From Deltaproteobacteria bacterium (GTDB lineage: Bacteria > Myxococcota_A > Polyangia > JAAYKL01), in contig JAFGQN010000137.1 of the NCBI GenBank assembly GCA_016935665.1, positions 1 through 35,954 of the forward strand: a DNA stretch of 35,954 nt, given 5' to 3'. The notes under the pieces are model-generated. The model was not told the DNA's origin. It saw only the letters and a list, made by a program, of their open reading frames with translations, and did not search any database. Positions 1 to 35,954 of this stretch are shown in pieces. How positions within the stretch are numbered: the stretch's first letter is position 1; each line of letters begins with the position of its first letter. Made by a program: the position numbers and the translations under genes.

Positions 1-70
1 CGTGGTCAATGTGACCAATTGTTCCAATATTGACGTGTGGTTTGGTTCTTACAAATTTTTCTTTTGCCAT
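1..70 (-). CDS. tuf: Elongation factor Tu, N-terminal fragment (runs off the window)
   Basis: The reverse complement of the first 70 bases starts with ATG and reads [20 protein letters not shown] followed by IDH, which is the start of bacterial EF-Tu up to the P-loop motif GHIDHGKT. EF-Tu is the GTPase that carries aminoacyl-tRNA to the ribosomal A site. Only about 23 codons are visible; the rest lies beyond the left edge. The gene follows four tRNA genes on the same strand, the order known from the thrU-tyrU-glyT-thrT-tufB operon of Proteobacteria. Here it would therefore be cotranscribed with the tRNAs from the promoter near 611-639. A GGGAGC ribosome-binding site lies about 8 bases before the ATG. 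Confidence 0.93.
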
Positions 71-116
71 GACAAAGCTCCCTTGATTCGAAAAAATCCG
101 GAATATAAAAACAAAG

Positions 117-188
117 AGCCCACGATGAGATTTGAACTCATGACCTCCTCCTTACCAAGGAGGTGCTCTACCCCTGAGCTACGTGGGC
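117..188 (-). tRNA. tRNA-Thr (anticodon GGT)
   Basis: A full cloverleaf is readable on the minus strand: acceptor GCCCACG/CGTGGGC, D stem GCTC/GAGC, anticodon stem CCTCC/GGAGG with loop TTGGTAA (anticodon GGT), and T arm ATGAG-TTCAAAT-CTCAT. The discriminator base is T and no CCA is encoded. It is the last tRNA before tuf. Confidence 0.95.
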
Positions 189-216
189 CTTCTGGTTTCA
201 AAAAACCCAAAAATTG

Positions 217-289
217 AGCGGGAAACGGGGCTCGAACCCGCGACCCTTAGCTTGGAAGGCTAATGCTCTACCAATTGAGCTATTCCCGC
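217..289 (-). tRNA. tRNA-Gly (anticodon TCC)
   Basis: Minus-strand cloverleaf with acceptor GCGGGAA/TTCCCGC, D stem GCTC/GAGC, anticodon stem TTAGC/GCTAA with loop CTTCCAA (anticodon TCC), and T arm GCGGG-TTCGAGC-CCCGT. No CCA is encoded. It is the third gene of the tRNA-tuf operon. Confidence 0.95.
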
Positions 290-332
290 AAAAAACGCAG
301 AAACCGGTTATTATTCAGCCAGTTTCTGCGGG

Positions 333-416
<84 letters not shown>

Positions 417-424
417 AAAATTTG

Positions 425-497
425 AGCTGGCAATGGGACTTGAACCCGCAACCGCCTGATTACAAATCAGGTGCTCTACCAATTGAGCTATGCCAGC
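425..497 (-). tRNA. tRNA-Thr (anticodon TGT)
   Basis: Minus-strand cloverleaf with acceptor GCTGGCA/TGCCAGC, anticodon stem CCTGA/TCAGG around TTTGTAA (anticodon TGT), and T arm GCGGG-TTCAAGT-CCCAT. It is promoter-proximal in the tRNA-tuf operon. Together with the GGT isoacceptor it serves most Thr codons. Confidence 0.95.
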
Positions 498-610
498 ATC
501 AATAAAAAATGGAAAATTCCAAATAAAATAAAACTATCAATGAACATTGGCTCTAATGAGCCATACTTTAAGACATCATGCCTTGCATTGATGCCCACAA
601 GCGAGCGGTA

Positions 611-639
611 TGTATAGAGGTGAGCGTTGTTTATGTCAA
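611..639 (-). promoter_or_regulatory. Sigma70-type promoter of the tRNA-tuf operon
   Basis: On the minus strand TTGACA (634-639) is followed after exactly 17 bases by TATACA (611-616). The -35 box is a perfect consensus and the -10 box matches 5 of 6. The first tRNA begins about 114 bases downstream. A strong promoter fits a tRNA/EF-Tu operon. The remaining spacer between the operon and tyrS (498-721) shows nothing else clear. Confidence 0.8.
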
Positions 640-721
640 GCAGTAAATTTATTTTATTCTTTTTTTTTTGATTCGACAATTCTGCAATAAAATCAACACC
701 ATACAGGCAAAAAAAACAATC

Positions 722-1954
722 TTAAGACGACACAATTCGATGTTTTCGCTTTTTTCCCGCGCGCAGAACCACTTCTCCCTGAACGAAATCACTGGAGGTA
801 ATCACTTCCCGATGGTCGCGGAGCTGTCGCCCACCTGCCCAGCCGGCGCCGCTGCGAAACAGTTTTACCGCCTCACCATTTGATTTGCACAAACCTGCGG
901 TTACAAACAACTCTGTTGCGCGAATCCCCTCGGACAGGCTATCTGCTGTGATTTCCATGGTGGGCATGTTCTCCACGTCGCCGCCGTCGCCAAAGGCTGC
1001 CTGGGCGCCTTCCTGTGCTTTTTGCGCATTTGTCTCGCCGTGGCAGATTTTGGTAGCCTCAAACGCCAGCACCTTTTTGGCCTCCCGAATCTCGGCGCCT
1101 TCCAACTGTGCCAATCTTTCGATTTCCGACATTGGTAGAAGCGTAAACATTTTAAGAAAACGAGTTACATCACGATCATCAACATTTATCCAATATTGAT
1201 AATACTCGTATGGAGAGAGCAATTCGTCACTCAGCCAGACTGCGCCGGTGGCTGTTTTTCCCATTTTGGCGCCTGTGGCCGTCGTGAGCAGCGGGAATGT
1301 CAGCCCATACACCTGTTGGCTTTCCACGCGGCGGACCAGGTCTACTCCGGCAACAATGTTGCCCCACTGATCGTCGCCGCCCATCTGCAGGCGACATCCG
1401 TATTTTTGATACAACACCAGAAAATCATAGGCCTGACAAAGCTGGTAATTAAATTCCAGAAAACTGAGTCCCTTTTCCATACGCTGTTTATATGCTTCGA
1501 ACGACAACATTCGATTTACAGAGAAATGCCGACCAATATCCCGCAAGAAGTCTACATAGTTCAGGGGCTCCAGCCACTCGGAATTGTCCACCGCCACTGC
1601 GCCACCGCCATTGAAATCCAAAAACCGGCCCAGTTGTGCTTTCACGCCTTCAAAATTCTCGCGAAGGGTCTCGCGGGTCAGTAGTTGTCGTGTTTCTGTT
1701 TTTCCCGACGGGTCACCAATTAACCCTGTCCCCCCACCTACCAGTGCGATAGGGGCATGACCCTCGCGGGATAAATGCATCAATCCCATAATGGGAACCA
1801 AAGAACCGGCATGAAGGCTTTTGGCCGTCGGGTCGAATCCGATATACGCAGTTACTTTTTCCTCACCAAGCAGTTTGCGAACCGCGTCTTCATCTGTACA
1901 TTGCTTAACGAATCCACGCTCCGCCAATACATCAAAACAGCTTTTTTTCGTCAT
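722..1954 (-). CDS. tyrS: Tyrosyl-tRNA synthetase
   Basis: Class I aminoacyl-tRNA synthetase that charges tRNA-Tyr with tyrosine in the cytoplasm. The 410-residue product has the family's usual length. Visible motifs are YIGFDPTAKSLHAGSL with the HIGH-like element at residues 48-51, GGGTGLIGDPSGKTETR (about 73-89) for tyrosine/ATP binding, QMGGDDQWGNI (190-200), and KMGKT at 230-234, the bacterial TyrRS version of KMSKS. The last about 65 residues form an S4-type RNA-binding domain. The ATG is preceded by AGGGAG. The gene is divergent from valS and lies beside a tRNA operon that includes its own substrate tRNA-Tyr. Confidence 0.96.
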   Translation of the reverse strand: MTKKSCFDVLAERGFVKQCTDEDAVRKLLGEEKVTAYIGFDPTAKSLHAGSLVPIMGLMHLSREGHAPIALVGGGTGLIGDPSGKTETRQLLTRETLRENFEGVKAQLGRFLDFNGGGAVAVDNSEWLEPLNYVDFLRDIGRHFSVNRMLSFEAYKQRMEKGLSFLEFNYQLCQAYDFLVLYQKYGCRLQMGGDDQWGNIVAGVDLVRRVESQQVYGLTFPLLTTATGAKMGKTATGAVWLSDELLSPYEYYQYWINVDDRDVTRFLKMFTLLPMSEIERLAQLEGAEIREAKKVLAFEATKICHGETNAQKAQEGAQAAFGDGGDVENMPTMEITADSLSEGIRATELFVTAGLCKSNGEAVKLFRSGAGWAGGRQLRDHREVITSSDFVQGEVVLRAGKKRKHRIVSS

Positions 1955-2032
1955 GTGCGCTCCCTGGTATCATTAACTAAGGTCACAGGAACCTGCCCGC
2001 CGTGTGGGCTTGATTCCGGAATTAAATTGGGA

Positions 2033-2061
2033 GTTAAACCCTACTCCCCTTTAGATTGCAA
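2033..2061 (-). promoter_or_regulatory. Possible tyrS promoter
   Basis: On the minus strand TTGCAA (2056-2061) and TTTAAC (2033-2038) are separated by 17 bases, about 80 bases upstream of the tyrS start. Both hexamers are imperfect, so this is only a candidate. No T-box-like tRNA-sensing leader is evident. Confidence 0.35.
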
Positions 2062-2132
2062 GCGGATTTGCACGCATATGTGCACATTGCCTCACCGAAC
2101 CAATTCGCTGGCGACGCCGCGTTAGTAATGAC

Positions 2133-2161
2133 TTGTATACTTAGTGTCTTTCCAATATAGA
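2133..2161 (+). promoter_or_regulatory. Probable valS promoter
   Basis: TTGTAT (2133-2138) and TATAGA (2156-2161) are 17 bases apart on the plus strand. Transcription would begin near 2168, giving a leader of about 40 bases before valS. Confidence 0.55.
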
Positions 2162-2207
2162 TAGCGCCAGACGAAGTCGTAAGATGCAAATAATCCTGGA
2201 GGAATGA

Positions 2208-4991
2208 ATGCGAAAACCCAATGAAATAGAGTTGCCAAAAACATTTGAGCCAGATGCAATAGAAAGAGATCTGTACGAATTCTGGATGGAAGGCGGTTAC
2301 TTCGAAGCGGAGGATACGTCAGACAAGCCACCCTACTGTATTGTGATTCCGCCGCCAAACGTTACCGGCGCGCTTCACATGGGGCACGCGCTGACAGTGA
2401 CTATCCAGGACATGCTGGTAAGATGGCGCCGCATGCAGGGGTATAATACATTATGGATGCCGGGCTGCGATCACGCGGGCATCGCCACCCAGATGGTGGT
2501 TGAGCGACAGCTGCGGAACGAGGGAACGAGCCGTCACGACCTGGGACGTGAGAAATTTATCGAGCGCGTCTGGCAATGGAAAGAGCAATACGGCAACCGA
2601 ATTACCGAGCAGCTCAAGCGGATGGGCGTGTCGCTGGATTGGCCAAGAGAGCGCTTTACAATGGATGAAGGCCTTTCCAGGGCTGTGCGACATGCATTTG
2701 TATCATTATATGAAACCGGTGAAGTCGTTCGCGATAACCGGCTAATCAACTGGTGCTCTTCCTGTCGAACCGCCCTTTCTGACGTGGAAGTGGATAGAGA
2801 CGAACCAGAGGCCGCGGAAATGTGGTCCTTCGCCTACGAAATTGTCGGTGGAGGCGAAATCATTGTGGCCACCACCCGGCCGGAAACCATGCTGGGGGAT
2901 ACCGCTGTTGTGGTACATCCGGACGATGAGCGCTACAAAGCGGTTGTCGGCAAAATGGTTAAACATCCGTTCCAGGATCGCACCTTCCCCATTGTTGCGG
3001 ATGCCCTGCTGGCAGACCCCGAACTGGGAACCGGTGCCGTAAAGGTGACGCCGGCACACGATCCCAACGATTTCGAGTGCGGAAAGCGCAACAACCTGGC
3101 ATTTATTGATATTTTCAATGATGACGCAACCGTAAACGAAAACGGCGCCCCCTTTACCGGGCTCGATCGCTTTGAAGCTCGCAAAAAAGTGAAGGAAGCA
3201 ATTCGCGAAAAAGGACTGGAGCGTGGCAGCAATCCCCACGAATACGCGCCCGGACGCTGTCAACGCTGTCGCACGGTGGTAGAACCCAAATTATCGCTGC
3301 AATGGTTTGCAGACACGGCCAATATGGCCGAGGCGGCCATGGATGCGGTTCGCGACGACAGAACCCGTTTTGTCCCCAAACATCAGGAACACCGCTATTT
3401 TGAGTGGTTGTCACCCAAAATGCCCTGGTGCATCTCCCGTCAGTTATGGTGGGGACATCGCATTCCGGCATGGTACTGCGATGAGTGTGAGCATATTACT
3501 GTTGCCGCGGAAACGCCGGCATCATGCGCCAAATGCGGTTCAACGAATATTCGCCAGGACGAGGATGTGCTGGACACCTGGTTCTCCAGTGCGCTGTGGC
3601 CATTTTCCACATTAGGGTGGCCAAAAAAAACCGATGCACTCAAAACCTTTTACCCCACCTCTGTTCTGGAAACCGGATACGACATCATCACATTCTGGGT
3701 ATCCCGCATGATGATGATGGGCATCCGTTTTATGGGAGACGTTCCCTTTAAACATGTTCTGCTGCATCCCATGGTTCGCGATCAGGATGGCAATAAGATG
3801 TCCAAGTCCAAAGGAAATGTGATCGATCCCCTTGACGTCGTCGAAGGCATTTCCCTGGAAGATATGATCGAAAAAACAAAAGGATTGACCCTGCCCGACG
3901 CGGAAATTCAAAGCGCCATTGCCTATCAGAAAGATCACTTTCCAAACGGGTTTGCCAAATCCGGCACCGATGCATTGCGATACACGCTGGCGGCATACAC
4001 TGGTCAGGATCAGGATATTCGTTTCAGTGTGGACAGAGTGGAAAGCAATCGTAAATTCTGCAATAAAATCTGGCAGGCCACGCTTGGTTTCTCACTGCCC
4101 AATCTGGAAGGAATGACCGTTATATCGGGTACCCCTGCCCCCACCACAATGGCAGACCGGTGGATATTGGCCAGACTGCACAAAGTGATTGGCGACGTGA
4201 ACAAGGGGTTGGAAGAGTTTCGAGTGGGTGAAGTAACCCAACAGTTGTACCACTTCTTCTGGGATGAGCTGTGCAGCTGGTACATTGAACTGCAAAAATC
4301 AGTGTTTTTTGGGGATGACAATGAAAAGCGTTCTGCAGCGCAGCAGGTTCTGCGCCATACACTGGACGTATCCCTCAGACTGCTGCATCCGTTAATGCCG
4401 TTCGTTACCGAAGTGTTGTGGCAGCAGTTGCCCAAACCCGAAGGCGCCCCGGAAACCATCATGATAGCGCCCTTCCCTTCCGCCGCGGATGGGGTTGAAA
4501 ACGCAGACGCCATCAAGGAAGCCACTGTACTGATGGATGTGGTCACCCAGGTTCGCGCCATTCGCTCGGAGTACAACGTGGCGCCGTCAAGGCCCATTTC
4601 ACTGCAGCTGCACACCGATGACACGACGGTCAAATCCATTTTGGAGACGGATGCGGCCATGCTTAAAAGTCTGGCAAAAATTACGCATTTCGAAGTACAA
4701 AACGCAGATGCTCCCGTACCAGCGGGCTGTGCCACTGCGATGGCAGCCGGGGCGCAGTTGCTCATACCGCTTAAGGAAATCATCGACATGGATGCGGAAC
4801 GGGCGCGACTGAACCGGGAAAAAACAAAACTTGAAAACGAAATTGAACGCACCACAAAAAAACTTTCCAATGAAAAATTTGTGGCCAATGCACCACCAGC
4901 CGTTATTGAAAAAGAGCGAACCAAAGATTCGGAAAACAAAGCGCAGCTGGTCAAAATTCTAGGTGCCATCAAACGCCTGGATGACATGTAA
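2208..4991 (+). CDS. valS: Valyl-tRNA synthetase
   Basis: Class Ia synthetase that charges tRNA-Val and edits mischarged threonine. The 927-residue product matches the usual 880-950. The HIGH motif appears as HMGH at residues 57-60 after PPPNVTGAL, and KMSKS at 530-534 in NKMSKSKGNVIDP. The central part (TTRPETMLGDTAV, later TGAVKVTPAHDPNDFE) is the CP1 editing domain. The C-terminus (DAERARLNREKTKLENEIER) is the coiled-coil arm typical of ValRS. The start at 2208 is 5 bases after GGAGG at 2198-2202; an out-of-frame ATG lies at 2204. A lipoprotein gene begins 27 bases downstream and may be cotranscribed. Confidence 0.97.
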   Translation: MRKPNEIELPKTFEPDAIERDLYEFWMEGGYFEAEDTSDKPPYCIVIPPPNVTGALHMGHALTVTIQDMLVRWRRMQGYNTLWMPGCDHAGIATQMVVERQLRNEGTSRHDLGREKFIERVWQWKEQYGNRITEQLKRMGVSLDWPRERFTMDEGLSRAVRHAFVSLYETGEVVRDNRLINWCSSCRTALSDVEVDRDEPEAAEMWSFAYEIVGGGEIIVATTRPETMLGDTAVVVHPDDERYKAVVGKMVKHPFQDRTFPIVADALLADPELGTGAVKVTPAHDPNDFECGKRNNLAFIDIFNDDATVNENGAPFTGLDRFEARKKVKEAIREKGLERGSNPHEYAPGRCQRCRTVVEPKLSLQWFADTANMAEAAMDAVRDDRTRFVPKHQEHRYFEWLSPKMPWCISRQLWWGHRIPAWYCDECEHITVAAETPASCAKCGSTNIRQDEDVLDTWFSSALWPFSTLGWPKKTDALKTFYPTSVLETGYDIITFWVSRMMMMGIRFMGDVPFKHVLLHPMVRDQDGNKMSKSKGNVIDPLDVVEGISLEDMIEKTKGLTLPDAEIQSAIAYQKDHFPNGFAKSGTDALRYTLAAYTGQDQDIRFSVDRVESNRKFCNKIWQATLGFSLPNLEGMTVISGTPAPTTMADRWILARLHKVIGDVNKGLEEFRVGEVTQQLYHFFWDELCSWYIELQKSVFFGDDNEKRSAAQQVLRHTLDVSLRLLHPLMPFVTEVLWQQLPKPEGAPETIMIAPFPSAADGVENADAIKEATVLMDVVTQVRAIRSEYNVAPSRPISLQLHTDDTTVKSILETDAAMLKSLAKITHFEVQNADAPVPAGCATAMAAGAQLLIPLKEIIDMDAERARLNREKTKLENEIERTTKKLSNEKFVANAPPAVIEKERTKDSENKAQLVKILGAIKRLDDM

Positions 4992-5018
4992 TACCTAACC
5001 TGCAAGGGGGTATTTAAT

Positions 5019-5891
5019 TTGAGCACGTCACTAAAAAATAGCAGGAATGATTCTCACATTGCAGGGTCCCTATTGCCGTTTATCTGTATCGCATTGCTGG
5101 TTATCGCGTGCGGCAAACCAGCAACCCAAACCGCAGCTGATATCACGACCCTTATTAAAGCGGGCAATTGTGACGAAATCCAGGCGCGGTTTGGTACAGA
5201 CGCGCAAGGAGCAAAACAGCGCGGTGCACTGGCGGTATGCGGTGTTGCCATCACGGCGGGAGATGCCGGAAAACAAATCGCCCTGAAGCAGATAAGGAAC
5301 ACATCCGTTTCGCGTATCGTCGAAAACTCTGTCGCGTTTCTCAGTCTGGCCACACGATTTCCAGGCCCACATCCCTTTTTTCGGTCACAAGTGACCGAAG
5401 TGGTGTTCGGGGCCAGCGGATTTGGACCGCTGGCCGATACGACATCTGTTCCACCGCAATCTGCACAGGCGCAGCAGCTGGTCGTTGCACTGCTTCAGTT
5501 TTCCGTTGAGATGTACTTTCAACAATCTGGCGGCAACATGAATGACCTCGCTGTAATCTGGAGCGGCTGTGAATACCTGTTGGGAAATTCATACACAGCA
5601 GCATCGGATTATCTCGCGTGGCAGCTGTTCACCGCTCTGGCAGAACTGGCACTGAATGTGTGGGATCCATTGAACAAAACCGAATTTGGACATACGTTGA
5701 TGCAGGCCACCCTTTCCACCCTGGTGCAAAATGGAACAATCTCAGCCGCCGCACGGTGCGATTTGGGATCGCCGTATGAAAGACTGAAAGCAGCACTGTC
5801 TAAAGATACAGCGTTACTCGGCCCCCTGGAACGTGCGGTCGCTGTCGCCACGGGATGTACCCGGGGGAAATATGCACCGCAAGCCGATTAA
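5019..5891 (+). CDS. Uncharacterised lipoprotein downstream of valS
   Basis: The 290-residue product is not recognised as a known family. A TTG start at 5019 is chosen because AAGGGGG (5004-5010) lies 8 bases upstream and because it gives a lipoprotein signal peptide: hydrophobic LLPFICIALLVIA ending in a lipobox with Cys31 (VIAC). Mature residues would be lipidated and, with Gly at +2, probably reach the outer membrane. The rest is alanine/leucine rich and probably helical, with several Cys (CDEIQARF, AVCG, WSGCEYLLGN, ARCDLG, TGCTRG). The Cys spacing suggests disulfides in the periplasm. Position behind valS suggests cotranscription but no functional link is visible. Confidence 0.75.
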   Translation: MSTSLKNSRNDSHIAGSLLPFICIALLVIACGKPATQTAADITTLIKAGNCDEIQARFGTDAQGAKQRGALAVCGVAITAGDAGKQIALKQIRNTSVSRIVENSVAFLSLATRFPGPHPFFRSQVTEVVFGASGFGPLADTTSVPPQSAQAQQLVVALLQFSVEMYFQQSGGNMNDLAVIWSGCEYLLGNSYTAASDYLAWQLFTALAELALNVWDPLNKTEFGHTLMQATLSTLVQNGTISAAARCDLGSPYERLKAALSKDTALLGPLERAVAVATGCTRGKYAPQAD

Positions 5892-5903
5892 AAAAGCACT
5901 TGG

Positions 5904-6043
5904 GGAAGTGGATTCCAAAAAAGGAACCATTATCCTCTGAAACCAGCAACCGAGCCTCTGAAACCGATTTTTCCAGAGGCAAATTTCCCCAAAAGGGAAA
6001 TTATGAAAACCGGAAGTTGATTCCCGAAAAGGAACCGCTATCC
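5904..6043 (+). repeat. Imperfect 32-nt direct repeat upstream of panB
   Basis: Two copies, 5904-5935 and 6012-6043, share the pattern GGAAGT-GATTCC-AAAAGGAACC-TATCC with a few mismatches and lie 108 bases apart. Between them an 11-base unit CCTCTGAAACC occurs twice. The second long copy ends about 11 bases before the panB start. No gene is assigned here. Confidence 0.6.
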
Positions 6044-6054
6044 AGGGAGATTTT

Positions 6055-6873
6055 ATGAAACATCCCAAAAAAGTAACTGTTCCCAGACTGCTATGTTTAA
6101 AAGAGAAGTCCAGAAAAATTGTGATGGTCACTGCCTACGATGCCACTTTTGCCTCGCTGATTGACGAAGCGGGGGTGGATGCCATTTTGGTGGGTGATTC
6201 TCTGGGCAATGTCATTCAGGGCCATGAAAACACCATTCCTGTCACAACGGATGATATCGTCTATCACTGTCGCGCCGTGGCCAGAGGAGTTAAACGGGCA
6301 CATATAATTGGCGACATGCCGTTCACGGCCAATAAAATGTCCAGCGACAAAACCCTGGAAGACGCCGCCAAAATCATCCAGAAAGGCCATGCCGAGTCTG
6401 TCAAACTGGAAGGGGGCCAGGAAATGGCAGCCACTATTTCCAAAATTGTTTCATCCGGCATTCCGGTCATGGGCCATGTGGGAATGACGCCACAATCCGT
6501 GCACGCCTTTGGCGGATTTAAGACTCAGGGAAAAACAACAGACGCCCAGAAGAAAATACTCGATGATGCCATCGCCGTTGCGCAGGCCGGGGCATATGGC
6601 GTGGTGCTGGAAGGCATCCCGGGGGAATTGGCGGCAAGTATTACCGACCAAATCAGTATCCCTACCATCGGAATCGGCGCAGGCGTTGACTGTGACGGCC
6701 AGGTGCTGGTGAGTTATGACCTGCTGGGCATGCTTGAGGATTTTCGTCCTCGATTCGTTAAACAGTACGCGCAACTCTCCGTCACGATAAAAGACGCCGT
6801 GAGCCAGTACGCCAGCGAAGTGCGCAACGGTATTTTCCCCGCAGAAGAACACACCGTATATTTAAAGAAATAG
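6055..6873 (+). CDS. panB: 3-methyl-2-oxobutanoate hydroxymethyltransferase (ketopantoate hydroxymethyltransferase)
   Basis: Catalyses the first step of pantothenate/CoA synthesis: transfer of a hydroxymethyl group from 5,10-methylene-tetrahydrofolate to 2-oxoisovalerate to give ketopantoate. The 272-residue length is standard. The metal and substrate residues are in place: D48 in VGDSLGNV, D87 in IGDMPF, E119 in VKLEGG, and the catalytic-type E186 in VVLEGIPGELA. The typical motifs MVTAYDATFA, GHVGMTPQ and TIGIGAG are present. The start is supported by GGGAG a few bases upstream. No panC or panD lies nearby, so the pathway is not clustered here. Confidence 0.96.
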   Translation: MKHPKKVTVPRLLCLKEKSRKIVMVTAYDATFASLIDEAGVDAILVGDSLGNVIQGHENTIPVTTDDIVYHCRAVARGVKRAHIIGDMPFTANKMSSDKTLEDAAKIIQKGHAESVKLEGGQEMAATISKIVSSGIPVMGHVGMTPQSVHAFGGFKTQGKTTDAQKKILDDAIAVAQAGAYGVVLEGIPGELAASITDQISIPTIGIGAGVDCDGQVLVSYDLLGMLEDFRPRFVKQYAQLSVTIKDAVSQYASEVRNGIFPAEEHTVYLKK

Positions 6874-7222
6874 CGTCCGTTCTTAAGGATCAGACACATC
6901 CGTTCTTTCGGTATTGTGTGCCAATTCACCCTCCTGCACATTTATATGCGTTTCCACAAGCCATGTTTACTGAACATGCTTTCAGATTTTACATGGATTT
7001 GTCCAATCGGAAAAAGTCGAAGAATTTCACCTGTCTGGCGCATCCCGGCAGATGAAATGCCCAATGATTCCTTTATTACTGTTGAACATTCTCTGGAATT
7101 TTAATACCATTGTAACACGCATACGGAAAATTCAGTGATTACAGTGACCCGTATGCATAGCTTGCGGAAACTATATATCACAGGCAAATAATCAATGGTT
7201 TCCAACGAACAGGACGGGTTCC
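6874..7222. other. Intergenic stretch with an 8-bp inverted repeat
   Basis: These 349 bases between panB and the repetitive membrane protein hold no credible gene. GCATACGG (7119-7126) and its exact complement CCGTATGC (7149-7156) could form a stem with a 22-base loop, about 70 bases before the next start codon. It has no T-run, so it is more likely an operator or leader structure than a terminator. No confident promoter was found. Confidence 0.4.
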
Positions 7223-9334
7223 ATGAGAAACAGCACAGCATATAATACATTATATTCAACAGCCGGCGCAGCAACAAATACCGCTTCCACCCCCAGTTCG
7301 GGCAGTGGGAGTCAAAACAACTGGCAAGCCTATTACACCTATGCACAACAGTTATATGATGCAGGTTACCGACAGCAGGCGGAAGAGTATCATACGTATG
7401 CGCAACAGTTGTACGATGCGGAGCAGCAAAAACAGCAGCAGTCCGCGTCCAGTAGTGGCAACGGTCAGGGAGGGATTCAGACCGTTTCCCGCACTCCGGC
7501 GGCCTATCAGAGCGTGACACCTCCGGCGGCTAAAACCGCGTCCACAACCCAGTCGACCGATGCGTCGTCATCATGGGAAGCCCTTTATGAGTACGCGCAG
7601 CAGCTTTATGCAGCGGGTCATAAAGAAGAAGCGGAAAAATACTGGCAACAGGCACAGACACTATATAACCGCGCGGGTGGCCAGTCCTCCGACGCCCAAA
7701 ATGGTGGAGCTGCCACATTAATCGGCAATGCATCGGCATCGTCATCCGCGGGCGGTTCGACTTCACAGAATGCGGGGCAATCGAGTTCACTGTACTCGTA
7801 CACCCCGACATCGACACCGGCGCAATCCCAGTCCAGTTCTCAGTACGCCTGGCCTTCATCGACGCCATCGCAAAGCACACAGTCCAGCACGCGGAACTCA
7901 TGGCCGTCGTCCGCTGCGCCGACAAAATCCACACAACCCAGTGTCAGAAATTCATGGGCATCGTCCACTGCACCGGCGCAAAGCACACAGTCCAGCACAC
8001 GGAACTCATGGCCGTCGTCCGGTTCCGCTGCACCTTCCCAAACCACACAGGCCAGCAGCTCCAGAAGCTCATGGGCGTATTCAACCTCACCGTCCGTGCG
8101 AGCTGTACAGGAGAATGTGCAGAACGACACGTCATCATCGTGGGCATCTCAAACACAAACGGCACAGGCGAATTCTCAGAACGCCTGGTCAACGTCGGCA
8201 ACACAATCGCAGGGAGCCCAATCGGATTCATTGTACTCCTATTCACCCGCGACAACGCAGGCTCAGACGTCCCAGACCGACTCGCGCTACTCCTATTCCC
8301 CTGCGACATCTCAAAGTCAGACAACCGCCGCTGCCGCCACATCCAGCTGGGGCGCCACTGTAAATTCCGACTATGGAATGATGGATGATTCCGACTCCGA
8401 TATTCTTATTCCTGGAAAACGACGGCGTACAAAACGGCCAATGAAAAATCGCATCAAATTCTGGGCAATTGCCGGTTCGTCCGCAGCTGTTGTGATTTTT
8501 GTGGTGGGTTATCTGGCGCTTTTCGCCGCATACAAAAATCAGCTCGCCAATTCGTCCAATCTTCCGGACCGCTCTTTTTGGGGCAAGGTCAAAAATGCCA
8601 CTGTGCAGCCCATGATTAACGCGATGAAGCCCACGTTTGATAAAAACCTGCGCATTTCTGCAGCCGCCCAACCCCTGATGTACGAATTGAATCTGCGCGC
8701 CACAAAACCCGCGTATCCAACGGAGTCGGTCACCGCCCCTGACATGCAGACAGCGGGGATGTTAAACAGCGGCACAGCAGAGGCAGCAACGACGGCAGCA
8801 CCATCCACGGCGACGGTGGAAACCAATAGCACAAGTGACACGCCCGAACAGGCCTCAGCGACAGCCGATGCAACTGCAACCCCTGAATCTGCAGATGGTG
8901 CCGATGGCACAGCTGAAACCACTGGCGCAGAAGCGGCTGACTCGGCGAACGCACAGGAGAATAACACCGCCAATGCCAATGACGCGGGAGACAACAGCGA
9001 TGTCACAACTGAAGCAGGTGCGGAATCCCAGTCTGACGCACAGGGAGAAAAACCTGCCCCCAGAGCCTCAATCGTGGCAGAAAAAGCGCCAGCCAAAGAG
9101 ATCACCAGACGCAGTAGCTCCAAACGGAAAAAGCGGACCCAAAAGGCTACAACACACAACCCTGTTTTTTCGAGCGTCGGCAGCAATCAAAGTAATAATC
9201 GGCAGGCTCGCAATTCGTCATCCTCAAAAAGTAATAGCGGCAATAGCGGCAATAGCGGTAAATCGGAGAAAAAGAAGACCAGACCGCGTATCAGCACTGA
9301 CCCACTTGCCGGTATCAGTCTCGATTCGCTGTAA
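7223..9334 (+). CDS. Large low-complexity single-pass membrane protein with TPR-like N-terminal repeats
   Basis: A 703-residue protein of no recognised family. Residues about 30-150 hold three TPR-like units of the form YAQQLYDAGxxxxAEEY, ending in AEKYWQQAQTLYNRAG. Residues about 190-390 are Ser/Gln/Thr-rich with 17-18-residue repeats centred on an aromatic residue (RNSWPSS, VRNSWASS, SLYSYSP). A basic patch (KRRRTKRPMKNRIK) precedes one membrane helix at about 412-435, so the repeats should be cytoplasmic. The 270-residue C-terminal part is outside: acidic Ala/Thr/Glu/Asp-rich, then basic (SSSKRKKRTQK, SEKKKTRPR). There is no signal peptide. It lies between panB and uvrA with no obvious functional partner. 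A role as a scaffold or envelope-spanning protein is only a guess. Confidence 0.75.
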   Translation: MRNSTAYNTLYSTAGAATNTASTPSSGSGSQNNWQAYYTYAQQLYDAGYRQQAEEYHTYAQQLYDAEQQKQQQSASSSGNGQGGIQTVSRTPAAYQSVTPPAAKTASTTQSTDASSSWEALYEYAQQLYAAGHKEEAEKYWQQAQTLYNRAGGQSSDAQNGGAATLIGNASASSSAGGSTSQNAGQSSSLYSYTPTSTPAQSQSSSQYAWPSSTPSQSTQSSTRNSWPSSAAPTKSTQPSVRNSWASSTAPAQSTQSSTRNSWPSSGSAAPSQTTQASSSRSSWAYSTSPSVRAVQENVQNDTSSSWASQTQTAQANSQNAWSTSATQSQGAQSDSLYSYSPATTQAQTSQTDSRYSYSPATSQSQTTAAAATSSWGATVNSDYGMMDDSDSDILIPGKRRRTKRPMKNRIKFWAIAGSSAAVVIFVVGYLALFAAYKNQLANSSNLPDRSFWGKVKNATVQPMINAMKPTFDKNLRISAAAQPLMYELNLRATKPAYPTESVTAPDMQTAGMLNSGTAEAATTAAPSTATVETNSTSDTPEQASATADATATPESADGADGTAETTGAEAADSANAQENNTANANDAGDNSDVTTEAGAESQSDAQGEKPAPRASIVAEKAPAKEITRRSSSKRKKRTQKATTHNPVFSSVGSNQSNNRQARNSSSSKSNSGNSGNSGKSEKKKTRPRISTDPLAGISLDSL
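7869..8021 (+). repeat. Recent internal duplication in the repetitive membrane protein gene
   Basis: A 45-nt segment at 7869-7913 recurs at 7977-8021 with one mismatch, exactly 108 bases (36 codons) apart. It encodes the unit with STQSSTRNSWPSS. The frame is kept, so the gene gains and loses repeat units without being broken. Confidence 0.8.
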
Positions 9335-9462
9335 CACACACACCACCTGCCACTTGTCTTCCCAATCCGTTTCACACCGACAAAAGCGGCTTTATGTGGT
9401 GCTGTTCGCACCATTGCGCTAACATGGCCGCCTGACAAAACAAAAATCCAAAGGGACAAACA

Positions 9463-12300
9463 GTGACCTATATTTCCATTCGGGGAGCGAAAACCCACAA
9501 TCTGCAAAACGTTGATATTGACTTGCCACGGGAAAAACTGGTGGTGCTGACAGGGCCCTCCGGCTCAGGCAAGTCGTCTCTGGCATTTGACACCGTGTTT
9601 GCACAGGGACAGCGCAACTATGTGGAAAGCCTGTCTGTGAGCGCCCGGCAATTCATTGCCCAGATGCCCAGACCCGATGTGGATTCCATTTCGGGGTTGA
9701 CGCCCACCATTGCCATTGAGCAGCATCGCGCCACGGGCGGCCCCCGCTCCACGGTGGGCACGGCCACCGAACTTCACGATTTTTTGCGAGTGCTGTTTGC
9801 CCGCGCCGGAGTGCCCCACTGTCCGACGTGTCACGTACCCATTGAACCGCTGACTGTGGGCCAGATGGTGGACCATATTCAGGCCCGTTTTGCCATGGGG
9901 ACCCGATTCAATATTCTCGCGCCTCTGATAAGGGGACAAAAAGGAAACCTGAAATCGATTTTTGCGCGTTTGCAGCGGGATGGTTATGTGCGCATCCGGA
10001 TTGATGGCCAGTTGCATCTGATTGGTGAGCCAATATCCATCAACCCCGGCACTCCGCACGATTTGGACATATATATCGACCGCCTCATCATGTCACCGGA
10101 TATGGGCAACCGGCTGGCCGACAGTCTGGAACTGGCCCTTGGAGAATCGGATGGTCTGGTCATCATCGCCCCAACAGACGGCGAGCCGGTGACCTATACC
10201 GATCGATTGGCGTGCGCATCGTGCGGCACCGCTGCGCCAACGCTCCGTCCCTCTGACTTTTCATTCAATTCGCCTCGAGGCGCCTGTCCCACCTGCATGG
10301 GGATGGGCGAAGAAAAATTTTTTGATGAATATCTGATTGTCCCCGATTCCTCTTTATCCATTCGGGACGGCGCCATTGCACCGTGGAGCCGACGCAATAC
10401 CCCATACTACAGACAAATGCTCGACGCGGTCACCACAAAGTATGGCATCGATCCGTTCAAGCCATGGCAGAAACTCTCCAAACGGCATCAGGACATATTG
10501 ATAAACGGGACCAGCGACGAAATCGATTTCACAGTGAAAAAGGGAAGCACATCGTCGCGATATCAAAAAACATTTGAAGGAGTGCGTGCGAATCTGGCGC
10601 GCAGGGCAGCGGAATACGAAAAAAAACAACGGGAAAAGGGGCAGTTTTCAGATTACCTGGCAGATGAATTTGGCCGATATATGAGCTGCAGGACCTGCAG
10701 CAGCTGCAATGGCGCCCGTCTGAAGACATCCAGTCTTCACGTGTTCATTGACAAGCAAAACATCGCCCAGCTCCTCGACATGTCCATTGAAGACCTTATC
10801 GCGTTTTTCGACACCCTTTCCCTGTCGGAGCGACAACAGCGTATCGCTGAACCCATCATCGGAGAAGTGCGCACACGGCTGCTCTTTTTGCGCAAAGTGG
10901 GACTGTCATATCTGCAACTGAGTCGCTCCATGGCCACCATATCCGGTGGTGAATCTCAACGCATTCGCCTGGCCAATCAACTGGGCTCATCCCTGACAGG
11001 AGTGACATACATTCTTGATGAACCCTCGATTGGGTTGCACCCGAGGGACCATGATCGCCTGCTGAACATTCTGAAAGAGCTCAAAGACCGGGGCAATTCC
11101 ATCATCGTGGTGGAACACGATGCCGACACCATGCGCATGGCAGACTATCTGGTGGACATGGGACCTGGAGCTGGAATCAATGGCGGTCGGATTATTGCCA
11201 AAGGAACCGTGGAAGAAGTAATGCGCACTCCGGCGTCTATCACAGGACGCTTTTTAAGTGGCAACGCCCGTATTCGCCGAAAACGCCAGACCACACCAGC
11301 GACTGGCCACATCATCATAACGGATGCCGGCATTCACAATCTCAAAAAAATCAAGGTACAGATTCCACTGGGACAACTGGTGGCGGTCACCGGTGTCTCC
11401 GGCTCCGGAAAAAGTTCCCTTGTCATGGATACCCTGCTGCCAGCGGCCAGGCTTGCGCTGCGACGCGAATCGGTCGCCACCGGCACACTGCAGTGTCAAA
11501 TCAAAGGAATTCGCCGCAATCTCGATAAAATTGTTGCCATCGACCAGTCCCCCATCGGTAAATCCCCACGGTCCAACCCCGCCACCTTCACGGGACTTCT
11601 GGGAGATATTCGTGAGTTATTTGCCGCTCTTCCCACGGCCAAACAGCGCGGATACAAAAAGGGCCGTTTCTCTTTCAACGTGAAAGGCGGCCGATGTGAA
11701 GCGTGCCAGGGCGACGGTCTCATTCGCGTGGAAATGAATTTTTTGCCCGATGCCTTTGTGACATGTGAGGTGTGCAATGGGAAACGTTACAACCGCGAGA
11801 CGCTGGAAATCCAGTATCGGGGCAAAAACATCGCCGACATTCTGGCACTCACCAGCACCGAGGCTTATGACTTTCTGGAAAACCACGCGAAGGTCCGCCA
11901 GAAACTCTTTGCCCTTAGAGAAGTGGGATTGGGATACATCTCTCTGGGGCAAAGCGCCAACACTTTGTCAGGAGGAGAAGCGCAGCGTCTGAAGCTGGCA
12001 AAGGAACTGTCCGGAGCGGCGACCGGTCGCACCCTGTATGTAATGGACGAACCGACCACGGGGCTGCATTTTGAAGATGTGCGTTCGCTCATCGAAATGA
12101 TGGACCGACTGGTGGCTGACGGGAATTCCATTGTTCTTATTGAGCACAACCTGGATGTCATTAAATGCGCCGACTGGATCATCGACATTGGTCCCGAAGG
12201 CGGCGACGAAGGCGGCCGAGTGGTGGCGGAAGGCACGCCCGAACAGATTGCCAGAACCGATACGGCCACAGGAAAAGTACTGCAGCGCGTGATGGGATAA
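9463..12300 (+). CDS. uvrA: UvrABC excinuclease subunit A
   Basis: DNA-damage sensor of nucleotide excision repair; dimeric UvrA finds lesions and loads UvrB. The 945 residues match the family. It has two ABC-type ATPase modules: Walker A GPSGSGKS at 31-38 and GVSGSGKS at 644-651. Signature motifs are [17 protein letters not shown] and [17 protein letters not shown], and the Walker B segments are [14 protein letters not shown] and [14 protein letters not shown]. Zinc-binding Cys pairs occur in [11 protein letters not shown]...CPTCMGMG and in RCEACQGDG...CEVCNGKRY. The start is GTG at 9463 with AAGGG 7 bases before it; it gives the usual N-terminus [15 protein letters not shown]. No LexA-type box is evident. 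It stands apart from uvrB. Confidence 0.97.
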
Positions 12301-12429
12301 ACCCATGCGTTTTTTGCCCGCCACTGAATAAGAACACGAACCAATCTCGCATCTGGCCGCATTCATTAAATAAATTGTGTTCTGACGATATTTGCAACAC
12401 CGGCGCAATTTGCTAAACTGGAAAATACT

Positions 12430-14217
12430 GTGGGTAAAACATTACAAATTGGCGACATCCTCGAGGACAAATACGAAATCCAGCAAAAAATTGGTGAAGG
12501 GGGCATGGGTGAAGTGTACCAGGGACGGCATATCACCCTGGAGACGCGTGTCGCCATTAAAGTCCTCCTGCCTTTCGCTCACGACAACGACGCAATGCAC
12601 AGCCGCTTTAAGGCAGAAGCTCAGTCATCGGCCCGAATCAGGCACCCCAACGTGGTGGAGGTGTATGACTTTGGGATAACGCCGGATGATCGTCCGTTTT
12701 TTGCCATGCAGTATCTGGAAGGCGAATCCCTGGCGGAATTACTGGCGCGTCGCAAAGTACTGGAACAGCGTCGCGCTGTGGAAATTGCCGAACAAATATT
12801 GAACGGCCTTATCAGTGCCCACAAAAAAAATATTGTTCATCGGGATTTAAAACCCGAAAACATCTTTATTGCCAGGACCGAAGACAAGCGGGAAGTGGTG
12901 AAAATTCTGGACTTCGGTATTTCAAAAATCGTTCACGACGGCACAGCATCTCGCCACAGTTATCCTCACATAAATGTCGAACGCACCACCGATGGCCACC
13001 GTTTCAAGACTGAAAGCGGCGAAGTGCTGGGAACACCCGGCTATATGGCCCCTGAATCCCTAACCGGCAACGGCACTGTGGATCACCGGGTGGATTTGTT
13101 CGCGATGGGGGTTATCATTTTCGAGATGCTGACCGGCAGGCGGCCGTTTCGCGGCAAAACGCCGCAGGAAACCATGATTAACACGGCCACCAAACCCGTT
13201 CCAAAGCCTCGCGCGATAAATCCCCAGATTACTCCGGAAATGGAAAAACTGTGTCTCATCGCCCTCTCCAAAGACCCGGACCATCGATTTCACACCGCCC
13301 AGGAATTTTTAAAGTATCTGACTGCCGCAGCCAGTGGTCAATCTCCCAGGGATGTCCGAACCCGCACTATGCGTATCGGGTTGCCGGCACATTTTCCCGG
13401 TATATCCAATGTGTACGATGAAGAGAAACTCAGTGCAGAACCGGATATGCTGTCAAGCGAGATATCGCTGGAACTGGATTTGCGTGGTGTGGAAAACCCA
13501 GAGATATTCCAGCCGACGACGCATTCCCCGCTTTCGCCTGACAACGAAATGGCCGCTACCGCACCGCAGCCCACATGGCAGCCGAACACCCCCACATCCG
13601 TGGCTTTGCCTCCGACCCAACGGAGGCTGGCTTTGCCCGTTGTTTCACCTCGCAAACGCCGCGCCTCGTTTCTGTTCAGCCATTTTAGAATCATTGCGGG
13701 TCTGGTGGTTGGGGCGCTTCTGATTTATGTCATCGCTACCAGCACTCTTTTGTCGAAAAAAAGGAACACTGGCGCGGACGCCATGCGCTCCCGGACTGCG
13801 GACACGCCGGTGTCATCGTCTTTAGCGCCATTATCTCCAACAACAAGTGCACCGCCCCCGGTCACGGTGACCATTGATCTGGACATCACGCCATCGGATG
13901 TGCAGATTCGCGTGAACGACCGGCTCATGATGGACCGACCGCTGCGGGTGCCTCTCAGCAACAGCCCCGCCAAAATCGAAATTAACAAAACCGGTTTTCA
14001 GCGCAAAGTACTCGTTATCACACCCAATGCCCAACAAACCATCAGTGCCACACTCGAAAAGGATAACACCTCCCCCGATGACAAAACCATAAACCGCAAA
14101 CACACCAAAATGAGAATCAAAAAAAAGGGTAAGAAGACACAGGCCAAAAAGAAATCCGCAAAGAAAAAAACAACGCGACCCAGAAAAAAGAAGAAGGCGA
14201 CCCCTAAACGTCAATAG
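12430..14217 (+). CDS. Membrane-bound Ser/Thr protein kinase with PEGA domain
   Basis: A Hanks-type kinase that should phosphorylate Ser/Thr of cytoplasmic targets. Kinase motifs are complete: GEGGMGEVY loop (22-30), catalytic K44 in VAIK, HRDLKPEN at 137-144, DFG at 161-163, and GTPGYMAPE in the activation segment. A Pro-rich linker leads to one membrane helix (about 419-441). Outside the membrane, residues about 478-548 resemble a PEGA domain (DITPSDVQIRVNDRLMMDRPLRVPL). The last about 45 residues are extremely Lys-rich. Such kinases are common in Myxococcota. The start is GTG at 12430 with only a weak GGA upstream. It begins 129 bases after uvrA, so cotranscription is possible. Confidence 0.9.
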   Translation: MGKTLQIGDILEDKYEIQQKIGEGGMGEVYQGRHITLETRVAIKVLLPFAHDNDAMHSRFKAEAQSSARIRHPNVVEVYDFGITPDDRPFFAMQYLEGESLAELLARRKVLEQRRAVEIAEQILNGLISAHKKNIVHRDLKPENIFIARTEDKREVVKILDFGISKIVHDGTASRHSYPHINVERTTDGHRFKTESGEVLGTPGYMAPESLTGNGTVDHRVDLFAMGVIIFEMLTGRRPFRGKTPQETMINTATKPVPKPRAINPQITPEMEKLCLIALSKDPDHRFHTAQEFLKYLTAAASGQSPRDVRTRTMRIGLPAHFPGISNVYDEEKLSAEPDMLSSEISLELDLRGVENPEIFQPTTHSPLSPDNEMAATAPQPTWQPNTPTSVALPPTQRRLALPVVSPRKRRASFLFSHFRIIAGLVVGALLIYVIATSTLLSKKRNTGADAMRSRTADTPVSSSLAPLSPTTSAPPPVTVTIDLDITPSDVQIRVNDRLMMDRPLRVPLSNSPAKIEINKTGFQRKVLVITPNAQQTISATLEKDNTSPDDKTINRKHTKMRIKKKGKKTQAKKKSAKKKTTRPRKKKKATPKRQ

Positions 14218-14863
14218 TAAATACCATCTCCATCAGTGCATCCCAGCGGCACTCTGAGAGAACACAGAGAGCTTCTCCTGAACTGGTTTAAGGCGAAAAA
14301 GGAAATATCCAGCGGTGTCGTTGAGAGATTGAACACAACTTCAAAACTGGCACTCAGAAAAGCATGCGGTTTGAAAAAGCCATCATGTCGCCGAAACAGC
14401 GCTGCACCACGAACCTGGGCGCGTCTTCCCGAACCGGAATTCATCCACAGATTCTGTTGAAGAGGCCTGTTTCAAGTCGTTTTACTCAAAAAAATACAAT
14501 GCTGTACCGTCGCCAGCATCTCAACCACGCGCATTTGACAACACCGACTTTCATGCAATGATATGTTATCAAATGAACAAATGGATCTCGGCAAATCCCG
14601 TTCACGTGTGCTTTGCCGGTTCGACGGGATACCAAAGAAGATACCGAGCCATGTCGGTTCTTCCTGGAAAACAACATGATCTGGCCGTGTTCCAATCCCA
14701 ATATCCAATGCAAAGGAGTGTTCATGATGAAATAGTTTGAGCAGACATCACACCCGTCGATACGGGAATTGCATGCAGACACACCCGCTGCTTACAGATG
14801 CGACAGTTGCTAAAGGATATTTCAGCTATTGTTGCGCTACTGCTGATTCAGGAGGTTATCGTA
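14218..14863. other. Long intergenic stretch with no recognised gene
   Basis: These 646 bases lie between the kinase and the chemoreceptor. Short open frames occur on both strands, but none has a convincing ribosome-binding site or a recognisable product. No terminator with a T-run and no tRNA were seen. The only clear signal is AGGAGG at 14850-14855, the ribosome-binding site of the next gene. Confidence 0.4.
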
Positions 14864-15895
14864 ATGGACAGTCTGACTCTTCAAACTCATGTTTCCGGGA
14901 CCCTCGGAGAATATATAATCGCAGGCGGCAGTTCCATTATTGCCACCACACTCATCATTCTAATCGCCTACATGATTGCACGGCGATCTCTTCTGTTTCG
15001 AATTTTTTACTTTCTCGTGCCGTCCATGGCCATCATCGCCTTTTGGGGCGCCGTTATTGGTCTGAATCACTTCTCCCCGCTGCCTTTTGCTGTTGGTGTC
15101 ATCGGCGCGGTGGCAACAGCAGTCACGTCACTCATCATGCTGAGCAAATTCGCGGCAAACACACTGACACAACAGATTGGCGGCATATCTAGCGCCATAT
15201 CTCAACTTTCCGATTCCGTCAGGCAATCCGCAACCTCAGCGCGGGAACAGTCGGCAACCGTGTCGCAGGTATCCAATACGATTGACGAGATTCATCAAAT
15301 GGAAAAAGTCACTGCCGAAAGCGCTGAAGCCGTTATGAACGTTTCCATGGAAGCGGTTACCCGAAGTCGCGAGGGGCAAAAGAAAGTTCAGGCGGCCATC
15401 CGGATAATGAACGTTATCTCTTCTGCGGAAGATATTGTGGATGTGGTGAACAAACTGGCGGAACAATCCAATCTCCTGGCCGTAAACGCGAGAATCGAAG
15501 CCGCCAAAGCCGGGGAGGCCGGTCATGGTTTTGCCGTTGTGGCAACGGAAGTCCGAAATCTGGCGGAACAGAGCAAACGGGCAACGGTGCAAATTCGAAA
15601 CGCCATTGTGCGCACCGAAGACGCCCGTCATGCCATCCAGGATGTCGAAGGCGTCATTGAAAAACTATCTTCGGTCATCGATATATCTGCAGAAAAATCC
15701 AGGCATATCTCTGGTGCCATTCTGCAACAGACCGCAGGTATCCGCCAGATTTCAGACGCCATGAAAATCGTATCCGCCAACGGATCCTTTGCTGCTCAGG
15801 GCGCGGTGCAGGTGGAGCAGGCAGTGGCGAATCTTCAGGATGTATCTACAAGTCTCAATGGATTTGTCACGGGAAGTACAAACAAAGGGAGATGA
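14864..15895 (+). CDS. Methyl-accepting chemotaxis-type signalling protein without a periplasmic sensor domain
   Basis: A 343-residue membrane chemoreceptor. The start at 14864 is chosen over an in-frame upstream ATG at 14798 because AGGAGG lies 8 bases before it. Two to three hydrophobic helices (residues about 18-100: [55 protein letters not shown]) are joined by short loops. The rest is the MCP coiled-coil signalling domain, whose hairpin tip reads [40 protein letters not shown] (given here only as the family hallmark, residues about 199-238). No periplasmic ligand domain exists, so the signal may come from the membrane itself or a partner. The next gene encodes a CheY-like receiver. Confidence 0.9.
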
Positions 15896-15936
15896 GTTGC
15901 GGTTCAAACATTGATCTTCCAAGGGAGAATACCACC

Positions 15937-16383
15937 ATGAAACAGACACCGGAAATCACAATTCTGCTGGTCGATGATTCACGCACCATCCGCCATCAGA
16001 TAAAAAGCATTCTCGCCAAACGCGGATTCCGAATTCTTGAAGCAGAAAATGGCAGTGCGGCCATCCGAATCGCCCACAGGGAAAAACCGGACATCGCACT
16101 GATGGATGTCCAGATGCCTCTCATGAATGGATTCCAATGCTGCGCACAGATGAAATCGGACCCGGATCTTAAACATATTCGCGTGATTATGGTCACCAGC
16201 GAAAATGGATACGCGAACCTGTCTCAGGCGTACAAAATGGGCTGCAACGACTATATCAACAAACCGGTGGTTGAGACCGAATTGCTCGAAAAACTAAACA
16301 AAGTCGTTCGTTTCGTCCGCATCGCGCGAACCGCCAAAAACACTATATCAGAAAAACGCAAACGATTGGAAACGGACGATTGA
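15937..16383 (+). CDS. Stand-alone CheY-like response regulator
   Basis: A 148-residue single receiver domain. The active site is complete: D13/D14 in LLVDDSRT, phospho-acceptor D57 in IALMDVQMPLMNG, T87/S88 in VIMVTSENG, and K109 in INKPV. A basic tail of about 25 residues follows the domain and there is no DNA-binding output. The ATG at 15937 is preferred because AAGGGAG (15921-15927) lies 9 bases upstream; an in-frame ATG at 15892 overlaps the chemoreceptor stop but has no such site. Tight linkage to the chemoreceptor suggests one signalling unit. The kinase (CheA) that would phosphorylate it is not in this window. Confidence 0.9.
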   Translation: MKQTPEITILLVDDSRTIRHQIKSILAKRGFRILEAENGSAAIRIAHREKPDIALMDVQMPLMNGFQCCAQMKSDPDLKHIRVIMVTSENGYANLSQAYKMGCNDYINKPVVETELLEKLNKVVRFVRIARTAKNTISEKRKRLETDD

Positions 16384-16401
16384 AATTACGGAAAGGAAAG
16401 C

Positions 16402-17988
16402 TCAGTGCGCGTATGCGCCGATGTCGGTGGCGTTGGTGCGTTTTCTGGGATTGAAGCATCCAACAATTCCGCCAATGCTTTCGATATAATCGTAATCAAT
16501 GGAATATTTCCACCAGGGTTGCAGGCCCTGCCCGGTAGGCGGTTTGTCGCTAAGGCATTTTGGATCAAAGCCAATATCATACTCTGGTGCTTCTTCGGGT
16601 TTGGCCTTTCCATATATTTCGGCGCCGGCGTCGGGCAGTACTCTCAAATCCAGTGGCGGAGCGGCAAATACGGTTGTACCGTCGTTATTTTCGATTTCCA
16701 CATTGTTGCCATTCTCCGCTGGAAGATTAACAATCGTGGGTTGCCCTGCACCGTAGGACACCGCCAGATTGTTATAGAGTCTGGCCCCGGCGATGGACTC
16801 ACCGTTGTCGTTGAAATAAATCTCACCGGGCTCTGTGGGCGGCGGAATATCCATTGTGCCACAGCGATGATTGGTGGGCACAATGCCGGCCTGGGGATCT
16901 AAACCGTTGCCAAAACAGGTGTTGTTAATGGCAACCGTGTTGGAAGAGGCTGTCACCCGGATACAGGAACCACCGTTTCTGAAACCAATATTATTGACAA
17001 AAGATGCGCCTGTAGTCCCGCTCCTATTGCCTACGTCAGTGATAAAGCCGCTGCCGTCACTGTGGCATTCCATATCAACGTTTTCAAACGAAACAGAACT
17101 TTCCACCAGATTATCCGCCGGTGTTCCCTGAATACCCCAGAAATCGATTCCACTTGACCAGGAATATTCCTCATTGCTGCCCGTATGGGCCACAATGCAT
17201 TGGGCCACATGAAATCCCTTGCCGCCATGCAAACCGAGGCCGTTCATGGTGTTCATATCGGCGATGCAATTGTAAAAATGCAGATTACCGTTCTTGTTCA
17301 TTAGCGCGTTTTCAAAACCGGAGTCGCCCCCTATGGACGCGATGCCATTAAAACGCAGATAGGTCGTTGACGCCTGCATCATGCGAATGCCGCCCATGAC
17401 GATAGGCAATTCCCCCGGGTAGGCAGAAAACGTAATCCAATTATTGTTGGAACCGGAAATGCTGCCGCTAATATCCAATCCCTTCCCTTCATATCGGCCG
17501 CCGCGCAGACAGACAATATCGCCGGGACGCGGTTTTGAGGCAGCGGTTTCGAGAGAGCACGGTGCGTCCTCGCTGCACGTGCTTCCAGTGCCGGAAGGAC
17601 TGGCAAAGTACGTGGTCCCGGAACCCTCACAGGACGGCGCAAAGCGGACAAACGTTTCCACTTCGGGCTCCGTGCCCGTATCGTCGTCTTCGGTATCTGT
17701 TTCGGAATCGCCATCACTATCGCCATCCGTGTCGCTATCCCCATCCGTGTCGCTATCTCCATCGGTGTCGCTATCCCCATCGGTATCACTATCACTGTCA
17801 CTGTCGCCATCCGTGTCGGAGTCCCCATCGGTGTCCCCATCACCATCCCCATCGGAATCACCATCGCTGTCGCCATCGGCATCCGTATCGCTATCGGTAT
17901 TATCACTGGTGTCCGAGCCACCGGAAGTGCCGCATGACACCAACGTCAGCAGCAATGCAAAAACGGCCAATCTAATTATTAAAAACAT
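16402..17988 (-). CDS. Secreted lipoprotein with acidic linker and right-handed beta-helix domain
   Basis: A 528-residue lipoprotein. The signal peptide ends in a lipobox with Cys19 (LVSC). Residues about 25-108 form a linker of Ser/Thr-Asp-Gly-Asp units. The rest looks like a right-handed parallel beta-helix of the pectate-lyase / chondroitinase-B type: it opens with GTTYFASPSGTGSTCSEDAPCSLETAASKPRPGD-like sequence, then shows short turns such as LRFNGIASIGG, LHFYNCIADMNTMNGLGL and VAINNTCFGNG. Such proteins bind or cleave polysaccharides at the cell surface. Catalytic residues cannot be assigned, so lyase activity is inference. The start has AAGGGAAGGA upstream. The gene converges with the receiver gene, with 18 bases between them. 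Confidence 0.8.
   Translation of the reverse strand: MFLIIRLAVFALLLTLVSCGTSGGSDTSDNTDSDTDADGDSDGDSDGDGDGDTDGDSDTDGDSDSDSDTDGDSDTDGDSDTDGDSDTDGDSDGDSETDTEDDDTGTEPEVETFVRFAPSCEGSGTTYFASPSGTGSTCSEDAPCSLETAASKPRPGDIVCLRGGRYEGKGLDISGSISGSNNNWITFSAYPGELPIVMGGIRMMQASTTYLRFNGIASIGGDSGFENALMNKNGNLHFYNCIADMNTMNGLGLHGGKGFHVAQCIVAHTGSNEEYSWSSGIDFWGIQGTPADNLVESSVSFENVDMECHSDGSGFITDVGNRSGTTGASFVNNIGFRNGGSCIRVTASSNTVAINNTCFGNGLDPQAGIVPTNHRCGTMDIPPPTEPGEIYFNDNGESIAGARLYNNLAVSYGAGQPTIVNLPAENGNNVEIENNDGTTVFAAPPLDLRVLPDAGAEIYGKAKPEEAPEYDIGFDPKCLSDKPPTGQGLQPWWKYSIDYDYIESIGGIVGCFNPRKRTNATDIGAYAH
17665..17916 (-). repeat. Coding repeat: Asp-Gly-Ser/Thr linker of the beta-helix lipoprotein
   Basis: About 84 codons made of repeated SDGD, TDGD and SDTD units (minus strand). 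The DNA repeats are degenerate 6-12-base units. It tethers the catalytic or binding domain away from the lipid anchor and is probably calcium-binding and unfolded. Confidence 0.8.
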
Positions 17989-18566
17989 TCGCGTATCCTT
18001 CCCTTGAGTTCTGCATGAAACGAAAGTGGTGGCCTCTTGATGTCACCACATTGCGCTTAATGACTTTACGTGATGTTGAAAAATGAAAACAGGTAAAAAA
18101 AATATGTAATTTATGGGGAACTTCCACAAAAAAACAGGTGTATTGAATAATTTGAATACCACGCACTTTTTTTTGAACTGATGGCAGTTCCGACGGCGGT
18201 TCGGACAGCGATTAAAAGTCCCACACCGGGTACCAAACTGTGGCAGATAAATGGTACAACGCCATCAACGAGTACCTGCCGTAAATACTGTCTCGTTCGC
18301 AATTGACATCCAACCCTTCTTCCCTCAAATCCAAACATGCCGATGGTTTTCCAATGGTTGCAAACCGACTCGTTGGCCTTTCATTCGTGTGGCTCGTCGT
18401 TTCAGAAAATAAACAAATTTTGAAGCACAGTTGGAATCTCCTGAAAAAACCCCTTGTTTTCCAGATTTTTAATTGGCATAGAACCTGCTAATATCTGTGC
18501 CGGCTTCAACGGGGGTGAAATCGATTATCCGCTGTTTGATGACTCGGAAAGTTATGGTCCAGATAG
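17989..18566. other. Divergent intergenic region
   Basis: 578 bases between the beta-helix lipoprotein (minus) and the receiver-like protein (plus). It carries a GTGGTG/CACCAC inverted repeat at 18026-18049 close to the lipoprotein start and a candidate sigma54 promoter at 18473-18490. No coding region is supported; the short open frames lack family similarity or start signals. Confidence 0.4.
18473..18490 (+). promoter_or_regulatory. Candidate sigma54 (-24/-12) promoter
   Basis: TTGGCATAGAACCTGCTA matches the sigma54 pattern TTGGCAC-N5-TTGCA with the invariant GG and GC exactly 10 bases apart. It lies 77 bases upstream of the receiver-like gene at 18567. The box is good but not perfect, and no enhancer-binding site was identified. 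Confidence 0.4.
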
Positions 18567-19496
18567 ATGACGACGTTTCAAAATATTTCTCAATGGCAAC
18601 TCGCCCCCCCAATTGCCCCCCTTGAATCGAGAGTCCTGTTATTCGAACCCAATTTGCTGAACGCGTGGAAAATAGGAAAAGCGCTGCTACGCCAGAACAT
18701 CCAGGTCCATATCTGTTCCGAAATACTCGATGTATATGCCCATCTGGCGCGAAATCCGCAGCATACAATCATTCTGGATGCAGACAAATGCGATTCACAA
18801 CTGATGTCGGTCGTCCATTTCGCCCGCATGAAAAATCCAACCACCGCCATCCTGCTGCTAACATCCACGGAAAGTGCCCATCTTCATAAAATCTCGCAAC
18901 GGGAACGACTGGCACTTTATTCCAAAAACAGCCTGACATCGGAGATGCTTTCAAAAGCGGTTGTCAGCCGGATGGCACAACAGCATAAAATCGATCACTG
19001 CGAGCACGGGATGTCTGTACTGATTCAGAATATTCAGGAAGCCACCACCACCACTTTCGGCGGCGAGATAGTGGTACGATCAATCAATGGCATCGGCAGA
19101 ATGTACTTTATCAATCACCTCGTGGCCTGGATTTACATTCAGGATTCCAACAAAACGCTGCTGCATGATTTGGTGGAGCTGGAAGGGATTGAAAAAGAGG
19201 AACTGAAGTCGGTATATCAGGAATGCCGTCGAACCGGTCTGAATTTCGCCGATATGCTGGTCAACTGGCATATGATCCCCTGGGAGCGCATGCGTAACAT
19301 TCTTTCGTCCAGGTTTGTTGATTGCCTCAATCGCATGGCGGCCTGGCAGAATGTGCGCAGTATTTTCATTCCGGATCAACGCAAATATCAAAGTGACCTG
19401 CTTTTTCCGCTCAGCGATCTCCTGTCCGGAATGAAGCCATCCCCTTTTTCCCGCCAGTTGTCCCGACTCGCAGTCGCGCAGCAGGATATGGTTTAA
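18567..19496 (+). CDS. Degenerate receiver domain protein with a C-terminal DUF4388/PATAN-like region
   Basis: A 309-residue protein. Residues about 20-135 look like a response-regulator receiver: strand VLLFEP, phospho-acceptor-type D71 in TIILDADK, T99/S100 in LLLTS, and K120. The usual acidic pair is replaced by E27-P28-N29, so metal binding and phosphorylation may be impaired. The second half starts with GEIVVRSINGIGRMYFINHLVAWI, similar in pattern to DUF4388/PATAN modules of deltaproteobacterial signalling proteins, and ends in a helical region (ELKSVYQECRRTGLNFADML...WERMRNILSSRF). The ATG at 18567 has no strong ribosome-binding site. It converges with the STAS-like gene, 2 bases away. 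A possible sigma54 promoter lies upstream. Confidence 0.65.
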   Translation: MTTFQNISQWQLAPPIAPLESRVLLFEPNLLNAWKIGKALLRQNIQVHICSEILDVYAHLARNPQHTIILDADKCDSQLMSVVHFARMKNPTTAILLLTSTESAHLHKISQRERLALYSKNSLTSEMLSKAVVSRMAQQHKIDHCEHGMSVLIQNIQEATTTTFGGEIVVRSINGIGRMYFINHLVAWIYIQDSNKTLLHDLVELEGIEKEELKSVYQECRRTGLNFADMLVNWHMIPWERMRNILSSRFVDCLNRMAAWQNVRSIFIPDQRKYQSDLLFPLSDLLSGMKPSPFSRQLSRLAVAQQDMV

Positions 19497-19498
19497 AA

Positions 19499-19897
19499 TC
19501 AGACCTGTTCCTGCAACCAGTTAAACGCTTCATCATACAGGTCGAAAATTCGCGCTGTGACGCCCAATTCAACATACCGTTTCATGATACCGCGCATGGC
19601 CATTTCTCCTAAAACCTTTTGAGGAATCACCAGCGCCCAATATTTCCAGCCTGCTTCGAGAATCCTTGGTTCCCACACGCTTTTTCCCCACTCCAAATCT
19701 TCCATACTCACCATGCTGTTTCGGTGATCATCCGAAAGCCACTTGGTACAGCCATACTCCTCAAACGCATCTGTGCCGGTCATTAACATATTTCTAAATT
19801 GCTCTCCTGAGACCACTCCATGTATCTGATGCACAATCATTTTGAGCTCGGGGAACACCATTAAGGTGAGTTTGTCATTTGTTATCAACACTTTCAT
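19499..19897 (-). CDS. STAS/SpoIIAA-like single-domain protein
   Basis: A 132-residue cytoplasmic protein. The pattern LTLMVFPELKMIVHQIHGVVSGEQFRNMLMTGTDAFEEYGCTKWLSDDHRN..., followed by DLEWGKSVWEPRILEAGWKYWALVIP, fits the SpoIIAA-like / STAS-SEC14-like family, in which a strand starts the domain and an acidic-aromatic helix follows. Function in that family is mostly unknown; partner-switching regulation is one possibility. The ATG at 19897 is preferred to a TTG at 19942 because GAGG lies 5 bases before it. It is convergent with the receiver-like gene. Confidence 0.65.
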   Translation of the reverse strand: MKVLITNDKLTLMVFPELKMIVHQIHGVVSGEQFRNMLMTGTDAFEEYGCTKWLSDDHRNSMVSMEDLEWGKSVWEPRILEAGWKYWALVIPQKVLGEMAMRGIMKRYVELGVTARIFDLYDEAFNWLQEQV

Positions 19898-20062
19898 TGG
19901 AACCTCGCTGGAATACATTAGCGCCAGCAAATCTTGCCGCAACCGAAATCATCGTCAATCTGCTCTAACAATATGAGAGTTGAACTCATCTTATATGTTT
20001 TTGCCGGATAGTCCAACCATCTGGTATGTCAAATGTACAAAAGGATTGAAAATCGGTTGAAC

Positions 20063-20084
20063 GATGAGCGGCGACAAGCTCATC
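20063..20084. repeat. 7-bp perfect inverted repeat beyond the SdiA-regulated lipoprotein gene
   Basis: GATGAGC (20063-20069) and GCTCATC (20078-20084) can form a stem with an 8-base loop, 16 bases past the stop of the minus-strand lipoprotein gene. In that direction the T-run lies before the stem, not after it, so it is not a standard intrinsic terminator. Confidence 0.45.
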
Positions 20085-20099
20085 TGATAAAAAAAGGGC

Positions 20100-21305
20100 T
20101 CAATTGGGGCTGTGTAACGTTATCAGGTTGGGCTCTGCCAGAATGGCCAAATCGCACCCGTTAAAAAAAGTCAGTCCCTCAAAGTATGGAGAGCCGGAAA
20201 GGTGCAGCGTCTCCCGCACATCGCCATTTTCCGGGTTCACTCGAATGAGCGCAAAAGACTCCTGGCTCAGCAAAAGCAATGTATCGGTGGTGGTATCGTA
20301 GGCCGTATCCGCCAAATCCGTCACCTCCCCCTGCAACACCGTCTCGGCATTCCAGGGTTCATCCACCTTGAAATCACCATCAGGAGCGCTCAACGCATCG
20401 TATGGGGGCGTTCGTTTTGTATATGGAAACTGAAGCACTCGCATGGGGGCGTATTCCTGCACAGCAAACAGCGTTCCCTCGCCATCGGCTCCCCCCGGAG
20501 CAAAGGCAATCCCCTCCAGACCCGCATTTCGCCTGGGGGGTGGCGCGGTCACCGTCAACATTTCAGTGGTGTCAGCGGCGCCATCCACTACGGATGTGGA
20601 TTCCGTAATCTCCACCACATAAACCACATTGGATTCTGTAGCGATGGCGTATCGATTTCCTCCAAGATACACGATTCCCTCGGTGTCGAAATCCATGTTC
20701 TCCAGGGTGTATTCTTTAATAACATTTTTGAACCCGCTGTCGTACTGCCACATTTTTTTCGTCAAATTGGCCACAATGAAAAATGTGTTGGTCCTGGGAT
20801 TCCAGGCAATTCCCGACGCCTGTTCCGGAATGTCGCCCAGTTCTTTGGAAAGATACAAATGATAACTGGATAGGGATGGGCATGCGCCAATTCCACTATC
20901 CGAATCCGTTGGCAATTCAGTTTCGGACTCGGTATTGGAATCCGCAGTCGGTTCAGAATCGCGGGATATTGACGATGCAGTATCGTTTGTCCAGGCGCTT
21001 TCGGTATCCGCATCTCCGTCGCTGTCTCCATCGGAATCTGCGTCTGCATCGGTATCACTGTCGGCGTCCCCATCGGAATCTCCATCTGCATCGCCGTCGG
21101 TATCGCTGTCCCCATCCGTATCTCCGTCAGCATCACCGGCACCGCCCGATGTGTCTGATGTTTTTTCGTCCGCTGTCACGGTTTCGCTATCGGCGGCCTT
21201 TTCATTTCCACTGCCGGAATCTGAACAGGCGGTCGGCCACAACCAAATCAATGCAATTGCGCAAAGGAAATACAAATGCAGGCATCTGTTTTGTGTTGGT
21301 TTCAT
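20100..21305 (-). CDS. Lipoprotein with SdiA-regulated (YjiK-type) beta-propeller domain
   Basis: A 401-residue lipoprotein with a lipobox at Cys27 (PTAC) and an acidic Asp-Gly linker (residues about 57-101). From residue about 145 on it matches the SdiA-regulated/YjiK pattern: IPEQASGIAWNPRTNTFFIV, then NMDFDTEGIVYLGGNRYAIATE, AGLEGIAFAP and YFEGLTFFNGCDLAILAEPNLI. This family forms a beta-propeller of unknown function in the envelope. The start is preceded by GAGGG. It is the second of three lipoproteins here with the same linker type. The next gene upstream on the same strand is also a lipoprotein. Confidence 0.85.
   Translation of the reverse strand: MKPTQNRCLHLYFLCAIALIWLWPTACSDSGSGNEKAADSETVTADEKTSDTSGGAGDADGDTDGDSDTDGDADGDSDGDADSDTDADADSDGDSDGDADTESAWTNDTASSISRDSEPTADSNTESETELPTDSDSGIGACPSLSSYHLYLSKELGDIPEQASGIAWNPRTNTFFIVANLTKKMWQYDSGFKNVIKEYTLENMDFDTEGIVYLGGNRYAIATESNVVYVVEITESTSVVDGAADTTEMLTVTAPPPRRNAGLEGIAFAPGGADGEGTLFAVQEYAPMRVLQFPYTKRTPPYDALSAPDGDFKVDEPWNAETVLQGEVTDLADTAYDTTTDTLLLLSQESFALIRVNPENGDVRETLHLSGSPYFEGLTFFNGCDLAILAEPNLITLHSPN
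21003..21137 (-). repeat. Coding repeat: Asp-Gly-Ser/Ala linker of the SdiA-regulated lipoprotein
   Basis: About 45 codons of DADGD, TDGDSDTD and DADSDGD units on the minus strand. Same composition as the linkers at 17665-17916 and 28992-29333, but with more Ala. Confidence 0.75.
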
Positions 21306-21446
21306 CGCACTGCCCTCTTTTTTTCGGGTGTTGCATTTTCATAGGTACGCAGTAACGGCGACTCGAGCATCCAAACAGGGAATTTTCATATATGGGCGGA
21401 TAGTCGGTGCAACAGGGAAGATCGTTTTACGATTGGACAATGGCAA

Positions 21447-22409
21447 TTATGGCGCACCCGGACCGGATGTGTTGCTTCCCTGGATGGAATGGGGCGGTGA
21501 TGCCACATAGAGTTTTACGCCGGGCTCAACCACAAACTGCACTGTGTCATAGGTCACACCTTCTTTCACCGCCGTCACATTGTGCGCACCGATGGACAAA
21601 TTGTTCAAAAGCACGCCGCCATCAATGGAGGTGGATGTGATAAGCGGATTGGGGGTCACGGTTTCATCGAAATAAATGGGGCCGCCAGGGGGCGTCGCCA
21701 AAGGAGGGTCGACAACCACCGTCGCCCCCGCATCCCCATGGGGCAGTGTGGGATTGAAAATGGACGCCCATGCCTTGCCTACGGTGGCCACAGCAAGATT
21801 TTCGATGCTGTATGGGATACCCACCTGGGAGGTAATGGACTGCTCCAGCATGAGTTTACTGTAGTACAAAAACAATTCATCGGGCATCTGCATGGCAATA
21901 TCAGATATGTCATCGGACCCAACAGTATACACATTGGATTTAATCAGTGATTTCTCCCAACCCGCCGGTAATTCACTGGCGAAGACCATAGTCTCCACGG
22001 ATGATGGAAAATGGTCTTTTTCATACATGAAAGAGACATTCAAATCGCGCCCACGTTGTTTCACCACGAACATCTCAAAATGGCCGTCATCATCGGTGCG
22101 GATATTGAACAACTTCGACACGGGATATTCCGCCAGCCAGACTTGAACATCCGAAACCCCCTTGAAATTGTACGACACTGGCGGCGATTGAAGAATATTC
22201 ATCCCAAAATAACGAACCTTGCCGCTTAATCGAACCAACTCCAGTCCCCGATTGTGACATGCCGCTCTGGTTGTGTTCAGCGCGACGCCACTGCCCAAAT
22301 CCAATGCTCTCACTTCGCCGGTTTTCCCCACCATATCGTCTGCCTCGCACCCCATAAAAATCAGTGCGGTCGTTAATATCAATGTAAAAATAGTCGGTCT
22401 TGTTTTCAT
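21447..22409 (-). CDS. Uncharacterised lipoprotein
   Basis: A 320-residue lipoprotein of no known family. The start at 22409 is chosen because GAGGAG lies 8 bases upstream and it gives a clean signal peptide (TIFTLILTTALIF) with lipobox Cys21 (FMGC). The first domain (about 55-140: LSGKVRYFGMNILQSPPVSYNFKGVSDVQVWLAEYP...TDDDGHFEMFV) resembles a carboxypeptidase-regulatory-like beta-sandwich. The C-terminal part (GGVLLNNLSIGAHNVTAVKEGVTYDTVQFVVEPG) looks like a second Ig- or PEGA-like sandwich. It has no Asp-rich linker, unlike its neighbour. It is divergent from the poly-Ser outer-membrane protein gene. Confidence 0.7.
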   Translation of the reverse strand: MKTRPTIFTLILTTALIFMGCEADDMVGKTGEVRALDLGSGVALNTTRAACHNRGLELVRLSGKVRYFGMNILQSPPVSYNFKGVSDVQVWLAEYPVSKLFNIRTDDDGHFEMFVVKQRGRDLNVSFMYEKDHFPSSVETMVFASELPAGWEKSLIKSNVYTVGSDDISDIAMQMPDELFLYYSKLMLEQSITSQVGIPYSIENLAVATVGKAWASIFNPTLPHGDAGATVVVDPPLATPPGGPIYFDETVTPNPLITSTSIDGGVLLNNLSIGAHNVTAVKEGVTYDTVQFVVEPGVKLYVASPPHSIQGSNTSGPGAP

Positions 22410-22743
22410 AAAAGCCACTCCTCGCATTTCGCACTCACGGAGAATGCACAATTCATTGCGGCGGTGATGCCGTCCAGCCACTTGGTTCAACGGTCCCGGT
22501 TATATACTCAATAAACATTCCCATCAGCTGTTTTTGTCACCTTAAAAATCGGCCAACCTCTATTTTTTTGGGATTCATAAGGTCTCAGCGATTCACAACA
22601 CAAGCGCCATCAGAGTGTATATTTGTTTCACAGTTGCGAAACAGGCGCGGGTTTTTAAGCCCCCGGTGGCGTCTGGTACGACGGTTGCAATTCTGGTGAA
22701 TGCCATTGGAACCCAAACCTTTTTTTCACCAGAAAGCAACCTC
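22410..22743. other. Divergent promoter region between a lipoprotein and an outer-membrane protein
   Basis: 334 bases serving two divergent genes. It includes the inverted repeat at 22691-22734 in the probable leader of the plus-strand gene. An AT-rich stretch near 22499-22512 could hold a -10 element for the minus-strand gene, but no full promoter is convincing. Confidence 0.4.
22691..22734 (+). promoter_or_regulatory. 10-bp perfect inverted repeat just before a start codon
   Basis: TTCTGGTGAA (22691-22700) and TTCACCAGAA (22725-22734) are exact complements with a 24-base loop. The second arm ends 9 bases before the ATG at 22744 and covers the only ribosome-binding-like sequence (AGAAAG). 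A stem in the mRNA could hide it, or the repeat could be an operator. Confidence 0.55.
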
Positions 22744-23661
22744 ATGAAACGAATCATTCTTATCTCATCCGCCCTATGGACACTGTTTTTTGCTGCACCG
22801 GCTCACGCCGGAAAAATCGACCGCACCCAGGATACCACGCGCAGTTCATCATCATCATCATCATCCTCTTCGTCATCGTCATCGTCATCGTCCAGCAGCT
22901 CCAGCGATGATGGAGACAGCATCCTGGGGGCCATTCTTCACGCCCTGTTCAGCGGCAGCGGCAACAACGATGGTCCGCGTCCACCACGGCCTCGCACAGA
23001 AAGGGATGCCGCATATCACCACTATCCCTATGAAGATGGCAAACCTGGCATCGCGGTGATTGCGACCAGACATTACAGCTCCGCCAACACACTCATCAGT
23101 GAAACCCATAGTCCCGCCAGAGGCAATCTTAACGAAGGGAAACAGTTTGCCGGCATGTTCCAGGGCGATTATCAGTATGATTGGGACACCGTACATATCG
23201 GAACCGCTCGATTCAGGCTGTTCAGTGATTCTGTCGTTGGAGTGGATTTAAAGTGGACAGGGATGTTTGAGCCCCTCGAAAATAACGGTTTGGACACCGC
23301 ACACATCATGGAGGCCGGCCTCACGTTCAATCGCCCGTTCACTCATAATTTTGTTGGTCGAATGGGGATTGGCGGCCATGCCATGATTTTTCCAGGAAAA
23401 AAAAACACCAGCACCTTTGGCGGCACCATGCTTCTGGGATTCGATATATTTCCGATACGACCGCTGGTGATTTCGGGAGAAGCACAACTGGGGTTCCTTA
23501 ATCACGCGCTCTATCTGCGCGCCGAGGGGAGCCTCGGCGTGATGGTTGTGGGCCCCGTCGAACTGAACATCGGTTACCGCGGCCAAACTTTCATGAATGT
23601 GAAATCCGGCGCCAGTGTGCCGTATCATGGATTCACGGGGGGATTCAGAATCTGGTTCTGA
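22744..23661 (+). CDS. Outer-membrane beta-barrel-like protein with a 21-serine tract
   Basis: A 305-residue exported protein. The signal peptide is MKRIILISSALWTLFFAAPAHA with cleavage after A22. Residues 34-54 are 21 consecutive serines (DNA 22843-22905), followed by a short Asp/Gly and Pro/Arg-rich spacer. From about 85 to the end, alternating strands (GTARFRLFSDSVVGVDLKW, VGRMGIGGHAMIF, LVISGEAQLGFL, GPVELNIGYRG) and a terminal Phe (GGFRIWF) suggest an 8-10-strand outer-membrane barrel. The ATG at 22744 is chosen because an upstream in-frame ATG at 22615 would bury the signal peptide. Function unknown. Confidence 0.75.
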   Translation: MKRIILISSALWTLFFAAPAHAGKIDRTQDTTRSSSSSSSSSSSSSSSSSSSSSDDGDSILGAILHALFSGSGNNDGPRPPRPRTERDAAYHHYPYEDGKPGIAVIATRHYSSANTLISETHSPARGNLNEGKQFAGMFQGDYQYDWDTVHIGTARFRLFSDSVVGVDLKWTGMFEPLENNGLDTAHIMEAGLTFNRPFTHNFVGRMGIGGHAMIFPGKKNTSTFGGTMLLGFDIFPIRPLVISGEAQLGFLNHALYLRAEGSLGVMVVGPVELNIGYRGQTFMNVKSGASVPYHGFTGGFRIWF

Positions 23662-23792
23662 TGGCCTAACCACATAACCCAACAAATGGTTTTTGCCACG
23701 GTGTGAGCCAATCCTGGTTTGCCGGGAACTTGTTTCATGCAATATTTCTATAAAGAGGTGCAATTTCTGCCCAATCAACATCGGAGGCTAAA

Positions 23793-24728
23793 ATGGATGC
23801 CAAATATGAATATGACAGGTTTGGTCCGTGGATTCTTGAAATCAACGAAAAAGACGGTATTCCTCCGTTGTTCGAGTCCCACATTAACAAAGATGCCACT
23901 CCGCAGTTGCGCATCAAAATACCCAGAGACATCGAACGGCGCGTCGCCCACCCGGGAATGAATCTGTACGATTACGTCATTACCGTTGATAACGATCAAC
24001 TACAGATTCTCGAAAGACAAAACGACTCTGTGGGTGTGCAGGAACTGGGTATGAGTGACATAAAATGCGTGGAGGTTCAGGAGGATTTGCTCACCGGACG
24101 ACTGCGGCTGTATACCCCTAAAAAATCGGTGAATGTCCGCTTCAACACTGTATCAACGGAAGTAATTCTGAAACTGGTGGAATTAATTCGCGCAAAGTAC
24201 GTGCAAAAGGGCGACTACAAAGAAATCGAAGCGTTGTCTTTTCATCCGGGCGATACCATGAGCCATGGATTCACCGGCCTGCTGTCCAGGGAGATGTCCA
24301 ATAACAGCAACATCAAAGCGTTGCTGGCGCAGCCGGAAGTGGGTGTGGCATTGCCAAAAGAAAATCTGATCCAACGGATTAAACATGTGGTTACCGGTAA
24401 AAAGCTCACCGAAACACTGGTGCTCACCAATGGCAGGGAGCTCATCATTTACAATCGCACCCCCTTTTTCCGCTATCGAAACCAGGCCGTATACGCCATT
24501 AATCGATTGTATCTGCCCATCGAAAAAATCACCGGCATCGCCATGGACAAAGACAATGTGGCCGAGAGTATTGTCCGGCTCACGCTGTCCGCCTCGCAAT
24601 ACATCTTCCCCCTGCTGCTCGTAGAAGATAACCCGGCGCTGATGCCCTTCGTTGGCGCCATCAGCGAATCTGCCGGCGTGGAACTGCACAAGGGTCGCAG
24701 CTATCTGGAAAGCAGCGAAAGCAAATAG
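23793..24728 (+). CDS. Hypothetical cytoplasmic protein
   Basis: A 311-residue soluble protein with no signal peptide and no recognised family. The start is well supported by GGAGG 6 bases upstream. Segments such as DYVITVDNDQLQILERQNDSVGVQELGMSDIKCVEVQEDLLTGRLRLYTP and LVLTNGRELIIYNRTPFFRYRNQAVYAINRLYLPIEKITGI look like two beta-rich modules with the strand pattern of bacterial PH-like domains. That is a weak structural guess. It is followed convergently by the TetR remnant. Confidence 0.7.
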   Translation: MDAKYEYDRFGPWILEINEKDGIPPLFESHINKDATPQLRIKIPRDIERRVAHPGMNLYDYVITVDNDQLQILERQNDSVGVQELGMSDIKCVEVQEDLLTGRLRLYTPKKSVNVRFNTVSTEVILKLVELIRAKYVQKGDYKEIEALSFHPGDTMSHGFTGLLSREMSNNSNIKALLAQPEVGVALPKENLIQRIKHVVTGKKLTETLVLTNGRELIIYNRTPFFRYRNQAVYAINRLYLPIEKITGIAMDKDNVAESIVRLTLSASQYIFPLLLVEDNPALMPFVGAISESAGVELHKGRSYLESSESK

Positions 24729-24736
24729 TGGTCAAC

Positions 24737-24976
24737 TCAGGAAAGTGCCAGATACGCCTGAAGTCTGGCCACTGCATTGCGACGCGCAATTATGGCCGCC
24801 CGATTGTCGTCGGTCACCTGTCGGTATGTCACAGCCCCCTCCAATAACATCACGCACTCCAGGGCAAATGCCTCTACGTCTTTAATACCGATGTCATGCG
24901 CCATCTGTTGAATACGGTCACCAAACATGGTTTCGCCCTGTTCGAACAACAGCGAAACCCCATGAAGCCAGTCGTT
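24737..24976 (-). pseudogene. TetR-family regulator remnant (C-terminal part only)
   Basis: About 80 codons on the minus strand read DWLHGVSLLFEQGETMFGDRI and on to the stop, matching in pattern the last third of TetR-type repressors (SLFEQGE...DPEAFA..LVLLLEGA). A stop at 24977-24979 ends the frame upstream, and no helix-turn-helix portion can be joined to it on the same strand. The next about 200 bases (24977-25175) contain a weakly similar RPKTFLKDT string but no continuous domain. It probably once regulated the neighbouring methyltransferase gene. If expressed from the TTG at 24949 it would make only 70 residues without a DNA-binding domain. Confidence 0.5.
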
Positions 24977-25145
24977 TCAGCTGCAGGAGTTGCCGTGTTG
25001 AAGGGATATGTCAGCGCCTATTTTAACTGGATAGACCATTACAAAAATCCGAGACTTTTTTATACGGTGAGTATCCTTAAGGAAGGTTTTGGGACGGTTA
25101 TGGTCAATGGTATCAAAAGCGGCGCAAATTGAAATCGGGGTTTGC

Positions 25146-25161
25146 CGGGCAGGAATGCCCG
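25146..25161. repeat. Short GC-rich hairpin after the methyltransferase stop
   Basis: CGGGCA and TGCCCG with a 4-base loop lie 15 bases past the stop of the minus-strand methyltransferase gene. There is no T-run, so it is at best a weak terminator. Confidence 0.35.
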
Positions 25162-25175
25162 CGTCACTCATGAAT

Positions 25176-26009
25176 TCAGTGGCATCCCGGTTTGCGGGCA
25201 AAGGCGAGATATGCGGTGGAATGAAATTCCTTTTTTTCCTCAAGATGCAAAGCGATGCAGTCAATGGCCCGCTGTTCCCCTTCCGCCCACTCCGCCTCTG
25301 ACATATTGGCGCGCATCAAAGCAATGGGGGCACTGCTGGTCACAGCGCTTTGCCAGTACTCCGCCGGCGTGGCGGAAGGGAAACGGTGAGTCACCTCTTC
25401 TATTCGAATGTCTGTGAAACCGGCGCCTTCAAGTTCAGTAACAAACGTCTCTTTGTCATCCAGCCCCTTTACAATGTTTCGACTCTCTTTGGGCGACGCC
25501 ATTTTGGATTTGAACCCCGCTTCCAGCGCATCCAGCATCGTGGTCATCGCTGTGGACTGCTGTATCGGCGCCCAGCTGGAGACAGAGATATTTCCACCCG
25601 GTTTCAATACTCGAAATATTTCCCCAAAGCCCTTTTTGCGATTTGAAAAAAACATCAGACCAAACTGAGAAAACGCCGCATCAAATCGATTGGATTCCAG
25701 GGGCAACGCCTGGCAGTCACACAAATGCGTCTCCAAATTCTCCACATTTAAAAGCGACTTTTGCTGCTGCAGCGCCGAAATCATTTTTTGTGAAAAATCC
25801 AGCGCCACCACCTGTTTCACCAGCGGCGCCACCATAAGACTCACCGTGCCCGGCCCGCAGGCCACATCAATCACTTCATCATCGGACGACAGCGGTATGC
25901 CCTTTACGCTGTCCGCCGCCCATTTTTTAAACACAGGCGCCAGCTCCTGAATATACCCCTCACTGACTAAATCCCATGGTTCAACTGTCGATAACGGATT
26001 TTGAGACAT
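25176..26009 (-). CDS. Class I SAM-dependent methyltransferase
   Basis: A 277-residue cytoplasmic methyltransferase. Motif I for S-adenosylmethionine is VIDVACGPGTVS (46-57), followed by VVALDFSQKMI (acidic loop), FDAAFSQFGLMFFSN and the post-motif LKPGGNISVSSW. It resembles UbiE/COQ5-like Methyltransf_11/25 proteins, but the substrate cannot be told. The start at 26009 is preferred to an ATG at 26015 because AGGA is correctly spaced only for it. It is followed by a TetR remnant on the same strand. The 167 bases upstream (26010-26176) separate it from the protease gene and hold only an AT-rich palindrome. Confidence 0.85.
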   Translation of the reverse strand: MSQNPLSTVEPWDLVSEGYIQELAPVFKKWAADSVKGIPLSSDDEVIDVACGPGTVSLMVAPLVKQVVALDFSQKMISALQQQKSLLNVENLETHLCDCQALPLESNRFDAAFSQFGLMFFSNRKKGFGEIFRVLKPGGNISVSSWAPIQQSTAMTTMLDALEAGFKSKMASPKESRNIVKGLDDKETFVTELEGAGFTDIRIEEVTHRFPSATPAEYWQSAVTSSAPIALMRANMSEAEWAEGEQRAIDCIALHLEEKKEFHSTAYLAFARKPGCH

Positions 26010-26176
26010 ATGCATCCTTTCGTTACATTCCGATAGCACAATCGGTTATTCACCTTCACATGAATGCGCGAAAGGTAACGCAGCTTCTGAGAAAAGCAAC
26101 TGGAGGGATCGATCGGCTTTTTTGGGAATCTCTCCCCTTTTTAAAAAGAGGCTCAGCAAAAAAAGAATATTCCGGC

Positions 26177-27919
26177 CTAAAAGTATCCATCAATCCAAAT
26201 ACCATTGGCGGACACGTTTAATCCAGTCATCCGTGGATAAACGCCAGACAACGATGCCTGAACCTTTTTTGCCGCCGATGGCCCGCGCAAACGAAACCCA
26301 CTGACATAAAAAATACCGATGGAAAGCAGGCCAATACCGCCGGTTACCCATCCTGCGGTATTTATGGACCGCAACCTGTAATATTCATCCGAACCGGTTT
26401 GTGCCGATTTTAAATTTCCCACCGTTCCAGCGACCATGAGCGCACCTGTTGTCAGCATCGCCAATGAGCTGAAAAACCATATTTTCTGAAACACTGACGC
26501 CACCGTCTTTTGTCGCTTTTCCCTTGCCGTTATATCCTGTTGCACCTGATTCTCACGGCTCTGCCACTGCGCATCCTGCAGTTCCTGTACTGCTTTTTTT
26601 GCTTTTCTCTGCTGGGCCACCTGCTTTGCTTTGAGCTCATTCAAATGAGAGATGTCAGAGATATCAACGAAGGTTTTTAATTCAGCATTTGCTGTATTCT
26701 TTTGCGCCGCTTCAATTTCCGCCGTTTTAAAATCTGTCACCTTCGCCATGGCAAGTGACATACTCGCCAACCCATCCACCACCGGCACGCCAAACGAAAT
26801 GCCTTCAAATCCTGGAATCATCAGTTTCCAACTGACTATCGCCAGCACTTCGCCATTGGTGCTCAACAGCGGTCCGCCGCTGTTTCCCGGGTTCAGGCTG
26901 GCGTCGGTCTGTAAATAACTGTTCCCCTTGAACTTACGTAACCCGCTGACGATTCCCCGGGATACCGAAAAAGACAGCATCTCGCCTGCGGGTGCGCCAA
27001 TACCATAAATTTCACTGCCCACACTAATCGCGTCGGCAATGGCGAAACAGGACGGACTGCGCATATTCGCCTTCAGCAACGCCACATCCTGACTCAGATT
27101 TCGACGAACGACAACCGCCGCCACCTTCTGGCCACCATGAGTGACTATTTCGACGCTGTTTCGGGCAGACACCACGTGATTCGCGGTCAGAATGAATCCA
27201 TCCTCAGAGATGAAAAAACCACTGCCAACCCCTTCACCTTCTTTAATCAATACCGTGGCCGAAAGAGCCTTCTGCATGCCCGCCGGCAAAGTGAGATTAG
27301 CGTCGCAACGTGCGAGTGTTGCCGGTTCATACACCGTTTCCACATTTCCCTGAGCGTCCCGCTGCAACATCGCCACAAACTTTTCGCGTTTTAAAAGCGA
27401 CATAAGACTGCCACCCACCATTTTGGGAAAATCCTGTTTAAACTGTGATGTGTTCAAGGCATGAAAGAACCTGGTTTTCACCTTGTAACGTACTTTGTTC
27501 ACCTGGGTATCCATCAGTTCCCAGGTCACCTGGATTTCACAGTCCTGAACCACTCTGTATGCTGCACCAATACAGGAGATACGTTCTATCACGCCACCAA
27601 GGTGAAATCGCGCAGCAGCGGAGTTATCCTTGCCAAATAACGCGTTTTCCCCTCCCAACGCGTTAAATCCATACTTGCGCAAAAGTTGAATCAAGCCCAG
27701 TCGATATCCCTCTGGCGCAACTGCTATATCGTACTGCCCCTCTGGCTTAAAAATCACATCCGCTATCGTAATGGTCTCCATTTTATCCGGGTTCTGTCTG
27801 GGGACATCATCGGCCAACAAATCAACTGGTCGTGATATTAAAATTACCAATGAGAGGGAGAAAAAAAACTTCATCCATGAACAGGTAAACCAACTGAAAA
27901 CACACAAATTAGATGCCAC
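26177..27919 (-). CDS. Membrane-tethered trypsin-like serine protease (S1C/HtrA-like)
   Basis: A 580-residue exported protein. A GTG start at 27919 is chosen because AAGGA lies 7 bases upstream; longer frames have no such site. A hydrophobic signal (about 17-36) is followed by an unrecognised domain (45-210). Then comes a trypsin-fold protease with H248 (TANHVV), D278 (SQDVALLK) and S347 (NPGNSGGPL). No PDZ domain follows. Instead there is a charged coiled coil (about 410-470) rich in Gln/Lys and two membrane helices (IWFFSSLAMLTTGALMVAG and AGWVTGGIGLLSIGIFYVSG). The layout suggests a periplasmic protease held at the inner membrane, perhaps in envelope quality control. The target is unknown. 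Confidence 0.85.
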   Translation of the reverse strand: MASNLCVFSWFTCSWMKFFFSLSLVILISRPVDLLADDVPRQNPDKMETITIADVIFKPEGQYDIAVAPEGYRLGLIQLLRKYGFNALGGENALFGKDNSAAARFHLGGVIERISCIGAAYRVVQDCEIQVTWELMDTQVNKVRYKVKTRFFHALNTSQFKQDFPKMVGGSLMSLLKREKFVAMLQRDAQGNVETVYEPATLARCDANLTLPAGMQKALSATVLIKEGEGVGSGFFISEDGFILTANHVVSARNSVEIVTHGGQKVAAVVVRRNLSQDVALLKANMRSPSCFAIADAISVGSEIYGIGAPAGEMLSFSVSRGIVSGLRKFKGNSYLQTDASLNPGNSGGPLLSTNGEVLAIVSWKLMIPGFEGISFGVPVVDGLASMSLAMAKVTDFKTAEIEAAQKNTANAELKTFVDISDISHLNELKAKQVAQQRKAKKAVQELQDAQWQSRENQVQQDITAREKRQKTVASVFQKIWFFSSLAMLTTGALMVAGTVGNLKSAQTGSDEYYRLRSINTAGWVTGGIGLLSIGIFYVSGFRLRGPSAAKKVQASLSGVYPRMTGLNVSANGIWIDGYF

Positions 27920-27961
27920 GTGTTGTTCCTTCTTCTGAATTGTGAAATGTGACCGGACTAA

Positions 27962-27990
27962 AATATAACAGAAGGAACAAAACACACCAA
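27962..27990 (-). promoter_or_regulatory. Promoter of the membrane protease gene, overlapped by an inverted repeat
   Basis: On the minus strand TTGGTG (27985-27990) and TATATT (27962-27967) are 17 bases apart, placing transcription near 27955. The promoter spacer contains GTTCCTTCTG, and the complementary CAGAAGAAGGAAC lies over the ribosome-binding site at about 27925-27937. The pair could be an operator. Confidence 0.55.
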
Positions 27991-28082
27991 TATCCAATGG
28001 TTTCAAAATTGCCGTTATCTCAAATTGATGTTGCTTATCAGTTGTTTTTTTTGGGGGGATAGTGGGATGAAAGGTGCAAGGC

Positions 28083-29441
28083 CTACGGGAAGGTCTTGCC
28101 CACCTGCTCCATCAGCCAGGTCATTGCGGGTCTGGGGCTGGTGTTGTTTACAAGGCCGCTGTCGGGCGCCATGCTCCAGGTGCGTCCCACAATCCATCCC
28201 CAGATGGTAAGGCCCCTAATCCAATCCTTGTTATCCATGAAGAAGGAAACCTGTTCCTGGTATTTGGTGAGCTGCTGCTGGTCATTGGTGGTGCTGATAT
28301 CGTATTCGGTCACATACACGGGCAGACCTGTATCCTCGTGAAGTTTGGTGATCAATTTCTTCATCGTATCTGTGGTAACGCTGGCGTGATCCAAATCGTG
28401 CGCCTGCGCCCCAATTGCATCAATGGGCGCTCCGGCCGCCTGCATGGTTTTCACAATATCAATGAAGTGCTGATTGTCGTTGGTCCACTCAATATTGTTG
28501 TAATCATTGAGAATCAGGACGGCGTTGGGACACGCTTCGTCCGCCCACTTGAACGCATTGATAATCCACTGCCAGGAGCCGTTGGTGCCGCCACCAATAT
28601 TGTTGGCGTACGCCGGTGTGGTATGGGGTGGGGGTTCATTTACCACGTCAATCATGCGGGTATTGGGATACTTGGTGCAAAACTCCTTCATCCACGATTT
28701 TACATCCGCTTCCTGTATGGATCCGGAGTTGCTGGGTTGCTGCGAACCCCAAACAAAACAGTGATGTTTGTAAAGAATATTGTGATCTTCGGTGTAGGCG
28801 TAAATCTGATCCAGCTGATTCCAGTTGCGGCCAGATGTGGCCGAACTCTGAACAGAGCCCCATTTGCCCGCATTTTCAGGTGTAATCTGATCCCAGTATT
28901 TGGAATAATCCATCCCATTTACATCAATGGAAGCGCCACCGGTGGTGATGTTACCCACGTAAAACGGGATAGCGTCAACAAGTGGATTTCCGGTATCCCC
29001 ATCGCCATCGCTGTCAGTGTCGCTATCGGTGTCGCCGTCACTATCCGTGTCGCCATCGCTATCCGTATCCGAGTCCGCATCGCCGTCCACTTGACAACAG
29101 ACTGGCGTACTGGCGTCTGCACACGTCAACTCAGCCACACGGTTGCCACCCAATTCTCTGCACTGACCCGTTGCCACACATTCGTGCGGACAGGTTGTGC
29201 CATCATCCGTGTCACCGTCTGAATCACCGTCGCTGTCCGTATCGCCATCGCTGTCCGTATCGCCGTCGCTGTCCGTATCGCCGTCGCTGTCCGTATCGCC
29301 GTCGCTGTCCGTATCGCCGTCTGAATCGGTATCCGCTTCCGTCGATGTATCATCATCACGTCCGTTATCTTCCGCCGAACACCCAAACACAACCACCAGA
29401 CTCAACATCATCAAATAATAGTAAATCGTTTTCCATTTCAT
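28083..29441 (-). CDS. Secreted lipoprotein GH10 endo-1,4-beta-xylanase
   Basis: A 452-residue surface enzyme predicted to cleave xylan backbones. The lipobox is at Cys21 (VFGC). Two acidic linkers (residues about 37-80 and 119-150) enclose a small Cys-rich module (CPHECVATGQC...CADASTPVCC). The catalytic domain (about 155-452) is family GH10: acid/base E269 in DVVNEP, nucleophile E379 in YVTEYDI, and GH10-type ITPENAGKW, LYKHHCFVWGSQQP and LTIWGWIVG. The start at 29441 follows AGGGGAAG. The combination of lipid anchor, flexible arm and xylanase suggests an enzyme displayed on the outer membrane. It probably belongs to a plant-fibre lifestyle. Confidence 0.93.
   Translation of the reverse strand: MKWKTIYYYLMMLSLVVVFGCSAEDNGRDDDTSTEADTDSDGDTDSDGDTDSDGDTDSDGDTDSDGDTDSDGDSDGDTDDGTTCPHECVATGQCRELGGNRVAELTCADASTPVCCQVDGDADSDTDSDGDTDSDGDTDSDTDSDGDGDTGNPLVDAIPFYVGNITTGGASIDVNGMDYSKYWDQITPENAGKWGSVQSSATSGRNWNQLDQIYAYTEDHNILYKHHCFVWGSQQPSNSGSIQEADVKSWMKEFCTKYPNTRMIDVVNEPPPHTTPAYANNIGGGTNGSWQWIINAFKWADEACPNAVLILNDYNNIEWTNDNQHFIDIVKTMQAAGAPIDAIGAQAHDLDHASVTTDTMKKLITKLHEDTGLPVYVTEYDISTTNDQQQLTKYQEQVSFFMDNKDWIRGLTIWGWIVGRTWSMAPDSGLVNNTSPRPAMTWLMEQVGKTFP
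29202..29333 (-). repeat. 18-bp coding tandem repeats in the first xylanase linker
   Basis: Five head-to-tail copies of an 18-base unit (GTCCGTATCGCCGTCGCT on the plus strand) run from 29235 to 29324; the first and last differ by one to four bases. Each encodes a six-residue SDGDTD-type unit. A second, less regular linker lies at 28992-29087. Confidence 0.9.
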
Positions 29442-30068
29442 AGCGCTTCCCCTGTCTTTCAGATTAAAGGTTTCTCGGCCAGAATGTATGTGTCCTCGAA
29501 AAGCAAATAAGGGTAAGAAATGCCCGTAAAATATAAAAAAACATCCTAAATCCATCGTGCTTATAAACAGGTCAAAAAAATACACTGCGTATGAAACCAT
29601 TTCAGACAAACTGCGACTCAAACGCTTTTGATGATGACTGATGTTGCACCACTCGTCTCAGGATGTATGGAAGCCTGCTACGTTTCTTCCACAACTACGC
29701 ATTTATCGAAGTTTCGTTTGGAAGCGCATTTTCTCCAGCGTGATTCATCGAACTGAAACCATCTCATTGTCATATGTCTACCCTGCCCCTATACCCCATG
29801 GACTCTCCGTCCTCATGGCCCCTCCGTCCCCATGGACCTTGGGGGTCGTCCTGGACGCAGGCAGTAATCCCCATAAAATGCCATAGACTTCCCCCACCCT
29901 CCAGCGTACGATACATGTGCTTTGGTAATTGAATGTTCAGTTCGGACAAATAATGTCCAGGTACAGGGGTATTCTGATTGTATAATGTGCTCCAGAAAGC
30001 ACAGATATATAACGGCAACCTATGTATACCGTTTGCATATGGAATCCACTCACGACAGGAAGAGATAA
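29442..30068. other. Spacer between the xylanase gene and the defence island
   Basis: 627 bases with no supported gene. It holds three 17-bp tandem units at 29788-29838 (ending in CCCCATGGACC or close variants) and a consensus TATAAT at 29981-29986 about 80 bases before hsdM, without a good -35 box. It may mark the left edge of an acquired island. Confidence 0.4.
29788..29838. repeat. Three 17-bp tandem units
   Basis: Units at 29788-29804, 29805-29821 and 29822-29838; the last two share CTCCGTCC-CATGG-CC and the first keeps only the CCCCATGGAC half. Non-coding. Confidence 0.5.
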
Positions 30069-31247
30069 ATGGCCAAATCCACATCCGTTGATTCTACAAA
30101 GAAGAAAGTCACCAAGAAAACCGCCACCAAAACAGTGAATTTTGAAGAAGCACTTTGGGATACCGCCAATAAGCTTAGGGGCACGGTGGAGTCATCTGAG
30201 TACAAGCATGTGGTGCTCAGCCTCATCTTTTTAAAATTTATCAGCGACAAGTTTGAAGACCGCAAGCAGCAGCTCATTGATGAAGGTCAGGGCGACTATG
30301 TGGACATGGTGGAGTTTTACACCATGAAAAACGTGTTTTACCTGCCCAATGAAGCCCGATGGAATTTTGTAAAGGACCACGCCAAGCAGGACAACATTGC
30401 CATTTTGGTGGATACGGCCCTGCACACCGTGGAAAAGAGCAACAAGTCGCTCAAGGGCGCATTGCCCGATAACTACTTTTCACGGCTGGGCCTTGAAAAC
30501 AGCAAGCTGGCCGCGCTTATTGATACCATTAACAACATCAACACCCAGGCATCTGAGTGCCACATGACCGAAGAGGATTTGGTGGGCCGGGTGTACGAGT
30601 ACTTTCTGGGCCGGTTTGCCGCCAGTGAAGGCAAAGGGGGCGGCGAGTTCTATACCCCCAAATCGGTGGTGACCCTCATTGCCGAGATGATTGAGCCCTA
30701 CAAAGGCAAAATCTACGACCCCTGCTGCGGCAGCGGCGGCATGTTTGTGCAGTCCATCAAGTTTGTAAACAGCCACAACGGCAATCAGAAAGACATTTCG
30801 ATTTACGGGCAGGAAAACACGGCCACCACCTACAAGCTGGCCAAAATGAACCTGGCCATCAGAGGCATCTCCGCCAACTTTGGAGAAGTGCCCGCCAATA
30901 CCTTTTTTAAGGACCAGCACCCGGACCTGAAAGCCGACTTCATCATGGCCAACCCCCCGTTCAATCAAAAGCAGTGGCGCACCGACGCCGAGCTGGTGGA
31001 CGACTACCGATGGGAAGGCCAAAAAGAAGCTGGCAAATACGAAGACATCGCAGGCTTTTGTAAATCGGCCACTCTGGAGGAGATTGAGAAAAACGACTAC
31101 GTGCTCACCCCAGGACGGTATGTGGGCGCCGCAGAAATCGAAGATGACGGAATCGCCTTTGAAGTAAAGATGAAAGAGCTGACAGAGACGCTGTTTAAGC
31201 AGATGGATGAGGCGAAGGAGTTGGAGGGGTTGGGTTATGGGGGGTGA
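30069..31247 (+). CDS. hsdM: Type I restriction-modification DNA methyltransferase subunit, internally deleted
   Basis: HsdM makes N6-methyladenine with HsdS in type I RM systems. The 392-residue product has the HsdM N-terminal domain (about 25-165: LWDTANKLRGTVESSEYKHVVLSLIFLKFISDKFE), GEFYTPKSVV, SAM motif DPCCGSGG (217-224) and catalytic NPPF (295-298). Right after DDYRWEG (317) it jumps to QKEAGKYEDIAGFCKSATLEEI, which in normal HsdM (about 500-530 residues) lies about 120-130 residues later. So the later half of the methylase domain is missing in frame, near base 31019/31020, and activity is doubtful. It starts with ATG after AGGAAGAG. The DUF1016 gene follows its stop by one or four bases. 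Confidence 0.88.
   Translation: MAKSTSVDSTKKKVTKKTATKTVNFEEALWDTANKLRGTVESSEYKHVVLSLIFLKFISDKFEDRKQQLIDEGQGDYVDMVEFYTMKNVFYLPNEARWNFVKDHAKQDNIAILVDTALHTVEKSNKSLKGALPDNYFSRLGLENSKLAALIDTINNINTQASECHMTEEDLVGRVYEYFLGRFAASEGKGGGEFYTPKSVVTLIAEMIEPYKGKIYDPCCGSGGMFVQSIKFVNSHNGNQKDISIYGQENTATTYKLAKMNLAIRGISANFGEVPANTFFKDQHPDLKADFIMANPPFNQKQWRTDAELVDDYRWEGQKEAGKYEDIAGFCKSATLEEIEKNDYVLTPGRYVGAAEIEDDGIAFEVKMKELTETLFKQMDEAKELEGLGYGG
31199..31220 (+). repeat. 22-bp direct repeat, copy 1 (3' end of hsdM)
   Basis: A 22-base stretch beginning GCAGATGGATGAGG and encoding QMDEAKE is identical to 32530-32551 in the middle of hsdS, 1331 bases away. The flanks differ. It may mark a past recombination. Confidence 0.85.
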
Positions 31248-31248
31248 T

Positions 31249-32307
31249 ATGATGCCGACAACATCAAAACAAAAAGCTGGTCTGACTGAGCGACCGGCTG
31301 GTTATGCTGACTGGCTGAAAACACTGAAGTCCCGTATCCATGTCGCCCAACAGCGGGCCGCATTACAAGTGAATACAGAACTGATTCAGCTGTATTTTGA
31401 AATTGGTCGAGATATTTTGGACCGACAGGATGTTGAAGGTTGGGGCGCCGGTGTTGTTGCCCAAATAGCCTTGGATTTACAAAAAGCGTTTCCAGGTATG
31501 AAAGGATTTTCTCGAACAAATCTGTTGTATATGCGCGCATTTGCCGAAGCATGGCCAGACTTTTCAAATGTCCAACAGCTTGTTGGACATTTACCCTGGG
31601 GGCACAATCTGGTGCTGCTCACCAAACTCAAAGACAGAAATTTGCGGCTCCAGTACGCTGAACGCGTGAAAATGCATAGTTGGTCACGCAATGTACTGAC
31701 TATACATATTGAACAACGCACTGTTGAGAGAGAGGGCAAGGCGATAACCAATTTTGAAACCCGTTTACCGGCCGAACAATCTGATCTGGCGAAGGAGAGT
31801 TTAAAGGATCCATATCTGTTTGATTTTTTAACGATCGACGCAGATGCTTCGGAAAAAGAAATAGAAAACGCATTGGTCGCACATATGACTAAATTTCTTT
31901 TGGAACTGGGCGCCGGGTTCGCATATGTCGGCAAGCAGGTACATCTGGAAGTTGGCGACAGAGATTTTTACATTGACCTGTTATTTTATCATTTAAAGTT
32001 ACACGCATATGTTGTGATTGAATTGAAAACGGGAGAATTTAAACCGGAACATACAGGACAGCTCTCGTTTTATCTGACCGCAGTAGACAAACAACTTAAG
32101 ACCGAAAATGATACTCAAACGATTGGGTTGTTGCTGTGCAAAAGCAAAAACCGGATTATCGCCGAATATGCTTTGAGCGACAGCACCAAACCAATTGGCG
32201 TGGCAGAATATCAGCTAACCCAAAGCCTGCCTGAAGAGTTTGAGTCCGCTTTGCCAAGTATTGAGCAAATTGAAAAAGAATTGGGAAATATTGACGATGA
32301 ACAATGA
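31249..32307 (+). CDS. DUF1016/YhcG-type PD-(D/E)XK nuclease family protein
   Basis: A 352-residue protein of the DUF1016 (YhcG) family, predicted PD-(D/E)XK nucleases often found inside type I RM operons. The N-terminal DUF1016_N part reads RIHVAQQRAALQVNTELIQLYFEIGRDIL and later GFSRTNLLYMRAFAEAWP and WGHNLVLLTKLKD. The C-terminal nuclease core is FYIDLLFYHLKLHAYVVIELKTGEFKPEH, giving the D and the E-x-K of the active site. It looks full length. ATG at 31249 or 31252 is preferred because a G-run lies 4-7 bases upstream; the frame is open further back into hsdM. Its end overlaps the presumed hsdS start at 32297. Partner hsdM and hsdS are damaged. Confidence 0.88.
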   Translation: MMPTTSKQKAGLTERPAGYADWLKTLKSRIHVAQQRAALQVNTELIQLYFEIGRDILDRQDVEGWGAGVVAQIALDLQKAFPGMKGFSRTNLLYMRAFAEAWPDFSNVQQLVGHLPWGHNLVLLTKLKDRNLRLQYAERVKMHSWSRNVLTIHIEQRTVEREGKAITNFETRLPAEQSDLAKESLKDPYLFDFLTIDADASEKEIENALVAHMTKFLLELGAGFAYVGKQVHLEVGDRDFYIDLLFYHLKLHAYVVIELKTGEFKPEHTGQLSFYLTAVDKQLKTENDTQTIGLLLCKSKNRIIAEYALSDSTKPIGVAEYQLTQSLPEEFESALPSIEQIEKELGNIDDEQ

Positions 32308-33385
32308 TGTCTGGCCAAAGCAAATCGTAGAGGCGGGGTACTGTGCCCGCCCAACAAACAGCGCACGCGTTCACCCGCGGACACGAGGCCCGCGGTCAGG
32401 ATGGATAGCCCAACAAAATGTAGGGGCGTACTTTATGTGCGCCCGCGTTCATTCCCTCTGGGACCGCGGAGCTCCAGCTCCGCAATTGCAGGCAGCACTG
32501 GCAGGCGGAGCTGGAGCTCCGCGATCCCGGCAGATGGATGAGGCGAAGGAGGCGATGGCGCAGGCGTTGTTTAAAAGCTGGTTTGTGGATTTTGATCCGG
32601 TCATCGACAATGCATTAAAAGCAGGCAACCCCATTCCAGAACAACTGGCCCCAAAAGCCGCCGCCCGAAAAGCCCTTGGTAAAGACAGAAAGTCTCTGCC
32701 GGATGACGTGCAGAGATTGTTTCCGAGTAGTTTTGTGGAAACGGAAGAGATGGGGTGGGTACCGGAGGGGTGGGAGATTCGTGAATTGCAGGATGTCGCG
32801 TCGTTGATTATCGATCATCGTGGAAAGACACCAAAGAAACTGGGAGGAGACTGGCAAGAGTCAGGCTATCCCGCTGTCTCCGCCAAAAACATCAAGAACC
32901 GGAAGCTTATTCGCAAAGACGCACTTAATTATGTCGATCAAAAATTGTACTCGAAGTGGATGCAAGAGGAATTACGAGCTGGCGACGTATTGCTTACTTC
33001 AGAAGCGCCATTGGGCGAAATGTACTACTTGTCATGCGATGTTAAATGGGTTTTGAGCCAGCGTCTCCTTGGCATACGAGCGGATAGCAAAGTGATGACA
33101 GGGATATATCTGTTTAACTGGCTGAATACAGACACCGCTGAAGCAGATATTCAGGGCCGAGCATCGGGAACGACTGTTCAAGGTATTAAGCAAAGCGAGC
33201 TGAGACAAGTTAAAGTTCTTTGCCCATCCAAGCATTGCTTGTCAGTATTCACTGAGAATCTGCTGCCCTTAATGGAAAAGCAAAAAGCGAACGATGATAG
33301 TATCGACGAATTGCAGACATTAAGAGACACATTGTTGCCTGAGCTGATGTCAGGAAAGCTCACTATGAACGGAGTAAATCAGTGA
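32297..33385 (+). CDS. hsdS: Type I RM specificity subunit with first target-recognition domain replaced by repeats
   Basis: HsdS normally has two target-recognition domains (TRDs), each with a helical spacer. Here the frame opens with MNNDVWPKQIV, overlapping the DUF1016 gene. About 67 codons of hairpin-repeat DNA follow (32328-32528). The genuine middle of HsdS then resumes at MDEAKEAMAQALFKSWFVDFDP (ATG 32534). TRD2 is present (EMGWVPEGWEIRELQDVASLI to SGTTVQGIKQSELRQ), as is the C-terminal helix (DELQTLRDTLLPELMSGKL). TRD1 is missing. The product would be 362 residues, or 283 if translation restarts at 32534, which has no good ribosome-binding site. It cannot read a normal bipartite site alone; some half-size HsdS act as dimers, so function is not excluded. 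GTGA overlap with the next gene. Confidence 0.8.
   Translation: MNNDVWPKQIVEAGYCARPTNSARVHPRTRGPRSGWIAQQNVGAYFMCARVHSLWDRGAPAPQLQAALAGGAGAPRSRQMDEAKEAMAQALFKSWFVDFDPVIDNALKAGNPIPEQLAPKAAARKALGKDRKSLPDDVQRLFPSSFVETEEMGWVPEGWEIRELQDVASLIIDHRGKTPKKLGGDWQESGYPAVSAKNIKNRKLIRKDALNYVDQKLYSKWMQEELRAGDVLLTSEAPLGEMYYLSCDVKWVLSQRLLGIRADSKVMTGIYLFNWLNTDTAEADIQGRASGTTVQGIKQSELRQVKVLCPSKHCLSVFTENLLPLMEKQKANDDSIDELQTLRDTLLPELMSGKLTMNGVNQ
32328..32528. repeat. Hairpin-repeat cassette inside hsdS
   Basis: About 200 bases unlike the surrounding gene. Two related hairpins of the form GTAGRGGCG...TGTGxxCGCCC lie at 32328-32352 and 32421-32444, each followed at some distance by dispersed GCCCAACAAA boxes (32349-32358 and 32408-32417). 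A strong stem follows: arms 32460-32483 and 32505-32528 (24 bp, one mismatch) around a 21-base loop, built on GCGGAGCTGGAGCTCCGC. Such elements are known as dispersed intergenic repeats in many bacteria. Here they sit in a coding frame without stops. Confidence 0.75.
32530..32551 (+). repeat. 22-bp direct repeat, copy 2 (middle of hsdS)
   Basis: Identical to 31199-31220 at the end of hsdM. It starts 2 bases after the hairpin cassette, exactly where recognisable HsdS sequence resumes. Confidence 0.85.
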
Positions 33386-34221
33386 GTTCATTAAACTCTG
33401 TGGAAAAACGAGTATTTGAAGAATTATTCGATCTGGGTTCCGGTCACGTTTTGAACTACTCGAATAAAACTTATGCAGAGTTTTTTCGAGAATGCGTGGG
33501 CATAGATATTTACAATCATAAATATGCGTTTAATGGAGATTCAAAAGGCAAACGCTTCAGAGCTTTCTGGGAACTGGAATCAGCCCCGGTGGTTGGAAAG
33601 GTGCTCTCTGAACTTCTGGATTTGTGGAGTTGTGAAAACCCAACACCCGACACGCAAGACAAACTTCGATATGACAAAGCCCGTTCAATTGCAGCCCGAC
33701 TGCAAGGTATTACAAGTGGAAGCGAGCCAGAGAGTACTGAAGATGATTTTATTAAGCAGCAATTTAAAAACATTGATGTCGGGCAGATTGGTCTTGAATC
33801 CAATTTGGAACCTATAGTGAGAAATCGACTCAACGAAGCACGGCACTGCCTGAAAGCTGACGCACCACTCTCGGTAATTTTTTTATGCGGTAGTGTATTG
33901 GAAGGAATCCTTCTTTCCGTGGCCAACCAGGAACCGAAGACATTCAATACATCTAAATCCACACCAAAAGATAAACACGGCAACGTCAAGAGATTGCCAG
34001 ATTGGTCATTGGCGGAACTCATAAATGTCGCCTATGAAACAGGCTTCATAAAGCTTGATGTAAAGAAATTCAGCCATGCATTGCGTGATTTCCGCAACTA
34101 CATACATCCTTTTCAGCAAGCTATGACTGGATTCAATCCAGATACACATACAGCCCAAATATGTTTACAGGTGCTTCGCGCAGCGATTGCTCAGTTGATT
34201 GAGAAACGGAGGCGATTTTGA
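33382..34221 (+). CDS. AbiJ-like protein with C-terminal HEPN-type domain
   Basis: A 279-residue protein likely to be an abortive-infection effector. The N-terminal part (VFEELFDLGSGHVLNYSNKTYAEFF, then GIDIYNHKYAFNGDSKGKRFRAFWELES) resembles the AbiJ N-terminal domains that are fused to different effector domains. The C-terminal part (about 130-279) is helical with R235-x6-H242 in LRDFRNYIHP, the Rx4-6H motif of HEPN ribonucleases. Family assignment is from memory of motifs and not tested. The start is GTG at 33382, overlapping the hsdS stop as GTGA, with GGAG 7 bases upstream; it should be translated with hsdS. The next gene again overlaps its stop. Confidence 0.7.
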   Translation: MSSLNSVEKRVFEELFDLGSGHVLNYSNKTYAEFFRECVGIDIYNHKYAFNGDSKGKRFRAFWELESAPVVGKVLSELLDLWSCENPTPDTQDKLRYDKARSIAARLQGITSGSEPESTEDDFIKQQFKNIDVGQIGLESNLEPIVRNRLNEARHCLKADAPLSVIFLCGSVLEGILLSVANQEPKTFNTSKSTPKDKHGNVKRLPDWSLAELINVAYETGFIKLDVKKFSHALRDFRNYIHPFQQAMTGFNPDTHTAQICLQVLRAAIAQLIEKRRRF

Positions 34222-35147
34222 TCACCATGGATTCGAACAAAGGCAAGGTGTTGTCTGGGTTACTTCATAAGAATATTGTTTTTCACTATACAAAACATGA
34301 GGTCGCACTGCAGTCAATTTTGCATGCAGGAAGTTTTCGGTTCTTCAAATTTGGCCAAACCATCGATCCTTTTGAAAGATTACTTGGTAGAAATGGCCCT
34401 CGTGTGGGTGCTTCTATGCGGGGGATAGAAGACAAGCATTTTGATGAAATTGTTCACTACCAAAGCCAATTGCTTGAAGTCTATCAAAATACGTGGTTTG
34501 GATCGTTTTGTCAGAGTTCTGGAAAAGTTGACACTTATATCAAAGTCTCCGACTATTGTAAGAGACTTGGTTGCTGTAAACCCCGGATGTGGGACCAATA
34601 TGGCGGCAGGTTCACTGGTGTTTGCCTGGCGTTTGATAAAACGTTACTGAAATCTCTATTGGAAGAACAGCACCCTGAACAGGTCTGGTCAGGATCTCTT
34701 GAGTATGACCTTTTTGGAGATATGACTGACGTTTCGACACATGTCCGTAAACGAGCAGAAAACGCAGGTTATTCTTTTAAGGATTTTCTTTCTGACAATT
34801 ATAAACACCTATACTTTTGGAAGCATCCTGATTACGGGGATGAAAAGGAGTGGCGCATATGTGTTTACAACAACGAACAGTGCGAAGCGGCATACACGGA
34901 ACTGCATATTGAAAATGCCTTGATGGCAATCGTATATTGTACGGACGATTTTTCTGTAAAAGAGTGTAAGCAGGGTGACCTTTTCCCAAATGCTTATATG
35001 CAAATGCTCAAACAATACGCATACAAATATGATGTGCCTCTTATTGCACTGATTTTTGAAGATCGAGAAATGGGAATTGAATTGATTGATACTGCTCCTG
35101 CCGGAAAACAAGGCGAAGAACAAAAAGGCCCAGCTCATGCCAGTTGA
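34218..35147 (+). CDS. DUF2971 family protein
   Basis: A 309-residue protein with the DUF2971 pattern: IVFHYTKHEVALQSILHAGSFRF near the start, FGSFCQSSGK, MWDQYGGRFTGVCLAFDKTLL (the W-x-x-Y-x-x-x-x-x-G core), and KHPDYGDEKEWRICVY towards the end. DUF2971 proteins are often found in defence neighbourhoods, but their biochemical role is not established. A TTG start at 34218 overlaps the preceding stop (TTGA) and lies 5 bases after GGAGG; ATG at 34227 is the alternative. Coupling to the HEPN gene suggests the two act together, for instance as effector and modulator; that is inference. Confidence 0.78.
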   Translation: MITMDSNKGKVLSGLLHKNIVFHYTKHEVALQSILHAGSFRFFKFGQTIDPFERLLGRNGPRVGASMRGIEDKHFDEIVHYQSQLLEVYQNTWFGSFCQSSGKVDTYIKVSDYCKRLGCCKPRMWDQYGGRFTGVCLAFDKTLLKSLLEEQHPEQVWSGSLEYDLFGDMTDVSTHVRKRAENAGYSFKDFLSDNYKHLYFWKHPDYGDEKEWRICVYNNEQCEAAYTELHIENALMAIVYCTDDFSVKECKQGDLFPNAYMQMLKQYAYKYDVPLIALIFEDREMGIELIDTAPAGKQGEEQKGPAHAS

Positions 35148-35163
35148 CACTTTCAGCTACAAC

Positions 35164-35200
35164 GAAATTCCCCTAACCCCTTTGAAAAAGGGGGGAATTT
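35164..35200. repeat. REP-like palindromic intergenic element
   Basis: An imperfect palindrome with arms AAATTCCCC...CCCCTTT and AAAAAGGGGGGAATTT around TG. Very similar palindromes are dispersed in intergenic DNA of many bacteria. It separates the DUF2971 gene from the toxin-antitoxin pair and may stop transcription in either direction. Confidence 0.75.
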
Positions 35201-35266
35201 AAGCTCTCTGCTATGGCTTCGAACCTGAATGATGAAGTGTTGCCTGACCAGGAAGGATTTTAACAA

Positions 35267-35764
35267 ATGGTTGAGAATCAACAGCGTATTTATATTGAAA
35301 CCAGTGTGGTGAGCTATTTGACAGCCAGGCCTTCCATGAATGTGCAGGCTTGCGCGTGGCAGAGTGTGACAACGGATTGGTGGGAGCGGCAGAGAAACAA
35401 GTTTTCACTTTTCACCTCCCAGCTGGTTGTAGAAGAAGCATCTCGCGGCAATGAGGAAGCGGCAAGACGCCGTTTGGAAGTGCTGCAACAAATTCCTCAC
35501 GTTGCGATTTCCAATGAGGTTGTTTTACTGGCCCAGACTTTAATATCCGACGGCGCATTGCCTCAGGTTGCAAGTGACGATGCGTTGCATGTTGCTCTTG
35601 CTGCGGTTCATAATCTTGATTATCTTTTAACATGGAACTGCAGGCATATTCACAATGCCCAAAAGCAACCGTTGATACGCCAGGTGTGCAGTAACAAAGG
35701 ATATAGATATCCTGAAATATGCACACCATTGGAGCTTTCAGGAGAAGATGACCATGACCGATGA
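35267..35764 (+). CDS. PIN-domain toxin (VapC-like)
   Basis: A 165-residue PIN-domain protein, predicted to be a Mg2+-dependent ribonuclease toxin. The opening motif is IYIETSVVSYLTARP with E11 where many PIN proteins have Asp. The middle acidic residue lies in LVVEEASRGN, and the C-terminal site is ASDDALHVALA followed by LLTWNCRHI. This subfamily with YIETSVVSY and LTWNxRHI is commonly paired with a small downstream partner. The start ATG at 35267 has GGAAGGA 9 bases upstream. The antitoxin start overlaps its end by 11 bases, so the toxin comes first, the reverse of classic vapBC. Confidence 0.85.
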   Translation: MVENQQRIYIETSVVSYLTARPSMNVQACAWQSVTTDWWERQRNKFSLFTSQLVVEEASRGNEEAARRRLEVLQQIPHVAISNEVVLLAQTLISDGALPQVASDDALHVALAAVHNLDYLLTWNCRHIHNAQKQPLIRQVCSNKGYRYPEICTPLELSGEDDHDR

Positions 35765-35942
35765 AATAATAAAAGAAGTTTGGTGCGTAAAAGACGAAAT
35801 AGCTTCTGAGTTCAATTACGACATCGCTGCCCTGGCGGCCTACTTAAATAAGAAGGAACAAAGCGAAGGCGCAAAGAAAGAGTATCCTTCCGAAAAAGGG
35901 ACTCCTTCAGTACTTGCTGATCCGCGTGAAAAATACGAATAA
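35754..35942 (+). CDS. Small antitoxin partner of the PIN toxin
   Basis: A 62-residue protein (MTDEIIKEVWCVKDEIASEF, then NYDIAALAAYLNKKEQ...). The opening matches the short proteins that follow PIN toxins of this type (EIIREVWRIKDELAKEFNYDI in related genomes, from memory). The N-terminal helix would be followed by an unstructured, charged tail that binds the toxin. The ATG at 35754 is chosen because AGGAG at 35740-35744 is 9 bases away; the in-frame ATG at 35748 would be only 3 bases away. It overlaps the toxin gene by 11 bases. Confidence 0.75.
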   Translation: MTDEIIKEVWCVKDEIASEFNYDIAALAAYLNKKEQSEGAKKEYPSEKGTPSVLADPREKYE

Positions 35943-35954
35943 CCCACTGAATTA

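What the first reader, a model, noticed from the sequence alone, without database searches (positions are those of the whole stretch)
30069..31247. hsdM carries a clean in-frame internal deletion of about 120-130 codons
Seen: the SAM motif DPCCGSGG and NPPF are present, then DDYRWEG runs directly into QKEAGKYEDIAGFCKSATLEEI. Known: in normal HsdM these two blocks are separated by the rest of the N6-methylase domain. The frame is kept exactly. Either a selected mini-HsdM that binds DNA or SAM without methylating, a recent in-frame lesion, or an assembly collapse.
Basis: partly seen in the sequence, partly recalled or inferred. Interest (0 to 1): 0.68.

Follow-up and report, generated by a model that had tools for sequence, protein, structure and literature searches.

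The report
Decaying type I restriction-modification locus
A bacterial DNA-methylating gene has lost a large part of its catalytic domain through deletion, in an operon whose DNA-recognition gene is also broken and whose cutting gene is missing, so this is most likely an ordinary defence system falling apart rather than a new mini-enzyme.

Summary
The hsdM ORF (30069-31247, 392 aa) lacks 134-139 residues present at that point in its full-length relatives, and 8 more near its C-terminus. Both deletions are in frame. At both ends of the big deletion relatives have W-x-G codons (TGGnnnGGn), so a microhomology deletion there keeps the frame without selection. The lost block holds about half the methylase beta-sheet. 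AlphaFold2 folds a full-length relative (mean pLDDT 77); with nearly the same homologues the window protein keeps mainly its N-terminal helical domain, and most of the methylase part falls below pLDDT 50.

The rest of the operon is also broken. hsdS has lost its first target-recognition domain, with a multicopy palindromic repeat in its place. No intact hsdR of this type was found in the 95%-complete genome, only a 46-codon fossil with a stop, beside another copy of the palindrome. The junction was not found elsewhere (80 nearest loci, 317 genomes of the class, a viral scan).

Best reading: a probably horizontally acquired type I R-M operon in recent decay. Assembly collapse is unlikely but untested without reads. 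A selected mini-HsdM is not excluded but has no positive support.

The parts
30069..31247 (+). hsdM with two internal in-frame deletions (392 aa; relatives are mostly 520-570 aa)
   Evidence: ORF; Pfam HsdM_N 26-154 and N6_Mtase best stretch 168-318 matching only positions 2-153 of 311; alignment with relatives
31011..31022 (+). Large deletion junction: TGG GAA GGC | CAA; 134-139 codons missing compared with relatives
31218..31226 (+). Small deletion junction: GAG TTG GAG; 8 codons (LDAVIRKN type) missing compared with 75 of 75 relatives
31199..31220 (+). 22-bp direct repeat, hsdM copy (GCAGATGGATGAGGCGAAGGAG)
31249..32307 (+). DUF1016/YhcG PDDEXK nuclease gene between hsdM and hsdS (longest ORF opens at 31207, so the start is uncertain)
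   Evidence: Pfam DUF1016_N and YhcG_C; PADLOC PDC-S02; YhcG relatives between hsdM and hsdS in L007, L008, L031, L078, L083
32458..32528 (.). Multicopy palindromic repeat (hairpin) in place of the 5' half of hsdS
   Evidence: matches its own reverse complement and places on seven other contigs; DNA folding z = -5.3
32530..32551 (+). 22-bp direct repeat, hsdS copy; gives HsdM-like QMDEAKE where relatives' HsdS has QMNxTLE or similar
32532..33385 (+). hsdS remnant: central conserved helix plus second TRD only; TRD1 missing (frame is open from 32240)
   Evidence: residues 72-354 align to 173-449 of 459 of PDLC03168; the same part aligns to the second half of HsdS in relatives
33382..34221 (+). 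Uncharacterised operon passenger; homologues follow hsdS in L010 (45%) and L065 (48%), and lie upstream of hsdR in L010
   Evidence: no Pfam hit

Best explanation
This is a type I restriction-modification operon in decay, whose closest relatives are mainly in marine gammaproteobacteria and which was therefore probably acquired horizontally. A deletion between short matched W-x-G codon motifs removed about 134-139 codons of hsdM, covering the second half of the methylase sheet, and a second small deletion removed 8 codons near its C-terminus. The gene stays open because both deletions kept the frame and are recent. The product should lack methylase activity and is probably unstable. With half of hsdS gone and no matching hsdR found, the locus should not work as an R-M system; the DUF1016 nuclease and the other passenger genes may still be functional. 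Shown: both deletions, loss of hsdS TRD1, no intact matching hsdR in the assembly. Inferred: mechanism and order of the deletions, loss of activity, horizontal origin.
For: The block is present in all comparable relatives, which are up to 83% identical in the flanking part. Relatives have W-x-G codons at both ends, e.g. L042 TGGGAAGGC and TGGCGTGGT, about 139 codons apart. The 8-codon loss lies between an LD and an LE codon pair, as in L009 CTGGAT...CTGGAG. hsdS lacks TRD1, and a multicopy palindrome lies there. HsdR of L010 finds only a 46-residue fragment with a TAG stop at C52:8441-8578; the single HSDR_N hit belongs to another system on C202. AlphaFold2 with nearly identical alignments: window protein mean pLDDT 60, mostly below 50 over residues 195-358; full-length L004 mean 77 with the sheet formed. 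The lost block, L004 residues about 307-440, holds strands 328-339, 363-369, 381-387 and 404-409. Retained near-invariant residues are intact at 143 of 144 positions, which fits a recent loss.
Against: The hsdM frame is intact; 143 of 144 conserved positions being kept would also fit selection on the shortened protein. Two deletions both in frame would happen by chance in about 1 of 9 cases if breakpoints were random. The contig ends at 35954, so an hsdR in a gap of the assembly is possible.
Confidence: 0.85

Rival explanations
1. Assembly collapse or chimera: the real genome carries full-length hsdM and the assembler skipped about 400 bp.
For: The genome is a multi-contig draft (249 contigs); strain mixtures can produce false joins.
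Against: Collapse needs a repeat of about k-mer length at both ends; relatives show only about 3-6 matching bases there. A 121-bp junction query finds one place, and the missing block of this family is not on any other contig; the best hits are 34-35% and belong to other methylases. Further lesions in the same operon fit real decay.
Confidence: 0.08
2. Selected mini-HsdM: the shortened protein is kept as an adaptor, decoy or regulator, for example as an N-terminal domain that docks on HsdS or HsdR, perhaps together with the half HsdS and the DUF1016 nuclease.
For: Open frame, both deletions in frame, conserved residues kept; N-terminal helical domain predicted with high confidence; engineered half-HsdS proteins can dimerise and work (PMC6158711), so the single-TRD HsdS is not by itself dead.
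Against: No second example among the 80 nearest loci, 317 genomes of the class or in a viral scan; most of the methylase domain has no confident predicted fold; SAM and NPPF motifs are kept although they should have no use without the rest of the fold, as expected after recent loss.
Confidence: 0.05
3. The short form is ancestral in this lineage (the block never existed here).
For: None found.
Against: All comparable relatives and the solved relatives aligned (3KHK, PacII M) have the block; the two other genus members searched have no match and the best in the family is 51% identical, so no short-HsdM lineage is visible.
Confidence: 0.01

Closest known systems
Type I modification subunit HsdM, gamma-class N6-adenine methylase (nearest solved: 3KHK from Methanosarcina mazei; PacII M1/M2; EcoR124 M)
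   Same: HsdM_N domain, motif I DPCCGSGG, motif IV NPPF and C-terminal end; 81-83% identity to marine gammaproteobacterial HsdM up to residue 317
   Different: Lacks 134-139 residues covering the second half of the methylase sheet, plus 8 residues near the C-terminus
Degenerate R-M loci with truncated genes, e.g. those described in Mycoplasma agalactiae (PMC9465063)
   Same: R-M locus with truncated subunit genes
   Different: There the passages read describe a frameshifted hsdR and truncated mod genes; here two in-frame deletions in hsdM plus loss of hsdS TRD1
Half-HsdS / single-TRD specificity subunits (PMC3874165, PMC6158711)
   Same: The hsdS remnant holds one TRD plus a conserved helix
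   Different: The engineered example keeps the N-terminal half; here the C-terminal half remains, a palindromic repeat sits at its start, and the partner HsdM is defective

Membership tests
Functional type I HsdM | HsdM_N domain | tested here: met
   PF12161 over residues 26-154, E 5.9e-23
Functional type I HsdM | Motif I and NPPF catalytic motif | tested here: met
   DPCCGSGG and NPPF present and conserved
Functional type I HsdM | Complete N6_Mtase domain | tested here: not met
   Best stretch matches only profile positions 2-153 of 311; TIGR00497 score 121 against cut-off 243; 134-139 residues missing
Functional type I HsdM | Methylase fold | tested here: not met
   By prediction only: pLDDT mostly below 50 over residues 195-358, while a full-length relative folds
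Functional type I R-M system | HsdS with two TRDs | tested here: not met
   Only one Methylase_S match; aligns from residue 173 of 459
Functional type I R-M system | Matching hsdR in the genome | tested here: inconclusive
   Only a 46-residue fragment with a stop was found; genome about 95% complete and the contig ends at 35954, so absence is likely but not certain
Functional type I R-M system | m6A at a bipartite site in the genome | not testable with these tools
   Needs long-read methylation data

The most novel reading that the evidence does not exclude
The shortened HsdM is a retained, non-methylating adaptor made of the N-terminal helical domain and the C-terminal helix, working with the single-TRD HsdS and the DUF1016 nuclease as a minimal methylation-independent defence complex.
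Probability: 0.03. Interest if true: 0.7.

Novelty: new member of a known kind. Interest (0 to 1): 0.13.

Why it matters
Mostly as a caution: a clean in-frame internal deletion is not by itself a sign of a selected mini-protein, because deletions between codon-level repeats of a conserved motif (here W-x-G) keep the frame automatically. It also gives a well-preserved snapshot of a type I R-M operon coming apart, with a passenger nuclease gene (DUF1016) still intact.

Tried and rejected
Same junction elsewhere: a degenerate DNA pattern in viral contigs gave three hits, none encoding HsdM; in 317 genomes of the class no match to the window HsdM runs through the joint. A second, full-length copy in the same genome: none of this family. 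L065 looked like a parallel case (398-aa HsdM frame), but its frame ends in a different, out-of-frame lesion with an inserted sequence. hsdR beyond the window: the contig ends at 35954. A structure search with the window model returned only HsdM entries as significant matches, with rmsd 7-12. Metagenome scans were capped at 0 and not used. A literature search for HsdM with in-frame deletions found laboratory knock-outs, not natural mini-HsdMs.

Full report
Observation. The ORF at 30069-31247 encodes 392 residues without a stop, with motif I DPCCGSGG, NPPF, and then RWEG joined directly to QKEAGKYEDIAGFCKSATLEEI. Pfam matches HsdM_N fully, but the best N6_Mtase stretch covers only positions 2-153 of 311. 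The NCBIfam hsdM equivalog scores 121 bits against a cut-off of 243.

Comparison. A scan of 84,980 species genomes gave 490 relatives; the best 80 are 70-83% identical over the first 317 residues, most of the closest being marine gammaproteobacteria. In the alignment of these, the number of residues between the left and right joints is 134 in 37 sequences, 137-139 in 32, and larger in a few. A second in-frame loss, 8 residues near the C-terminus, is unique to the window among 75 comparable sequences. At positions kept in the window, 143 of 144 near-invariant residues are intact, no worse than in normal relatives, so the losses are recent or the rest is still constrained. The two other genus members searched have no match and the best match in the family is about 51% identical, which points to horizontal acquisition (inference).

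How the deletion arose (inference). In relatives the left end reads R-W-x-G and the right end x-W-R-G, with codons such as TGGGAAGGC (left) and TGGCGTGGC (right); the joint in the window is TGG GAA GGC CAA. A slip or end-joining event at this short in-register match gives an in-frame product without selection. The small deletion lies between an LD and an LE codon pair in the same frame. The right-hand joint also lies in a stretch that varies in length among relatives, and several carry short insertions there.

Consequence. AlphaFold2 with 43 sequences gives the window protein a mean pLDDT of 60; residues 25-160 are mostly confident, but most of 195-358 falls below 50. The full-length relative L004 with the same set less the window gives 77 and a formed methylase sheet; the lost block covers its strands 328-339, 363-369, 381-387 and 404-409. 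Foldseek finds 3KHK for the full-length model at TM 0.77 and for the window model only at TM 0.51 with rmsd 11.7. Low pLDDT is a prediction, not proof of unfolding.

The rest of the operon. A DUF1016/YhcG nuclease gene follows hsdM; a YhcG relative lies between hsdM and hsdS also in loci with full-length HsdM, such as L007, L008, L031 and L078, so it is a normal passenger. hsdS keeps only its central helix and second TRD. In front of it lies a palindromic repeat with copies on seven other contigs that folds as a strong hairpin. [quoted passage not shown] relatives' HsdS has QMNxTLE or similar there, not QMDEAKE, which suggests a recombination scar between the two genes. The next gene has relatives after hsdS in L010 and L065.

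hsdR. The contig ends at 35954. An HsdR query from a relative (L010) finds only a 46-residue fragment containing a TAG at C52:8441-8578, next to another copy of the palindrome. The only HSDR_N match is part of a different R-M system on C202.

Assembly question. The junction occurs once. The missing block of this family occurs nowhere else in the assembly; the 34-35% hits are other methylases. Judged from relatives, nothing long enough to collapse an assembly graph is present at the ends. Reads were not available, so this stays open at low probability.

Verdict. An ordinary, recent degradation of a type I R-M operon. Single-TRD HsdS proteins can work when paired (PMC6158711; review PMC3874165), so the hsdS remnant alone would not prove loss of function; the HsdM lesion and the missing hsdR do most of the work.

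Noticed in passing
31199-31220 and 32530-32551: Exact 22-bp direct repeat shared by the hsdM end and the hsdS remnant start; it replaces the usual HsdS motif QMNxTLE by HsdM's QMDEAKE, probably a gene-conversion or recombination scar.
   Followed up: partly
32458-32528; also C14, C52, C89, C137, C117, C209, C176 of the genome: Multicopy palindromic repeat (about 70 bp, GGAGCTCCAGCTCC core); two of its copies lie beside R-M gene remnants (here and C52:8327-8409).
   Followed up: partly
L120 (C226:24500-28418), contig end: Another HsdM-like frame containing NPPF and the later block but with no N-terminal half found upstream; it runs off the contig end. L099 (C182) begins inside an hsdS, so the two may be one broken operon.
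   Followed up: no
L065 5992-7450: A Spirochaetia MAG has hsdM broken out of frame in the same region, and what looks like a DUF559-type insert inside hsdS.
   Followed up: partly
L076 6001-8049: HsdM with about 400-500 extra bases between the methylase block and the C-terminal part (691-aa frame).
   Followed up: no
window 28083-29621 (-): GH10 glycosidase with a long SDGDTDSDGDT repeat linker; similar Asp/Ser/Thr-rich linkers occur in several other proteins of this genome (e.g. on C52).
   Followed up: no
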